Shown here piece after piece: positions 1-64,000 of a stretch of 64,000 bases of DNA. Position 1 is the stretch's first letter, and every line of letters begins with the position of its first letter. A model generated the notes under the pieces. The model was not told where the DNA came from. It searched no databases and worked only from the letters and a program-made list of their open reading frames with translations. The stretch is from Candidatus Scalindua sp. (GTDB lineage Bacteria > Planctomycetota > Brocadiia > Brocadiales > Scalinduaceae). The position numbers were made by a program, and so were the translations under genes. The DNA is taken from the NCBI GenBank assembly GCA_031316155.1, contig JALDRB010000009.1, forward strand, positions 1-64,000, in the 5' to 3' direction.

Positions 1-255
1 TATGATGAGTATAAAGATGATGGCTTAGAAATAGTATCGATTGATATCGGAGAAAGTGCATTAAAGGTGAAATCATTTGTAAAAAAGAGAGAGATAAACT
101 ATAATGTAATTCTTGATGAAGAGGCGGCAGTAGCGAAACTCTATAAGGTTATAGGAATTCCCTTAAATATTGTCCTGGACAAAAGTGGTATAATAATATA
201 CAAAGATAATGTACCGCCTGACAAAGATTTTATTAAGGATTTATTTGTCAATTAA
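1..255 (+). CDS. Thioredoxin-like (TlpA/ResA type) protein, C-terminal part
   Basis: The reading frame is open at the left edge, so only the last 84 codons are present. The visible part contains GIPLNIVLDKSGII, which fits the cis-proline strand and the following IDxxG hairpin of TlpA/ResA-type thiol-disulfide oxidoreductases. The CXXC active site would lie in the missing N-terminal part, so it cannot be checked. The family usually works outside the cytoplasm, reducing apocytochrome or other thiols, which would suit an organism rich in c-type cytochromes. Its stop codon is 21 bases before the next gene's ATG, so the two are probably co-transcribed. Confidence 0.65.
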   Translation, partial: YDEYKDDGLEIVSIDIGESALKVKSFVKKREINYNVILDEEAAVAKLYKVIGIPLNIVLDKSGIIIYKDNVPPDKDFIKDLFVN

Positions 256-276
256 ATGTTGAAAAGGGAGAAAAAA

Positions 277-738
277 ATGGCATCTAATTCATTGAAAGAG
301 ATTTTGGACACGGCTATTCACAATGAAACTGAAGCGTATGAATTTTATTCACAGGCTGTAGACATCGCAAAAGATCCAGCCGCCAAAGCTGCGCTCAAGG
401 AATTTGCGGCTATTGAATTGAAACATAAAACCAGGCTTGAAAATTTTGATTTAAATGAAATCGGTAATGAACATCATACAGTACATCACACGCAACACGA
501 TTTCAACTTAAGTCAGTATCTTATGGATAAAGAGATTACGCCAGATTCTACTATTCAGGATATCATGATACATGCAATGAAGAGGGAGGAGTCTGCTTAC
601 AAATTTTATAACGATATGGCTAAGGTTGTTACCAGTGTCGAAGTAAAGAACCTTTTTGAAGAGTTGGCAGAAGAAGAATTAAACCACAAGGTGAGAATTG
701 AAACGGAATATGACGATGTAATTTACAAAGAGTTTTAA
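277..738 (+). CDS. Ferritin-like diiron (rubrerythrin-type) protein
   Basis: A 153-residue, probably cytoplasmic protein made of two similar helical halves. Each half carries the ferritin-like pattern: NETEAYEFY with ELKHKT in the first, REESAYKFY with EELNHKV in the second. These supply the Glu and ExxH ligands of a diiron centre. There is no C-terminal rubredoxin domain, so it is a short rubrerythrin/ferritin-like protein. Such proteins act in peroxide reduction or iron handling; the exact substrate is not visible. I chose the ATG at 277 because gggag lies 7 bases upstream; an in-frame ATG at 256 has no such site. Confidence 0.8.
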   Translation: MASNSLKEILDTAIHNETEAYEFYSQAVDIAKDPAAKAALKEFAAIELKHKTRLENFDLNEIGNEHHTVHHTQHDFNLSQYLMDKEITPDSTIQDIMIHAMKREESAYKFYNDMAKVVTSVEVKNLFEELAEEELNHKVRIETEYDDVIYKEF

Positions 739-870
739 AGACGGTAAGATTTGTAATCAGGAATAAAAATGTTCCATCCTTTCACCTGGCTTGTATAGCT
801 AAAAAGCTCGATTAAGTTGGGAACATTTATAAATCAGACTGTTCAGGTTGCCGTACAATTTCTAAGATTT

Positions 871-1659
871 ATGATTGACTATCACACACACACAAGCTTA
901 TGTGGGCATGCTACCGGAAGGATGGAAGAATACGTAGAAGAGGCTTTAAGGTGTGGACTTGATGAGATAGGTTTTAGTGATCATTTGCCTGTAAAAGATG
1001 GCAAAGAAAATAACCTTTCAATGGCATTTGGCGATTTGCCTGAATATGTGAGAAAGGTTGCGCATTTACGAAAAACATTCCCTGAAATCCGTATCAAACT
1101 CGGAATAGAGGCAGATTATATTCCAGGCAGCGAATCCTACATGAGAGATATTCTGTCAAGATATCAATTCGATTATGTAATTGGCTCTGTTCACTATATC
1201 GGTACATGGGCATTTGACCATCCAAAGGAAAGAAACGTTTGGGAGGAATCAGATGTTGATGCGGTCTATGTGGAGTATTTTGAATTGTTGCGGAAATCTG
1301 CACGTACGGGGCTTTTTGATATAATGGGGCATAGTGATCTTGTGAAGAAGTTCGGGTACCGTTCCAAGGCAGATCTATCAAATGTGTTGAGTGATACTGC
1401 ACAGGTCTTTAAAGAGTGCGATGTCTCTGTAGAAATAAATACATCAGGGTTAAGGAAACCCGTGAGTGAGATGTATCCGGCTAAGGATATCCTCACTGTT
1501 TTTCGGAAATATAATATTCCTATTGTTTTTGGTTCTGATGCGCATATACCAGAGGAAGTCGGGAGAGATTTTGACAAGGCTGTTTTTCTCGCAAAGCAAT
1601 GTGGTTATAAGAGTTACGTAACTTATGAGAAAAGAAGAAGATCTGTTTGCGATTTATAA
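871..1659 (+). CDS. PHP-domain phosphatase, histidinol-phosphatase (HisJ/HisK) family
   Basis: A 262-residue PHP-domain metallo-phosphoesterase. The metal-binding motifs appear in order: IDYHTHTSLCGH at the N-terminus, FSDHLP, GIEADYIPG, GSVHYI, MGHSDLVKKFG, EINTSGLRKP and VFGSDAH near the C-terminus. This is the full set expected for the HisJ-type histidinol-phosphatase, which converts histidinol phosphate to histidinol in histidine synthesis. No other his gene is nearby, so the substrate is an inference from the family. Start at the ATG at 871, because the DYHTHT motif normally begins within a few residues of the start; an upstream TTG at 817 would add an atypical tail. The ribosome binding site is weak. 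Confidence 0.8.
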   Translation: MIDYHTHTSLCGHATGRMEEYVEEALRCGLDEIGFSDHLPVKDGKENNLSMAFGDLPEYVRKVAHLRKTFPEIRIKLGIEADYIPGSESYMRDILSRYQFDYVIGSVHYIGTWAFDHPKERNVWEESDVDAVYVEYFELLRKSARTGLFDIMGHSDLVKKFGYRSKADLSNVLSDTAQVFKECDVSVEINTSGLRKPVSEMYPAKDILTVFRKYNIPIVFGSDAHIPEEVGRDFDKAVFLAKQCGYKSYVTYEKRRRSVCDL

Positions 1660-1801
1660 GAGTAAAATTTGAAGAGTCTTACAAAACGCTTAAAGAATTT
1701 TGGGGTTTTTATGGCAGCATTGCTGGTTAAATTAACAGATGTGAGGTTCAAGCCGTGAAGTTTTTTGCGTTCGTTTTTGTTGATTGAAGGGAGTAGTATT
1801 T

Positions 1802-2197
1802 ATGGCTAACGAAGAGTTAACCGGGCCTTACAGTGAAAAAGTAATGGATCATTTTATGAATCCTAGAAACATGGGTGAGATAAAGGATGCAGATGCTGTA
1901 GGAACCGTAGGAAATCCTGCCTGTGGAGATGTAATGAGACTTTATATTAAAGTAAAGGATAATAAGATAACTGATGCTAAATTCAAGACTTTTGGTTGTG
2001 GTGCAGCAATTGCAACCAGCAGCATGGCAACTGAAATGATTAAGGAGAAGACAATGGAAGAGGCACTTCAGGTTACTAATGAAGCGGTAGCTGAAGCCTT
2101 AGATGGCTTGCCTCCAAATAAGATGCACTGTTCGGTGTTGGCTCAAGAAGCTATTGAGGCTGCAATTAAAGAGTACAAAGGGAAAGGTGAGAAATAA
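1802..2197 (+). CDS. iscU: IscU/NifU-type iron-sulfur cluster scaffold
   Basis: A 131-residue single-domain scaffold for Fe-S cluster assembly in the cytoplasm. The three cluster-binding cysteines are all present: Cys41 in NPACGD, Cys66 in FGCGA and Cys110 in KMHCSV, preceded by the LPPNK chaperone-recognition motif (LPPxK) at 103-107. The length equals that of stand-alone IscU. No cysteine desulfurase gene lies next to it in this window, which is unusual since iscS/nifS is a common partner. The start at 1802 is supported by gaaggga upstream. It converges with the TPR gene that ends at 2289. Confidence 0.9.
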   Translation: MANEELTGPYSEKVMDHFMNPRNMGEIKDADAVGTVGNPACGDVMRLYIKVKDNKITDAKFKTFGCGAAIATSSMATEMIKEKTMEEALQVTNEAVAEALDGLPPNKMHCSVLAQEAIEAAIKEYKGKGEK

Positions 2198-2288
2198 TCG
2201 GTGTTTTCTGTGAGAAAATAGGCATTGATTAAGGTTGTTCTGTATTACAAAATTGCTGAGCAGTTCCGCTCTCTGATCGGACCTATCC

Positions 2289-4631
2289 TTATGTGTGGCT
2301 GTTTAATTTTTTATACAAATAGACTTCTCTTCTTGCCTGAAGCAGCATACCTTTTTCTCGATAAGCTATTCCCAGATTGTAATGGACGCTTGGTAAGCTG
2401 GGATTAGCGTCAATTACCTTTTGGTATTCGACTATTGCATCATCATACATCCGTTTTTTACTATAGACTATTCCCAAATTGTAATGCGCTGACTCGTCAT
2501 CAGGATTTAGCTCAAGAGTCTTTTTCAGTGAATCTATGGCGGGGTCGTACATTTTCTTTTTTGTATAGGTGATACCAATATTGTAATAAGCGGCTGCGTA
2601 TCCGGGATTTATTCTAATTGCCTGCTTGTAATGTGCAATAGCCTGGGTAAACTTGGCTTTCTTTGTATAGGTGATTCCAATATTATTGTGAGCTTCTGCA
2701 TAGTGAGGATTGATTTCAATTGCCATTTTGTATTGTTCGATAGCTTCATCAAACATTTTCTGATTAACATAAGCGACTCCTAAATTATTGTGTGCTTCTG
2801 CATAGTTGGGGTTTAAGTCAATGGCTGCTTTGTAATGTAATATAGCTTTATCTGTCTTGTCTTGTTTGGAATAGGTTACACCAAGATTATTGTATACTTC
2901 CGCAAAATCAGGTGAGATTTTAAGGGCTTTATTATAGTGTAAAATTGCATCTTCCAGTCTTCCGTAATCATCAAAGATGATGCCGAGATTATTGTGCGCT
3001 TCCGAATAGGATGGGTTAATTTTCAAAGCTTTGGTATATGCTGAAACAGCTTCATCACGTTTCCCCATTTCTTTATGGACAGATCCGATACCGTTCCATG
3101 CATCAGCGTAACAGGGGTTGATTTCAAGCGCTCTCTTATATGATGAGCATGCTTCGTATAACTTGTTTTTTGCTTTGTATGCAATGCCCAGGTTGTAATG
3201 GCAAGGTGCACTGTTTGGATTAAGTTTTAAAACCTTTTCAAATAAAATAATTGCCTTTTCGTGATTACGTAAGTCATTATAGGAAATACCCAATTCTAAC
3301 AAAGCATCTGCGTGCGTGCTGTCTATCCTTATTGCATTTCTATAAGATGAGATCGCTTCATCGTGCATCATTTTTTTGTAATAAGCTCTGCCGAGATGAT
3401 AGTAAGCATCAGCATTGTCTTCATCGATAGTTAATGCCATATTAAATTCGGATATAGCTTCAGTGTATTTTGCTTCTTTGGAGTAGATGAGCCCCAAATG
3501 ATAATGTGAATCCTTGTGTTGAGGTTCGATATCGGAGATTTTTTTTAATTTGGAAACAGCTTCTGTGAAATTTTGTTCTTCCTTGTAGATAAGGGCAAGA
3601 TTATAGAGCGAATCTACATGGTCGGGGTTTATTCTCAAGGCATGGTCGAGTTGTTTTTTTGCAATTGGCATCATTTTTTTCTCTTTGTAGCAGATGCCAA
3701 GATTATAGTAAGCGTCTATATAATGGGAGTCCAGGGCTAAGACCTTGTTAAACTCGGAAATTGCCATATCAAACAACCTTTTTTTTCTATAGATAACGCC
3801 AATATTATAAGCTGCACTTAAGTGATTTGGATTTAGTTCCAAAACTCTGTTATATATTTCGATTGCATCATTTACTTCTCCACTTCCTTCATATGACAGA
3901 CCAAGATTATACAATATGTGTTCATTTGCCGGATCATAGAGAGAGGCTTTCTTTAATTCATAAATAGCAGCATTAAAGTCTTTTTTCTCTTTATGGGCAA
4001 GGCCGAGACAGTAGTGAGAGGAAGAATCTTTTGGATTTACTTTTACGACTTTGTTTAGTAGGGAAATAGTTTCGTCATATAAGCCGATCTTAAAATAAAC
4101 AACTCCCAGATTGTGGCTGGCGCTCAGATTGTTTTTATCCAGTTTTATTACCGTTTCCCACTGTTTTAACGCCTCATCATACTTTTTACTGCAATATGCT
4201 ATGAGACCCAATTCATAGTATCCTTCAGGCGTAGTGGGAATTCCCGCATTGGTTAATCTTTCTATTTTTGCCTTCAGCTTGTTTATCTTGACACTCGACA
4301 TCTGCGAAATTTTAACCTTTTTCATTTCCAGATGTATCAGCGAAGGGATGTTAGTGTCTTTTCTTTCCATCTTCAACATTTCCTCTAAATCTCTTTTTTG
4401 TTCCTTTAAAAGATTTCTCCCTTCTTCGTACATGTGATTGACAATAGTTAACTGTGCCTTTAAATTGTCAATTTGCGTATTTTTCTGCTTTAATTTATCC
4501 TGGAGAGATTCTTTCTGGTAAAAGTACCAGGAAAAAAAACTGGCTGCATACCTGAATGACTTAGTAATATAGGTATCCCTTGCTAGTATCAGGAAATTCT
4601 TAATCTTTTCTGATGTAAAATGTTCCACCAT
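2289..4631 (-). CDS. Large tetratricopeptide-repeat protein with N-terminal coiled coil
   Basis: A 780-residue protein. Residues about 45-110 are rich in K, E, Q and L in a heptad-like pattern (predicted coiled coil). The rest is an almost unbroken array of about 17 TPR units, with repeated signatures such as AEAHNNLGVAY, AxYNIGITY and the closing NPxYAEA. TPR arrays bind other proteins; no enzymatic domain is visible. The N-terminus has a moderately hydrophobic stretch around residue 25-38 (FRYAASFFSWYFY) but no clear signal peptide. It starts 14 bases after the stop of pyruvate phosphate dikinase on the same strand, so both are probably in one transcript. Confidence 0.85.
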   Translation of the reverse strand: MVEHFTSEKIKNFLILARDTYITKSFRYAASFFSWYFYQKESLQDKLKQKNTQIDNLKAQLTIVNHMYEEGRNLLKEQKRDLEEMLKMERKDTNIPSLIHLEMKKVKISQMSSVKINKLKAKIERLTNAGIPTTPEGYYELGLIAYCSKKYDEALKQWETVIKLDKNNLSASHNLGVVYFKIGLYDETISLLNKVVKVNPKDSSSHYCLGLAHKEKKDFNAAIYELKKASLYDPANEHILYNLGLSYEGSGEVNDAIEIYNRVLELNPNHLSAAYNIGVIYRKKRLFDMAISEFNKVLALDSHYIDAYYNLGICYKEKKMMPIAKKQLDHALRINPDHVDSLYNLALIYKEEQNFTEAVSKLKKISDIEPQHKDSHYHLGLIYSKEAKYTEAISEFNMALTIDEDNADAYYHLGRAYYKKMMHDEAISSYRNAIRIDSTHADALLELGISYNDLRNHEKAIILFEKVLKLNPNSAPCHYNLGIAYKAKNKLYEACSSYKRALEINPCYADAWNGIGSVHKEMGKRDEAVSAYTKALKINPSYSEAHNNLGIIFDDYGRLEDAILHYNKALKISPDFAEVYNNLGVTYSKQDKTDKAILHYKAAIDLNPNYAEAHNNLGVAYVNQKMFDEAIEQYKMAIEINPHYAEAHNNIGITYTKKAKFTQAIAHYKQAIRINPGYAAAYYNIGITYTKKKMYDPAIDSLKKTLELNPDDESAHYNLGIVYSKKRMYDDAIVEYQKVIDANPSLPSVHYNLGIAYREKGMLLQARREVYLYKKLNSHT

Positions 4632-4645
4632 AGATACTTTTTCCT

Positions 4646-7386
4646 TTAAATTGCGGCCTGAGCCGCAGCTAAACGTGCAATTGGCACTCTGAATGGGGAA
4701 CAGCTAACGTAATCCATGTTATTTCGATGGCAGAACTCAATTGATGAGGGCTCACCACCATGCTCACCGCATATCCCGACTTTGAGATCGGCTCTTACTT
4801 GTCTCCCTTTTTCAATACCCATCTGAACGAGCAGTCCTATTCCTGATTGGTCGAGTACCTGAAAAGGATCCTTTTCCAATATGCCAAGTTGCATAAACTG
4901 TGGTACAAAAGCTCCAACATCATCTCTGCTGTATCCGAAAGCCATTTGAGTCAAATCGTTTGTGCCGAAAGAGAAAAATTCTGCATGACTGGCAATCTGA
5001 TCAGCTATTAATGCCGCCCTTGGAATTTCTATCATCGTACCAATCTTATAATTTATTTTGGTACCCTTTTTCGCAAATATCGAATTTGCTGTTTTTTCAA
5101 CTTCTTTTTTCAGGAGTTCCATTTCTCCAACGGTTCCAATAAGAGGTAGCATTATTTCCGGTAAAACTTTGATACCCTTCTTCTTCATATGAATGGCCGC
5201 TTCGATGATTGCCTGAACCTGCATTTTGTAAATATCCGGGTAGATAATACCCAGCCGGCAACCTCTTAGTCCCAGCATAGGGTTAATTTCTTGAAGACTG
5301 GAAATTTTTTCTTTGACGGCATGAAGACTCGCTCCGATTTTTTTTGCAATTTTTCTTTGTAAAGAGTCTTCTTTCGGTAAAAACTCATGCAGAGGTGGGT
5401 CGAGAAGTCTTATGGTTACGGGAAGCCCCTTCATAATCGTGAATATTTTTTCAAAATCTCCCCTTTGCATAGGGAGAAGTTTCTTTAATGCAGTAGTATA
5501 GAGGTTCTGCGCTTCATTCAGATTCTTGATAGCCTTCTTCATTTTTTCCTGAAAGCTACGAATTTTTTTACCTGGTATTTTTTCAAGGGCAGTTTCCATT
5601 TCGTCAACAATTGCCGTTAGGCTAGTCACATCACTTGCTACAAGTATCATCTGTCTGACATAATCAATTCGGCTTTCATGAAAGAACATGTGTTCAGTTC
5701 GACACAAACCGATCCCATCTGCACCGAAACTTCTCGCTCTTTTTGCATCTTCAGCGGTATCTGCATTTGTCCTGACCCGGAGCTTGCGGTATTCGTCTGC
5801 CCACTTCAAGAGAGTGTTGAAGTCTCCGCTTAGAGTTTGTTCAACAGTTGGTATTTTTCCCAAAATTACCTCACCAAGAGATCCGTCAAGAGAGATATAG
5901 TCACCTTTTTTAACGGTCTTACCGTCGACGGTAAATTCTTCCTTTTTGTAATCAATCTGGATACTGCCACATCCAGCCACACAGCAGGTTCCCATTCCTC
6001 TTGCAACGACAGCGGCATGCGATGTCATACCGCCTCTTGTTGTGAGAATACCCTGTGCCGCATGCATTCCTCCGACATCTTCCGCTGATGTTTCTATCCT
6101 TACAAGGATAATATTTTCTTTCCTGGCTGCTAGTTTTTCTGTTTCATCAGCATGAAAAATTACCTTACCAAAAGCAGCACCTGGTGAAGCGGGGAGTCCA
6201 CGGGCAATCACATTTTTTTTTGCTTTAGGATCAAATGTTGGATGGAGAAGTTGGTCCAACTGATTAGGGTCTATTCTGTTGAGGGCTGTTTTTTTGTCGA
6301 TGAGTTTTGCTTTAACCATATCGACGGCTATCTTTACGGCAGCTTGGGCGGTTCGTTTCCCGTTTCGCGTCTGGAGCATAAACAACTTTTTATCCTGGAT
6401 CGTGAATTCCATATCCTGAAGATCTCTGTAGTGTTTTTCCAGATTATTTCTTATGGTAACCAGTTTTTTATACGCTTCAGGCATTTTTTTCTGTAGCGCT
6501 TGTATCGGTTGAGGGGTACGTATGCCTGCTACGACATCTTCACCTTGTGCATTCATTAAGAATTCACCATAAAATTTGTTCTCTCCGGTTGATGGGTTTC
6601 TGGTAAAACACACTCCTGTTGCTGAATCGTCTCCTCTGTTACCGAAGACCATTGCCTGAATATTTACTGCAGTACCCAGCAGCCCCTTGATATCGTATAT
6701 TTTTCTATATTTTATAGCTCTCGGATTGTTCCAGGATTCAAATACTGCAATAATTGATTTGCGTAATTGCTCTTGAGGATCAAGGGGAAATGTTGTTTTG
6801 GTTCTTTTTTTATAAATGGCGATGAAGTCTTTGCAGATGTTTTTTAACTGTGCAGCGCTCAGTTCTGTATCATTAGTTAATTGATACTTTTTCTTCCATT
6901 TTTCCAGTATCTCTTCAAAGTCATGGTGCTTCATGCCCATAACAACATTACCAAACATGGAGATAAACCGTCGGTAAGCGTCCCATGGAAATCTTTCGTT
7001 TTTGGTAATCTTCGCAAGACCTTCTGCGGATTCTGGAGTTAATCCCAAATTTAGCACCGTATCCATCATCCCCGGCATAGAGGCAGCGGCGCCGCTTCTG
7101 ACAGATACTAAGAGGGATTTTTTGGGTCACCCAATTTTGCTCCCATTAACTTTTCAAGACGTGAAAGGTTTTTGTTGATTTCAATTTGAAGACCTGCCGG
7201 GAAAGTCTTATTATTATTATAGTAAGCTTTGCAAGCTTCTGTCGTAATCGTAAAACCTGGAGGCACAGGGATTTCAAGATTAGTCATTTCTGCAAGATTA
7301 GCACCTTTACCACCAAGTAAGGACTTCATCGATGCATTACCCTCAGCATGCCCGTCACCAAAAAAGTAAATATACTTCCTTTTCAT
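4646..7386 (-). CDS. ppdK: Pyruvate phosphate dikinase (one apparent frameshift)
   Basis: The enzyme interconverts pyruvate, ATP and Pi with PEP, AMP and PPi. The first 92 codons (from 7386) give the ATP-grasp start (LLGGKGANLAEMTN, VPPGFTITTE) and end at a stop at 7108. The rest reads from the next frame beginning SVRSGAAASMPGMMD and runs to 4646. Conserved parts follow: the phospho-histidine motif GGMTSHAAVVARGMGT and the C-terminal PEP-binding barrel with GLCRTEHMF and CGEHGGEP. One missing base in the CCC run near 7112 explains the break, since adding a C restores the family motif. Total length (about 913 codons) is normal. This looks like a consensus error more than a real pseudogene. 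The ribosome binding site ggag lies just upstream of the ATG at 7386. Confidence 0.9.
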
Positions 7387-7518
7387 ATATCGTATCTCCT
7401 CTGCAAGTTTAACATCAGGTGAATTCGTTTGTTGTTGCTATTATTCCCACTCATCTTATAAACGTAAATGATATCAAACCCATATATACGCGGCAAGGAA
7501 ATTATTGTGTTTATTGTT

Positions 7519-7547
7519 TTGACATAAAGCCAATGATTTGATAGCAT
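7519..7547 (+). promoter_or_regulatory. Candidate sigma-70 promoter before purH
   Basis: TTGACA at 7519-7524 and TAGCAT at 7542-7547 are separated by 17 bases, in the 267-base divergent region between ppdK and purH. A second possible -10 (TATAAT near 7579) has no clear -35. Direction fits purH, 107 bases downstream. Confidence 0.45.
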
Positions 7548-7653
7548 TAATTATTTAAATTTCTGGTCTTCGGACGGGTATAATACGATAGATTTGACGC
7601 CCTGTTTCTATGAAAACTGTATGGGTGATCGCAGAATAAAGGAAAATTTCTAG

Positions 7654-9225
7654 ATGGCGAAAATAAAGAGAGCCTTAATAAGTGTATCGGATAAAGAAGG
7701 GCTGGAAAAATTGGCAAAGGGGCTTAAAGACCACAATATCGAGATACTCTCTACCGGAGGGACAGCCAAACTTTTAAGAGAAAGCGGTATTAATGTAACA
7801 GAAGTGTCTGATTATACCGGTTTTCCTGAAATAATGGATGGTAGAGTGAAAACTCTGCATCCAAAGATTCATGGTGGATTACTGGCGGTAAGGGATAATG
7901 TAAACCACATGAGGCAGATAGAAAAACTGGGTATCGGAACCATTGACCTTGTAGTTGTTAATCTCTATCCTTTTGAGCAGACAGTCAAAAAGGGTAATGT
8001 TACGCAGGAACAAGCAATAGAAAATATTGATATCGGCGGGCCGTCTATGATTCGGTCTGCTGCTAAAAATTTTAAGGACGTTGCAGTAGTCGTTAATCCG
8101 GGGCGTTATGAGTCCCTGGTAAACGAGTTAAATGAAAACAATGGTGAACTTACTCTTGAAACCCGTAAAAAATTAGCGACTGAGGCGTTTAAACAAACGA
8201 GTCGCTATGATAGGGTTATTTCTACCTATTTTGAAAAGAGCAGCGATGAAGAATATCCCGAAATTTTAAGCCTTGAACTGAATAAAAAACAGGAGTTACG
8301 ATATGGAGAAAATCCTCACCAGTCTTCGGCATTTTACGTGCATAAAAATTTTGAGGAATCATGTGTATCAAACGCATTACAGCTTCACGGCAAGGAGCTC
8401 TCTTTTAACAACATTATTGATATTGACGTAGCTGTTGAAATTGTCAAAGAATTCGAAAAACCTTCAGCCGTTCTAATTAAACACACAAATCCCTGTGGTG
8501 TTGCATCTGCCGGAGAAATCAGTGAGGCATTTTCCAAAGCGTATAAATCTGACCCTGTATCAGCCTTTGGATGTATCGTTGGCATTAACAGGGTAATCGA
8601 CGTGAAGACGGCGGAAGCCATTACGGAACCAGGCCATTTTGTAGAAGCAATTGCAGCGCCGGGATTTGACGATAAAGCCTTCGAGATTTTGACGAAGAAA
8701 CGTAAGTGGGGTGAAGATCTTCGATTGTTGAAGCTTGATTCTTTCTGTGTGCAATCGGCGGAAAGGGGAATAAAGGTATTCAGAGGAGTAACGGGAGGTT
8801 TGTTAGTTCAGGGTAAAGATGACCTTTCAGGAAGGAGAGATCAGCTTAAGGTTGTTACGAAAAAAACTCCTTCCGAAAATGAAATAGAAGAGTTACTTTT
8901 TGCCTGGAAGGTATGCAAGCATGTCAAGTCAAACGCTATTGTTATCACGCTGGACAAGATGGTTGTTGGAGTTGGTGCCGGTCAGATGAGCCGTGTGGAT
9001 TCTACTAATATTGCAATTCAAAAAGCTGGTGATCGTCTAAAAGGGGCTGTTTTAGCCTCAGACGCTTTTTTCCCTTTCAGAGACAGTGTTGATATTGCGG
9101 CAGGGAAGGGCATTGTTGCCATAATTCAACCAGGAGGTTCTAAAAAAGATGATGAAGTCATTCGGTCTGCTGACGAGCATGGTATAGCTATGGTTTTTAC
9201 TGGAGAGAGGCACTTTAAACACTAA
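7654..9225 (+). CDS. purH: Bifunctional AICAR formyltransferase / IMP cyclohydrolase
   Basis: This 523-residue protein has the two domains of PurH. The MGS-like IMP cyclohydrolase domain covers about residues 1-195 (ISVSDKEGLEKLAKGL, STGGTAKLLRESG, GRVKTLHPKIHGGLL). The AICAR transformylase domain follows with the catalytic KHTNPCG motif, RYGENPHQ and, near the end, AIIQPGGSKKDDEVI. It carries out the last two steps of IMP synthesis in the cytoplasm, using 10-formyltetrahydrofolate. Length and both motifs are typical. The start ATG begins MAKIKRALISVSDK, as in many homologues; the ribosome binding site (aaagg) is moderate. It stands alone between divergent ppdK and the cys genes. Confidence 0.97.
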   Translation: MAKIKRALISVSDKEGLEKLAKGLKDHNIEILSTGGTAKLLRESGINVTEVSDYTGFPEIMDGRVKTLHPKIHGGLLAVRDNVNHMRQIEKLGIGTIDLVVVNLYPFEQTVKKGNVTQEQAIENIDIGGPSMIRSAAKNFKDVAVVVNPGRYESLVNELNENNGELTLETRKKLATEAFKQTSRYDRVISTYFEKSSDEEYPEILSLELNKKQELRYGENPHQSSAFYVHKNFEESCVSNALQLHGKELSFNNIIDIDVAVEIVKEFEKPSAVLIKHTNPCGVASAGEISEAFSKAYKSDPVSAFGCIVGINRVIDVKTAEAITEPGHFVEAIAAPGFDDKAFEILTKKRKWGEDLRLLKLDSFCVQSAERGIKVFRGVTGGLLVQGKDDLSGRRDQLKVVTKKTPSENEIEELLFAWKVCKHVKSNAIVITLDKMVVGVGAGQMSRVDSTNIAIQKAGDRLKGAVLASDAFFPFRDSVDIAAGKGIVAIIQPGGSKKDDEVIRSADEHGIAMVFTGERHFKH

Positions 9226-9492
9226 GTCTTTTTATCAGGAATTGTTGATATTTTTTAAAAAAAATGACTTTTTTGTACCAGGTTCACCTCCAAGCGCTAC
9301 TGCAAGTGTTGTTTTTTTCTAATACATTGCAACATAATTCCTTTACCTACCAGATTTGGCATCTTTTTTGTTATTAACATAATTCCAGTTTGAGAATAGT
9401 TATAGTATACTTTGTTGTGGGAGTTAAAGATTTGTATTATACTTAATTCTTTCAAACTGCTAAATTGCTTTTGTTGATTTTGGAGAAATCTT

Positions 9493-10397
9493 TTGGATAA
9501 TAATATCCCTTATCTTAAGCAACTTGAATCTGAGTCCATTCACATTATTCGGGAAGTGGTTGCGGAGTTTAAAAATCCGGTTATGCTCTATTCAATAGGG
9601 AAGGATTCGGCAGTAATGGTGCGCCTGGCCCAAAAAGCTTTTTTTCCCGGTAGTATTCCTTTCCCTCTTATGCATATTGATACCGGTTATAAATTCCCAG
9701 AGATGATAGAGTTTCGTGATCGGTTTGTTAAGGAAATTGGGTGCAGGCTTATTGTTGAGCGAAATGAGGAGTGGATCAAGAAGGGCGCACATCCGCAAAA
9801 GCTTGGTGTAGACAAGTGCTGTGCCAAGCTAAAGACTCATGGTTTACTTGATGCGATAAGAAAATACAAGTTTGATGCAGCCTTTGGCGGAGCACGCCGG
9901 GATGAAGAAAAATCCAGGGCGAAGGAAAGGATCTTTTCTTTCAGAGACGAATTTGGGCAGTGGGATCCCAAATATCAGAGACCGGAAGTTTGGAACCTCT
10001 ATAATTGCCGCATTAATGAGGGAGAATCTATCAGGGTGTTCCCCTTGAGTAATTGGACGGAAATGGATGTTTGGTACTACTTGAAAATCGAGAAGATACC
10101 CATTGTGCCGATATATTATGCTCAGGAGAGGGAAGTTGTTGATAGAGGGGGGTATACTCGTGCCATACAATAATTTGGTAACTCTTAAACCTGGCGAAAA
10201 AGTAGAAAAGATTATGTGCCGGTTTAGAAGTTTGGGTTGCAGTCCCTGTACCGGGGCTGTTCAGTCAGGAGGCAAATACCATTGATAAGATAATCGATGA
10301 AGTTGAAAATGCGACCAAATCTGAGAGGGAAAACCGCATTATTGATCTTACTACGGACAGCTCTATGGAAGACAAGAAAAAGGAGGGATACTTCTAG
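9493..10397 (+). CDS. cysD: Sulfate adenylyltransferase small subunit (two apparent frameshifts)
   Basis: CysD is the PP-loop ATP sulfurylase subunit that adenylates sulfate to APS together with CysN. The first 226 codons read normally ([17 protein letters not shown] is the PP-loop; [12 protein letters not shown] is conserved) up to a break at about 10150. The next frame gives [17 protein letters not shown] and [14 protein letters not shown] up to about 10272, and a third frame gives the C-terminus [11 protein letters not shown] to KKKEGYF at 10397. Both breaks fit one extra G, in a run of six G at 10146-10151 and in tcaggaggc at 10267. Consensus error is likely. The start is a TTG with ggag 8 bases upstream. 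cysNC starts 2 bases after the stop. Confidence 0.9.
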
Positions 10398-10399
10398 TT

Positions 10400-12367
10400 A
10401 TGAATGTACGTAAATCCGGAGGTCAGGCCAGCTTGCTAAGGTTTACTACCGTTGGTAGCGTAGATGACGGAAAGTCTACGCTTATTGGAAGAATCCTGAT
10501 GGAAACGAATAATATTTTTGATGACCAGCTTGATGCGGTGGTAAAAATTGCAAAACGGAAAGGCAAAGAAGAGATAGATCTCTCCCTCTTGACTGATGGG
10601 CTGGCAGCTGAGAGAGAACAAGGGATAACGATTGATGTAGCCTATCGATATTTTCAAACTTCGAAGCGGAAGTTCATTATTGCTGATACACCCGGTCATG
10701 TCCAGTATACGAGAAACATGGTTACGGGAGCCTCGACTGCCAATCTGGCGATTATCCTTATTGATGCTCGCAAAGGAATTCTTGAGCAGTCAAGGAGGCA
10801 TGGTTTTATTGCAAGTCTTTTACAGGTTTCCCACATGATCGTAGCAGTTAATAAGATCGATCTGGTCGATTATTCTCAGGAAATTTTTCAATCAATAGTT
10901 AGTGAATACGATGAGTACTCTCGGAAGCTCGATATCAGAGATATTACCTATATTCCGGTTTCTGCACTGAAAGGAGACAATGTAGTTACCAAGAGTGCGA
11001 ATACACCATGGTACGAGGGGCCTACCGTATTGCATGTGCTTGAAAATGTCCATATCGGTTCTGATTTAAATCTTCACGACTTTAGATTTCCTGTTCAATA
11101 TGTTATACGGCCCGATCACAATTTTCGAGGTTATGCGGGAAAAATTGTTACCGGCAGAATCTATCCCGGTGAAGAAATTGTCGTTTTACCTTCTGGATTG
11201 ACTTCTAAAGTAAAAACTATCACAACCATGGATGGTGATCTTGCTGAAGCAGGTGCACCGCAATCTGTTGTTCTTACTCTTGAAGACGAAATAGACATAA
11301 GCCGGGGAGATATGATAGTTCGACGGCAAAATCTCCCGCTTGTCGAAAAGAAAATTGATGTCATCCTCTGCTGGATGGGGGAAGAGCCTCTGAAAATCGG
11401 GAAAAACTATTTTATTAAGCATACCTCAAGAGTTGTTAATGGCTTTGTCAATAATTTGGTGTATATGTTTGATATAAACACGCTTCATCGTACTGATGCA
11501 ACAGAACATAACCCTTTCTGTGAATTGTTAAAAACGCTGCATCGCACTGATGTGGATACTCTGATGCTGAATGAAATCGGACGTGCAGAAATCGAAATTA
11601 CCCAGCCAATCATTTTTGATCAGTATAATAAAAACCGCGAGACCGGCAGTTTTATTGTTATCGATCCTGATACGAATTTTACCGTCGGAGCAGGGATGAT
11701 CCGGGGTGCAGTGCGAAGTATTGAAGAGACAATACATGCGGAGCGAAAAGTAGCAGACACTATTATCAAGGCAATCAATATTACTCCGGAAAAATCATTT
11801 GTCTCTCTTGAGGAGCGGGAGAAAAGAAACAATCATAAATCTGCAGTTGTATGGCTTACGGGCTTATCAGGTGCAGGCAAATCAACTATTGCCAAGAAGC
11901 TCGAACGGGCTCTCTTTAGCATGGGATGTTGTACTGCTGCATTGGACGGAGACAATTTGCGTCATGGTCTTTGTAAGGATCTCGGTTTTTCTCATAAGGA
12001 TCGAAATGAGAATATCCGACGTGTAGGTGAGGTTGCAAAGGTTTTCTGTGAACAAGGTTCTATTGTGATATGTACTTTTATCTCTCCGCTGAGAATCCAA
12101 AGAGAATTAGTCAGAGAACTGATTCCGGATGGCAAATTCTTTGAGGTCTTCATTCATTGCAGCCTTAAAACCTGTGTAAAACGCGATCCTAAAGGACTCT
12201 ATCAGAAGGCCATTGACGGAGAAATACCTGACTTTACGGGTATCGGCTCGCCTTACGAAGAACCTCTCAATCCTGAGCTCATCATAGATTCTGAGCACAG
12301 GTCCATTGACGATAATCTGAAGCAGATTATTGAAAAGCTACAGAGTGAAGGGATATTGAAGGGTTAA
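10400..12367 (+). CDS. cysNC: CysN-CysC fusion: sulfate adenylyltransferase GTPase subunit and APS kinase
   Basis: A 655-residue fusion. Residues 1 to about 430 are the EF-Tu-like GTPase CysN: GSVDDGKSTL (G1), DTPGHVQYTRNM (G3) and VNKIDLVD (G4), with translation-factor beta-barrels after. From about residue 465 is APS kinase: WLTGLSGAGKSTIAKKL (P-loop), DGDNLRHGL and FISPLRIQRE. The first part drives APS formation with CysD; the second phosphorylates APS to PAPS in the cytoplasm. The fusion is known in many bacteria. No PAPS or APS reductase is seen in the window. The gene follows cysD by 2 bases and overlaps the next gene by 1 base (taATG), so it is one operon. Confidence 0.96.
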   Translation: MNVRKSGGQASLLRFTTVGSVDDGKSTLIGRILMETNNIFDDQLDAVVKIAKRKGKEEIDLSLLTDGLAAEREQGITIDVAYRYFQTSKRKFIIADTPGHVQYTRNMVTGASTANLAIILIDARKGILEQSRRHGFIASLLQVSHMIVAVNKIDLVDYSQEIFQSIVSEYDEYSRKLDIRDITYIPVSALKGDNVVTKSANTPWYEGPTVLHVLENVHIGSDLNLHDFRFPVQYVIRPDHNFRGYAGKIVTGRIYPGEEIVVLPSGLTSKVKTITTMDGDLAEAGAPQSVVLTLEDEIDISRGDMIVRRQNLPLVEKKIDVILCWMGEEPLKIGKNYFIKHTSRVVNGFVNNLVYMFDINTLHRTDATEHNPFCELLKTLHRTDVDTLMLNEIGRAEIEITQPIIFDQYNKNRETGSFIVIDPDTNFTVGAGMIRGAVRSIEETIHAERKVADTIIKAINITPEKSFVSLEEREKRNNHKSAVVWLTGLSGAGKSTIAKKLERALFSMGCCTAALDGDNLRHGLCKDLGFSHKDRNENIRRVGEVAKVFCEQGSIVICTFISPLRIQRELVRELIPDGKFFEVFIHCSLKTCVKRDPKGLYQKAIDGEIPDFTGIGSPYEEPLNPELIIDSEHRSIDDNLKQIIEKLQSEGILKG

Positions 12368-13323
12368 TGAGGCATATTGATCTCTTTAATGGAGATGCAG
12401 ATGGAATTACCGCTCTTCATCAATGGCGTCAGGAATATCCTGTTACTGCCGCTCTGGTGACGGGAATTAAGCGCGATATCCTCTTGTTGGAAAACGTCTC
12501 TGCAATAAAAAATCAGGAACTGACCGTTTTTGATATATCATTAAAATCAAATCTCAAATTTTTAGATGCACATTTGGATCTTCATAACCGTATTACCTGG
12601 ATTGACCATCATCATACAGGTACACCACTCCCGGAACATCCTTTCCTTACCTTACACATTGATCAGGCTCCCGGTACGTGTACGAGTAATATCGTAAACC
12701 GTTTACTGAATGGGAAATACATAAAATGGGCAGTTGTTGGTGCGTTTGGAGATAGTTTGCATAACCTTGGCGAAGAGCTTGCGAAGAAAGCTGGTTGCAG
12801 TGAAAGTGAGAAACAGGAATTAGAGGAACTGGGGATGCTCGTTAACTATAATGCATATGGTGAATCTATCGAAGATTTGCATTTTTCTCCTTCAAGGGTT
12901 TATCTGGAAATGAGAAATTTTGCTGAGCCATCTGATTTTTGTCGAACCTCTGAGTTGTTCAAGGGGTTGAAGCGGGGGTTTAAGGATGATTTCTCAAACC
13001 TGGAGAATGTGCAAATGGAAGATTTTCAATCAAGAGGGGCGATTTACTATTTGCCTGATGAAAAATGGGCAAGGAGAATCGTTGGTACGTATGCAAATCA
13101 GGTATCCTCCCAACACCCAAATCGCCCCCACGCAATCTTACGAAAAAAGAGAGGAGGATGGCTCGTGAGTGTTCGAGCCCCTGAAACCTATCCTTTTGGA
13201 GCGGATCTCTTATGCGCTTCATTCGAAACTGGCGGCGGAAGAGCCAAGGCTGCTGGGATCAATATCTTACCAGATGATCAGTTGTCAAAGTTTATTCATA
13301 AGTTTCGGTGCCATTTTGTTTAA
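12367..13323 (+). CDS. DHH-family phosphoesterase, sulfate-activation operon
   Basis: A 318-residue protein with the DHH superfamily signatures: LFNGDADGITAL near residue 6 (motif I), the DHHHTG motif near residue 78 and a C-terminal DHHA1-like glycine motif GGGRAKAAG near residue 294. This superfamily includes NrnA-type enzymes that hydrolyse nanoRNA and pAp (3'-phosphoadenosine 5'-phosphate). Its start overlaps the cysNC stop by one base, so it is translationally coupled to the PAPS-forming enzyme. Since pAp is the by-product of PAPS use, a pAp phosphatase role is a reasonable inference, but the sequence does not prove it. Other DHH roles (inorganic pyrophosphatase-like, c-di-AMP) remain possible. 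Confidence 0.75.
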   Translation: MRHIDLFNGDADGITALHQWRQEYPVTAALVTGIKRDILLLENVSAIKNQELTVFDISLKSNLKFLDAHLDLHNRITWIDHHHTGTPLPEHPFLTLHIDQAPGTCTSNIVNRLLNGKYIKWAVVGAFGDSLHNLGEELAKKAGCSESEKQELEELGMLVNYNAYGESIEDLHFSPSRVYLEMRNFAEPSDFCRTSELFKGLKRGFKDDFSNLENVQMEDFQSRGAIYYLPDEKWARRIVGTYANQVSSQHPNRPHAILRKKRGGWLVSVRAPETYPFGADLLCASFETGGGRAKAAGINILPDDQLSKFIHKFRCHFV

Positions 13324-13770
13324 TAAAGTAAGGGGGGGCTTTTCTCCAGAGATTCCAGAGAAGGTTCATATTCAAATGATGTGACCAGGGCGGAAAAGCC
13401 ATAGATACTGTTAAATTGAACGATTGGGAAAATCTGGTGAACCTGTTATTTTTCTGCCGAAAAATGGTATCTGTCTTTATAGCTTGGGTGAGGAGGGTAT
13501 ACTCACGCAGTTTTGCTGGAAGAGTAAAGGTTGCCCTCTGTTATTTGCAAGATAACACAAACTGGACTGGTAAAATCTGCTTCTGGCTAAGAAACGCTTT
13601 ATCTCCTTTTTTTTCTGATGATGGGCGATATGTGTACAGTTACTGTTGCAAAGACCGATCTCGTTATTCTTCTTGACAAAATAGCTTAATTAGCTTATTA
13701 ATTGCATATCTAAGTGGTGTCAGGCTTACTGTAAGAGATAAGTATTTATCATATAAACAGGGCTAGGATA
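13324..13770 (+). other. 447-base intergenic stretch, no gene supported
   Basis: Between the DHH gene and the PilZ gene. Short open frames occur (for example 13416-13676) but their translations are of low complexity and have no ribosome binding site. A loose inverted pair (ggcttttctcc near 13337 and gcggaaaagcc near 13390) might be part of a transcription end. Nothing else recognised. Confidence 0.4.
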
Positions 13771-14142
13771 ATGAAGGATCGAAACACGCGCATAGAGAAC
13801 AGGAAATATCCACGAATCACAAGACGGATACCATTTAAGCTTAAGGCCGATGATTTTGTGGTTGTCACGCAAACGATAAATTTAAGTTGTATCGGAGTGT
13901 CTTGTCAGGTAAAGGAGCACATTCCTTTTATGACAAGGGTTAAGGTTATTTTTGCGTTGCCTTGTCCAGACAAAAAAAGTGAATCGATATGTGTGGAGTG
14001 TTATGGCGTAGTGGTAAGGGCTGAAGAGGCTTTTTCGAGATCTCGCGCAAACACGGTTGTTTATAATATAGCCATCTTTTTTGATGAGATTGACGATCTT
14101 GAAAGGGAAAAGTTATCGGATTATATCAGAAAAATGCTATAG
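13771..14142 (+). CDS. PilZ-domain protein
   Basis: A 123-residue single-domain protein. The c-di-GMP-binding signature is present: an RxxxR-type start in ENRKYPRITRRIPF (residues about 8-21), then the second motif NLSCIGVSCQV (N/DxSxxG, residues about 39-49). The remainder fits the six-stranded PilZ barrel. Such stand-alone PilZ proteins act as c-di-GMP receptors controlling motility, polysaccharide or adhesion; the partner is not visible here and no diguanylate cyclase is nearby. The ATG at 13771 gives the expected N-terminus. Confidence 0.8.
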   Translation: MKDRNTRIENRKYPRITRRIPFKLKADDFVVVTQTINLSCIGVSCQVKEHIPFMTRVKVIFALPCPDKKSESICVECYGVVVRAEEAFSRSRANTVVYNIAIFFDEIDDLEREKLSDYIRKML

Positions 14143-14379
14143 TGCAGGCAGCGGCAGAGTTCCTCATTAAACAAAGACCGGCTATGCAGTGGTTATTGTT
14201 CCCTTCTAACAGTTCACCTCGATTGATACCACAATCAGAAACTCAAGTCCTTAAATCTTTCCAGAGTCTGTAGTTTTTTTGTGATGTGAATCCTTTAAAC
14301 TGGAGACTTGAATGAACTGCCCGCAAGAGAACTCTCGTGCCGGGACGAGAAGAGGCTGGCCGAAGGAAGCAAATTTATA

Positions 14380-14640
14380 ATGGAATGGAAGATCTTAGGC
14401 ATAATTGCCGCAATATGTACTACCTCCAGTTTTGTTCCCCAAGTAATAAAGGGGATACGAACGAAAAAGTTGGAAGATGTTTCACCGGCAATGTATGCGT
14501 TTTTGATTTTTGGCTTTTCTTTGTGGCTCGCTTACGGGATACATCTGCGGGATGTTATAATCATTGGTGCTAATGTGGCTGCCATGTTTTCAAGTGTGTT
14601 GATACTTATTTTACGCTATAAATTCTCAAGACAAAAATAA
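14380..14640 (+). CDS. SemiSWEET / MtN3-like membrane protein
   Basis: An 86-residue protein with three predicted transmembrane helices (about residues 5-22, 38-55 and 60-80) and the hallmark PQ motif in SFVPQVIKGIRTKKLEDVS. This is the single three-helix bundle of bacterial SemiSWEET transporters, which dimerise to form a sugar pore in the cytoplasmic membrane. The substrate cannot be told. The start at 14380 is favoured because ggaag lies just upstream and the protein then begins immediately before the first helix; an upstream TTG at 14308 would add a charged tail. Confidence 0.8.
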   Translation: MEWKILGIIAAICTTSSFVPQVIKGIRTKKLEDVSPAMYAFLIFGFSLWLAYGIHLRDVIIIGANVAAMFSSVLILILRYKFSRQK

Positions 14641-14819
14641 GTTGATATAGTCTTTCAATGTTACCTAACATTGTCGGAGGGTAAAAAATCGGCCCTACAA
14701 AGACTTGAAAAGTTGAAAGTGCCTAAAGTTTGAAGTGAGCTAAAGTCGCGGAGAATTTGTTTTCTAACTGTTTCTTTAATGGTTCTTTCAAAGACTCAGG
14801 TAGGATTGTTAACCGATCC

Positions 14820-15026
14820 TTACCACCCTTCCCGTCTCTGACCATAATTTGATTGTAGGAAAAACCTATATCCTTCTTCAGGTTCTTCCATCTGTAACGG
14901 GTGCCGTTTTTTGTGAAAAAGGATAAAACATTTAACCCAATAAACGTACGCCTCTTCAGTTCTCATGCTATAGTGCTTTACCCGAATTGCGTCACGCACC
15001 TGATCAAGAATTTTCGGTTTATCCAT
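14820..15026 (-). pseudogene. Truncated integron-type tyrosine integrase (N-terminal fragment)
   Basis: The 68-residue product begins MDKPKILDQVRDAIRVKHYS, followed by [22 protein letters not shown], which is the N-terminal DNA-binding (SAM-like) domain of IntI-family integron integrases. After about 50 residues similarity ends and a stop follows; the catalytic domain with the R-H-R-Y residues is missing. The gene reads away from a row of small plus-strand genes and attC-like sites that begin about 200 bases to its right, which is the standard integron layout. It cannot be active. The upstream extension to 15092 is less likely to be translated. Confidence 0.8.
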
Positions 15027-15199
15027 AGAGTACCATTCTTTTTTGGTGATCTTTTTTCTTTTTGACAGCGAAGTCCTCACACAATAAAACACACAATAAA
15101 AAAAATACTTGACATTGTTTTGACAATTATTTTGAATGCGGGGAATCGTTCAATAGACTTTACTGATTATATGTCCAAACAGCCGTATAATTTGTTACA

Positions 15200-15274
15200 T
15201 GTATCAGCATTATATGTACTAACAGCCGTAAAATAACACGGCTGTTAGTACGCCTAATTCTTGTTATGAATCTA
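15200..15274 (+). repeat. Palindrome and possible first recombination site of the integron array
   Basis: A perfect 13-base inverted repeat, TACTAACAGCCGT and ACGGCTGTTAGTA, lies around 15210-15244. It is followed by acgcctaattcttGTTATGA, resembling the right end of an attC or attI site just before the first cassette gene (ATG at 15282). The GTTRRRY core is not perfect, so the assignment is tentative. Confidence 0.4.
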
Positions 15275-15281
15275 ATGAAAA

Positions 15282-15923
15282 ATGCATAAGCAAATTAAAT
15301 CAATCTTCCTTTGGATAAAGACATATAAACATGCTTTACGGGTCATTGGAGGTGTATTTTTCTTTCTTGCCTTAGTAGCAGGCATTTTTTGGATAGCAGG
15401 AATAGATATAGAACCAGTTGCCTTTTTCCTGGGCTTATTAAGTTCTTTATTTTTGGCAAGCCCTTCAATTGCAGAATACTTCATGCCAGATAGAAAACCA
15501 GTCAAGGATATGACCTTCAGTGAGATCTTAGAATTTATACCTACTACAGATGCGGTCAATGACTGGCATGGTATTTCTAAAAAATGGGCAAGCGAATGGT
15601 TTTTAAAAGAAGACCCACGTCTCAGGTTCAGAGCCAAATTTATTGATGACGGCATACAAAATGAGAACTTTCAAGCGGAGTGGGCTAATTGCCATCCTGA
15701 CAAAAACGCTTCAGGCGTTTGGCACGATCTTTATTATGACGGTGCATTTCTCGACCGTATTATCCTTGTTTCAGTCGATGGTGGCAGAGCATTAATTCCC
15801 CCGCCAGAATTCGAGTCAGGGAAAATAAACCGATATAAATATCATGTCGCAAAGATTCACGACACAATAAATACGTTAGATGAATATATCAGGCGATCAA
15901 AACTTGAACTAGAAGATTCATAA
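15282..15923 (+). CDS. Integron cassette gene 1: membrane protein of unknown function
   Basis: A 213-residue protein that I do not recognise. Two hydrophobic helices are visible at about residues 19-42 and 45-63 (VIGGVFFFLALVAGIFWIAG, PVAFFLGLLSSLFLA). After them comes a soluble part of about 140 residues with many W, F and D, ending in a charged tail. This resembles small membrane-anchored cassette proteins. It begins shortly after a possible recombination site and ends inside the attC-like site at 15918, as expected for a gene cassette. Base use is similar to the neighbours. Confidence 0.6.
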   Translation: MHKQIKSIFLWIKTYKHALRVIGGVFFFLALVAGIFWIAGIDIEPVAFFLGLLSSLFLASPSIAEYFMPDRKPVKDMTFSEILEFIPTTDAVNDWHGISKKWASEWFLKEDPRLRFRAKFIDDGIQNENFQAEWANCHPDKNASGVWHDLYYDGAFLDRIILVSVDGGRALIPPPEFESGKINRYKYHVAKIHDTINTLDEYIRRSKLELEDS

Positions 15924-15987
15924 CAATAGAATCGACTTGACGCCTAATATAAAAGCGATTTGGCGCAAGTCATACTAGACGTTAGAT
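15918..15987 (+). repeat. attC-like recombination site
   Basis: Left core TCATAAC, right core GTTAGAT (fits GTTRRRY). Between them is an imperfect hairpin: GACTTG-A-CGCC at about 15934-15944 pairs with GGCGCAAGTC at about 15962-15971, leaving a single unpaired A, the extrahelical-base feature of attC. The next cassette gene starts 9 bases beyond the core. Confidence 0.75.
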
Positions 15988-15995
15988 GAGGAAAA

Positions 15996-16670
15996 ATGAA
16001 AATACCATACCCTGTTAAATGTAATTCCTGCAATACCAAGACAACGTATATGGTTAATGCAGAAGACTGGGATTTTAATTTCCAATGTAAGTGCGGCTCT
16101 TTTCAGCTTATGTTTATTCAAACGAATATCTTTTTAAGCAAAAAATTTCTACTCAGGAGTCAATTTGAATTAAATGAAAATAAGGATTTTTCATTTTCAA
16201 TAATATTGTCGGCTATTGCTATAGAAGCCGAGTTGGCAAGGCTTTATCGTAAGTGGAGAAAAACAGAAGCATTGAAGAATAAAATTCTTCTAAAAAATCA
16301 TGAATTAGAGGAAGAACTAAGAAAACAATCGAGTATTTTAAATAAAATCAAAATAACATCTTCTCTTATGATTGAAGGTGGCGTTGATACTTTCGTCAAA
16401 AATAACCATAATATTAACGGCTTAATAAAAGAAGGTTATCCATCCATCAAACTAAATACTTTTTCAAAAAGCATACAAGAATTAATTTTTTATACAAGAA
16501 ATCGAATACTTCATATGGGTAGGACAAACTATACTGAAGAAGACGCATTAAGAATTTGGAATTTATCGCTCTTATTTATATTCGTATTGCAAGAAATAGA
16601 TAAATTAAAAAAGGGCCATCTAACACGTCGTTTTATAGTGCATAGTAAAGGGTCCTGCAACTCAACTTAA
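15996..16670 (+). CDS. Integron cassette gene 2: putative zinc-ribbon/HEPN-like protein
   Basis: A 224-residue protein. The N-terminus has two CxxC-type pairs (KCNSCNTKT at about residue 8 and QCKCGSF at about 31), suggesting a small zinc ribbon. The remainder is helical, and near the C-terminus FYTRNRILHMG contains an Rx4H motif followed by TEEDALRIW, an arrangement typical of HEPN domains, many of which are ribonucleases in toxin or anti-phage systems. No partner antitoxin is visible. The ribosome binding site (gagg) and the ATG follow directly after an attC-like core, as in integron cassettes. Function is an inference from the motif only. Confidence 0.6.
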   Translation: MKIPYPVKCNSCNTKTTYMVNAEDWDFNFQCKCGSFQLMFIQTNIFLSKKFLLRSQFELNENKDFSFSIILSAIAIEAELARLYRKWRKTEALKNKILLKNHELEEELRKQSSILNKIKITSSLMIEGGVDTFVKNNHNINGLIKEGYPSIKLNTFSKSIQELIFYTRNRILHMGRTNYTEEDALRIWNLSLLFIFVLQEIDKLKKGHLTRRFIVHSKGSCNST

Positions 16671-16700
16671 CTTTATGCCTAAAGAAAAGCCGTCAATAAG

Positions 16701-17562
16701 ATGAAAAAATTAGTAAAATTTTTGTAGCCTTGGTTATCATCTTAATTTTTGCTGCTCCTAAACTGGTAACGGCCACGCAAAGTCACAGTCAACCTGCTAC
16801 AACCACTGAAAACTCGTCTAAAATTCATCTTGCCAACACCGAGAATCTAGAAAAACACATGAAAAATTGCCACGTAATTCGTCCTGGCACGATTTTCTTC
16901 TTGTTCTTTTTGGCGGTCTACTTGCCTCACTATCTGGGATATTTGTTCCACTCATAGCGAATAAGCTTTTTTATGACCCAAAAATAAAGCTTGAACTAAG
17001 GAAGTCAGAGGATGAGTATTTTGTGCCTGAAAAAGATCACGAAGAAACCGCAATTTATTGTCACTTAACCTGTATTAAAATTAAGGGGCGCCGGCCTGCA
17101 AAAAGAATTAGTGCTCTGCTAACCGATGTTTATAAAAAAGACAAACATAACAAATTTACGAGCAAGTTTGTTGGCGGGCCTATACCTTTGCATCGCCAGT
17201 ACGAATGTGTTAACAATGAATACTTTTGTGCATTTCCTACACTTAGAGGCGATGGGATAGTATTTGATTTAGCTCGCTTGTCCAGAACCAAAAAAGGTAG
17301 TAATAGTAAATTAGAATTAGAGCTTAGAACACATGTAAACTTGCCTAGAACAATTTTTAAGCTACAAGAACAGGGTGAAATTATTGCAACGGTTATGGCT
17401 GTATCGGATGAAACAGTCTCAAAAAAGCAACACATCAAGATACGTTGGAACGGCGAGTGGCCTGAAAGTGAAGACAATATACAAAACTGCCTTAAGTTTG
17501 AAGAAATATCGGATGAAACATTAGAAAACTTAAACCAATGCACAACAAACGTATCGAGCTGA
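16701..17562 (+). CDS. Integron cassette gene 3: membrane-anchored protein, N-terminus frame-broken
   Basis: The clear coding part is 16867-17562: a transmembrane helix (FLLVLFGGLLASLSGIFVPL) followed by about 190 soluble residues with no family I recognise. Upstream, an ATG at 16701 opens with a signal-like MKKLVK, stops at once, and continues in another frame as IILIFAAPKLVTA up to about 16860, where the third frame takes over. This may be one gene with two frame breaks, or a small secreted peptide plus a separate gene starting at TTG 16867. The C-terminus runs into an attC-like site. Confidence 0.5.
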
Positions 17563-17624
17563 CCGGTGATAACTCTTCCGGTTTGTTGACCTCCCAGCCG
17601 GCCAGCTCATACTAGACGTTGGGT
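17540..17624 (+). repeat. attC-like recombination site
   Basis: Left core GCACAAC at 17540, right core GTTGGGT at 17618-17624 (fits GTTRRRY). GAGCTGACCGG near 17556 pairs with CCGGCCAGCTC near 17598 with one mismatch, giving the expected hairpin. The sequence before the right core (tcatactagac) is the same as in the attC-like site at 15918-15987. It overlaps the end of cassette gene 3. Confidence 0.75.
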
Positions 17625-17663
17625 TCCTTATAGCGATACTAGAGACAGTATGAGACATTTAGC

Positions 17664-17951
17664 ATGTTTAATAAGCGTGAACAGAAAACCAAAGACATTG
17701 AGTACAAGCTCGAACTTGTTGTTTTGTCCTCCTTATTTGATGGAGAAGAGGGCTCACTAGGTTCGCAAGCCTATTTCAAGAGAGACTGGAAAGTCGTCAA
17801 AGACGAACTTGAAACCCAAGCCCATCTAATGAACTGTTCTGCCGAAGAAGGGTGGAGAGTCAAACAAATGACATTATTAAATGCTGACAAAAGTGATGAA
17901 ATAACCTTCTTGATCCTCTATCAGCGGGAACGAGAGCCCAAACATCTTTGA
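17664..17951 (+). CDS. Integron cassette gene 4: small protein of unknown function
   Basis: A 95-residue protein with no recognised domain. The sequence is charged and soluble, with LELVVLSSLFDGEEG near the start and EEGWRVKQMTLL in the middle; the latter resembles short DUF-type cassette proteins with a beta-alpha-beta pattern. There is no signal peptide or membrane helix. It sits between two attC-like sites (cores at 17618 and 18112), so it forms a complete single-gene cassette. The ATG at 17664 follows the core by 39 bases; the ribosome binding site is weak. Confidence 0.55.
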   Translation: MFNKREQKTKDIEYKLELVVLSSLFDGEEGSLGSQAYFKRDWKVVKDELETQAHLMNCSAEEGWRVKQMTLLNADKSDEITFLILYQREREPKHL

Positions 17952-18051
17952 AGAGAGTGTCAAAAAATGGCTCATGATCTATACTATGGTGTCATTGAGG
18001 GACGATGCTCATTTGCTATACTTTTATGGCTTCTTCCCCTATGATTCTACC

Positions 18052-18118
18052 ACCTAACTCGCTGGAGCTGACTACTGGCCCGTGCGGGACCAGCAGCAGC
18101 TGAGCTAATTCGTTATTC
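18052..18118 (+). repeat. attC-like recombination site
   Basis: Left core ACCTAAC (perfect RYYYAAC), right core GTTATTC (imperfect). Between them, ctggagctgactactgg pairs imperfectly with ccagcagcagctgagc. Located 100 bases after cassette gene 4. Confidence 0.65.
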
Positions 18119-18134
18119 CAACACAGATCATGGC

Positions 18135-18379
18135 ATGAAAGCATTCAAATTCAGAACAGCCGAGGACCTGCAATTCGTCATTGATATAATCTTCAATAAG
18201 AGGCTATTTTGCTGTAAGACGAAAACCTGAATGACATACGAGAGGTAGATGTTAGAGTTGGTAACGATGATAGCCGCGAAATAGAAATAATCGGATTTGG
18301 TTTGAAGGTTTTATTAATAGCTCGATTGTATAGTCTTTCCATTTTAACCATATTGACAACAGTTTGTTATGTTAAATAG
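18135..18379 (+). pseudogene. Decayed integron cassette gene 5
   Basis: An ATG shortly after the previous attC-like core opens MKAFKFRTAEDLQFVIDIIF, which reads like a real protein start, but a stop comes after 31 codons. A neighbouring frame continues with LNDIREVDVRVGNDDSREI. One or two indels would join them. No family recognised; the end is uncertain. Confidence 0.35.
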
Positions 18380-18476
18380 TTTTCTGGCAATAAACGAGGA
18401 TAAGTTGTCAGAGATACTTGAGAAAAATCAATATCATTTTGAAAGAGTTGTGCAGGATGTACTAACTCGATAATTT

Positions 18477-19337
18477 CTAAAAATATTTTCCAAAGATAAC
18501 GTTCAGTTTATCCTTAATTTCGTCTGGGATCTTATCTTTTTGTGTCACAATAGCGTTACCTGCAGCGTTAGCGCAGATACACGTTCTCTCTTGCACGATT
18601 AAGGGAAGTGCACGTTTAATAACAGCCTTGGCGGTATCAACGTTTTTACGAAGGTTTTCGATGACCATTTCCGCCGTAACATCTTCCTCTTCTTCATACC
18701 AGCAGTCATAGTCAGTGGAAAGTGCGAGAGTGCTGTAACACATCTCTGCCTCACGGGCAAGTTTTGCCTCCTGGAGGTTTGTCATGCCGATGACGCTTAC
18801 ACCCCATTTACGGTAAGCGTGAGACTCGGCCCTTGTTGAGAATTGAGGTCCTTCCATGCAAAGATATGTCCCGCCTTTGTGAACTGTTGCTCCTGTTTTT
18901 TTTGCAGATTCATAAAGGGTGTTTGCAAGGATCGGACATACAGGATCGGCAACACTGACGTGTCCCACTATCCCGTTCCCGAAAAAAGTGTCAATTCTTC
19001 CCCTTGTTCTATCGATAAACTGATCTGGAATAACAACGTCCAGCGGTTTAATCTCTTCCTTCATACTTCCGACAGCACTAACGGCAATTATCTGCTCCAC
19101 TCCCAGTTTTTTCAAACCGAAAATGTTTGCTCTGAAGTTAAGTTCTCCTGGCAGTATATTGTGGTTCCTGCCGTGACGAGGGAGAAATACTACCCTCTTT
19201 CCTTCAAGGACTCCGATCGTAAATTGATCAGAAGCATTACCAAAAGGGGTTTTAATCGTGATATTTTCTACATCTTTTAGCCCCTCAATATTATATAATC
19301 CGCTTCCGCCGATTATTCCGACTCTTCCATGAGACAT
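18477..19337 (-). CDS. mtnP: S-methyl-5'-thioadenosine phosphorylase
   Basis: About 286 residues, the usual length for MTAP. It cleaves methylthioadenosine with phosphate to adenine and 5-methylthioribose-1-phosphate in methionine salvage. Visible family motifs: GIIGGSGLYNIEGL at the N-terminus, PRHGRNHNILPGELNFRAN for phosphate and base binding, CMEGPQFSTRAES and IGMTNLQEAKLAREAEM, and DYDCWYEEEEDV. The catalytic Asp and substrate loops are present. The ATG at 19337 is preferred because aagga lies 7 bases upstream; a TTG two codons earlier is possible. It stands alone on the minus strand, facing the integron remnant. Confidence 0.95.
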   Translation of the reverse strand: MSHGRVGIIGGSGLYNIEGLKDVENITIKTPFGNASDQFTIGVLEGKRVVFLPRHGRNHNILPGELNFRANIFGLKKLGVEQIIAVSAVGSMKEEIKPLDVVIPDQFIDRTRGRIDTFFGNGIVGHVSVADPVCPILANTLYESAKKTGATVHKGGTYLCMEGPQFSTRAESHAYRKWGVSVIGMTNLQEAKLAREAEMCYSTLALSTDYDCWYEEEEDVTAEMVIENLRKNVDTAKAVIKRALPLIVQERTCICANAAGNAIVTQKDKIPDEIKDKLNVIFGKYF

Positions 19338-19545
19338 ATTCAATATCCTTTTTGCGTTAGAAATAAAGGTGGTAATTCTAACAATGGATTTTGAACCGTC
19401 AAGAATAAAATCTAATCAGAGCCAGAGCGTGAACAAAATTTAATCTTGATTGCTGGCGGGAGTCATCTTATAATCCAGAAACAGTATGAATAAGTTTACC
19501 TTAAATTAGCAGGGGATTTATGGGAAACCATAGGAGTGAATAAAT

Positions 19546-20586
19546 TTGGCAATTGAAGTTCAAACGAAAAATTTTGAAAATATGCAATTTATAAACGAAA
19601 AATTCCTGAAGATAAAGAAAGAAGTAGGGAAGGTTATCGTAGGGCAGGAAGAGATGATCGATGCAATTATTATTGCGCTTTTTTCTGATGGCCATATTCT
19701 CTTGGAAGGCTTTCCCGGTCTGGGAAAGACCATAACCGTTAAGACCTTATCCAGGGTGATCGATGCGAAATTCCAGCGGGTACAGTTTACACCTGATCTC
19801 ATACCCAGCGATATTACGGGTTTTGAACTGTGCGATCCTGAAACCCGGAAAAGTACACTCCAAAAAGGCCCCGTTTTTACCAATCTACTCCTTGCTGATG
19901 AGATTAACAGAGCTCCGGCAAAGGTCCAGAGTGCTTTACTTGAGAGCATGCAGGAAAAGCAGGTTACTATCGGCAGAGATACCTTCAAGCTGGAAAAACT
20001 CTTCATAGTTCTTGCTACGCAAAATCCTATAGAAATTTCTGGAACATACCTCTTGCCTGAGGCGGAAATAGATAGATTTATGTTTAAGATCAAGATCGAT
20101 TATCCCTCTTTTAATGAAGAGAAGGAGATTACGGAAAGACAGGTGAGAGATGATGAGGTTGATCTTGATGTAGTCTTGAATCCAGAGGAAATAATCTCTT
20201 TACGGCATCTCATTGCAGAAAGGATTCCTTTATATAAGGAATCCCCAATCTTAAAGTACACTACCCGCATTGTGAGAGAGACAAGGCCTAGTTCGGATGG
20301 GAACGGTGTTGGCAATGGCGCTTTTGCTCATGATAACCGTGAAGTAAATAACCTGGTAATGTACGGAGCTTCGCCTCGGGCTTCGATTTACCTGGCCAAG
20401 GCTGCCCGTGTTTGTGCATTTTTATCCGGGAGTGATATGATACTGCCAGAACATATCCATAAGATGGCATATCCTGTATTAAGACACAGGATAATCCTGA
20501 CACACGAGGCAGAGTCTAAGGGTGTTGAACCTGACGATGTGATAGACGATGTGCTCAGCAGGGTGCCGATTTTGGAATGGGAATAA
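19546..20586 (+). CDS. MoxR-family AAA+ ATPase
   Basis: A 346-residue MoxR ATPase, a chaperone-like protein that usually acts with VWA-domain partners to mature or activate other proteins. Motifs: VGQEEMIDAIIIAL, Walker A EGFPGLGKT, Walker B LLADEINRAP, sensor 1 LATQNPIE with GTYLLPEAEIDRFMFK and a C-terminal lid with ASPRASIYLAKAAR. Start is TTG at 19546 with taggag 8 bases upstream. It is the first gene of a five-gene run (MoxR, DUF58, BatD-like, VWA, TPR) in the same direction, the standard Bat/CoxE-type arrangement. Confidence 0.93.
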   Translation: MAIEVQTKNFENMQFINEKFLKIKKEVGKVIVGQEEMIDAIIIALFSDGHILLEGFPGLGKTITVKTLSRVIDAKFQRVQFTPDLIPSDITGFELCDPETRKSTLQKGPVFTNLLLADEINRAPAKVQSALLESMQEKQVTIGRDTFKLEKLFIVLATQNPIEISGTYLLPEAEIDRFMFKIKIDYPSFNEEKEITERQVRDDEVDLDVVLNPEEIISLRHLIAERIPLYKESPILKYTTRIVRETRPSSDGNGVGNGAFAHDNREVNNLVMYGASPRASIYLAKAARVCAFLSGSDMILPEHIHKMAYPVLRHRIILTHEAESKGVEPDDVIDDVLSRVPILEWE

Positions 20587-20616
20587 AAAAATTTCATGTT
20601 GTAAGGAGATGTTTTT

Positions 20617-21471
20617 TTGAAAAGCAGGATTAGATTTCATATGCAAAGGTTAGTTTCAAACCTGTTCGAAGGTGTTTTTTCCAGTTATATAAAGACTACA
20701 CGGGGTGTTGAACTTGATGAGCTAAGAGCCTATCAGCCTGGTGATGAATTCAGATCAATTGACTGGAAGGCTACAACGAGGACGGGTATTTTGCATGTAA
20801 GATTAAAGTTGATGGACAGAAGGACATGTGTATTTTTCTTAATCGACAGGAGCGGTTCTAAGAAATTTGGTTCTTCATATTTTGCCAAGGAGGATATTCA
20901 GACAGCCATTGTCTCTCTCTTGGTACAATCGGCCACGGAAACAGGCAACCAGGTTAGTTTTGTAACGTTTACGGATAGGATTGAAAGGTTTGTTCCTCCG
21001 CAGTCCGGACAAAAAGAAAATATCAGGATTGTTGAAAGTCTTAAAAATGATAAGACCAGAGGCGTAAACACCGACCTGAATTGCGTTTTCGAGTTTTTAA
21101 ATACCCTCCAGATTACACCATCGCTGGTCTTTGTGCTGTCCGATTTCATGGCACCGTATAATTACACAAGATCGCTAAAAACTTTGTCCCAAAAACATGA
21201 CGTTGTTCCCGTGATTATTTCTGATATAAGGGAAGAGGCAATTCCAAAGGTGCGGGGCTTTGTTGCGGTGAGGGATTTGGAAACAGAGAAAATATTGCAT
21301 CTCGATTTGACAAAGGGCCTGGTATCAGATCTGCAATACAAAGCGTTGTTTCGGAAACTTAATCTTGAATACCTTACACTCAGGACTGATCAGGACGAGG
21401 AACAATGGGTAAGGTTGTTTTTTGATTTTTTTGATAAAAAAATAAGGAGAAGAAGTCGATTAAAAAGATAA
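20617..21471 (+). CDS. DUF58-domain protein of the MoxR/Bat operon
   Basis: A 284-residue protein with the DUF58 signature: RGVELDELRAYQPGDEFRSI, then DWKATTRTGILHVR, and a VWA-like fold starting FFLIDRSGS. DUF58 proteins almost always follow moxR and are thought to be its partner. The Asp-x-Ser-x-Ser metal site is only partly kept here (DRSGS). There is no membrane helix. The start is a TTG with aaggag upstream, 30 bases after moxR. The next gene starts 11 bases later. Confidence 0.88.
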   Translation: MKSRIRFHMQRLVSNLFEGVFSSYIKTTRGVELDELRAYQPGDEFRSIDWKATTRTGILHVRLKLMDRRTCVFFLIDRSGSKKFGSSYFAKEDIQTAIVSLLVQSATETGNQVSFVTFTDRIERFVPPQSGQKENIRIVESLKNDKTRGVNTDLNCVFEFLNTLQITPSLVFVLSDFMAPYNYTRSLKTLSQKHDVVPVIISDIREEAIPKVRGFVAVRDLETEKILHLDLTKGLVSDLQYKALFRKLNLEYLTLRTDQDEEQWVRLFFDFFDKKIRRRSRLKR

Positions 21472-21482
21472 AGAACGGTATA

Positions 21483-22895
21483 ATGGTATGTTTCTTATGT
21501 TTCTTTGTGTTTTTTCATAACAATGATAATAGCTGGGCGCAAGATTCCAATTCAGGGGAAAAAGAGACATTATTGGATTATGCTACGCCTGGTTCTGAGC
21601 AAAAGGCGCCGCAAGTTGAGGAGAATGCACCTGATTTAAGTGGGCCAGTCGAGCTGTGGACATTCATTGATAACTACCGCTTCGTTTCAGGTAAGATGGT
21701 CCATTTAACCGTACAGCTTTTATGGAAACTGGGCATAAACGTTAATACCGAGAAATTTGAGAATGTGGATCTCTCTCCGTTTAAGGTCGAAAATGTGACA
21801 ATTGGAGAGAGGCAAATATTTAATAACGATAGAGACTATCAACTCATCACTTTTATGCTATCCCTGCCTGATGATAAAGAGGAGGGTTTGTATACCATAC
21901 CTTCTATTACCATTCCCTATAAAGATGAAGTAAATAAGATTACCGGGCAGGCGACAACGAGTCCCATTCCTCTTAAGAAAGTTCCGATTATGGTCGAGGC
22001 ATCGGTGGATAAAGATGTTGTAAACCTCGGAGATAGAATTCACTATCAAATAATGATCTGGCACGAAAGATATATCGAAATCCTGAAAGAAAATTTAAAA
22101 ACGTTTAAGTTTGACCCGTTTAAAATGCTGGATTGTAATTTTCGAGAAGAGACAGATGGCAGGTTGAAAAAGTTGATTGTGGATTATGATATTTCAGTTT
22201 ATGATCTGGCGGAAGAGGAAAATACCCTTGAAATTCCTTCCTTGCCTGTTCTCTATTACAAGCAAACCGATGAAGTGCCGGAACGTGAAGAAGGGGAAGA
22301 GTTGTTTGTTACGCAACAGGTGAGTGCCCCTGCAATTCTGGTGTTAATGAACAGCTTACTGAAAAAGGTTGATGTTCCGCTTGAGAGTGTAAAGGGAATT
22401 GTTACGTATCCTAAAAGAAACATATATTTAAGGGGGTATTTACCCATAATTTTCGGAGCAATAATTATTGCCGTTCTTGGTGTGCTGGAGATGCGGAAAT
22501 ATGCTGGTAAGATTTCAAGTATTGTGAGGGAGAAGGTGGCTGAATCTCCTAAGGTTCATGCAGAAAAACTTGAAGAACTTGTTGAAGGTTTCAATTGCGA
22601 TGCAGAATCTCAAGAATTAAGAAAGTCGGTGGTCAATACCGGTTATGCTTTACGAGTCTTTTTAGGGGCTTTGGCTGAAGTGCCAAAAGAGAGTATCCTT
22701 TCGTTTACGACGACAAAGATTATTCAAACGCTGAAAATGAGAAAGGTAGCGGATAATCTAATTGAACCGGCATGTCTTATATTGAAAACCTTTGACTCGG
22801 CCATATTTGGAAAAGCTGATACGACAGAGTTGGAAAAGGCAGTACATGGAATAAAAGATCTTTTGAAGGAAGCGAAAAAGCGTGGCTATTGTTAG
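21483..22895 (+). CDS. BatD-like membrane-anchored protein of the MoxR operon
   Basis: A 470-residue protein with an N-terminal hydrophobic segment (CFLCFFVFFHN, likely signal), a long extracytoplasmic part rich in beta strands with repeated DGR/YxIPS patterns, a transmembrane helix around residues 319-338 (YLPIIFGAIIIAVLGVLEM) and a helical cytoplasmic tail of about 130 residues. This layout and its position between DUF58 and a VWA gene fit the BatD ('oxygen tolerance') family, but residue-level similarity is not obvious to me. Function in the complex is unknown. Confidence 0.65.
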   Translation: MVCFLCFFVFFHNNDNSWAQDSNSGEKETLLDYATPGSEQKAPQVEENAPDLSGPVELWTFIDNYRFVSGKMVHLTVQLLWKLGINVNTEKFENVDLSPFKVENVTIGERQIFNNDRDYQLITFMLSLPDDKEEGLYTIPSITIPYKDEVNKITGQATTSPIPLKKVPIMVEASVDKDVVNLGDRIHYQIMIWHERYIEILKENLKTFKFDPFKMLDCNFREETDGRLKKLIVDYDISVYDLAEEENTLEIPSLPVLYYKQTDEVPEREEGEELFVTQQVSAPAILVLMNSLLKKVDVPLESVKGIVTYPKRNIYLRGYLPIIFGAIIIAVLGVLEMRKYAGKISSIVREKVAESPKVHAEKLEELVEGFNCDAESQELRKSVVNTGYALRVFLGALAEVPKESILSFTTTKIIQTLKMRKVADNLIEPACLILKTFDSAIFGKADTTELEKAVHGIKDLLKEAKKRGYC

Positions 22896-23443
22896 TTTCT
22901 AAATTTTTTCTAAGACAAGCTTAGAAAAAAAGCCGCTTTCGGCGGGTTGTCATTTATCAATAACAATTCGAATAGGGAATCTCATTTTAAGTCTTTAGTA
23001 TTTTAATTTAACACAGACACCGAGGTCGCAGAGAAAAAACAAATTTTTGTTGTAGGGGTTCAAAATTTTAAACCTCTACTTTCGCTCTGCGTTCTCCGCG
23101 TTAAGGTAATTTAGTCTGAAATTATCAGTTTAAGCACAACAAAACCACAACTTACAAAACAACGACACCATGTTGGTAGTTTTGGCGCTCTAAGCGCCCA
23201 AACCGACATTAAGGTCTGTTCATTGTAAAAGGTTTTTTTAACTAACAACTCTGTTAATCTAAAATCAGGCAACTTTGCAATTCAGCTTTTCTTTATCGTA
23301 ATGCAAAAAAGTTTGAAAACCGCCTGTCTGCGTGCTGTCCCGCATAGGGAGATAGGTTTTCATGTAACAATCTGGCCGGACAGGAACACATATGAAATGT
23401 ATTTCTTTTTGTTCCGGCTCAGCCAGGTTGGGGGATATGTATA
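22896..23443 (+). other. 548-base intergenic stretch with short inverted repeats
   Basis: No gene supported. It begins with a hairpin (ttctaag...cttagaa near 22909-22927) that could end transcription. Around 22998-23106 lies an inverted pair of the type aacacagacaccgagg / ctctgcgttctccgcgtt, resembling dispersed repeats seen in many bacterial genomes. Another palindrome, ttttggcgctctaagcgcccaaa, lies near 23185-23207. It splits the Bat-type operon, so the VWA gene may have its own promoter. Confidence 0.45.
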
Positions 23444-24466
23444 TTGAATCTTGAACACCCAATCTTTCTTTTAGCTTTGATACCATTTCTTTTTCTATTG
23501 TTTTTGAAAAAGGAGAAAAAGTATCTGGGCTATTCAAGTGTGCGTCACCTGAAGGGTGCGAATATCATGAAAACATGTATCATGCACTTACCCAGGTATC
23601 TTTGTTTTTTTTCCATATTTTTTGCAACTCTTGCCTTTTCCAAGCCTCAATCTGATTATCACGAAACCGAAACAACATTTCAAGGTCGTGAAATAATACT
23701 CTCCATAGATACATCGTTTAGTATGACGGGCGAAGCTATGGAAAAAATAAAGGATATAGCAATGGGGTTTATAAAAAAAAGAAGTAACGATATGATAGGT
23801 ATAACAATTTATGGAACAGATGCGGCCCTCGTTGTTTTGCCTACCTGGGAAACACCGCTTCTGGAAAAGTCTTTAGATCGGATTATGCCGCAGCTTGTTG
23901 GTGTCAGAACTGCCATTGGTGAGGGAATTTTTACCTCTATACTCGCTCTTATTGAAAGGGACTTGGGACAAGTATTTGAAATTGACAAAATAAGAGAGAG
24001 CATAAACAGAGAGGAAAAACTTGGCAAATATGCCATTGATTTTGTAAAAATGGTAGAGAGAAGAGGCACAATGAAAAATAAGGTAATAGTTTTGTTTACT
24101 GATGGTATATATAATGTGGGAATTAATCCCGTCAGGCCGCTTCGTTTTGCCAAGAGGCTGGGGGTTAAGATACATGTGGTTTCCGTGCCAGCGTCTGGTG
24201 AAACAGGCGTGGAATACGAACAGGCAGCAGAAAGGATAGCATCTTTAAAAGAGGGCGTAGAATCAACGGGTGGGAAATATTTTGAGGCTGAGAATTATGA
24301 AGAAGTTGAAAAGTTTTATGAAGAGATAAATAAGATTGAGCAGGACAAGATTGTCGTTGAAAAGGTATTGAAGAAAAAAGATATGTTCTTTTTTCCTACA
24401 TTAGCCAGTATCTTTTTTCTTTTCGGTATGGTACTGATAGAAAATGTCTGGTTGAAATTTCCCTGA
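23444..24466 (+). CDS. VWA-domain membrane protein (BatA/BatB-like)
   Basis: A 340-residue protein with two N-terminal membrane helices (about residues 6-20 and 51-66), a von Willebrand A domain from about residue 84 and a C-terminal helix (about 318-335). The metal-ion-dependent adhesion site reads SIDTSFSM (DxSxS), with TDG later in VLFTDGIYNVG. This is the BatA/BatB architecture, which places the VWA domain in the periplasm or on the outer face. An inserted charged loop (IDKIRESINREEKLGKY) is unusual. Start is a TTG with gggga upstream. It precedes a TPR gene by about 110 bases. Confidence 0.85.
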   Translation: MNLEHPIFLLALIPFLFLLFLKKEKKYLGYSSVRHLKGANIMKTCIMHLPRYLCFFSIFFATLAFSKPQSDYHETETTFQGREIILSIDTSFSMTGEAMEKIKDIAMGFIKKRSNDMIGITIYGTDAALVVLPTWETPLLEKSLDRIMPQLVGVRTAIGEGIFTSILALIERDLGQVFEIDKIRESINREEKLGKYAIDFVKMVERRGTMKNKVIVLFTDGIYNVGINPVRPLRFAKRLGVKIHVVSVPASGETGVEYEQAAERIASLKEGVESTGGKYFEAENYEEVEKFYEEINKIEQDKIVVEKVLKKKDMFFFPTLASIFFLFGMVLIENVWLKFP

Positions 24467-24576
24467 AAATATAAACTATACTCATCTTATAATGGTTTTC
24501 GGATAGAATCCGAAATAACATTGAGCGAGTAAAGTCCTCTGCGCCTTTTGTCCGAAAGAATATTAGGAGAAATGAA

Positions 24577-25161
24577 ATGAATAAGAATACTTTGTTAAAG
24601 ATATTACTCGTTATCTTGGCAATTATCTTCATAGCTTATGGAAGGGGGTTCTGGAATCAAAGTAAACTCATTGAAAAAGCTGATAAAGATATAGAAATGG
24701 GCAGATATACTCATGCCAATGAGAATCTTGAAGAAGCAAGGAGTTCTAATTTTTACCGATTCACAAGATCATTGGGAAAAGAGGATCCCTATATTGCGTA
24801 TAATAAGGGGGTAGTATTAATGCTCATGGGAGATGAAAAAAGAGCCAAGATTGAATTCAAAAAAGCTGCTCTTACAGAAAAGGCAACAATCAAGGAGAAT
24901 GCACTATATAATAAGGCAAACTTAATAGCAACTGAAATGGATTTTATCAGTGCTGCAGAAGAATATACAAAGGCTTTAAAAATAGATCCTGAAGATTTCA
25001 AGGCAAAGAAGAATCTTGAAAGGATGCGTTTAAGCCAGAAACAGCTATCCACCTTATTTAGTCCTGTTAAACAAGAAAGAGAAGAGAGAGTTCAATCTCT
25101 CAAGCTCATTCCATGGGGTAATAAATACCGATATAGTGGGAATCAAAAGGTTCGCTGGTAA
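24577..25161 (+). CDS. Membrane-anchored TPR protein (BatC/BatE-like)
   Basis: A 194-residue protein: N-terminal membrane helix (LLKILLVILAIIFIAYG), then helical repeats, two of which are clear TPR units (PYIAYNKGVVLMLMGDEKRA and FISAAEEYTKALKIDPEDFK), then a basic tail. In Bat operons a TPR protein (BatC or BatE) follows the VWA genes, so this fits by position and structure. The ATG at 24577 has aggag 8 bases upstream. The gene is followed directly by a large palindrome and a mobile-element island; the next Bat-type gene is at 32922. Confidence 0.75.
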   Translation: MNKNTLLKILLVILAIIFIAYGRGFWNQSKLIEKADKDIEMGRYTHANENLEEARSSNFYRFTRSLGKEDPYIAYNKGVVLMLMGDEKRAKIEFKKAALTEKATIKENALYNKANLIATEMDFISAAEEYTKALKIDPEDFKAKKNLERMRLSQKQLSTLFSPVKQEREERVQSLKLIPWGNKYRYSGNQKVRW

Positions 25162-25163
25162 CT

Positions 25164-25289
25164 CAGTGGTTGAACCAACTACCCATCTACGGCGTTGCTG
25201 TAGAAATTCCGTAATCCTCACGTACTTGAGTACGTTCCGGTTCCGGAATTTCTACGCGCCTTGTACCTGGGCAGTTGGTTCAACCACTG
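25164..25289 (+). repeat. 126-base REP-like palindrome
   Basis: The outer arms CAGTGGTTGAACCAACTACC (25164) and GGGCAGTTGGTTCAACCACTG (ending 25289) pair over 22 bases with one mismatch. Inside, gtagaaattccg pairs with cggaatttctac, around a central acgtacttgagtacgt. It begins 2 bases after the TPR gene stop, so it can form a long hairpin in the transcript. Confidence 0.8.
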
Positions 25290-25423
25290 GCTGGTTTTAC
25301 CTTTTCATCATATTCAAAATTGATCTTATTACTTTGCTGGACTAAGAGTAGGATAGACAGGTTTCTCTTGACAGTTACTTCAAACCTTAGCGTTTGTTTC
25401 CTTTTTAGGCGAGCTTCAATCGG

Positions 25424-25628
25424 GGGACACCATACCTATTTAATTGACATATAAGGGTACAAAAGCTAAATATTTTGGTATAACACAAAGGAAAAACCGT
25501 GGACAAAAGACGTTTTTTAGTAATGTTAGTTTTTGATCCGTCTTGAGAAAACTATAGAGGGGTGTTTCTCAAGCTTAAAAAATCAGGACGAAATCCCATG
25601 AAAAACAAATAAATAGGTATGGTGTCCC
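25424..25628. mobile_element. 205-base MITE-like element
   Basis: The 19-base ends are exact inverted repeats: GGGACACCATACCTATTTA (25424) and TAAATAGGTATGGTGTCCC (ending 25628). No coding frame lies inside. The size and perfect ends suggest a miniature or deleted transposable element. It abuts the left end of the IS4-type element at 25629. Confidence 0.65.
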
Positions 25629-27278
25629 AATACTGTTCGGCACGGAGTTTGATAAGGTAGTTCAACAGATAAGACACTGTGAGATTATTGTACTAATTGG
25701 TTGTGAGAATACAAGTGAATACCTAATATATGACGGGACTGAGAAATGAAGACATACCACTCCCACGAAACTTTCAAAGGTGAAAGATTCCTTAAGAGTG
25801 ACTATTTGTTTTGGTCTTCTATTTTAAGACTTTCGATATGTTTCATGAGCTCTTCCATGGTAGCCCATCCCTGGAAGTACAGACAGATCATCTCGAAGGT
25901 TCGTTTCGTGGGTTTACGTCCAGTCCATAATCTGATTAATAGACTGGCAATCAGGGCACAGTAGACTTGAATCTGTATTCCGTTTTGTGAAAGAGATAAC
26001 AGGTGCTGGCGCCCCAGTATACACTTAAACCACCTAAAGAAGATTTCAATTTGCCAGCGATAACGATAGATAAGTCCGATAAGTTCTGCCGGTAGGTCCA
26101 TACGGTCAGTGGCAATTAACAATGTGTGTTCCGGGGAGTTGGTTCTGAATGTCTTTTTGCTGGAGACACGAGATTTTCGTTTATATCCTGAGAGTACTCG
26201 TTCATCATAATAGTTAATTTGTATAATTCTTATAGGCCTGGAGATGACGTCTCGTTTTTGTTTACACCCAAGTCTGACAGTTCGATCAAACGCTACTCCT
26301 GCTTCAAGGCATGCTTTACTCAGGTGATGTTCTTCTATGATTTCATAACTTGTGTTATCCTGTACACGAACAACAAAAGAACTCTTTTTTTGAATAATGC
26401 TCTCCAGCAATTGATATTCTCTATAACCGGCATCCAGGCAATAGAGTTTACCGGAAGATAATGAAGATTTTAGTTGAGTTCTTTCGTTCGCATTAGCATC
26501 AGTAACTTGAGCTCTAAGAGGAACTCCTTTAAGGACATCAAATTCTAGATGCATCTTTACAGCTCGATGGTCTTTATCAAGCCATAAGGCCCATAGCATC
26601 TTTGGGAGTGCTTTGAGCAAAGTGCCATCTACAGCAACTACGGTTACGTTAAGATCTTGTAAACGCTTGTCCAGGTTCAAAGAACCAACCTGGCTGGCAA
26701 GTTTGCTAATAATGGATGTAAGGAGTTCTGGGTCAAATATTCTGCTTGCAGCCGAGAGACTTCCCAGACTGGTTCTTTTAATGCCAAGCTTACTTTGTAC
26801 ATTTTTTAAAGTGCTGGCCTTTTGTATTGAACGTAATGCAGTAAGAATTGGATTAAAGAAATATAGTAACGTAAGGCTTACACGTATTGATCGTAATGTA
26901 GTGTTCGATTGAAACAATCGGCATGGTCATGAAGCTGCTTAAGCAGTGGTTTAAAAGAGCGTAGGATGGATAGTTTTTGTATGTCCTGCTCCTTGATTTT
27001 TTACCCTTGTTTGTATCATCCGAAATACTCATAAATGGAATTGATAACAGGAGCAGGGAAGAAAATCAACAACAAAATATTATATAAGCTATTGATATTA
27101 CATAAGTTATGAAAATTTACGATTTGCGACATTAAAAATATTTTCAGATATTTTTTTAACGAAGTGGTTTGCGTAAAAAAACAGAAAAGAAATTTCGGCA
27201 TGCTTGACTGAGAACAGATATGGAGAGAGTAGATGAGTTCAAAAAAAGCGTTCTCAAACACCGTGCCGAACAGTATTG
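25629..27278 (-). mobile_element. IS4-type insertion sequence
   Basis: About 1650 bases bounded by terminal inverted repeats: CAATACTGTTCGGCACGGAG at 25629 and its complement ending CCGTGCCGAACAGTATTG at 27278; over 28 bases 25 or more match. It holds one transposase gene on the minus strand. No clean short target duplication is visible. A further outer inverted pair (CAATCGGGGGACAyCAT at 25417 and 27295) brackets this element together with the small element on its left, pointing to nested insertions. Confidence 0.75.
25802..27032 (-). pseudogene. IS4-family DDE transposase with N-terminal frameshifts
   Basis: The main frame (25802-26917) gives 371 residues with DDE features: VVAVDGTLL (first Asp), YCLDAGYREY (second Asp) and the IS4 YREK-like segment YRYRWQIEIFFRWFK (Glu). 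Upstream, a second frame encodes IKEQDIQKLSILRSF followed by KPLLKQLHDHADCF, which clearly belongs to the same protein, and a third frame gives a start MSISDDTNKGKK at 27032. Thus the N-terminus is broken twice, near 26886 and in an A-run near 27001. The full protein would be about 409 residues. Either the element is decayed, or these are indel errors. Confidence 0.8.
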
Positions 27279-27346
27279 ATGATGTCCCCCGATTGCGGAC
27301 AATATACACAGAATTTAAGCAAGTATTAATACATAGTTGGTAAGTT

Positions 27347-28732
27347 CCACAACATCGTATACACATCTTAGTGTCACTAGCTGTGTCATAACATCGTATA
27401 CACTTAGCAAAAATTGTTTAATAGGGATTCTGTTTTTTAGGTTCCCTTAGTTTATAAGATTCTGTTTGATTAATTGTTTTGAGCTCAATGTTGCTTGATA
27501 ATAAACACTTAATTCTTGTTTACCGTATTTAGTATTGCCCATACATATTCAAAACTTAAAGCTTTATTAATATACACCTTCATTGAGAATTGTAATATAC
27601 CCTTTTTCATCTACTAAACGGACAAAATGTATTCTCCTCTTGTTATTGGTAATTCCTCTGATGGGTCGAAGGTGAAGCCTTCTGGTAATAATCTTCGTGT
27701 ATAGCCTTTGCAATATTGCTGAGAGAAATTATCTTTTTTTTATATTTCGATAGTTGTTATGTTTATCTCTAAATTTCTTTGATTCAACTCTTAGTTCTTT
27801 CAGATCTTTTGGCTTTGATTGCCAGAGTAATTCATTAAAACGTTTATTAAAAAATTTTCTATATATCCGTTTCTCCATGGTTCTTTAAATGGTATAAACA
27901 CTATATCAATACCGAAATTTAAGCAGAATCGAGATAGTTTACCAAAGGGTCTTAATATGATACAGGCTTCTCTGAAAGATGCTTGTTATCAAGTTGTAAA
28001 AATCGGGAAGCCCAAAAAGCCTTCCAATCATTGATCAGAAAGCTGATAACGCTCTCAGCACCCTCTTGTCTGTATATTGTTCCAAGTTTGCTTGATTGGT
28101 ATAAACATCTATTCTGTTTACAGAAACAATAGATCCGCATCCTTGTATATACTGGGTGTCACCAGATCAAGCTGATGTACGTGCCCTGGATGCTTAGTTT
28201 TGATTGTAGGATAATATTTTCCTGACGTAGTTTCATTTTTGTGCCTTGATTTTTCAATAAAAGGTCATTTCTTTTTAAGACCCGATTGATGGTGGAAAGT
28301 CCTGGTTTCTCTTGGTACCCCAAGGTATCAAGTTCTTGATGAATAGACAATTTTCCACAGAAAGAATATTTGGTTGAAGGTCTATCCCTTGTCACTAATT
28401 TCTTTTCTGCTTTCTACAATTGCCTGTTCAAGCTCTTTTATTAATTTTACCGGGTTTATGATGCGGTTCTTTTTTTGATTTATCAAGATACCACCTTTCC
28501 CTGATTCTGCTCTCTCAAGCCATTTATAAACCCAAGCTCTTGTCCGATTAAGTTCCTGATGGATTTCTGTAACCGTTTTTCCTTCTGAACTTAATTGAGT
28601 ACATCTATGGCGAAGTTGTATTTTTCTTTATTGTTTTTGCTATTTTTTATCCATTTTGTACAATTCCTTTTAAAGGAAATTATATAATGTGTATACGATG
28701 TTGTGGGACAAAAAGTGTATACGATGTTATGA
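27347..28732 (-). mobile_element. Degenerate IS481-like (integrase core) element
   Basis: Minus-strand frames give scattered pieces of an IS481/IS3-type transposase: STINRVLKRNDLL near 28290, AISFLINDWKAF and FLQLDNKHLSEKP near 27960-28060, and FTFDPSEELPITRGEYIL near 27640. Stops interrupt every frame, so it is inactive. The ends carry two inverted-repeat pairs: CCACAACATCGTATACACA (27347) with its complement ending at 28706, and TCATAACATCGTATACACTT (27386) with its complement ending at 28732. The doubled ends suggest overlapping insertions of related elements. Confidence 0.75.
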
Positions 28733-28933
28733 AACACACCACATAGTTATTAACTTTTCTCTAATTTGCGATACTTCCGGTGGAATAGTTATCATTGTAA
28801 AATAACGTTACACAAAACATACTATACAGATAGATAAGTATAAAAACAACATACTTGACATTTGTCAAATATTTTATAGAATTCATAACTATACAGAACC
28901 TGTAGAATAACTTGTTCTCCCCGCCTGCGGCGG

Positions 28934-28995
28934 TGCGAACAAGGAGTTTGAACAGACATCTATTTTCAATGTTGCTCCTCAACTCCGCGTTAGGC
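28934..28995 (+). repeat. attC-like site, left boundary of a lone integron cassette
   Basis: Right core GTTAGGC at 28989-28995 (fits GTTRRRY). Left core about TGCGAAC at 28934-28940. GAGTTTGA near 28944 pairs with TCAACTC near 28979 with one unpaired T. A stronger hairpin (CTTGTTC / GAACAAG, with ccgcctgcggcgg inside) lies just to the left at 28911-28943. Confidence 0.6.
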
Positions 28996-29063
28996 ACGGA
29001 CAAATTCCACAGATTTGGCAAACTTAAACGCAATTAACAACTTAAATTGGAGGAGGGTCTCAA

Positions 29064-29921
29064 ATGGCTGCTATAAAAGGCGAAGTTACAGGTACAAATA
29101 GTGTGGCTGTAACCGGAATAGCTACAGGAAAAGAAACCACTGGCGTAAGTGCCTCAGCAGACACCGTTGGTGTGCGCGCGTATGGTAAAGATTGGATTGG
29201 TGTTTTTGGCGAAACTCATAGCACAGTAGGTGGTGCGGGTGTATGGGGCAGGTGTAATGGGAACAGCAGTGGCGTATTCGGGGAAAGCCAAAAAGGAACG
29301 GGGGTCTACGGTAAAAGCAGTAATGGCGGTGCTGGCGTGATTGGCGAAGGAGACACGGGTCCTGGCATCATTGGGAAGAGCACGAAATGGGTAGGCGTCT
29401 ATGGTGAAACTGCTGGTATCGAGAATGGCCCTGCCGGCGTATGGGGCGAACACAAGGGTGCTGGCGTCGGCGTAAAAGCCGTAAGCAAGGATGGCGCTGG
29501 TCTAGCAGCTTATAGCACTAGCAATGAAGCCATTCATGCTGAAACAAAATCGCCTGGGACTGCGGCGATAGCCGCGTACAATCTCGATCCGGCAGGTACG
29601 GGTGCCGCCATTTTTGCAAAGAAGGCAGGAACTATAGGAAACGCGGGCTCTTTCGACGGCAATGTTGAAATAACTGGTAACTTATTTGTTCAAGGTGCCA
29701 GCATTCAGGGATTGCTTCAACGTATCGCTCAACTTGAACAGCAAGGAACAAATGTGGGGCAACTCGTTCAACGCTTAAGCTCTCTGGAACAGAAAGTAGC
29801 TGCCTTGGAGAGCCAGATCAATACCGCAGTCAGCAACCTTAATGGAAGAGTCACACAGACCGAGATTGCAATTAGCGATCTTAAAGCGAAGGTTCAGCAG
29901 ATTATCACGCAACTGGGGTAG
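29064..29921 (+). CDS. Gly-rich GVxG-repeat protein in an integron cassette
   Basis: A 285-residue protein. Residues about 20-200 consist of short repeats around GV-aromatic-G, for example GVFGESQKGTGVYGKSSNG, AGVIGEGDTG and VGVYGETAG. This pattern predicts a repetitive beta structure. The C-terminal 85 residues are a coiled coil (QRIAQLEQQG, LSSLEQKVAALESQI, TEIAISDLKAKVQQI), likely for trimerisation. No signal peptide is visible. Proteins of this kind occur as surface or tail-fibre-like proteins, but the function is unknown to me. The ATG has ggagg 11 bases upstream. The gene lies between two attC-like sites and is clearly richer in G+C than its surroundings, indicating capture as a cassette. 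Confidence 0.75.
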   Translation: MAAIKGEVTGTNSVAVTGIATGKETTGVSASADTVGVRAYGKDWIGVFGETHSTVGGAGVWGRCNGNSSGVFGESQKGTGVYGKSSNGGAGVIGEGDTGPGIIGKSTKWVGVYGETAGIENGPAGVWGEHKGAGVGVKAVSKDGAGLAAYSTSNEAIHAETKSPGTAAIAAYNLDPAGTGAAIFAKKAGTIGNAGSFDGNVEITGNLFVQGASIQGLLQRIAQLEQQGTNVGQLVQRLSSLEQKVAALESQINTAVSNLNGRVTQTEIAISDLKAKVQQIITQLG

Positions 29922-29961
29922 GCACTCATGCGCGAGAGAGTGGCGCGAACAGGCAATCTGC

Positions 29962-30016
29962 ACCTAACGAGTAAGGTTAGATCGAGCGAAGCCGCGATCT
30001 GAACCGTTTGTTGGAC
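29962..30016 (+). repeat. attC-like site, right boundary of a lone integron cassette
   Basis: Left core ACCTAAC (RYYYAAC) at 29962-29968 and right core GTTGGAC (GTTRRRY) at 30010-30016, both perfect. GGTTAGATCG pairs with CGATCTGAACC, leaving one unpaired base, the attC hallmark. Total length 55 bases, within the usual range. Confidence 0.85.
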
Positions 30017-30131
30017 GAGCCCGGTGATTAACTGAGATGCTATGAAAATAGCTTTTTAGAGGCAGGGGTAATTCTTAAGATTTAGGGTAGCACGACAACT
30101 ATTCCGGATTAAATTGCTTGGTTTTTGACAG

Positions 30132-30503
30132 TTACTTTTCATTTTTCCTTCGGGGAAGTACTATTTCTTCCTGAGTATGCTCCTCTCTTATGCTTGTTGC
30201 TTGTATGTGCTCACTTCCACAATCAGGACAACGTCTCGGATCAGAAACCTCTATTTCTTCATCTATATGCTCGGGCTTTGGCCGTGTTACTCCTTTATGT
30301 CCAAATGGCGCACCTTTTTTCCTGGGTTCAGGACGTACTCCATACGCATCTTTTTTCTTGTTAGTCTTGCCGTAGATATTTTTCCTTAAATAGTCTATCA
30401 TCTCTTTAAGGGTTTTGTTTTCCTCCTTTAACTGACGATTTTCCCATTTTAACTCTCTGTTCTTTTTCCTGAGTTCCTTAATACGAAGTTCCTTTTCCAT
30501 CAC
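30132..30503 (-). pseudogene. IS66-type transposase, N-terminal fragment
   Basis: The 123-residue product begins with a leucine-rich coiled coil (ELRKKNRELKWENRQLKEEN), then GAPFGHKGVTRPKP and a zinc-binding CPDCGSEHI, the normal N-terminal part of IS66-family transposases. It stops at 30132, so the catalytic domain is missing. It overlaps the stop of the DUF4338 gene by 4 bases (ATGA), so the two were one transposon operon. Confidence 0.75.
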
Positions 30504-31426
30504 ATCTTCTCCACCAACCCCCGTCCGAATGGCCTATAGGCCGGGCAGGCGACAAAGTCATTCTGGCGGGTGAGTTTTTCCCGAAACTCATTGCACAGAG
30601 GATATACGAATACCTTCTTTATCTTCCCGTGGTATGTATGGGTATTTCCCCGTTTCGCGTTCCCTTTTGTTTGACCCAGGTATGTCCAATTTGCCGCTTT
30701 GTAGCATGTCCCATGAAACTTGTCTTGTTCTACAAATGTTTCCAATAAATAAATGGTATGTCCATATCGCTTTGCCCAATCTTCTCGTATTCGCCGTATG
30801 CTTAAACCGAGAACATGACTCGCTAAGAATTTAATCTTAACCCATGGCAAAATCAAAAATCGAATATTGTTCACTATCCCACAAAGATTCTTATCCTTTA
30901 TCTCTTTACTCCACCCAATCCACGTATCACGTGCCTCTAAAGACCATGCCGCAGATCCCCAACCCAAGAGAGCCACCGGCCTGTCATCAATGTATGCTAT
31001 GTACTTGAGATATTTGCCAACAATTATCTGATATCCCTGGTAGTGATAGCTGTGGATGATCCTGTTCCAGAGTTTATGTTCCTGCGGCGTGGAAAGACAT
31101 TTTAGCTCCAGCGATGGATGGTATTTAACCATTCCTGTAAGAGGAAGAATATCGAGTGCTATTTCCTCTATCTTTTTCTTTTCATTGTGTGCAGAGTTAA
31201 GGCGGGGAGGTAATTGGATCAACCCTTCTCTTTCTAAAGAGAGTAACAGGTAACGGCAGGACATGTCTTTGGTGTTTCCATTGGGCTGGTACCATTTCCA
31301 ATGATGGCAAAGCATGCGGGATATATATTTACGGCCTTGTGGGAAATGTGTTTTTATTACAGTGCGGATGATTACTATGTCAGCATCACTGATTTCACGC
31401 CCTCTTATAATACGTTTGTTTCTCAT
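30500..31426 (-). CDS. DUF4338 (DruA-like) protein associated with an IS66-type element
   Basis: A 308-residue protein: an N-terminal winged-helix-like part (ADIVIIRTVIKTHFPQGRKY, SCRYLLLSLEREGLIQLPP), then the DUF4338 core with KYIAYIDDRPVALLGWGSAAW, RDTWIGWS, NNIRFLILPW and YLLETFVEQDKFHGTCYKAANW. This family is often labelled DruA-like because one member belongs to the Druantia defence system, but most members travel with IS66-type transposons, as here. I favour a transposon accessory role. The ATG at 31426 gives MRNKRIIRG; longer upstream frames run into the neighbouring gene. Confidence 0.75.
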   Translation of the reverse strand: MRNKRIIRGREISDADIVIIRTVIKTHFPQGRKYISRMLCHHWKWYQPNGNTKDMSCRYLLLSLEREGLIQLPPRLNSAHNEKKKIEEIALDILPLTGMVKYHPSLELKCLSTPQEHKLWNRIIHSYHYQGYQIIVGKYLKYIAYIDDRPVALLGWGSAAWSLEARDTWIGWSKEIKDKNLCGIVNNIRFLILPWVKIKFLASHVLGLSIRRIREDWAKRYGHTIYLLETFVEQDKFHGTCYKAANWTYLGQTKGNAKRGNTHTYHGKIKKVFVYPLCNEFREKLTRQNDFVACPAYRPFGRGLVEKM

Positions 31427-31532
31427 ACATGAGGGTATACCACAAAAGGGAAGGGGACGCCAGCTTTTTTTGAGTGGCAGAAAATTAATATTTGAAAACA
31501 GCCGGAGAAGGGTGTAAAGAGAGGTTGACCGA

Positions 31533-32801
31533 ATGGCTAATATATTACGTTGTAATTGTGAGGCCCCCTGTTCCGACCGCGATAACGAGAATACCTTTAA
31601 TATCCGTATTGACACTACGAATATTAAAGGTATAATACCCGCTGTGATAGATAGGCAAGAATACATATATCAAGCAGAAAAGGCTATTTCCAGATCACCA
31701 ATAACGGCGCTACTGGGGCCGCGTCAATGCGGTAAAACGACCTTGGCAAGAGTGATTTGCAAGCGTCAGCCAAGCACTTATTTTGACCTTGAAAGTCAGA
31801 CTGATCTTCGCAGACTGGCAAATCCAGAGATGATTTTGGCACCGCTTTCAGGCCTGGTGGTAATTGATGAAATACAGACTAAGCCTGATCTGTTTGCAAC
31901 ACTGCGGGTCGTAGTAGATAAGCCGGAAAACAGATGCAGTTTTTTAATCCTTGGAAGCGCCTCACCGCAAGTGATAAGAAATGTTTCTGAAACCCTTGCC
32001 GGCCGTGTGGAGTTTGTTGATATGGCAGGCTTTGATTTGACAGAGCTTGGCGCGAACAGGTGGAAACAATTGTGGGTCAGAGGTGGATTTCCCCGTTCGT
32101 TCCTTGCTACTGACGACCAGGACAGTTTTGCATGGCGTGAAGGCTTTGTTCGCACCTTTCTTCAACGTGATATTCCACAGCTCGGCATCAAGATTCCTGC
32201 TCAAGCTATACGAAGATTCTGGACGATGCTCGCCCACTACCATGGTCAAATATGGAATGCTTCGCGTATTGGCTCTGCACTTGGCATTAATGACAAGACG
32301 GCTCGCTCCTACCTGGATATTTTGACCGAAACATTTATGATTCAACAACTCCAGCCCTGGTACGAAAATATTAGCAAACGACAAGTGAAATCACCTAAGA
32401 TATACTTTCGAGATACGGGATTACTTCACAGCTTGCTTGATCTGAGGGATTTTCATGCTGTTACGGGACATCCACAAGTTGGGGCGTCCTGGGAAGGTTT
32501 TGCAATGGAACAGATTATGAGAACATTAAGGCCGTCACAGGTGTTTTACTGGGCAACATATGGTGGAGCAGAACTGGACATCTTTACTGTTATTAATGGG
32601 AAGAGATATGGAATTGAGTTCAAATTCAGTGAAGCTCCGGGCAAGACAAAATCAACAGCCATTGCTATCGATTCGTTAAAGATCGACAGGCTACTCATAG
32701 TCTATCCCGGTGAAAAAAGTTGGCCCGTAAGCGAAACGATCTCTGTTTATCCGATATCTAAGGCAATTAAGTTTTTGGTTGGATTAACAAAAGGAACATA
32801 G
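31533..32801 (+). CDS. DUF4143-type AAA ATPase
   Basis: Up to 422 residues. From about residue 50: Walker A LLGPRQCGKTTLARV, Walker B VVIDEIQTKPDLF, then GSASPQVIRNVSETLAGR, and a C-terminal DUF4143 domain with KSPKIYFRDTGLLHSLL, SWEGFAMEQI and a nuclease-like YWATYGGAELDIF / YGIEFKFSEAP. These predicted ATPases are common in accessory DNA and have no proven role. A promoter-like sequence at 31609-31636 lies inside the first codons, so translation may really begin at GTG 31644 (AVIDRQEYIYQ), giving 385 residues. It is transcribed away from the IS66/DUF4338 fragment. Confidence 0.8.
   Translation: MANILRCNCEAPCSDRDNENTFNIRIDTTNIKGIIPAVIDRQEYIYQAEKAISRSPITALLGPRQCGKTTLARVICKRQPSTYFDLESQTDLRRLANPEMILAPLSGLVVIDEIQTKPDLFATLRVVVDKPENRCSFLILGSASPQVIRNVSETLAGRVEFVDMAGFDLTELGANRWKQLWVRGGFPRSFLATDDQDSFAWREGFVRTFLQRDIPQLGIKIPAQAIRRFWTMLAHYHGQIWNASRIGSALGINDKTARSYLDILTETFMIQQLQPWYENISKRQVKSPKIYFRDTGLLHSLLDLRDFHAVTGHPQVGASWEGFAMEQIMRTLRPSQVFYWATYGGAELDIFTVINGKRYGIEFKFSEAPGKTKSTAIAIDSLKIDRLLIVYPGEKSWPVSETISVYPISKAIKFLVGLTKGT
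31609..31636 (+). promoter_or_regulatory. Consensus sigma-70 promoter inside the 5' end of the DUF4143 frame
   Basis: TTGACA at 31609-31614 and TATAAT at 31631-31636, spaced by 16 bases. A 12-base inverted repeat (acctttaatat...atattaaaggt, 31593-31630) overlaps it and may act as an operator. If used, it would favour the GTG at 31644 as start. Confidence 0.55.
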
Positions 32802-32921
32802 GAAAATTGGTAAGATTGGTAACAAAACTATTGAAAAATTTCTCATAAATACTATATAATCTTGCTGATAACAGTCATGCAGACACCTTCAGGTTTCGGA
32901 AAGGTTGAGTTTTAGATAAAG

Positions 32922-33932
32922 ATGCTTTTCTTTTCATACGAGCAGTATATAACATATATATGCGTTGCAGCAGCAGTTGTTTTCCTCATTTATCTGTATT
33001 CATCATTACGGAAAAGAATTTGGTTAAAGGCTTTTGGCAGACTGAACCTGCTGGGGACGTTTAGCAAGATACCTCCTGCGATTCGCAACGTCTGCAAGGG
33101 GGGTACTGTCAGTCTGGCATTGTGTTGCCTTGGGCTGGTTCTTCTGGAACCAAAGTGGCAAACGACTGAAGAGTATTATGAGAAAGAGGGGGTAGAGATT
33201 GTTTTTGTCATAGATGTGTCTTTAAGTATGTTAGCAGAAGATGTGAAGCCAAACAGGCTGCAAAGGGCAAAAATAGAGATAGAAAATTTATTAAAGGAAC
33301 TGGAAAACGATTATGTTGGATTGGTGGTGTTTGCAGGGCACGCGTTTGCCATGCTCCCTTATTTGACGACTGATTATGACAGGATCTTTCTGAGAATTTT
33401 GCATATGGTTAATGAGAATTATGCACGATTTATCCCTTATGGTACAAACGTTGGAAATGCGCTCTTGATTGCAATATCATCTTTTAGTAAGGTGGAAAGG
33501 GAAAAGGTACTGATATTTCTTACCGATGGAGAAGAACGGCTGGAAGTCAGAAGTCAGGTAGATGAGGCGGTAAAGATGTTAATGGAAAGGAAGGATATTT
33601 CTGTCTACCTGATAGGCCTTGGAGATCCTAATGAATTCTCAACAATTCCAAAAAAGGATAACCATGGACGTACAATAGGTGTTGAGCTCGACACGGAGGG
33701 AGATATCATTAAAACGAGGCCGGATCCTCTATTGCTGAAGGAAATTGCAAAATTAACTGGCGGTAAATATATCCATGATGCTACCGGTAAAGAACTGAAA
33801 GAGATTTTTTTGGGAGTCATAGAAAAGCACAAGAAGATCATAGGTGTTAAAAAGAGAAATGTTGTCAAGGATGTTTCTCAGCATTTTTTGGGTGGAGGGT
33901 TGTTCTTTTTAATGCTATTTCTTCTGCTCTGA
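32922..33932 (+). CDS. VWA-domain membrane protein (BatB/BatA-like)
   Basis: A 336-residue protein with the same plan as the VWA protein at 23444: N-terminal helices (about residues 10-26 and 60-75), VWA domain with the MIDAS motif FVIDVSLSMLAEDV, the conserved PNRLQRAKIEI and FLTDGEER, and a C-terminal helix (FLGGGLFFLMLFLLL). The segment ISVYLIGLGDPN and LLKEIAKLTGGKYIHDAT are typical of the BatB branch. It belongs with the MoxR operon at 19.5-25.2 kb, from which the accessory island now separates it. ATG at 32922; weak ribosome binding site. Confidence 0.88.
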   Translation: MLFFSYEQYITYICVAAAVVFLIYLYSSLRKRIWLKAFGRLNLLGTFSKIPPAIRNVCKGGTVSLALCCLGLVLLEPKWQTTEEYYEKEGVEIVFVIDVSLSMLAEDVKPNRLQRAKIEIENLLKELENDYVGLVVFAGHAFAMLPYLTTDYDRIFLRILHMVNENYARFIPYGTNVGNALLIAISSFSKVEREKVLIFLTDGEERLEVRSQVDEAVKMLMERKDISVYLIGLGDPNEFSTIPKKDNHGRTIGVELDTEGDIIKTRPDPLLLKEIAKLTGGKYIHDATGKELKEIFLGVIEKHKKIIGVKKRNVVKDVSQHFLGGGLFFLMLFLLL

Positions 33933-34047
33933 ACTTGTATTTCAACAAGGAGAAAAGGGTTAATCGGTTTTTTTACTCCTTTTTCATTCTGCTGAGAAAA
34001 CATGTAAAGGTATTCCAAAATATTTTGTAAATAGAGAGGGGGTTGTT

Positions 34048-34518
34048 ATGGAAAGAGTATACATGGTTCAGGAAAATTATGAGAAATTGAAAAAAGAATT
34101 GGATTATCTGAAGACCGATAAGAGGATCGAGGTTCAGGAAGCAATTGGAAAGGCTCGGGCGCATGGAGATCTTCGCGAAAATGCAGAGTATGATGCAGCC
34201 AGGGAGGCACAGGGATTACTTGAGGCAAAGATTCGCAAGCTTGAGGACGATCTTGCCAGAGCGGAAATAGTTGATTCTTCTAAAATCCCCAAAGACACTG
34301 TTTGTTTTGGAGCGAAGGTTGAACTTGAAGACCTGGAAACGGGAGAAATTGAAAACTATCAATTGGTTGGAGCAGGCGATGATGACCCGATGAATGGCAA
34401 AATATTGGTAAGTTCCCCGGTGGCGAAAGCACTGCTGGGAGGTAAAATAAATGAAGAATTAGAAGTAGACGTTCCAATGGGCAAAATACGTTATAAAGTG
34501 TTAAAGATTGAATATTGA
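34048..34518 (+). CDS. greA: Transcription elongation factor GreA
   Basis: 156 residues, the normal GreA length. The N-terminal coiled coil (KELDYLKTDKRIEVQEAIG, ARAHGDLRENAEYDAAREAQ) includes the acidic D-x-x-E tip (GDLRENAEYD) that reaches into the secondary channel of RNA polymerase to restart backtracked complexes. The C-terminal FKBP-like domain follows (ETGEIENYQLVG, ISSPVAKALLG-type sequence). Two further codons (MER) precede the usual MVQENYEKL, but the ATG at 34048 has gaggggg upstream. It lies 115 bases after the VWA gene. Confidence 0.95.
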   Translation: MERVYMVQENYEKLKKELDYLKTDKRIEVQEAIGKARAHGDLRENAEYDAAREAQGLLEAKIRKLEDDLARAEIVDSSKIPKDTVCFGAKVELEDLETGEIENYQLVGAGDDDPMNGKILVSSPVAKALLGGKINEELEVDVPMGKIRYKVLKIEY

Positions 34519-34551
34519 AGATTGTTTGTTTCATGAAATGGAGTTTATAAG

Positions 34552-36015
34552 ATGGTCAAGAGAAAAGAGACAAATATAATATCGAGACAGTTATTGATAG
34601 ATGGAAAATGGGTTGATTCCATTTCCGGGAAGTTTTTCCGGACCATAAATCCGGCAACAGAAGAGGAAATTACCACGATTGCGGAAGGTGACAAGGAGGA
34701 TATTGACCTTGCCGTTGCAGCTGCTCGCAAGGCGTTTGAAAAGGGGCCATGGAGAAAGACCGATGCGCGGGACAGAGGATTGATTTTATTAAAAATAATG
34801 GAACTGGTTGAAAAAAACAAAGATGAGCTTGCCTGGTTAGAAACTCTGGACAATGGAAAACCGATAAGTGAAACAAAAAATGCAGATCTGCCACTGGTGA
34901 TTGATTGTTTGTTGTATTATGCAGGGTGGGCAGACAAGATTCATGGAGAAACAATCCCGGTGAGAGGTGAGTTTCTTAACTATACCATCAGAGAGCCTGT
35001 TGGTGTAGTTGGACAAATAATTCCGTGGAATTTCCCATTGTTAATGGCGGTGTGGAAGATAGCGCCTGCTATAGCCTGTGGTAATACAATTGTCCTGAAA
35101 CCAGCTGAGCAGACACCATTATCCGCGTTAATGTTGGGCAGGCTTTGTCAAGAGGCTGGCTTGCCTGATGGGGTATTGAATATTGTTCCCGGTTATGGAC
35201 CTACTGCGGGAGCAGCGCTTGCAGCGCATATGGATGTAGACAAGATAGCCTTTACGGGAGAACATACTACGGGACGACTCATCATGAAGGCGGCTGCAGG
35301 TAATTTAAAACGAATATCATTAGAGCTGGGAGGGAAATCTCCTAATATTGTGTTTGCAGATTCTGATATTGATAGTGCTGTAAATGGTGCGTTGAGGGGG
35401 ATATTTTTTAATCAAGGTGAGGTGTGTTGCGCTGGCTCACGTTTGTTTCTTGAAAAAAAAATTCATGACGAATTTCTGGGGAAACTTTCTGACAGGGCTT
35501 CTCGTTTATCTGTTGGAAATCCGGAAGACCCTAATACACAAATGGGAGCACAGGTATCAAAAGAGCAGTTTGATAAGATATTGCACTATATTGAAAGCGG
35601 AAAGCAGGAAGGTGCAAAGGTTATCACAGGCGGTGAAAGGTGTGGAAACAAAGGGTATTTTATTAAACCTACGGTATTTGAGGGGGTAAACAATAGCATG
35701 AAAATAGCGCAGGAAGAGATATTTGGTCCTGTTGTCTCTACAATCGCCTTTGACGACATGGATGAGATGGTACAGCAGAGTAATGATTCCCCTTATGGCC
35801 TGGCGGCAGCAGTATGGACACGTGATATCAAAAAAGCTCATAAGATTGCCAGAGAGCTAAAGGCCGGTACAATATGGATGAATACGTATAATACCTTTGA
35901 CGCAGCATCACCATTTGGTGGATACAAACAGAGTGGTTTTGGGAGAGAACTGGGGGTACACGCTCTTGAGTTGTATACACAGATAAAAAGTGTTTGGATA
36001 AATCTTGGCACATAA
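34552..36015 (+). CDS. NAD(P)-dependent aldehyde dehydrogenase
   Basis: A 487-residue member of the aldehyde dehydrogenase superfamily, betaine-aldehyde/ALDH1-like. Catalytic and binding residues are visible: [17 protein letters not shown] (Asn), [11 protein letters not shown] (Rossmann; FTGS is usual, here E replaces S), [14 protein letters not shown] (Glu base), [11 protein letters not shown] (the nucleophile Cys) and EEIFGPVVS. It oxidises an aldehyde to the acid in the cytoplasm; the substrate cannot be read from sequence. The Glu in FTGEHTTG is a variation in the cofactor loop worth noting. The ATG at 34552 has tggag upstream. Confidence 0.9.
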
Positions 36016-36049
36016 AAAAAGAGTTTGGTGGTGGACAGAGGAGAGAGAA

Positions 36050-36229
36050 ATGCAGGTTATAAATAAAAGGAAATTATTGCCAGATGTAACCATTGGTTTA
36101 ACAAAGGCGGAAGCTGCCAAGCTTGCAAATGTGCTTAAGGCGAGTAATAAGAGTATTCTGTTTTGTCTGGAACTGTTAACGGGTCTGGATTTTGTAGAGC
36201 TTACGGAGATGATTGCCGACATGCATTGA
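36050..36229 (+). CDS. Small protein of unknown function
   Basis: A 59-residue product that I do not recognise. The sequence is helical (TKAEAAKLANVLKASNKSIL, ELLTGLDFVELTEMIADM), soluble, with no signal peptide. The ATG at 36050 has a strong agaggag site 8 bases upstream, which is the main support for it being real. It lies between the aldehyde dehydrogenase and the LOG-like gene in the same direction, so it may be co-transcribed. Confidence 0.5.
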   Translation: MQVINKRKLLPDVTIGLTKAEAAKLANVLKASNKSILFCLELLTGLDFVELTEMIADMH

Positions 36230-36259
36230 CCCGGTTTTTCTTTTTGTAGAAGGGATAAT

Positions 36260-36805
36260 ATGCCCAGAAAAATCTGTATATCTGTTATTGGAAGTGGTGA
36301 TCTTGACGGAACGTTAAGTGATGAAATTTCGAAAATTGCCCGTGGTGTGGGAAAAGAGATAGCATTGCGTGGCGCAGTACTGGTATGCGGTGGCTTGGGA
36401 GGGGTTATGGTAGAAGCAGCTAAAGGCGCAAAAGAAGAAGGCGGGCTCACGGTTGGTATTGTGCCGGGAGAAAGCCCTGATAGTGCAAATCCTTATATAG
36501 ATATTTCTTTACCAACTGGGATGGGTTATGCCAGAAATGTCCTAGTTGCATATTCCGGAGATGCTGTAATAGCCATAAGCGGAAGATTCGGTACGCTTTC
36601 TGAAATCAGTTTTGCACTGATTAAAAAGAAGCCGGTAATCGGTATAGGTACCTGGGATTTATGTAACTTAACACCTGGGTCCAGTAGCGATAAGGTTGCC
36701 AGGGAGCAGCAATATTCCGTGGCGGATGGTTGTGGAAGTGGCGTGATAAAATGTAACAATGCCAAAGAAGCAGTTGAAAAGGCGTTTACGCTTATCCGTA
36801 AGTAA
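36260..36805 (+). CDS. LOG-like / TIGR00725-type nucleotide-binding protein
   Basis: A 181-residue Rossmann-like protein. It starts CISVIGSGDLD, then GAVLVCGGLGGVMVEAAKGA (the GG-x-GG-VM motif) and later ISGRFGTLSEISFAL, equivalent to the PGGxGTxxE motif of the LOG (cytokinin nucleoside monophosphate phosphoribohydrolase) superfamily, here altered to SGRFGT. This matches the TIGR00725 group, sometimes called molybdenum cofactor carrier-like. The true activity is unknown. ATG at 36260 has gaaggg 10 bases upstream. Confidence 0.75.
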   Translation: MPRKICISVIGSGDLDGTLSDEISKIARGVGKEIALRGAVLVCGGLGGVMVEAAKGAKEEGGLTVGIVPGESPDSANPYIDISLPTGMGYARNVLVAYSGDAVIAISGRFGTLSEISFALIKKKPVIGIGTWDLCNLTPGSSSDKVAREQQYSVADGCGSGVIKCNNAKEAVEKAFTLIRK

Positions 36806-37178
36806 CCGGTATTGCAGGATTATAATTCCAAAGGATTTTTTTGCGAATATGTCAGGTTTTCATATTGTTGGTTAAATAATTACATTCTAGACTTGACAGG
36901 ATTGGTCTAGATGCTAGAATGTTGCCATTGTAATGCGTAACGTAAGGGAGCAAACAACTCCTTGTGTATGAGGGGAAATCGGATAGAAACGAATGCATTA
37001 AAAAGGTTTATCAGGATAATCTTATCCCCCGGATAATTCGGCTGATGGGGTGAATGCCAATGAATGAAAATTTTGAAACAAACAGGTTTTGGTTCTTTGG
37101 TATGGTCGTTTGCAAAATCTTCACAACCTTAACAGTCTCTCAAATCAATTGAATTTTCACAATCGTGTTGGGTAGAAA
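36806..37178 (+). other. 373-base leader region of accB
   Basis: Contains the promoter/operator listed at 36882-36922 and about 250 bases of leader before accB. A ggttaaataat... A+T-rich tract precedes the promoter. No gene or known riboswitch seen. Confidence 0.5.
36882..36922 (+). promoter_or_regulatory. Promoter overlapped by a palindromic operator, upstream of accB
   Basis: TTGACA (36893-36898) and TAGAAT (36915-36920), spacer 16. The nine-base arms ACATTCTAG (36882-36890) and CTAGAATGT (36914-36922) are perfect inverted repeats that frame the -35 and cover the -10, with a further TCTAGA between them. This arrangement suggests a repressor site controlling fatty-acid synthesis genes; the regulator is unknown. 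Confidence 0.6.
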
Positions 37179-37637
37179 ATGGATCTCATAGAAAAAGTTG
37201 AAAGTTTGATATCTTTGATGAACGAAAATAACCTCGCTGAAATTGAGATTGAGGAAGAGTCTACGAAAATACGACTCAAGAAAAATGATTTGAGCTCAAT
37301 GCCTGCGAACATACAACTGTCTTCTTCCTTTCAGGAACCTCTCCAAGAAGGTTCTACGAAATACTTCCCCGCCAAAAAAAGTGAAAATAATACCGATATT
37401 GTTGCCCCCATGGTGGGTACTTTTTATGATAGTGCACCTGGGGCGGCTGAACCTTATGTAAGTATAGGGGATGTTGTTGAAGAGGAGACTGTGGTTTGTA
37501 TCATTGAAGCAATGAAGATTATGAATGAGGTCAAGGCTGAAGCCAGGGGGAAAGTTGTGGATATCCTGGTGGATAATGGAGCTGCTATAGAGTATGGGCA
37601 GGCTCTTTTTATTGTTGAAATGCAAGGTGGTGGTTAA
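37179..37637 (+). CDS. accB: Biotin carboxyl carrier protein of acetyl-CoA carboxylase
   Basis: 152 residues, typical BCCP. The N-terminal part (MDLIEKVESLISLMNENNLA, IEIEEESTKIRLKKN) is the AccB leader domain, followed by a flexible linker and the C-terminal biotinyl domain with VAPMVGTFYDSAPGAAEPYV and the biotinylation motif EAMKIMNEV (Lys is modified). It carries the carboxyl group from AccC to the transcarboxylase for malonyl-CoA formation. accC follows 520 bases downstream, an unusually long gap for this pair. The ribosome binding site is weak. Confidence 0.95.
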   Translation: MDLIEKVESLISLMNENNLAEIEIEEESTKIRLKKNDLSSMPANIQLSSSFQEPLQEGSTKYFPAKKSENNTDIVAPMVGTFYDSAPGAAEPYVSIGDVVEEETVVCIIEAMKIMNEVKAEARGKVVDILVDNGAAIEYGQALFIVEMQGGG

Positions 37638-38158
37638 GCGAGAGCGAGGCTTGGCTTTCAAGTTCTGACGAGATATTAAATGCGGCCGTTATGGTGCAAA
37701 CTGACGATAAAGTTTGCGTAAAGGGTAGCGAGGTGCTGTGTGTGTGTTTTTTTTTTTTTTGAATGGATTGTTCTGTTGCTCTGTCTGTTTGTAATCCAGT
37801 TCCTGTTCGTAATCACTTCTTGCAATAAGGAGCCTCTGATTTGCTCCACCATTCCGGGGTAGACCTGATCTGTTACCTTTTTTGGATTAGATCGGTTTCA
37901 GTAAAATAAAGTTGACAGGTGATCAAGCATTAGTAGTGTTTCCCAATAAAAGCCTTTTGGCTAATATGCATGATGTGATGCCTGAGGAATAAAATTCTTT
38001 TACACGGGTTTTCTTGGTCCGGTTTTTTTTAGATGGGTGTTGGTATCTGGCGAGAGCTGGCTTGTTCTGTTACGGATTTGTATGTATTGTGTGTCAGCGG
38101 TGACTGCGATATTTTATTATGTCAATAATTTTTAAAAGACAGGAGAATGTGGGAGGGG
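37638..38158 (+). other. 521-base gap between accB and accC
   Basis: No gene seen. It holds a tgtgtgtg tract followed by a run of about 15 T near 37747-37762 and a possible weak promoter (TTGACA near 37912, TAGTGT 16 bases on). The length suggests that accC may have its own transcript. Confidence 0.4.
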
Positions 38159-39508
38159 ATGTTTTCGAGGATTTTAATTGCAAACAGGGGTGAGATTGCT
38201 CTGCGAATAATCCGGGCGTGCAAGGAATTAGGTATTGAAACCGTTGCCATATGCTCTAAGGCTGATGAAAATGCCCTCTATTTACAATATGCAGATGCTC
38301 ACGTTTGTGTTGGTCCAGCAGAGCCATTGGAGAGCTATTTGAATATACCGAGCATCATCAGTGCTGCAGAAATTACTGATATCGAGGCTATTCACCCGGG
38401 ATATGGTTTTCTTTCTGAGGATAGCCATTTTGCGGAAGTTTGTGAATCGTCTAATATCGTCTTTATTGGGCCGCCTTCAGAAGTTATGATAAAAATGGGT
38501 GATAAGACACAAGCGAGAAAAATAGCAAGTGAAAATAAAATCCCTATTATCCCGGGGAGCGAGTCAGCATTAAAGAGCCAGCAACACGCATTGGATGTTG
38601 CGCACGAGTTGGGGTACCCTGTTTTGATTAAGGCCTCATTTGGTGGCGGCGGCAGAGGCATGAGGGTGGCTCACAATGATATAAGCCTGGTAAATTCGTT
38701 TGCTATTGCTAAGCGTGAGGCAGAGGTTGCGTTTAAGGACTCTTCTATTTATATGGAGAAGTATGTTGAACATTCACGGCATATTGAAGTACAGATCGTT
38801 GCAGATAATTATGGAAATACGGTGCATCTTGGTGAAAGGGATTGTTCCATACAGAGAAGGCATCAAAAATTATTGGAAGAGGCTCCATCTCCCAATATTT
38901 CAAATCAATTGCGTGAAGAGATCTGTAAAGCGGCCATAAAAATAGCGAAAGCGGTCAAATATGCAAGTGTGGGTACTGTTGAATTTTTAGTAGATAAGAA
39001 TGGGAAATTCTATTTTATTGAAATGAATACACGGCTTCAGGTTGAGCACCCCGTTACAGAGATGGTAACGGGAATTGATTTGGTAAAAGAGCAGTTAAGG
39101 ATTGCCTGTGGTGAAAGGCTGGGTTTACGTCAGAAGAATGTGAAAAGGGAAGGTGTTTCCATTGAGTGTAGGATTAATGCGGAAGATCCAGATAACGATT
39201 TTCGGCCATCTATTGGCAAGATTACAATGTGCAACCCTCCAGGAGGGAAGGGGGTAAGGTTGGATTCACACATATATTCAGGTTATGTGATTCCGCCCTA
39301 TTACGATTCACTGTTGGGGAAATTAATTGTGCATCAAAAAACGAGAGAAGAAGCGATAGCCTGCATGAGAAGGGCTTTGGGTGAATACAGAATAGAAGGG
39401 GTAAAAACAACGATTCCTCTTCATATGAATATTGTCACAGATTCACGTTTTATCAGTGGCGGTGTTGACACGCTTTTTGTTGAAAAACTCTTAAACGAAA
39501 AGGAGTGA
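38159..39508 (+). CDS. accC: Biotin carboxylase subunit of acetyl-CoA carboxylase
   Basis: 449 residues. It carboxylates the biotin of AccB using ATP and bicarbonate. Start [20 protein letters not shown] is the family N-terminus; the ATP-grasp domain has [13 protein letters not shown] (glycine-rich loop), [31 protein letters not shown] and [20 protein letters not shown] with the metal and catalytic residues (E, N, R). The C-terminal lid follows. An in-frame ATG at 38147 lies too close to aggag, while the one at 38159 gives the standard start; spacing to a ribosome binding site is not ideal for either. Confidence 0.95.
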
Positions 39509-39812
39509 AAGAGAAAGATCCTTCCTCGGTTTCAGCCAATATACGCTTAATTTTTTCTTGACATGATATTTTGCTCTTGATAAAATTCTCTCGTGTTTGA
39601 GGTGCTGTTTCTTTAAGCTGATTTCCTGTTCACGGCCGCGATTATGGGGGGCACGGATAAGTGTTTCTGTAGCGGGAAGTTATGTAAGATTCAGAGTTCC
39701 ATATTCATAAGGAAGTTTGTTGGATATGGGTGGAAAATCAATTAGTTTAAGCTGTTTTTTTTATAAGAAATTTCTATTGAGATAAAAATAGGAGAAAGGA
39801 GTCAGGGGGAAC
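39509..39812 (+). other. 304-base leader of the multiheme cytochrome gene
   Basis: Holds the promoter at 39558-39586 and a leader of about 220 bases ending in aggagaaaggag before the ATG at 39813. No gene seen. Confidence 0.5.
39558..39586 (+). promoter_or_regulatory. Sigma-70 promoter for the multiheme cytochrome gene
   Basis: TTGACA at 39558-39563 and TAAAAT at 39581-39586, spacer 17, in the intergenic region before the cytochrome gene at 39813. Confidence 0.65.
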
Positions 39813-40547
39813 ATGTTCAGAATGTTAACAGGTTTTATAGCTGTCGTGATTGTTTCATCGGTTTTTGCCTTTCAGGGTGCCGAGAGTTTTGGAGCCGATA
39901 AGCAGAAATACGCTTATATGGGGAATGCCGGTTGTAAATGCCATTTGTCTAAGGGGTGTTTTGAAGGTGAAGAGTATAAAGCAAGATTGCATTCAAAAAC
40001 CTTTAATAAGAGATTGACAACCGATGAGGATAAAAAGAATCCTGAGTGTTTGAGGTGTCATGCTACTGCTTTTGATATGAAGATTAAGAAAGGGAAATCA
40101 AAGTTTGGCAATTTCCTGGAAGATGTTACCTGTGAAGCGTGTCACGGGCCCGGAGAGGAATATGTCAAGGTGAAGAAGAACTATAAGAATAAGGGTAAAG
40201 ATGCGTTTAAAAAGCTCTTAAAAGAAGATCCGATGATGGCGAGGAAGGAGCAGTTTGATGCTGGTCTGGTGGTAGCAGGTATCAATAAGTATGATACGAT
40301 TAAGGAGCAGTGTATGGAGTGTCATTGGGAGGATGCCAATGATAAAGATAAATGTCCTAAAGCTGGTAATGACGAGAAGACAGGCAAGCCAATTGTCATG
40401 GATTTTAATAAATATTTCAAGCTTGATGATCACAGGGACCATGATGCAATAGACGATGTGCTTCCGAAAGTTGATCCGAAGAAATGGGCGGGTTACGTTG
40501 AGAAGGACCCGCTTTTTAAGACGAAACCAAGCAATGCTAAGCATTAG
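39813..40547 (+). CDS. Secreted multiheme c-type cytochrome (cytochrome c554-like)
   Basis: 244 residues with a signal peptide (MLTGFIAVVIVSSVFAF then cleavage near GAES). Three canonical heme c sites are visible: CLRCH, CEACH (in TCEACHGPGEEY) and CMECH. A fourth site near the N-terminus is altered to CKCH, with one residue between the cysteines, in NAGCKCHLSKGC. The order and spacing resemble cytochrome c554-type proteins of nitrogen metabolism. It should act outside the cytoplasm, in anammox bacteria probably in the anammoxosome. Together with the next two genes it could carry electrons from quinol toward hydrazine synthase; kuste2854 of Kuenenia, a triheme electron carrier for HZS, is the nearest idea, but orthology is not proven. 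Confidence 0.8.
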   Translation: MFRMLTGFIAVVIVSSVFAFQGAESFGADKQKYAYMGNAGCKCHLSKGCFEGEEYKARLHSKTFNKRLTTDEDKKNPECLRCHATAFDMKIKKGKSKFGNFLEDVTCEACHGPGEEYVKVKKNYKNKGKDAFKKLLKEDPMMARKEQFDAGLVVAGINKYDTIKEQCMECHWEDANDKDKCPKAGNDEKTGKPIVMDFNKYFKLDDHRDHDAIDDVLPKVDPKKWAGYVEKDPLFKTKPSNAKH

Positions 40548-40879
40548 TAGTTTGGGATATTCTGTAATATTTGGTGGTAAGTTTGGCGCTTACCATATTT
40601 CTGGTTGCTAAGTTGTAGTTATGTAGGGGGGGGTTGTTATTCGGGTGGTGGAAAGTTTACCGTGAGCTGTCTGCCACCCTTAAAATACCTTTGTGGTTTT
40701 CTTGTAAGTTGTCTCTACTTTGTCATTATGTGTAACATTTGGACATGTCCGGCAAACAGGGGCTTGATTCGTAGTGTTGAAGGAATTTCTATGATTTGGT
40801 GGCCATTTGTCGTGTGAAAATTATGCCCATAAGAATTACTATGTACACCTTTTTTTTAGCAAAAGGAGGGAATTAAAAA
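40548..40879 (+). other. 332-base gap between the two cytochrome genes
   Basis: No gene supported. The G-rich stretch gtaggggggggttgtt near 40622-40636 stands out; the end carries aaaaggaggg, the ribosome binding site of the next gene. No clear promoter or terminator. Confidence 0.4.
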
Positions 40880-41878
40880 GTGGCATCCATTTTATACACT
40901 CTTGGAGCTGTCAATAGTAAAATTAGCAGATTTCTTTTTGTTGCATGCCTTGTTGTCCTCTTTTTCGCGGCTTCTATAAATTACCTCTATTCTCAAGAAA
41001 ATGGCGATTGCTTGGAATGCCATACTGATCCATCAAAGGTTGATGTGAAGGTAAGGGTTGACCACGTCACAGGTGAGGTTGAAATTGTGTCCATGTTGGT
41101 TGACGAAGACGCCTTTCATTCTTCTGCTCACGGTGGGGAAGATTTTTACTGCATTGATTGTCATGCTGATCTTGAAGAGTCTGAGGGGGAGCACAATCCT
41201 AATCTGCAACCGGTCGATTGTATAACCTTTTGTAATGACGACCCGGGTGCTGAATTTCTTGAGGGTAGCCATGTGAAGTTGATGAAAGAAAACGATGTTC
41301 AGCCGCCGACATGCAAGTACTGTCATGCCGGTGTCAAATCAAAGCGTGATGTTCCCAAAGCTGATGATCTCTATCACAGGAAAGATACAATTGATAAGTG
41401 TGGTGGGTGTCATGAGGAATTTTATTATTCATACCGTAACAATCTCCATGGTCAGGTTACGGCATTAGGGCATGTTGATACTGACATAGCGACCTGTGTT
41501 GATTGCCATGGTCAGCATACTATCTTGAATTCATCCGATTCTGAATCGACCCTGGGTGCAGATAATGTTATTGAGACCTGTAGTGTTTGTCATCCCGGTG
41601 CAAATGATAACTTTGTAAAACATGTAGCACATCCAAAATACAAAAATATTGCATATTACAAGTCTGTTTTTGGCGCTGTAAAAGATATTCGTAAAGATCC
41701 GGAGCGGATTTCCGGGATAGTGAAGAGTCCGCAGATGATTATTACGATACTGTTTGTGGTATATGTGGGTATATTGGTTATGACGTTTTCCGGGTTTGGT
41801 ATGCATTCAGTTCTTACTTGGTTGAGTACAATACTGGATGAGCGTAAGGGAAAGGAATCAAAACATGACAAACGATAA
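40880..41878 (+). CDS. Membrane-anchored multiheme c-type cytochrome
   Basis: 332 residues: an N-terminal hydrophobic signal (FLFVACLVVLFFAASINYLY), a heme domain and a C-terminal transmembrane helix (MIITILFVVYVGILVMTF). Six CXXCH sites are visible: CLECH, CIDCH, CKYCH, CGGCH, CVDCH and CSVCH. Between the second and third is CITFCN, which looks like a lost site (His replaced by Asn and an extra residue). Such proteins pair with membrane cytochrome b to link the quinone pool and soluble c cytochromes; here the cytochrome b gene overlaps its 3' end by 14 bases. Start is GTG at 40880 with a strong aggaggg. Confidence 0.85.
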   Translation: MASILYTLGAVNSKISRFLFVACLVVLFFAASINYLYSQENGDCLECHTDPSKVDVKVRVDHVTGEVEIVSMLVDEDAFHSSAHGGEDFYCIDCHADLEESEGEHNPNLQPVDCITFCNDDPGAEFLEGSHVKLMKENDVQPPTCKYCHAGVKSKRDVPKADDLYHRKDTIDKCGGCHEEFYYSYRNNLHGQVTALGHVDTDIATCVDCHGQHTILNSSDSESTLGADNVIETCSVCHPGANDNFVKHVAHPKYKNIAYYKSVFGAVKDIRKDPERISGIVKSPQMIITILFVVYVGILVMTFSGFGMHSVLTWLSTILDERKGKESKHDKR

Positions 41879-42722
41879 TCATTTTTTAAGATTTAGCCTG
41901 TTTCACAGGTTCAGCCATTTTCTCGTTATCATTAGTTTTTTTGGTTTGGTGTTGACAGGGATGCCATTGGTTTTTAAGGATTATGGATGGGCTCACTGGC
42001 TCTATGGTGTTATGGGTGGTTATCCTACGGCTGGTAATATTCACAGGATTTGTGCGCTCATCACCTTTTTTGCGGCCTTTCTGCATTTTGCTTTCCTTTC
42101 AGTTCAGACCTTGGTAAAAAAAGACAGGGGTATCTTCTGGGGGCCGGACTCCCTTTTGATACAACCGAAAGATTTGCTAAATATATTAGGCGATGTATTG
42201 TGGTTTTTCCGGTTGGGAAGCCGGCCAAAGTATGACAGGTGGATATACTGGGAGAAGATGGAGTATCTGTCGCTCATGTGGGGGACATTTGTCATGGCTT
42301 CAACTGGATTTGTTCTCTGGTTTCCTGTTCAGGCTACGAGCTTGGTTCCTGCTAAATTGGCAGCTATAATCGATTTACCGAGCCTGGCACTGGTGGCTCA
42401 TCGATATGAAGCTCTCCTGGCTGCAGGCTTTATTTTTACCATTCATTTCTTTCATACGCATCTGCTTCCGGAAAATATACCAATGGATGAGGCTATGTTT
42501 ACGGGGAGGATTTCCGAGGAGCATATGTCACACGAAAGAGGTGTATATTATGAAAGGTTAAAAGAGAGCGGTGATTTGGAGTCTCTTAAAGTTCGGCCAG
42601 CTGGGTGTGGCGGAAGTCTTTTTTCTAAAATATTAGGTATACCGTTTCTTGTGATTGGTTTACTGATGGTTGGCTTTATGCTTTCTTCATTGATTATCTC
42701 TCTAGTTGATATGTGTTGCTAG
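41865..42722 (+). CDS. Di-heme membrane cytochrome b (quinol-linked partner)
   Basis: 285 residues with four predicted transmembrane helices. Likely heme b ligand histidines occur in FHRFSHFLVIISFFG, NIHRICALITFFAAFLHF and HRYEALLAAGFIFTIHFFHTH. This is the cytochrome b561/formate-dehydrogenase-gamma type fold. With the multiheme protein upstream it would form a membrane complex exchanging electrons with quinones, as proposed for kuste2855 of Kuenenia next to the HZS genes. The ATG at 41865 has aagga upstream and overlaps the previous gene (translational coupling); an in-frame ATG at 41838 is less likely. Confidence 0.85.
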   Translation: MTNDNHFLRFSLFHRFSHFLVIISFFGLVLTGMPLVFKDYGWAHWLYGVMGGYPTAGNIHRICALITFFAAFLHFAFLSVQTLVKKDRGIFWGPDSLLIQPKDLLNILGDVLWFFRLGSRPKYDRWIYWEKMEYLSLMWGTFVMASTGFVLWFPVQATSLVPAKLAAIIDLPSLALVAHRYEALLAAGFIFTIHFFHTHLLPENIPMDEAMFTGRISEEHMSHERGVYYERLKESGDLESLKVRPAGCGGSLFSKILGIPFLVIGLLMVGFMLSSLIISLVDMCC

Positions 42723-42795
42723 TGTTTTTTCAATTGGCCGAATACTCATACTGGTAAAGTTTTTTTATGCCGTAGCGTAGGAGTTGGGTGGATTA

Positions 42796-44187
42796 ATGAA
42801 GAGTAGGGTTTTGATTGCTGACGATGAAGAGAGAATAATACAGAATGTTGAGCTAATTTTTGAGGAGATTGAAGAGGTAGAGTTGGTGAAGGCGCATGAT
42901 ATCTCTTCGATTGTTGATTATATTGATTGTGAGAGGGTTCATTTGATTATTACCGATCTTAGAGTTCCTAAGATGGGAAGGCTTGAGTTTTTAAAGTATA
43001 TTAAGTCGAAAGATTCTGAGTTGCCGATTATTGTGATTACCGGAGATGGGTCCGTTGAGACAGCTGTAGAAGCCATGAAAGGGGGGGCATTTGATTATAT
43101 TGCAAAACCCTTTGAAGGTGATGCTTTGGCTTTGGCGGTAAAAAAGGCTATTAAAATGAGGTCGCTCACAATTGAAAACAGGTATTTGCGGAATGAGTTA
43201 GAGTCACATTATAATTTTGGAAGCATTATCAGTAATTCACCAAAAATGCTGGAAGTTCTTTTGTTGGCTGGTGATGTATCAAGAACTGATTGTACCGTAT
43301 CGATTTTTGGTGAAAGTGGTACCGGGAAAGAGCTTGTTGCAAGAGCTATTCATTTTAATAGTTTGAGAAAGAGCGGTCCGCTTATTACGATAAATTGTGC
43401 CGCATTACCAGAGAACTTGTTGGAAAGTGAGCTTTTTGGGTATGAAAAAGGGGCGTTTACTGGTGCCGAAAGGAGCAAAAAAGGTCGTTTTGAATTAGCC
43501 AATGGCGGTACACTGTTTCTCGATGAGATATCTGAGATGAATCCCGTTATTCAGGCTAAGGTTTTAAGGGTTGTTGAAGAGAGAGAGCTCGAAAGGCTTG
43601 GTGGCTCCGATACGGTAAAAGTTGATGTACGAATTATTTGTGCTAGTAACAAGGATCTGAGTGAGCTCGTAAAGAAAGGTGAATTTAGAGAAGATCTTTT
43701 CTACCGCATAAACGTGTTTCCAATTCAAATTCCACCACTTAGGGAGAGGCCAGAGGATATATTGCCACTGGTTTACTCCTTCGTTGAACGTTACTCAGTT
43801 AAAATGGGAAAGGTGCCAATGAAAATTTCAAAAAATGTTGAGAGGTTGTTTTTGTCGAATTTCTGGGGTGGAAATATCAGGGAGTTAAAAAACTGTATTG
43901 AGAGAGCTGTGATTTTATGTAAAGGAGATATGATATCGGAGGAGCATCTGCCCTTGAATTTAGTTAAATCCATTTCAGGGAATGGCAAGGTGGGAGGTAA
44001 GGAGAAAAAGGGGAGAATGTTAGATATTGAGATACCTCCGGAAGGTATATGCCTTGAGGAGGTTGAAAAGCAAATTGTTTTACAAGCCCTGAAAAAAAGT
44101 AATAATAACAAGACAAAAGCCGCTAAACTGTTGGGGCTTACGAGAGGGACTTTGCGGTACAGATTGGAAAAATACAGTAGCAATTAA
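42796..44187 (+). CDS. Sigma-54-dependent response regulator (NtrC family)
   Basis: 463 residues in three domains. Receiver (1-120): acidic pair Asp9-Asp10, phospho-acceptor Asp54 in LIITDLRVP, and Lys in YIAKPFE. AAA+ sigma-54 interaction domain (about 135-370): Walker A GESGTGKEL, the GAFTGA loop, FLDEISEMN, and RINVFPIQIPPLRERPEDI. C-terminal Fis-type helix-turn-helix (NNNKTKAAKLLGLTRGTLRYRL). It should activate -24/-12 promoters when phosphorylated. No sensor kinase is in the window. A matching promoter lies about 190 bases downstream, before the hydrazine synthase genes, so these are the probable target. The ATG at 42796 fits the family start. Confidence 0.95.
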   Translation: MKSRVLIADDEERIIQNVELIFEEIEEVELVKAHDISSIVDYIDCERVHLIITDLRVPKMGRLEFLKYIKSKDSELPIIVITGDGSVETAVEAMKGGAFDYIAKPFEGDALALAVKKAIKMRSLTIENRYLRNELESHYNFGSIISNSPKMLEVLLLAGDVSRTDCTVSIFGESGTGKELVARAIHFNSLRKSGPLITINCAALPENLLESELFGYEKGAFTGAERSKKGRFELANGGTLFLDEISEMNPVIQAKVLRVVEERELERLGGSDTVKVDVRIICASNKDLSELVKKGEFREDLFYRINVFPIQIPPLRERPEDILPLVYSFVERYSVKMGKVPMKISKNVERLFLSNFWGGNIRELKNCIERAVILCKGDMISEEHLPLNLVKSISGNGKVGGKEKKGRMLDIEIPPEGICLEEVEKQIVLQALKKSNNNKTKAAKLLGLTRGTLRYRLEKYSSN

Positions 44188-44373
44188 TGAATAAAAGTAT
44201 TGACAATTTTAATGGCTTTTGGTAAGTATCAGTTATGTTGTTGGCGGATTGTTTTGTGTGGAGGCTTATTTGCGCCAGTAAGAGGTTTGCATCAGTCAAG
44301 AATGCGTTTTGGTGACTTATATAAATGCCAGACTTTAACTAACATACGAAGAAGAATGGTTAGTTTTTAATGT

Positions 44374-44390
44374 TTGGCATACGATATGCG
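44374..44390 (+). promoter_or_regulatory. Sigma-54 (-24/-12) promoter before the hydrazine synthase genes
   Basis: TTGGCAT-ACGA-TATGCG: the GG at 44376-44377 and GC at 44388-44389 are exactly 10 bases apart, as in the consensus TGGCAC-N5-TTGC. It lies 76 bases before the Cys-rich gene and just downstream of the sigma-54 regulator gene. Confidence 0.65.
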
Positions 44391-44465
44391 CTTCTCCATT
44401 GATAAGAAAGAATTTAAATTTTGTTTTACTTTGAAGGAAATTTTATTATTGAAGGGAGGTGAAAA

Positions 44466-45062
44466 GTGGTTAAGTTTAAAAAAGATTTAGTTGGGTTTAT
44501 TTTGACAATGTTTGCTGTCTTGTTTTTGGTGTCTTTAACTATAGGACAACATAACAAGGTGTACGCTGGGGATGAGGGTGGTCCATGCCCGAAAAAAAAG
44601 ATACAGTTACATTTTTGGTGTCCGATCTGTAAAGAGATAAACGAATTTAAGGACTGTAAAAACATCAACTATATCTGGGATTTCAAGAAATATGAATCCG
44701 GCTCTGAAGAGTACGATGAAGCAAAAAAGCACCAGGATTTACCTGAAGCCTGGGGATGTGAGAGGATTAAATTTAGTTGTATTGAGAAGGAGTGTGAGGC
44801 ATATGAAAAATGCATGGCACATCCTGGTGGATGCGATGTCTGCATGGGCGATATTGCTAGTAAGAAAATCTGGTCCAAGATAGACTTTAAATGTACCGGA
44901 TGTGGAAAGGTTTTTGATCATCCAGGGAAAGGCCATACGCTCGATGAAAAAGTCGAGTATATTCCTACGTTGAAGACCCCCGGTGATTGTGAAGAGTGCG
45001 GTAAACCGCTTGAGACTGTTTGTCAGAAGTCCGGTGAATGTCCTCATATTCCGGATTTCTAA
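44466..45062 (+). CDS. Secreted cysteine-rich protein next to hydrazine synthase
   Basis: 198 residues. An N-terminal signal peptide (FILTMFAVLFLVSLTIG, likely cleaved after KVYA) is followed by a polar domain with about 17 cysteines. Four CXXC pairs occur: CPIC, CDVC, CTGC and CEEC, none followed by His, so they are not heme c sites. The pattern suggests zinc ribbons, other metal sites or disulfides. I recognise no family. It starts right after the sigma-54 promoter and 36 bases before hzsB, so it is probably co-expressed with HZS and acts in the same compartment; a maturation or assembly role is an inference. Start GTG with gggaggtg upstream. Confidence 0.75.
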   Translation: MVKFKKDLVGFILTMFAVLFLVSLTIGQHNKVYAGDEGGPCPKKKIQLHFWCPICKEINEFKDCKNINYIWDFKKYESGSEEYDEAKKHQDLPEAWGCERIKFSCIEKECEAYEKCMAHPGGCDVCMGDIASKKIWSKIDFKCTGCGKVFDHPGKGHTLDEKVEYIPTLKTPGDCEECGKPLETVCQKSGECPHIPDF

Positions 45063-45098
45063 ATTTAATTGGTTTCGTTAACTTTTAGGAGGTGAAGA

Positions 45099-46224
45099 AT
45101 GAAAAAAGGTTTGTTGTGGAGTATCCTCGGAGCCGGTATGTCGGTTTGGCGTTAGTGCAGAGTGCTGGTGCCGGTTTTATACAGGTACGAGGGTGAGAAC
45201 TGAGCATCCTTCTCCGTTTCACGTGTCTGTTTCTGCTGATGGCAGTATGTTGTTTCTTGCCAATCAGTCAGGTCACAGCGTGACTTTTGTTGATACTCGA
45301 TCAAGAAAAGTTGTCGGTGAAGTACCGGTTCAGGTGCAGCCTGAGGCTACTGTAAGCACCAGGGACGGCAGGACACTGTATGTTTGTAACGCTGAGAGTG
45401 ACAGTGTTTCTGTGATTGATATTGGTAATAAGGCAGTTATCAAGACCATCAAGGTAGGAGACTGGCCATGTAGTAAACTGTCGAATGACGGTTCTAAAGC
45501 ATATGTGTGCTGTTCAGGCAGTATGTGGAACACCGTTGACATCATAGATACAGCCATGAATAACAAGATCAGGAGATAAGGACATCTGATTATGGTCCAA
45601 GGGATATAGCGATTTCTCTGACGGGAAGACAGCTGCTGTTGTCCTTGATACAACGGGTAAGATCAATAGATGTGTTGATTTTGTAGACCTTGCATCGGGA
45701 AGGTTAAGGGACAAGGGTTATTCACGGTAGCGCTAATTTCAGGGGTGTCAGTATACGCCTGATGGTCAGTATGTTCTCTTCACCATGGAGCAGCCGAAGA
45801 ACTGGTTGCCGGTTTGTGAGGCAGAGAATGCTCAGATATTCTCGAACAACGTTGCTATGGTAGAGACGAAACCAGGTGGAAAGGTAGCGCAATTCCCGTT
45901 GGATGAGCATAACAATTACGATGGGAATCCTTATGGTATAGCAATCTGCCCTGAAGGTAAATATGTGTACATCGGTGTGAGAGGTATGCACAGGGGTTAC
46001 GATTCTTGACCTGGCAGAAGATGACACAGATTATTCAGGCGAGCTCACAGGAGGAAGCTGGATGATATGAAGATGATCTGACGGTTATGATAGATTATCT
46101 GGTTAAGAGGGTAAATGTAGGCCTCGGGCCAAGCTCAGTTGCGCTGTCACCTGATGGCAAGATTTGCTATGCAGCAAATTATTTTTCAAATAACGTATCT
46201 GTGATCAGGACTCCGCTTGATTGA
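45099..46224 (+). pseudogene. hzsB: Hydrazine synthase beta subunit, interrupted by several frame breaks
   Basis: HZS makes hydrazine from NO and ammonium; the beta subunit is a heme-free seven-bladed propeller. The ATG has aggaggtg upstream and a signal-like MKKGLLWSILGAG; the frame then breaks near 45143 and again near 45190. The longest intact part (45193-45579) has propeller repeats such as SVSADGSMLFLANQSGHSV, TLYVCNAESDSVSVIDIGN and KAYVCCSGSM. After further breaks come DYGPRDIAIS, YTPDGQYVLFTMEQPKN, GIAICPEGKYVYIGVRGMH and, at the end, SSVALSPDGKICYAANYF. At least six indels are needed. The peptides match my memory of anammox HzsB, so the identity is firm; whether the breaks are real is open. 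Confidence 0.85.
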
Positions 46225-46293
46225 TTTTGAGTGGAATGAGTAGTGAGGAATTGGGTGTGTTTATTCATATTAATGGTTTTTAGGAGGTAGGTA

Positions 46294-47313
46294 ATGAAGA
46301 AGATGTTTGTGTTGAGCTTAATTGCTACCCTGTCCCTTTTCTGTCTGACAGCAGCGGTAAACGTTGCCGATGCAGGAGAGGCTCAAGTTATAGCGACCAT
46401 ACAGACAGGACCGGAATGGGAGCCGGCTCGAGAGAGGTGAGCCGTTGACTGTACCAGAGGTACATTACAGGGTTAAGCATTCACCTTACAAAGAGTGAGT
46501 TGGTAAGGTATGGGCAGTTTCAGTTTAATGAAGATTCGTGGACGCTGCAGGGAGAGTACTCATGCGCCAGCTGCCATTATGAAAGGGCAGACAACCGGTT
46601 TGATCTGGGACCTTGGCGATGAAGGCTGGGGTAGCTGGAAGAATGCAGTATATCCGTGGCGGAAGGTATCTTCCCCGTTCAGGCATGAAGGATTTACGGG
46701 TCATCCTGATGAGATTGTAGGCGCTACATCGTCGATTGACAGGGTATGCGGACGTGACCCTGGATTCGTGTTCAGGAGTAGAGAATTTCTCACCTGAGAG
46801 ATTAGAGGCCCTGATTGCATATATCAGATCTTTAGAGTTTACGGGAAAGCCCATTCAGAAATGAAGATGGTTCTTTGACGGAAGCTCAAAGAGGGGTTGG
46901 AAGATATTCAGCGATCCAAAGGTTGGTTGTGTGGAGTGTCATCCGGGTAATCCTGATAATCCGAGCGTTGTTTAGCGATGCTCAGACACATGATGTCGGA
47001 ACAGGGCGAATCGGAGCAGACGGTTTCAGGACAACACCTGGAGCAGTATTCAACACGAGTGCTCTGGAAGCGGGTGTAGATCCTTATGGTGAGGATTACG
47101 ATGTGCCGATTATCGGACTTGATCTGGTTAGGAGTTTGATACCCCGACATTGAGGGATATCTACGCATCAGGAACCTATTTCCATGATGGCAGCGCTGAA
47201 ACACTGATGAATACGGTTGACAACACGGTGACAACAAAGATATGCACGGTGTTACATCTCATTTGACGAAACAGGAGTTGCAGGACCTTGTTGAGTTTAT
47301 GAAGGCTCTGTAA
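46294..47313 (+). pseudogene. hzsC: Hydrazine synthase gamma subunit (diheme), interrupted by several frame breaks
   Basis: The gamma subunit resembles diheme cytochrome c peroxidase/MauG. It has its own taggaggt site and signal peptide (MFVLSLIATLSLFCL). The frame breaks at about 46437, but pieces continue: LTVPEVHYRVKHSPYKE, YSCASCHYER (first heme), GLIWDLGDEGWGSWKNA, FRHEGFTGHPDEIVGATSS, FSPERLEALI, VGCVECHPGN (second heme), ALFSDAQTHDVGTGR, FNTSALEAGVDPYG and, at the end, LTKQELQDLVEFMKAL. At least six indels are required. Separate start and signal peptide show hzsB and hzsC are not fused here. Consensus error and decay are both possible. Confidence 0.85.
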
Positions 47314-47329
47314 GGTTTTTTTTGCAAGC

Positions 47330-47353
47330 GATAGCCCCCTAAAAGGGGCTATC
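47330..47353 (+). terminator. Hairpin between hzsC and hzsA
   Basis: GATAGCCCC and GGGGCTATC form a perfect 9-base stem with a 6-base loop. There is no T-run after it, so it may stabilise the upstream mRNA end or act as a processing site more than a terminator. Confidence 0.55.
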
Positions 47354-47430
47354 ACTTCATTTATTATGTAAGAAGAGGCAATGTTATTTTGTTTAATTTT
47401 ATATACGTGAGGAAAGGAGAAGCCCAACTT

Positions 47431-49851
47431 ATGAAAAAGGGATTTTTTTGCGACAATGGCGTTAGTTGGTGCTGTGGCGATAAGTGGACTGTTTAGTTCA
47501 GCGAGCCAGGCCCAGGTAATGGTAGGTGGGTACAAGCCGGGAAAGGCAATATGGGGTGACTATTGGGGTATGTCGAAGGGATACAGGGGAATATAGAATC
47601 TGTAGTCTTCACACAATCGAAACCTACAAGTTCTGGTGATCCATTACCACCAATATCCAAACTATGTTTTCCAAAGATAGCAGGATAGTTTCATATAATA
47701 TGAAAACAAAGAAGTTTGCAGGTGTTAACAAAGGATTTTCAAAGTGCTTTCGATCCTTGCTTGAATTGGGATTGTTCCAGGGTTGCATTTGCCGGTATTC
47801 ACAAAAATGGCGGTGGATGTCAAATCTGGGAGATGAATATCGATGGTTCAGAGGTGAGGCAGTTAACAGACTTGCCTGGAACAGCGAGAAGCCCGATATA
47901 TTACGCCGCTGGTGCCATTGAGCCGGGTAAAGGAAGAGTTATTTCCCGAGACAGGTATTTCGAAGGTGACTGGAAAGAACGCGGTGAAGTAGAAAAGACC
48001 GGTTTCTTGATCATTTCCTATTCGCCCGCTGATGCAATGGATGAGTATTATAATCCATACTCTTTCAGTCTCTACAGGCTTGATCCACAGGGCGGTAACA
48101 TGATGGACAGAATCTGTGGTCATAAACTTATGGGTATCGATATGCCGAGTGTTAATACTGTGGTTGATAAAATCACGTATAACGTAAGTTCGGATTTTGA
48201 TCCAGCATTAACTCGTGACGGTAACATCATGTTCAGCAGCACACAGGCTAATGGCCCTCGTAACAATGGTAAGGGTAGTGTATGTCTGATTGTTGATAAC
48301 TGGGATGGTTGTTATCCAAGGCACATCTACGGTAACGAAGTCACTGAACAGCCTTCTACTGCAAAGATAAATGCACGAGAATCTGTTGATGGTTATCTGT
48401 ATTATATTGAAGCCCTTGATTATAATTCAGGTATAGGTAATCTGGCGAGAGTAAGCTGGACAACTCCTCATGCTAAAACTCAATCAAGAGTGAATAATGA
48501 CGGAAGGCTTTACAGAAGTCCTTTCCCTGTACCAGATGGTAGGCTCATGGTATCATCAGCAGAGAGAGGTGGCTTCGGTCTGTTCTGGTTTGATTTAAAT
48601 AAAGGTACCGTTGGTGAAAAAGTTTATGATGATGCTGAATGGAACGATCACCAGCCTCAACCTGTCTATCCAAGATATAAACCAAGATGGATTAACTCTT
48701 TTACCGCAGGTAAGGAGTTTGGTGTTACTACAGTGACCTATCAGCCTTTCGACCAGGTTAATGTTGAGGGTTATCCTCACTCTTGGAGTACAACGATCTG
48801 CTTTGATACTACTTTGACAAATCTCCCAATCGGTCCATATCCACATCAAAGGGCCAAGGAGATGAAGCATGGTGATGTTAAGGCAATCAGAACGCTGAAT
48901 GCTATCGAAACAAAAGAACCTGATTCTTCACGGTTCATCGTAGGTGCCGGTAAACATCTGCTTGGTGGTGAAAGATCGAGCAGTAACAGTGGTACCATGT
49001 TTACTCAGAGACGTATGTTCGGTTATCAGTATGTAGAAGATGACGGTTCAGTAGTAAGTTCACATCCAGGAGATGAGCCTTACTGTGCACAAATTCTTGA
49101 TGAGAATGGTATGTCAGTACAGACACAATTATCATGGGCATATGTCAGGCCTTATGGTGGTAGAATTTGTACTGGTTGCCACTGGGGTTCTTATGATAAA
49201 AGAGGTTATAAGAATATTCATACTAAAGCGCTCTATAACTGGTGGTTTAGTGATTTGAGTCATTATGATTCACCGTTTATGTGGGCTAATGTAAAGTTGG
49301 ATAAGAATGGTAAATACTCAGGTGTAAAACATGGTGAGGACGTAGTTGTGCCTTCTGATGTTTACTATGGTGGTGCATCTGGTACAACATCAGCTAAGGT
49401 AGAAGGTCTGAACATTGATAAGTTAAGGACAGTCGATTTCAGAAGAGATATTCAGCCTGTTATTGATGCAAAATGTGCTAAATGTCATACGTCAGGTCAA
49501 GCCCCAGAACTTGGTGGAAGCACAAAACCGGTTTCTGTTGACGGTATCGCTGCTTTTAGCGTTTCTTATAACAGCTTGCTAGCACCTCACAGAGGCAAGG
49601 ATAAGAACATTGGTGGTAGGTATGTTAATCCTAGCGCTGCAATCAATAGTCCACTTATCTGGAGGCTTTATGAGGACCAGTTGTCACAGTTTGAAACGGT
49701 AAGTAATACCTTCCCACTTGAAGGAAGGGTTATGCATAATAAAATCCTTACTCCTGAAGAGAGATTCCTGTTTGTTGAATGGATAGATTTGGGAGCACAG
49801 TGGGATAATATTCAGGGACCAGATCCATATCCTGGATACCAGGGAAGATAG
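47431..49851 (+). CDS. hzsA: Hydrazine synthase alpha subunit, 5' end frame-broken
   Basis: The catalytic subunit of HZS, about 805 codons. The ATG (ggaaaggag upstream) gives MKKG; a run of seven T near 47447 shifts the frame. The next frame shows the signal and mature start MALVGAVAISGLFSSASQAQ, GGYKPGKAIWGDYWGMSKGY. Further breaks follow near 47590, 47665 and 47740. From there the frame is intact to 49851: FDPCLNWDCSRVAFAGIHKN, a propeller domain, GGRICTGCHWGSYDKRGY and VIDAKCAKCHTSGQAPELGG, giving the two heme c sites expected for HZS-alpha. A strong terminator follows. The intact 87 percent argues for a functional gene and for errors at the 5' end. Confidence 0.92.
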
Positions 49852-49891
49852 ATTGCCATGTAGGTATTTATCTTGACTAAAAGTTTTTATG

Positions 49892-49931
49892 TAAGCTGGC
49901 ATAGAGTAATACTATGCCAGCTTATTTTTTG
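49892..49931 (+). terminator. Rho-independent terminator after hzsA
   Basis: TAAGCTGGCATAG and CTATGCCAGCTTA form a perfect 13-base stem with a 7-base loop, followed by TTTTTT. It closes the hydrazine synthase transcript. Confidence 0.92.
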
Positions 49932-49951
49932 CATTATGTTTTAATTTAAAC

Positions 49952-49979
49952 TTGACAAGCCTAAGGCTGATTGTATAAT
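49952..49979 (+). promoter_or_regulatory. Strong sigma-70 promoter for the HAO gene
   Basis: TTGACA at 49952-49957 and TATAAT at 49974-49979, both perfect, spacer 16. It lies between the hzsA terminator and the HAO gene, leaving a leader of about 220 bases. The 357-base gap holds nothing else recognised except a gaagggaggtgatg sequence near 49990. Confidence 0.85.
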
Positions 49980-50208
49980 TCTCCATAAGTGAAGGGAGGT
50001 GATGTTTTTTTTATTGATATAGTTTAAACTTCTTTAGGGTTATCGTGGGATACTAGAGGAGGGTGAAAGAAAGCTTGATATAATTTATTCGTGTATCATT
50101 GTTTTTAAGGCAATTAAATCGTTCAATTTTTTATGATTTTTGTTTTAGTGAGTAATCTATAGTTTAAGACTAAATGATGTAAGTGCGTATAGAAAGGAGA
50201 AGTAAAGT

Positions 50209-51789
50209 ATGATTCAATTTACACGAAAATATGCAGTTTGTTTGGCAATTCTTGCTGTAGTTGCTGCTGGTAACGTTTTGTCATCAGGTATATGCAATAA
50301 GGCGATTGCAGATGAAGCTGCACCTACGTTTCAAGATGTTGCTTCATCTATCTTTGGCCAGGCAGTTGGGCCTGACGATAATGGTGAAAATTACGTTTTC
50401 GGTCTTACAGCAAAATATACCGGCCCCGATGAAGTTCTACCTGGAGAAGGTAAATTTAAGAATATTTTCTATTTCTTACCCGTTACCGCCATGTATTACG
50501 ATCCTGCTCACTACTATGTTTCAACACAGAAGGTTGAGGGGGTATTTAAGACTGAAGAGTGTGTATTGTGTCACACGATTCAGACTCCAAGGATTGTTGT
50601 AGACTGGAAGAAAAGTAAACATGCCAAGGGTGGAAAAACAACAGACATGCAAAAGGAGCAAGTTGTTGGTTGCGATTCATGCCATGGAACGAATCATCAG
50701 GAATTGAAAATGCCTGACCATGGTGTCTGTGGTCAATGTCACAAACAGCAAAGAGTTGACCATACTACCGGTGGTTTAGGTTCACATGCTCATGCATGGC
50801 ATATTGAGGTAAACGAGTTTGCATGGCAGATTGGTAAACCGGGTGAAGAGGTCGCTAGTTGTGCACAATGTCACGGTATCGTATCAAACAGGTGCGATGG
50901 ATGTCATACACGGCATGAATTCAAGCAGTCAGAAGCCAGGAAGCCTGAAACATGCGGAGTTTGTCATATGGGTGTAGACCATGCTGAGTGGGAGTTCTGG
51001 AATAACTCATACCATGGTAAGATTTATGCCATGGAAGGTGATACCTGGGATTGGGAACAGAAGATGAACGGCAAAAACTATCGAACACCTACCTGTGCAT
51101 ATTGCCATATGGGAGAAGAGGGAAATCACAATACTCAAGCAGCATCTACCGTATATGGCCACATGGGTATGTTTCAGGTTGACAGGGGAGCACCGAGATA
51201 TCAGGCGAAGAGAGATGCCTGGATCAAGAAATGTCAGGGATGTCACTCTCCTCGTTTTGCTGCTGAGCAGTTAAGCGCTATGGATGAGCAGATTCATGTT
51301 AGTTTTACGAAGTGGCGAGAAGCTGTTAACATAATCGTTGGTTTATATCTCGAGGGGTTGCTCGATCCAATGCCAGCTGATTTAGCTCCGGACTGGACCG
51401 GTGGACACACACTCTGCTTGTTGCCAGGTGGCGCACCTAGATTCTATAATGTGTCTGACATTGAGAGAATGGCAATTGAGATGATTGTTTACCAGGTGAC
51501 GGCTGTTTACAAGGCTGCCGCTCATATGGCCATTGATGATGTTACCTATAACGCCGGTGCATTTCCAATGGACAGAAAACTTATTGAGATTAAGTCTGAG
51601 GCTTCCAAGCTGAGAAGGATAACAACCCTTGAAAAAGAGGTTGGCATAGAGCATAAGGCTTATGATTTCTGGAAACACGGTGAGTACACTGACTTGCTTA
51701 CCGGCTGGAAAAGAAAAGAAGGTGATGTACTGCCTAAGAGTGAGTGTAGGCATGAAGGACATGCTTGCTTCGATGAGCCAGAACATTGA
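50209..51789 (+). CDS. hao: Octaheme hydroxylamine oxidoreductase (HAO/HOX family)
   Basis: 526 residues with a signal peptide (CLAILAVVAAGNVLSSG). Eight heme c sites: CVLCH, CDSCH, CGQCH, CAQCH, CDGCH, CGVCH, CAYCH and CQGCH. Tyr447 in DDVTYNAGAF aligns with the tyrosine that crosslinks the catalytic P460 heme in oxidative HAO proteins, so oxidation of hydroxylamine to NO is the likely reaction. Length and Tyr position suit kustc1061 (HOX) of Kuenenia, the enzyme that recycles hydroxylamine lost from HZS, but I cannot align them here. The protein should be soluble in the anammoxosome. Own strong promoter and terminator; directly downstream of hzsA. Confidence 0.9.
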   Translation: MIQFTRKYAVCLAILAVVAAGNVLSSGICNKAIADEAAPTFQDVASSIFGQAVGPDDNGENYVFGLTAKYTGPDEVLPGEGKFKNIFYFLPVTAMYYDPAHYYVSTQKVEGVFKTEECVLCHTIQTPRIVVDWKKSKHAKGGKTTDMQKEQVVGCDSCHGTNHQELKMPDHGVCGQCHKQQRVDHTTGGLGSHAHAWHIEVNEFAWQIGKPGEEVASCAQCHGIVSNRCDGCHTRHEFKQSEARKPETCGVCHMGVDHAEWEFWNNSYHGKIYAMEGDTWDWEQKMNGKNYRTPTCAYCHMGEEGNHNTQAASTVYGHMGMFQVDRGAPRYQAKRDAWIKKCQGCHSPRFAAEQLSAMDEQIHVSFTKWREAVNIIVGLYLEGLLDPMPADLAPDWTGGHTLCLLPGGAPRFYNVSDIERMAIEMIVYQVTAVYKAAAHMAIDDVTYNAGAFPMDRKLIEIKSEASKLRRITTLEKEVGIEHKAYDFWKHGEYTDLLTGWKRKEGDVLPKSECRHEGHACFDEPEH

Positions 51790-51820
51790 TTTAGTATATG
51801 TTTTGTTGTAGTTGTGCAGA

Positions 51821-51861
51821 GGGTAGCATGGATATGAGAAATCTGTGCTACCCTTTTTTTT
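51821..51861 (+). terminator. Rho-independent terminator after HAO
   Basis: GGGTAGCA at 51821 pairs with TGCTACCC ending at 51853, followed by eight T. The trpB ribosome binding site (ataaggag) begins right after, so any trp transcription from upstream must read through or start within this region. Confidence 0.85.
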
Positions 51862-51874
51862 ATAAGGAGTTAAA

Positions 51875-53116
51875 ATGAAGATCGTAACTGATAATAAAGT
51901 TGTGCAAAAAGAAGTGAAGAGAAACCGATCTGTTCCTGACAAAAGCGGTCACTTTGGGAAATATGGTGGCAAGTTTATCCCTGAAACTCTCATGCCGGCT
52001 TTAGATGAATTAGAGCGAGAGTATCTGATTGCAAAGAATGATACGAAGTTTAATGAGGAACTACAATACTATTTAAAAGAGTACGTTGGCAGGCCTTCTC
52101 CTCTCTATTTTGCAAAAAGGCTTACCGAAAAGTTGAAGGGGCCTAAAATATACTTTAAGAGAGAGGATCTGAATCATACCGGAGCACACAAGATTAATAA
52201 TACTTTGGGACAGGTATTGCTTGCAATGAGGATGGGTAAAAAGCGTATAATAGCCGAGACAGGTGCTGGACAACATGGTGTTGCAACAGCAACCGCCGCT
52301 GCCATGTTCGGTCTTACGTGTGACGTATACATGGGCGAAGAGGATATGCGTCGTCAGGCGTTGAATTTGTTTAAAATGAGGTTGTTGGGTGCAAATGTTG
52401 TCCCTGTCAGGACTGGTTCCAGAACCCTCAAGGATGCCACAAATGAAGCGCTTCGGGATTGGATGTCCTCGGTAAGGGATACCCATTACATTATAGGTTC
52501 TGTAGTTGGTCCCCACCCGTACCCAATGATGGTGAGAGATTTTCAGACTGTTATTGGCAGGGAAACCAGAGAGCAGATCCTTAAGGTAGAAAATAGATTG
52601 CCGGATTGGATAATTGCTTGTGTTGGTGGTGGTAGTAATGCAATCGGAATTTTTTATCCATTTATCGAGGATGCAGAGGTAAAGCTCATCGGTGTGGAAG
52701 CTGGTGGTCTGGGGTTTGATGTGGGACAACATGCAGCGTCACTGTCAAAGGGTGAAAAAGGGATTCTTCACGGCAGTCTGAGTTATGTTTTGCAGGACAG
52801 TGATGGGCAGACATCACAAGTCCATTCAATCTCAGCAGGGTTAGATTATCCTGGTGTCGGACCCGAACATAGCTATTTAAAGGATGAGAAGAGAGCAGAG
52901 TACGTTTCCGTAACTGATGATGAGGCAGTTGAAGCCTTTAACCTCTGTGCACGTCTCGAGGGTATAATCCCGGCGCTTGAGTCTGCTCATGCAATAGCCT
53001 ACACAATGAAGTTTGCTCTATCTGTTGATAAGGACAAAATAATGGTAATTAATATTTCAGGAAGTGGAGATAAGGACTCTTCGGAAGTGGCTAGAAAGAT
53101 GGGAATGGATTTGTGA
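51875..53116 (+). CDS. trpB: Tryptophan synthase beta chain
   Basis: 413 residues, TrpB1 type. It joins indole and serine to tryptophan with PLP. Motifs: [13 protein letters not shown]-like start, [17 protein letters not shown] (the PLP Lys), [38 protein letters not shown] (phosphate loop) and [18 protein letters not shown]. The N-terminal 15-20 residues are basic and slightly longer than usual. trpA follows 14 bases downstream. The rest of the trp pathway is not in the window. It is odd to find amino-acid synthesis genes between two anammox catabolic genes. Confidence 0.96.
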
Positions 53117-53130
53117 TATAATTACATACT

Positions 53131-53940
53131 ATGAATAGAATTGACAAAAAATTTAATGAGTTGAGGGTAAAGAATGAACCGGCATTTATTCCTTTTATAA
53201 CGGCAGGAGATCCGAGCCTTGAAGTTACAAAATCGTTGGTCATAGAATTTGACAAAAAAGGGGCCGATTTGATAGAATTGGGCATTCCGTATTCCGATCC
53301 GATTGCAGACGGACCGGTAATTCAGTCCTCGTATTATCGAGCACTCAAAGGCGGTGTGAAGGTAGCTGATATTTTAGAGCTGGTAAAGGAGATACGAAGT
53401 ACATCTGAGATCCCCATTGTCTCGATGATTTCTCACAGTATTCTTTACAGACATGGCTGCGAACGCTTTATTAAAAGTGCTGTACAGGTTGGACTTGACG
53501 GTGCTACAATCCCTGATCTTCCAATTGAAGAGGCTCAAAATATCATTGATATTGGCAATCAAGAGGGCTTCAGAATAGTTTGCTTTATCGCACCAACTAC
53601 GACAGATCGCCGCATGGAAATGATAGTGGAAAAGTCTCAGGGATTTCTTTACTATATCGCTGTTGTTGGAATTACAGGAGTTAGGAATACACTTTCTGGT
53701 GACCTGGCAGAGAATATTCAAAAAATAAGGAGGAAAACAGGTTTGCCAGTAGCGCTGGGTTTTGGCATTTCAAATAGAGAACAAGCCAAGATGGCTGGAA
53801 AAATTGCAGACGGTGTTATTGTCGGAAGTGCGATTATGAGTGAGATTGAAAAGTTTGGTAAACAGGATGGTAGTGTGTTAGTTGAAAATGTTGGGAGGTT
53901 TGTTGGGGATTTAGTAAAGAGTTCAAAGGGGAGGGTGTGA
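53131..53940 (+). CDS. trpA: Tryptophan synthase alpha chain
   Basis: 269 residues. It cleaves indole-3-glycerol phosphate and passes indole to TrpB. Motifs: PAFIPFITAGDPSLE, ELGIPYSDPIADGPVIQ with the catalytic Glu and Asp, ATIPDLPIEEAQN, CFIAPTTTDRRM, YYIAVVGITGVRN and PVALGFGISNREQA, GVIVGSAIMSEIE. All conserved residues appear present and length is standard. ATG at 53131, 14 bases after trpB, with no strong ribosome binding site; translation coupling to trpB is likely. Confidence 0.96.
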   Translation: MNRIDKKFNELRVKNEPAFIPFITAGDPSLEVTKSLVIEFDKKGADLIELGIPYSDPIADGPVIQSSYYRALKGGVKVADILELVKEIRSTSEIPIVSMISHSILYRHGCERFIKSAVQVGLDGATIPDLPIEEAQNIIDIGNQEGFRIVCFIAPTTTDRRMEMIVEKSQGFLYYIAVVGITGVRNTLSGDLAENIQKIRRKTGLPVALGFGISNREQAKMAGKIADGVIVGSAIMSEIEKFGKQDGSVLVENVGRFVGDLVKSSKGRV

Positions 53941-54154
53941 TTTTAAGGTTTTAATGCTAGTGTTTACTTAGCAAAATAACCTATACTATTGTTTAATGGC
54001 TAACATGCTATTTTGTGAATACTTACTAATAAGATCCAAAATAGAGATCATATAGAATAGTTAATTGATTAAGCACAAGTACTTCTTCCATTACACCATA
54101 TTTCTGAAAGATAATCTTAAAACTAAAAGGTAATGTATTGTTTGCGCATTGATA

Positions 54155-54186
54155 ACTAATGGGATACTATGTCCCATTAGTTTTTT
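54155..54186 (+). terminator. Terminator downstream of trpBA
   Basis: ACTAATGGGA and TCCCATTAGT form a perfect 10-base stem with a 7-base loop (tactatg), followed by a T-run. It lies 215 bases after the trpA stop; the gap is A+T rich and holds nothing recognised. Confidence 0.85.
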
Positions 54187-54643
54187 AATGTTTTAGCTAT
54201 TTTTTTTCATTGTAAGAAAACTTCTCTTATTCAAAGTCACGTCAAATTTATGCCTTAACATACCCGCTTGAACGAAATAGTCGGGCCTGTCCCGATGGAT
54301 TCATCCGGGAAGGAAGGTGTACAAAACGGCGTTAAGCAGCGAGAAGGAGTCATTACCCTCCCGATTTATAGACTATTTGCCGTCCACGTCCTCAAGGATG
54401 AATAACATAGACGGGAAGGTTGCCGGTGCAGGTCGGTGATGACTGTTCAGGTTGGAAACCAAACAATTTTAAAAGAGTTTCTCCCTGGGCACAGGCAGAA
54501 GACGCTCAACTCGATAGAACAGGTTCATTTGCTTTTTTATTGAATTTTTATTGAATCTGGTTTATGACTATGACAAGAGTGAAAATTTGCTTATTATATT
54601 GTTGATAAATAAAGGTAACACGAAAAAAAGGGGAGGGTTATTA
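54187..54643 (+). other. Long leader with a G+C-richer, possibly structured segment
   Basis: Between the trpBA terminator and the second HAO-like gene. About 54270-54510 is clearly richer in G+C than the A+T-rich flanks and has many short complementary pieces, for example gtcattacc (54349) with ggtgatgac (54435), and cctcccg with cgggaagg. It may be a leader RNA or a decayed element; it matches no riboswitch, tmRNA, RNase P or SRP consensus that I know. Ends with ggggagggttatta before the ATG. Confidence 0.4.
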
Positions 54644-55987
54644 ATGAATTCAGCTATAAAGAAAATATTCTTGTTCTTTTTTGTTTGCATGATGGCTTCC
54701 TGCCTATTTCACTGTCCTGTTTCTCTTCACGCAGAAGGAATACTTGGGAAGCTGGCAAAAGGAGAGGGAAAATGGGGACAGCATTGGAAACCGATTGAGA
54801 TGTTCCGCTGGTGGGATCCTGAGCACTATTTTGAACCTGAAAACAAAATAGAAGGTGTTTTTGAAGGAGAAAAATGTGTTATTTGCCACACCTTGACTAC
54901 ACCGAGGATCGCGATCGATTGGAAAGAGAGCGCCCATAGCAAAGCAGGTGTTACCTGTGATAAATGCCATGGTTCTGATCATCAAAAGATCCAGTTACCA
55001 AATCCAGACACCTGCGCGAAATGTCATCCTGAACAAGTCAATGAGTTTAAATCGGAGAAGGAAACGGGTCATCCTTCACATGCCAGGGCCTTTCATCCGG
55101 ACGTGGTTGAAGCGGGGTGGCAGATCAGCAAGCCTCAACCTGAGGTTGCCGGTTGTGCACAGTGCCATGCGGTTGAAAATAAATGCGATTCCTGCCATTT
55201 CAGACACCGTTTTAAAGCCGCAGAAGCGAGACGTCCCGAGGCCTGTTCCTATTGCCATAATGGGCCTGACCATCGTGATACCGAGTGTTATACCACCTCG
55301 GCACACGGAGTTATTACCGCGCTTGACGGGGATAACTGGGATTGGGATAAGCCTCTGAAGGTGGGTAACTACCGGGCACCGACGTGTGCCTACTGTCACA
55401 TGTATAATGGAACTCATAATGCAGTTGAAAATGCCGTATACTCTCATATTGGGGTGGAGGAAATTGATCGTGGCGCAGAAGAGTTTGCAGAGAAAAGGAA
55501 GGCGTGGACGAACATCTGTAATGACTGTCATTCAGCTCGATTTGCGGCAGCATATTTAAGAGGCGCAGACGAGACGGTAAAAGTGAGCCATGCGAAAGTA
55601 AGAGAGGCGAAGGCTGTTGTTGAAGACCTGCATAAAGAGGGCCTGCTTGACGCTATGCCTAAAGATTTAGCGCGATACCTTGACGAGGGACACAAGTGGA
55701 ACCTAGGGGGGCGTATGTATAATGTTACCGCGATAGAGCGTGAATTTTTTGACATGCTGGTCTACCAGGGAACTACTATTTTCAAAGCAGCCTTTCATAT
55801 GTCTGCAAATCTCCAGACATATGAGCTGGGAGCCTTTAAGCAGGATGAATCTCTGGCAAAGATAAAATCCGAAGCAAGTAAACTGAGACGTTTAAAGTCG
55901 TTGGAAGATAAGGTCGGAATCAAATATGAGTCGTTCGATTTCTGGAAAGTAGGAGAATATACCAATTCGTTAAAGGTGATTAAATAG
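54644..55987 (+). CDS. Octaheme HAO-like protein linked to the bc complex
   Basis: 447 residues with a signal peptide (FLFFFVCMMASCLFHCPVSLHA). Eight heme c sites: CVICH, CDKCH, CAKCH, CAQCH, CDSCH, CSYCH, CAYCH, CNDCH. Tyr393 in NLQTYELGAF aligns with the P460-crosslinking tyrosine, so an oxidative role is possible. It is about 80 residues shorter than the HAO at 50209, mainly at the N-terminus, and lacks the Cys/His-rich tail. The next genes are Rieske and cytochrome b-c; Kuenenia has an HAO-like gene (kuste4574) in a bc gene cluster, so this protein may dock to the complex. Start at 54644 (gggaggg upstream); an in-frame ATG at 54551 would add a polar tail before the signal. Confidence 0.85.
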   Translation: MNSAIKKIFLFFFVCMMASCLFHCPVSLHAEGILGKLAKGEGKWGQHWKPIEMFRWWDPEHYFEPENKIEGVFEGEKCVICHTLTTPRIAIDWKESAHSKAGVTCDKCHGSDHQKIQLPNPDTCAKCHPEQVNEFKSEKETGHPSHARAFHPDVVEAGWQISKPQPEVAGCAQCHAVENKCDSCHFRHRFKAAEARRPEACSYCHNGPDHRDTECYTTSAHGVITALDGDNWDWDKPLKVGNYRAPTCAYCHMYNGTHNAVENAVYSHIGVEEIDRGAEEFAEKRKAWTNICNDCHSARFAAAYLRGADETVKVSHAKVREAKAVVEDLHKEGLLDAMPKDLARYLDEGHKWNLGGRMYNVTAIEREFFDMLVYQGTTIFKAAFHMSANLQTYELGAFKQDESLAKIKSEASKLRRLKSLEDKVGIKYESFDFWKVGEYTNSLKVIK

Positions 55988-56296
55988 TTTTTTCGACTAT
56001 CAAGAGACTGGCAGTTGTCATGCCTGGATATTATACTAAAACCGATTTGGTTTTCGGTTTTACCTGTCTGTGTGCATCGCACAGGCAGGTCCGAAAATCA
56101 TTATGAGATGAGTATATCAGGTTGGTTGACAACTACTTAGGTTAGAGATGGGTATAGCTGCCTCCAATTTTGACGGAGGAAGCCCTTTCGAAGAAAAAGG
56201 AGAGCATTTGCCCCTTGAATTTGAACGGTATTTTTTCAATCTATAAGAGTACAATTTTTTTTGTGGGGAAGCACTAGCTCGTTGGGAGTTTGAAGT
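55988..56296 (+). other. 309-base gap between HAO-like and Rieske genes
   Basis: Holds a hairpin, acctgtctgtgtg near 56063 with cgcacaggcaggt ending about 56091, not followed by T. No gene or clear promoter seen. Confidence 0.45.
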
Positions 56297-56851
56297 ATGG
56301 AAGAGGGGTCTGTCAAGAAGGAAGTATTACACGAGAGCAGAGATGGCCGGCGTGCCTTTCTCAAAATCTGTTCTGTCTTTTTAACTTCACTGATCGGTAT
56401 TGCGTACAGCATACCGATCATACGTACCTTTATCAACCCTGCACTGCAAAAGACGGTGATTAGTTCGTCGGGTTTGGTGGAAGTCGGAGACATACGGGGG
56501 TGCAAGGTCAACGTGCCCAGGAAAGTGGCGATAAAGGATTCGCGGAGGGATGCGTGGACCAAATACCCGGAAACGGTAATCGGGGCAGTCTGGGTAGTGC
56601 AGCAAGAGGACGAAACATTTAAGGCTTTTTCGGTAATATGTCCTCACCTAGGGTGTGGTATCGACTGGGACAAGGATTCCGGGAGGTTCATCTGTCCCTG
56701 CCATGAGAGCTATTTTGATATCAAAGGAGAGATTCTCTCGGGACCCTCTCCTCGTAGAATGGATACCCTTGAAACAGATATTAAACAAGGGAAATTGTTT
56801 GTACGTTATCAAAAAATGAAATTGGGTATTGCGGAAAAAATACCAGTTTGA
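56297..56851 (+). CDS. Rieske iron-sulfur protein of the bc complex
   Basis: 184 residues. N-terminal twin-arginine-like signal anchor (GRRAFLKICSVF followed by the helix LTSLIGIAYSIPI), then the Rieske domain. The [2Fe-2S] ligands are in CPHLGCGIDW and CPCHESYFD (C-x-H and C-x-x-H with the disulfide cysteines), and GPSPRRMDTLE closes the fold. It takes electrons from quinol at the Qo site of the complex formed with the next gene product. The cytochrome b gene starts 49 bases downstream. ATG at 56297; weak ribosome binding site. Confidence 0.92.
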   Translation: MEEGSVKKEVLHESRDGRRAFLKICSVFLTSLIGIAYSIPIIRTFINPALQKTVISSSGLVEVGDIRGCKVNVPRKVAIKDSRRDAWTKYPETVIGAVWVVQQEDETFKAFSVICPHLGCGIDWDKDSGRFICPCHESYFDIKGEILSGPSPRRMDTLETDIKQGKLFVRYQKMKLGIAEKIPV

Positions 56852-56900
56852 ATTTCTCTGCATTTGTAAAACATATCACCTTATTGCGAGTTTAATTATA

Positions 56901-58604
56901 ATGAAATGGCTGGAAGATAGAACAGGCCTGAAAGATCTTGTGAAGAAGTTTCTGGATGAGCCCGTAGAAGGAGGTGCGAAATGGTCGTACGTTTTCGGCA
57001 GTGCTCTGGTAATCGTCTTCATAATGCAGATTGTTTCAGGTGTTATCCTGTCGACAGGTTACTCTGCATCAGCCACGGACGCATGGGGAAGCGTCTATTA
57101 CATCCAGGAACGAACGATGTCTGGGTGGTTTGTGCGAGGGATGCACAACGTCGGTTCCAGTGCAATGATGGTGCTTGCGATACTCCATATCACGCAAACG
57201 GTCATCTTTGGGGCCTACAAGAAGCCGCGTGAGTTAAATTGGATTTCGGGTGTCTTTATGCTCTTTATCATTCTGGGTTTCGGTCTTACCGGTTATCTGC
57301 TTCCATGGGATCAGAAGGGGTTTTGGGCGACGCAGGTAGCTACGAGTATTATGGGGCTGATCCCGGGAATTGGAGACTTTGTAAAGGGAGTGGTACAGGG
57401 AGGGAATGATTATGGCAACCTGACGTTGACGCGATTTTATAGTTTTCACGTATTCTTTCTTCCGGCCGGCCTTATGACGTTTATGGCGATCCACCTCCAT
57501 TTATTCAGAAGGCACGGAGTGACCCCGCACTGGAAACCGGATGAGTCTGAGCTCAAAAGGAAGACACAGCCCTTTTGGCCGGACCAGATTTTTAAGGATG
57601 TGGTAGCAGCTGTCATTATTTTTGCCATTATGTCGGCAGCCGTTTGGTACCGGCACGGAGCAGAATTGCAGTCGCCGGCCGATCCGAGTTCACAGTATAT
57701 GGCGCGTCCCGAATGGTATTTTCTCTTCTTGTTTCAGCTGTTAAAATATTTTGAAGCCGATATGGAGGTGGTAGGTGCCATTATCCTGCCGACTATTGCA
57801 GCTGTGTTAATGCTTGCAATACCATTTCTTGATAGGGGGGAGAGCCGCGCTCCGGCAAAAAGGTTACCCTTTATCGGAGGGTTTGGGGCAGCATTGGCGG
57901 GTATCGTCTGCTTGACGCTCTTGTCAATGGTGAGTGATTCGCGAGATGAGCGATTATTAGCGCAAAAGGAGGAGTCTGAAGTAATGGCGGAAAGGGCGAT
58001 AGAGTTGGCGGCACTTGGAATTCCACCCAGTGGCGGAGCAGCGGTGTTTACGAATGATCCCCTGTATGTGGGGGAGCAGGTTTTTCGGCAACACTGCATA
58101 ACGTGTCATGGTTACCAAGGGGGGGGAGGGGATTCCGCCCCTGATTTAACGGCGTACAATTCGCGATCATGGTTAAAGGGTTTTTTTCGGAACCCGAATG
58201 CAGTTAAGTATTATGGAAAGACACAGTTCAATGAGATGCCGGAGAGTCTTATGGGAGAAGAAGATTTGTCATATCTGATAGACTTTCTGCTGGCGCAGTC
58301 AGAGACTGAAACACCGGTAGATCCAATTTTAAGGGAGATAGGAGAGGCGATTCTGGTACAGGAGGGTTGCTATAACTGTCATACCTATAATGGGAGAGGA
58401 GGTGATTTTGCACCGACCCTGGATGGTTTTGCATCTGATGAGTGGTTGAGAGGTATGATAGAAGATGCCGGGCAGGAGAGATATTTTGGTAAGTACAATA
58501 CGATGCCGTCATTTAAAGAGACGATAGGAAAGGAGGATATGGATAAATTGGTCTTATTTCTCCAGAGTTTGCGAAGTGAACCCTCTTTAGCATTGCCAGA
58601 ATGA
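56901..58604 (+). CDS. Cytochrome b fused to a diheme cytochrome c (bc complex)
   Basis: 567 residues. The first 340 form a cytochrome b with about eight helices: heme ligands in RGMHNVGSSAMMVLAILH and FYSFHVFFLPAGLMTFMAIH, GYLLPWDQKGFWATQ, and the Qo motif PEWYFLFLFQ. After a further helix (residues about 325-343) comes a C-terminal diheme c domain with CITCHGYQGGGGDSAP and CYNCHTYNGRGGDFAP, a tandem duplication. So cytochrome b6, subunit IV and cytochrome c are one chain, comparable to kuste3097 of Kuenenia. It oxidises quinol and passes electrons to soluble c cytochromes with charge transfer. Start ATG 56901 (MKWLEDRTGLK); a longer start at 56829 is unlikely. Confidence 0.92.
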   Translation: MKWLEDRTGLKDLVKKFLDEPVEGGAKWSYVFGSALVIVFIMQIVSGVILSTGYSASATDAWGSVYYIQERTMSGWFVRGMHNVGSSAMMVLAILHITQTVIFGAYKKPRELNWISGVFMLFIILGFGLTGYLLPWDQKGFWATQVATSIMGLIPGIGDFVKGVVQGGNDYGNLTLTRFYSFHVFFLPAGLMTFMAIHLHLFRRHGVTPHWKPDESELKRKTQPFWPDQIFKDVVAAVIIFAIMSAAVWYRHGAELQSPADPSSQYMARPEWYFLFLFQLLKYFEADMEVVGAIILPTIAAVLMLAIPFLDRGESRAPAKRLPFIGGFGAALAGIVCLTLLSMVSDSRDERLLAQKEESEVMAERAIELAALGIPPSGGAAVFTNDPLYVGEQVFRQHCITCHGYQGGGGDSAPDLTAYNSRSWLKGFFRNPNAVKYYGKTQFNEMPESLMGEEDLSYLIDFLLAQSETETPVDPILREIGEAILVQEGCYNCHTYNGRGGDFAPTLDGFASDEWLRGMIEDAGQERYFGKYNTMPSFKETIGKEDMDKLVLFLQSLRSEPSLALPE

Positions 58605-59062
58605 ATGGCTGAAAAAAAATATATTTTGTATGAAATAAAGAAGGATAATGACGACGATAGAGAACAAATTCAAGTGGTTTGAGCAAAGATCAGAAGGGTG
58701 TAAGCTTCATTGAAAAACGAATGGTTTACGCAATTTGTATTAATTTGTGGCTACTTTTTAATATATAACGTGTGTTTCGCTGCAAAATTGTTTTGCTAGG
58801 CCCGTTTGTTACTTTAAATTCTTTTAAACACACTGATCGGGATCACATTGAGTTGAGATCTATTATTTTTACTAAGTTTCTAATATTTTTACCAAGTTTC
58901 TGTTGACATAAAGTAAAATAATTATATAATTTCACTAATTTTGTTTATAGGTATTTTCTAATTTAAACGAAAGGGGGTGTCGTTACCAACTAGATTCAGT
59001 TTTTTAACTATTTGTAATGCGTACGTATTCAAAGGAAAGGAAAGGAGAAGGTAAAAAGTATT
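58605..59062 (+). other. 458-base intergenic region before hdh
   Basis: A+T rich. Contains the promoter at 58903-58930 and a repeated tttttactaagtttctaat / tttttaccaagtttctg (58866-58902) just upstream of it, possibly a regulator-binding direct repeat. Ends with aaaggaaaggagaagg, the hdh ribosome binding site. No gene seen. Confidence 0.5.
58903..58930 (+). promoter_or_regulatory. Strong sigma-70 promoter for hdh
   Basis: TTGACA at 58903-58908 and TATAAT at 58925-58930, both perfect, spacer 16, the same architecture as the HAO promoter at 49952. The leader is about 125 bases. Two direct repeats lie immediately upstream. Confidence 0.85.
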
Positions 59063-60811
59063 ATGATGAAGAAAAGTATCTGTTTATTCGTTGCATGTCT
59101 AGCACTGGCATTGACGTTCTGTGTTAGTACACATTTTTCAACCAGAGAAGCGCAGGCGGTTGAAATTATCACGCACTGGGTACCGCATGAAGTATACGGT
59201 ATGCCCGGAGAGCCTGACAACTCAGGTAAGGTGTTCTTTTCAGGTCTTTATGCGAAATACATGGGTTATCCCGAAGGAGCGCCTCCCTATCCAGGGAAGT
59301 ACAGCAGATTCTGGAGAACTCTTCCAGCATATCGTTATTACCTTCCCGATTTTATGTATAACAGGGACGAAATCAGGCCATCGAACCCGATCAAGGGGCA
59401 ATTCAGACTTCGTGAATGTCTCGGTTGTCACTCCGTGGTTACGCCTGGTATTGTAAGGGATTATGAGAAGAGTGCCCATGCGAAGGCTGAGCCGAGCCCA
59501 ACCGGATGTGACACGTGCCATGGTAACAACCATCAGAAGCTTTTGATGCCCAGCTCAAAATCATGCGGAGTGAGCGATTGTCATGAAGAGCAGTATCTGC
59601 AGCAGGCACAGGGTGGTATCGGATCACATGCTTCATGTGCAAGTTTTGCACAGATTGAATGTGCATGGTCTATAGAAAGGCCTCCGGGAGATACAGCCGG
59701 ATGTACTTTCTGTCATACAAGCTCGGAAGAGCGTTGCAGCACATGTCACCAGAGACATCAGTTTGACCCTACAGTAGCAAGACGTTCAGAACAGTGTAAG
59801 ACTTGTCACTGGGGTAAAGACCACAGGGATTGGGAGGCATATGACATCTCAATTCATGGAACAGTGTACCAGATCAACAAGACCGATCCAAACAACTTCG
59901 ATTTCAGCAAGAAGCTTTCAGATGCTGATTACGTTGGGCCTACCTGTCAGTATTGTCACATGAGAGGTGGTCATCACAACGTGCAGAGGCTGTCAACGGT
60001 ATACACCAGTATGGGTATGTCGAATGCGGACAGGGGAGCACCGCTGTGGAGTGAGAAGAGAGATACGTGGGTATCGGTATGTGACGATTGTCATTCACCA
60101 AGGTTTGCAAGAGAGAATCTGCAGGCGATGGACGAGGCATGTAAAGATGCCGGTATCAAGTATACTGAGACCTTCAAGATAGCAGAGAATCTGCAGTTGG
60201 ATGGTATGAGTGAGCCTATGCCGAAGGATCTTGCACCTGACTGGAGTGGTCAGCACATCTGGAGTTTGAAGATTGGTGCGTATCATGACGGGCCGGAATA
60301 TGGTGGAAAACCTGGCGAGTCTGGTGAGTTCAGGATGTCGAACTGTACAGACGTTGAAAGGCTCTGTTTTGAGAGCGTTGGATACTGGCAGACCTACATA
60401 TTCAAAGGAATGGCACACGGTTCATGGAATGATGCGACATACTGTGACGGTTCTTTTGGTATGGACAGATGGCTGGTGGCGGTAAAGGGAGCTGCTGAGC
60501 AGGCGAGAAGGTTTGCGGCGATCGAGAAGAAGGTTGGAATCAACTGGGTGCCGCAGGAGTTCTGGAGGCATGGAGATTGGTTAGACCAGTTGTCTGGATG
60601 GAAGATTGTGAAGGAGTATCCAGGAAAGACAATATTCGATCTTTGTCCTGAGCCGGGCTGGTTGGATACACATCATGCACCAGCAGAGGAAGTTGAATAC
60701 ATCAATAGAAAGATTAAGGAACTGGGTATGAGTGCTGGAACCCATGGAGCGCATCTCCAGGCTGATCCAGGCGCCAGATCTATGAGACCAGAAATAGGCA
60801 CCGAACATTAA
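59063..60811 (+). CDS. hdh: Hydrazine dehydrogenase (octaheme)
   Basis: 582 residues, near identical in many stretches to what I know of kustc0694 (HDH of Kuenenia): ITHWVPHEVYGMPGEPDNSG, LPAYRYYLPDFMYN, GCDTCHGNNHQKL, RSEQCKTCHWGKDHRDWEAY, PMPKDLAPDWSGQHIWSLKI. Eight heme sites: CLGCH, CDTCH, the unusual CX4CH (CGVSDCH), CTFCH, CSTCH, CKTCH, CQYCH and CDDCH. Tyr460 in NDATYCDG is the P460-crosslinking position. The enzyme oxidises hydrazine to N2, releasing four low-potential electrons, inside the anammoxosome. A signal peptide is present (cleavage near AQA). Intact, with its own strong promoter and terminator. Confidence 0.97.
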   Translation: MMKKSICLFVACLALALTFCVSTHFSTREAQAVEIITHWVPHEVYGMPGEPDNSGKVFFSGLYAKYMGYPEGAPPYPGKYSRFWRTLPAYRYYLPDFMYNRDEIRPSNPIKGQFRLRECLGCHSVVTPGIVRDYEKSAHAKAEPSPTGCDTCHGNNHQKLLMPSSKSCGVSDCHEEQYLQQAQGGIGSHASCASFAQIECAWSIERPPGDTAGCTFCHTSSEERCSTCHQRHQFDPTVARRSEQCKTCHWGKDHRDWEAYDISIHGTVYQINKTDPNNFDFSKKLSDADYVGPTCQYCHMRGGHHNVQRLSTVYTSMGMSNADRGAPLWSEKRDTWVSVCDDCHSPRFARENLQAMDEACKDAGIKYTETFKIAENLQLDGMSEPMPKDLAPDWSGQHIWSLKIGAYHDGPEYGGKPGESGEFRMSNCTDVERLCFESVGYWQTYIFKGMAHGSWNDATYCDGSFGMDRWLVAVKGAAEQARRFAAIEKKVGINWVPQEFWRHGDWLDQLSGWKIVKEYPGKTIFDLCPEPGWLDTHHAPAEEVEYINRKIKELGMSAGTHGAHLQADPGARSMRPEIGTEH

Positions 60812-61123
60812 TGCTTCGTGTGGTTTCTTGAGATGTAGGCAGCGAGTAGTTTGTTGGTAATAAGTGAGTAGAGGGGGGAGTTGGGTATATACCCGGCTCG
60901 CCCCTTTTTTTTTGTAATGGTATCATAAAAAAACCTATAATTTTTCAGTCAACACTTTTTCTGTGGACTTTTTTATGATATCATTATAGTCTAGTATATT
61001 ACTTGTTCCGATTTATGTATTGCGAACGTGATTGATGCAAAAACATTATTGTATTTCTAATTTTAATTGGCAAAAGCTTATGAAAATTAAGTCGATGTGC
61101 AGGAATAGAGGATGAGGAGAAAA
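60812..61123 (+). other. 312-base gap after hdh
   Basis: Holds the hdh terminator and an A+T-rich tract. A weak inverted pair, cataaaaaaac near 60925 and ttttttatgata near 60970, may add to termination. No gene; the end has gaggatgaggag before the TPR lipoprotein. Confidence 0.5.
60872..60913 (+). terminator. Rho-independent terminator after hdh
   Basis: GGGGGGAG near 60873 pairs with CTCGCCCC ending at 60904 (one G-G mismatch), with an inner gggtatataccc palindrome, followed by nine T. Confidence 0.85.
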
Positions 61124-62341
61124 ATGTATACGTGCAGGATGATGAAAAATATTAGTTCGGTAAATGCTCTACTGATGATTGCTTTGCTCATATTGGTAAC
61201 AGGTTGCGAAAAGGCAGAAAATCATATTGAGATAGGAAAAGCTCTCCTTGAGCAGGGTAAAGTGGAAGAAGCGTCGGTAGAGTTCAAAAAAGCAGTAGAA
61301 GATGCCCCCCATTTAGCTGAAGCGTACTTCAGTCTGGGAAACGCCTATGTAAAGAAGCAAATGCTTGATGAGGCTATTAAAAATTATAGAAAAGCGATCG
61401 ACTTGAACCCCGAATACAAAGATGCATATAAAAAGTTGACCGATACTTTTACAACCATTGGTTCACCTCCTACAGAATTTGAGAAAAGAAAGAAACGGCT
61501 TGATGAAGAGCCTGACAATGTTTTCGCCCATCTTGATATGGGTGTGTTTCTTCACAGTTTGGATCAGACAGAGAAAGCGATAGAAGAGTATGAAGCAGCT
61601 CTTTCACTTCAGCCTGACAACCCGTTTATCTATTATAACTTGGCTGTTGCTTATCAGGATATGGCGCTCTTTGAAGAGAAAGCGATACCGCTTTACTTAA
61701 AGTCAATTGAGTTAGACCCCACGTATGACAAAGCCCACTATAATCTGGCAGTTTCGTATCTGAAGACTAACAATCTCGAAAGCGCCATGCAGGAATACGG
61801 GAAGACATTGGAAATTAATCCCAATTATGCTGACGTATACGTTGATTATGGGATGATCAGTATAAAGGAGAAGGACTTTGATAAGGCAATGGGATACTAT
61901 GATAAGGCACTTGAGATTGATCCAAAATCAACAGCTGCCCATTACCAGAAGGGTATTGTGTATGCAATTCAGGAAAAATTTGAAGAGGCGCTGGCTGAGA
62001 ACAATAAGGTTTTAGAAATAAATCCTGAACACACAAATGCACAATTCAATATTGCTGTTGTATACCACAAAAAAGGAGATTTAGACAGGGCGCTACAGGA
62101 ATATAATAAGGTGCTTTTGATTGATCGCATTTACGAAGACGCATATTATAATAGAGGTCAAGTGTATGCCTCGATGGGTGATAACCCTAAGGCGTATAAT
62201 GATTACATCAGTTATAGCAGGATTGTAAAAGCGAAAACAGGAAGAGAGGCTGCTGCCCTTGCATTGCGAGGTGTTGACAAGGAAAAGGTTGAGAGGTATA
62301 TGATTCCCAGTTTTAAAGACTGGCTGCTTGAACATGAATGA
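61124..62341 (+). CDS. TPR lipoprotein 1
   Basis: 405 residues. Lipoprotein signal (ALLMIALLILVTGC, lipobox VTGC) followed by EKAENHIEIGKALLEQG and about nine TPR units, for example AEAYFSLGNAYVKKQMLDEA, PFIYYNLAVAYQDMALF, AHYQKGIVYAIQEKFEEAL and EDAYYNRGQVYASMGDN. Exported and membrane-anchored TPR proteins serve as assembly scaffolds; its place next to hdh suggests a link to the cytochrome machinery, which is inference. It is a paralogue of the next gene (same GCEKA start). I chose ATG 61124 because gaggag sits just upstream of it. Confidence 0.88.
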   Translation: MYTCRMMKNISSVNALLMIALLILVTGCEKAENHIEIGKALLEQGKVEEASVEFKKAVEDAPHLAEAYFSLGNAYVKKQMLDEAIKNYRKAIDLNPEYKDAYKKLTDTFTTIGSPPTEFEKRKKRLDEEPDNVFAHLDMGVFLHSLDQTEKAIEEYEAALSLQPDNPFIYYNLAVAYQDMALFEEKAIPLYLKSIELDPTYDKAHYNLAVSYLKTNNLESAMQEYGKTLEINPNYADVYVDYGMISIKEKDFDKAMGYYDKALEIDPKSTAAHYQKGIVYAIQEKFEEALAENNKVLEINPEHTNAQFNIAVVYHKKGDLDRALQEYNKVLLIDRIYEDAYYNRGQVYASMGDNPKAYNDYISYSRIVKAKTGREAAALALRGVDKEKVERYMIPSFKDWLLEHE

Positions 62342-62445
62342 TGATTTATCTTCTCTCTTCAGAGGGAGTACCGGTTATCGGTTCGATGCATGACAGGAGG
62401 GGGTATTACTAATTTTTTTAGGGTAAAATAATGGTATAAGATTAA

Positions 62446-63663
62446 ATGGAAAAAAATAAATTTTTAGTAATCATATTTGTAATGGTTATTGTCTTTGGTT
62501 GTGAGAAGGCGGTAAACCATGTTAAAAATGGCGATATTCTAATGCTTGAGGGTAAATCGGATGAGGCCATTACGGAGTATGAACTGGCTATTGAGATTGA
62601 TGCAGGCGAAGCAGAGGTCTATTATAAACTGGGAGAAGCGCATCTGAAAAAGGGTATGCTTGAAGAAGCCGTAAAAAATTTCAGAAAGGCTGTAGATATT
62701 CGTCCCGATTATGCTGATGCGCATAAGAAACTGGCAGAGACGTTTGGGAAAATAGGGGTACCGTTAGATGAACTGACTGTTTGTAAGAATGCTATTGCAA
62801 GGGATCCAAAGGACATCGAAGCTCGTCTGCGGTTGGGTGTATTGTATCTGAAACTGAAAAAGATGGATCAGGCTTTTGAACAGTTTAAAACGGTGCTGGA
62901 AATTGTTCCCTATGATGCAGAGGCTCATTTTCATCTTGGAGTAGCATATCAGGATTTTAACCTGCTTGAAAAGGCTATTCCCTCTTACGAAAAGGCAATC
63001 GAGTTGAAGCCGAGTCATGAAAAGGCGCATTATAACCTGGGTATTGCATATATTGCTACAGGTGAATACGATAAAGCGCTAAAGCATCTCTTGGAAGCAG
63101 AAGAGTTGAAACCTGACAATAAAGATACCTATTGTAATTTGGGGTTGGTGTATTATTTCAAGGGTATGAGCGATGACGCTGTTTTGAATCTTAAGAAGGC
63201 ATTGGAGATAGATCCTGAAATGGAGGATGCTCACTACTACCTGGGAGTTCTTTATGCCAGTAAGAATATGTACCGTGAGGCAATAGAGGAGAATAAGAAG
63301 GTTATTACTGCCAATCCTGATTATGTTAACGCTCATTTTAATCTTGGAACGTTATATCATAAACAGGAACTGTACGAAGAGGCGATTGCTGAATATTCAA
63401 ACGTGATTTCAATTGATCCGGGTTATTCGGATGCGTATTTTAACAAGGGAAATGCATTAGAGGCTCTTGGTAAAAAGGCTGAGGCGCGGGATGAGTTTGA
63501 AAAATATCGGATGGTAAGGAAAACCGCCGGGGGATCACCCAGCCTTCTGGAGTTCGATTCAAAAATGTTGGGTACTCTGGAACAATATGAATTTAATGTA
63601 GAAGAGATGGAAAAAGAACTCGCAAAACAAGAGGAGAAGGAAAAGTCCGCTTCAGAAAAGTAA
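62446..63663 (+). CDS. TPR lipoprotein 2
   Basis: 405 residues, the same plan and length as the preceding gene: signal with lipobox (IIFVMVIVFGC), then EKAVNHVKNGDILMLEGKSD and a TPR array (AEVYYKLGEAHLKKGMLEEA, AEAHFHLGVAYQDFNLLEKA, EDAHYYLGVLYASKNMYREA, VNAHFNLGTLYHKQELYEEA). The tail is very charged (EEMEKELAKQEEKEKSASEK). The two genes look like a tandem duplication that has since diverged. ATG at 62446 is preceded by only a weak ribosome binding site. Binding partner unknown. Confidence 0.88.
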   Translation: MEKNKFLVIIFVMVIVFGCEKAVNHVKNGDILMLEGKSDEAITEYELAIEIDAGEAEVYYKLGEAHLKKGMLEEAVKNFRKAVDIRPDYADAHKKLAETFGKIGVPLDELTVCKNAIARDPKDIEARLRLGVLYLKLKKMDQAFEQFKTVLEIVPYDAEAHFHLGVAYQDFNLLEKAIPSYEKAIELKPSHEKAHYNLGIAYIATGEYDKALKHLLEAEELKPDNKDTYCNLGLVYYFKGMSDDAVLNLKKALEIDPEMEDAHYYLGVLYASKNMYREAIEENKKVITANPDYVNAHFNLGTLYHKQELYEEAIAEYSNVISIDPGYSDAYFNKGNALEALGKKAEARDEFEKYRMVRKTAGGSPSLLEFDSKMLGTLEQYEFNVEEMEKELAKQEEKEKSASEK

Positions 63664-64000
63664 TTTGTTGCCATTGCCAATTAAGGGTTTGCTCCTGACG
63701 ACAGTGAGGAAGTTTGTTTTGCTGATTTGCAATCAATGGAGGTGAGAATCAGAACAAGTATTTTGTCTTAGCTTATGCAGGTTATTGCCTATTTGTATTA
63801 CTAATTCGTGACAGGAGAGGAACAGATGAACTGCGAGGTCGCACTGTTTATCTGAACAACGATTCCCCTAGAATGCTTCTTTATTGTATGAGTTTTCCTT
63901 ATACCCAACCTGGCCAAGCCAGAACCAAAAAGGAAAACATTTTCATATGTGTTCATATCTAAAACTAAAAGAACTAAGTATTATTTCACAGCTTTGCTAT
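63664..64000 (+). other. 337 bases at the right edge, no gene recognised
   Basis: No open frame with family character or a good ribosome binding site. An aggagaggaacagatgaactg near 63814 could be a start but its frame closes after 9 codons. Near 63869-63960 a segment ends in aaaggaaaac, without clear structure. Confidence 0.35.

Follow-up and report, generated by a model that had tools for sequence, protein, structure and literature searches.

Hydrazine synthase is essential for anammox, and automatic annotation would report this key anammox enzyme as broken in the Ca. Scalindua genome analyzed here. Does the organism carry disrupted hzsB, hzsC, and hzsA genes, or do the frame breaks belong to the published sequence? 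The window, i.e., the whole stretch of 64,000 nucleotides that was analyzed, is C26:1-64000 from a Scalinduaceae genome of 4.06 Mb (26 contigs, 92% complete), which is labeled G000 in our comparisons. Ca. Scalindua sp. SCAELEC01 was taken as the nearest relative compared. The features at issue are as follows.

45099..46224, plus strand: hzsB, hydrazine synthase beta subunit, consensus frame broken (SCAELEC01 orthologue; the copy on contig C22 matches 5c2v_B)
46294..47313, plus strand: hzsC, hydrazine synthase gamma subunit, consensus frame broken (SCAELEC01 orthologue; the C22 copy matches 5c2v_C)
47431..49851, plus strand: hzsA, alpha subunit, broken over its first ~280 bases and intact beyond, single copy (matches 5c2v_A)
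45107..47712, plus strand: very probable indel-error patch with a net total of 24 frame breaks across hzsB, hzsC, and the hzsA start (frameshift-aware and copy alignments)
45077..47316, plus strand: repeat unit in common with C22:84265-86509, minus strand (same-genome DNA search)

Frame breaks in the hydrazine synthase genes

Using frameshift-aware protein-to-DNA alignment of the proteins of the SCAELEC01 contig against the window, we found 24 frame breaks between 45.1 and 47.7 kb (8 in hzsB, 11 in hzsC, and 5 in hzsA), twice the minimum of twelve indels given in a preliminary description of this DNA. The breaks in hzsA (47446, 47580, 47647, 47672, and 47712) all lie within its first 280 bases; the frame is open from 47716, and no break was detected downstream of 47712 to the end of the gene. 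As also described previously, the remainder of hzsA and the HAO-like genes tested are intact, with 0 breaks relative to the SCAELEC01 orthologues, and the gene upstream of the broken stretch has an open frame in the raw sequence. The control set comprised 34 other genes or gene parts and the remainder of hzsA (~36 kb) and contained three breaks, at 7112 and, in cysD, at 10150 and 10271, giving an odds ratio of about 120 for the concentration of breaks in the patch relative to the other tested coding sequence (P about 2e-26). None of the tested genes from 10.3 to 45.1 kb or beyond 47.7 kb has a break; the test used no SCAELEC01 match at 14.1-18.5 kb, at 25.2-32.9 kb, and in the last kilobases of the window. 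The second of these intervals includes a transposase-like frame of 371 aa (25802-26917) and another frame, of 388 aa (30500-31666), whose nature is uncertain; no counterpart of either was found on the SCAELEC01 contig.

Origin of the breaks

The search for an intact hzsBC elsewhere in the assembly, proposed in the preliminary description, was successful. At C22:84265-86509, hzsB and hzsC are both intact (378 and 341 aa) and match hydrazine synthase subunits over nearly their full length (5c2v_B, E 1.5e-162; 5c2v_C, E 2e-189), as does the hzsA of the window (5c2v_A, E 0). The near-identical repeat extends over 2.24 kb, from 22 bases 5' of the hzsB start to just past the hzsC stop. No match was found in plasmids. 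In a three-way alignment with SCAELEC01, the window copy differs from the C22 copy by 17 deletions and 7 insertions, and at all 24 sites the C22 copy has the SCAELEC01 length, leaving the window copy as the odd one out. Twelve of the 17 deletions are in runs of 1-3 bases. A run of seven T is indeed present at the 47446 break (47443-47449; six T in SCAELEC01), as noted before; most breaks lie outside long homopolymers. Among 11 mismatched columns between the copies, 10 adjoin indels or form part of compound sites, and the lone isolated substitution is at 45697. Even if substitutions and indels arose equally often (1:1), at most one substitution among 27 events would have a probability of 2e-7. 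Because 17% of bases differ between the C22 copy and SCAELEC01, hzsBC does accumulate substitutions with time. The frame-restored window proteins are 89% (hzsB) and 93% (hzsC) identical to those of SCAELEC01, compared with 91% and 94% for the intact C22 copy.

This indel-dominated difference from the intact copy argues for long-read consensus error and strongly supports the earlier suggestion of a poor consensus over a multicopy region. We conclude with high confidence that the frame breaks are consensus errors over a duplicated hzsBC and that the window locus is in reality a normal, unbroken hzsB-hzsC-hzsA operon. Short reads were probably unable to place hzsBC, which is present twice as a 2.24-kb near-identical repeat, so that the window hzsBC and about 400 bases of hzsA would have been published as uncorrected long-read sequence, possibly through a long-read gap fill or because short-read correction passed over the stretch. 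Both the technology behind the reads and the step of assembly that left the errors are inferred. The patch has sharp edges: the first break, at 45107, is 30 bases into the repeat, and the last, at 47712, is about 400 bases past its end. This one-sided overrun of ~400 bases, together with the cysD breaks in single-copy sequence, indicates that the repeat alone is not the source of every error. A second copy of the hzsA start or of the cysD break region was not found in the genome. Real breaks in the hzsA start would inactivate an essential gene of which no other copy was found, which speaks against decay. The breaks at 7112, 10150, and 10271, in single-copy sequence and two of them in cysD, are probably consensus errors too.

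The preliminary description had offered decay as its alternative, in which the window hzsBC would be a pseudogene and the cell would rely on the C22 copy. Loss of one hzsBC would be tolerable with an intact copy elsewhere; however, a pseudogene would be expected to carry substitutions alongside indels, and 24 indels with one isolated substitution are unlike a pseudogene of any age. Moreover, the restored peptides match the intact ones in conservation and give no sign of relaxed constraint, the breaks run on into the single-copy hzsA, and it is the window copy that sits in the conserved operon beside hzsA, while the C22 copy lies outside such an operon. We consider decay very unlikely. Hardly more probable is that the cell has a single hzsBC and that the C22 copy is the window copy misassembled into the wrong place. 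The near identity of the copies and the presence of just one hzsBC in SCAELEC01 would fit this explanation, but the regulator-hzsB junction seen on C22 recurs in the independent assemblies G011, G012, G013, and G015, and the genes flanking the C22 copy are intact and lie on the contig with the 16S rRNA gene. Finally, the breaks could be real and overcome during expression, through programmed frameshifting or RNA editing; the good conservation of the restored peptides is the one point in favor. Against it, 24 breaks fall in 2.4 kb, insertions and deletions are mixed, as are their contexts, and no break occurs in the second copy or in any relative whose sequence was read across these genes. We regard bypass as extremely improbable, and far more so than either decay or misassembly. 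Consensus error remains the explanation that we adopt; the interest of this region is the second locus rather than the breaks. Left uncorrected, these errors would mislead copy counts and any survey with hzsB or hzsC as its marker.

The second hzsBC locus and its putative regulation

Upstream of the hydrazine synthase genes, the main cluster in the window contains the following features.

42784..44187, plus strand: intact gene for the sigma-54-type response regulator belonging to the main hzs cluster (domain search)
44375..44390, plus strand: putative -24/-12 (sigma-54-like) box TGGCATACGATATGCG, also present ahead of hzs in most of the relatives examined
44466..45062, plus strand: intact conserved gene that separates the regulator from hzsB, with no Pfam match and by position like kuste2858 (PMC12053348)

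On C22, genes for a histidine kinase of 767 aa and a sigma-54 response regulator of 458 aa precede hzsBC (L033:6269-12638). hzsA was not found within 20 kb around this hzsBC, which is thus not part of a three-subunit cluster, nor was it found by DNA or protein search anywhere in the genome (92% complete) beyond the window. Several genera of the Scalinduaceae share this layout. In G000, G011, G012, G013, and G015, hzsB comes after the regulator; in G010 (L083:633-3522), hzsC comes directly after the regulator and hzsB is missing; and in G016, the contig ends ahead of any hzs gene. G004 has the regulator without hzsBC, and its second hzsBC adjoins an HAO-like gene. SCAELEC01 shows no second hzsBC and no close regulator homologue at the cut-off used. 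In G015, the second locus (L079:5543-9728) has two tandem hzsB-like genes followed by hzsC.

In all eight regions compared, G004 included, a palindrome of the TGACCA/TGGTCA type and a GG-N10-GC box occupy the same alignment position 3' of the regulator. The second-locus regulator carries a sigma-54 interaction domain, which, combined with the upstream GG-N10-GC box, is the sequence signature of sigma-54 control, and the main-cluster box at 44375 resembles the second-locus box. Based on these sequence features, we infer that the hzs loci may be under sigma-54 control. C22 also carries a dispersed repeat of ~140 bases with predicted hairpins (L033:1942-2101), of which partial copies are present in the window (24477-24553 and 56032-56116) and about 40 copies in SCAELEC01; an Rfam search of the window gave no match, this repeat included.

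In an hzsC tree, the two copies pair within the genome in G000 (99.6% identity), G015 (94.6%), and G004 (99.1%), whereas no such pairing is seen in G005, G008, G010, and G011, and G016 is placed neither way; the partial hzsC sequences of G005, G008, G010, and G016 leave some identities uncertain. Given this pairing, and given that the second hzsBC follows the same regulator in different genera, the data suggest, as the simplest reading, that an old second locus has been homogenized by gene conversion in G000 and G015. In G004, whose second copy is located elsewhere, a recent duplication is as likely as gene conversion. The literature searched contained no link between hydrazine synthase and gene conversion. 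An alien origin of hzsBC, considered because marine Scalindua fuse the two genes, was rejected: they are unfused in the SCAELEC01, rubra, and sediminis lineages too, and the hzsC tree groups the present copies with SCAELEC01.

Altogether, we lean toward a model in which the Scalinduaceae have an old hzsA-less hzsBC with its own kinase and sigma-54 regulator that allows the beta and gamma subunits to be made independently of alpha, and in which gene conversion equalizes the copies in some lineages and thereby causes assembly failures. An hzsA-less hzsBC with its own regulator poses the question of whether the supply of beta and gamma is controlled apart from that of alpha.

Comparison with known systems

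Genes in long-read assemblies are usually broken by indel errors, most of them deletions (PMC12007338). The errors described here are similar in that they are mostly deletions, many by short one-base runs, that break frames without substitutions; however, those errors are spread genome-wide, whereas here they are mainly in one repeat and its edge. In the announcement of the Ca. Scalindua brodae genome, two copies of hzsBC prevented their placement (PMC4290996). There, as here, hzsBC is present twice and beyond short-read resolution; in contrast, the S. brodae hzsBC is fused and on a separate contig, whereas here the genes are separate and both loci are placed, one of them filled with errors. 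The contigs of G012 and G013 end 135 and 195 bases, respectively, into hzsB at the second locus, and it is likely that the duplicated hzsBC also breaks other Scalinduaceae assemblies. In S. profunda, the normalized transcript signal of the fused hzsBC is about three times that of hzsA (68.2 versus 22.8; table 2 in PMC3655542). Two copies could contribute to this excess; a plain difference in expression suffices too.

Multiple HZS copies as such are already known (PMC11104535, PMC12998229). The hzsA-less hzsBC arrangement was not described in the literature searched, outside of which most subscription papers fell, and the one paper in that literature that mentions both hydrazine synthase and sigma-54 deals with the main cluster (PMC12053348). 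In Kuenenia stuttgartiensis, the hydrazine synthase cluster is kuste2854-2861 and shares with the window the order of electron-transfer genes, sigma-54 regulator, conserved small gene, and hydrazine synthase genes; this lineage differs from it in having an extra hzsA-less hzsBC elsewhere, behind another sigma-54 regulator (PMC12053348).
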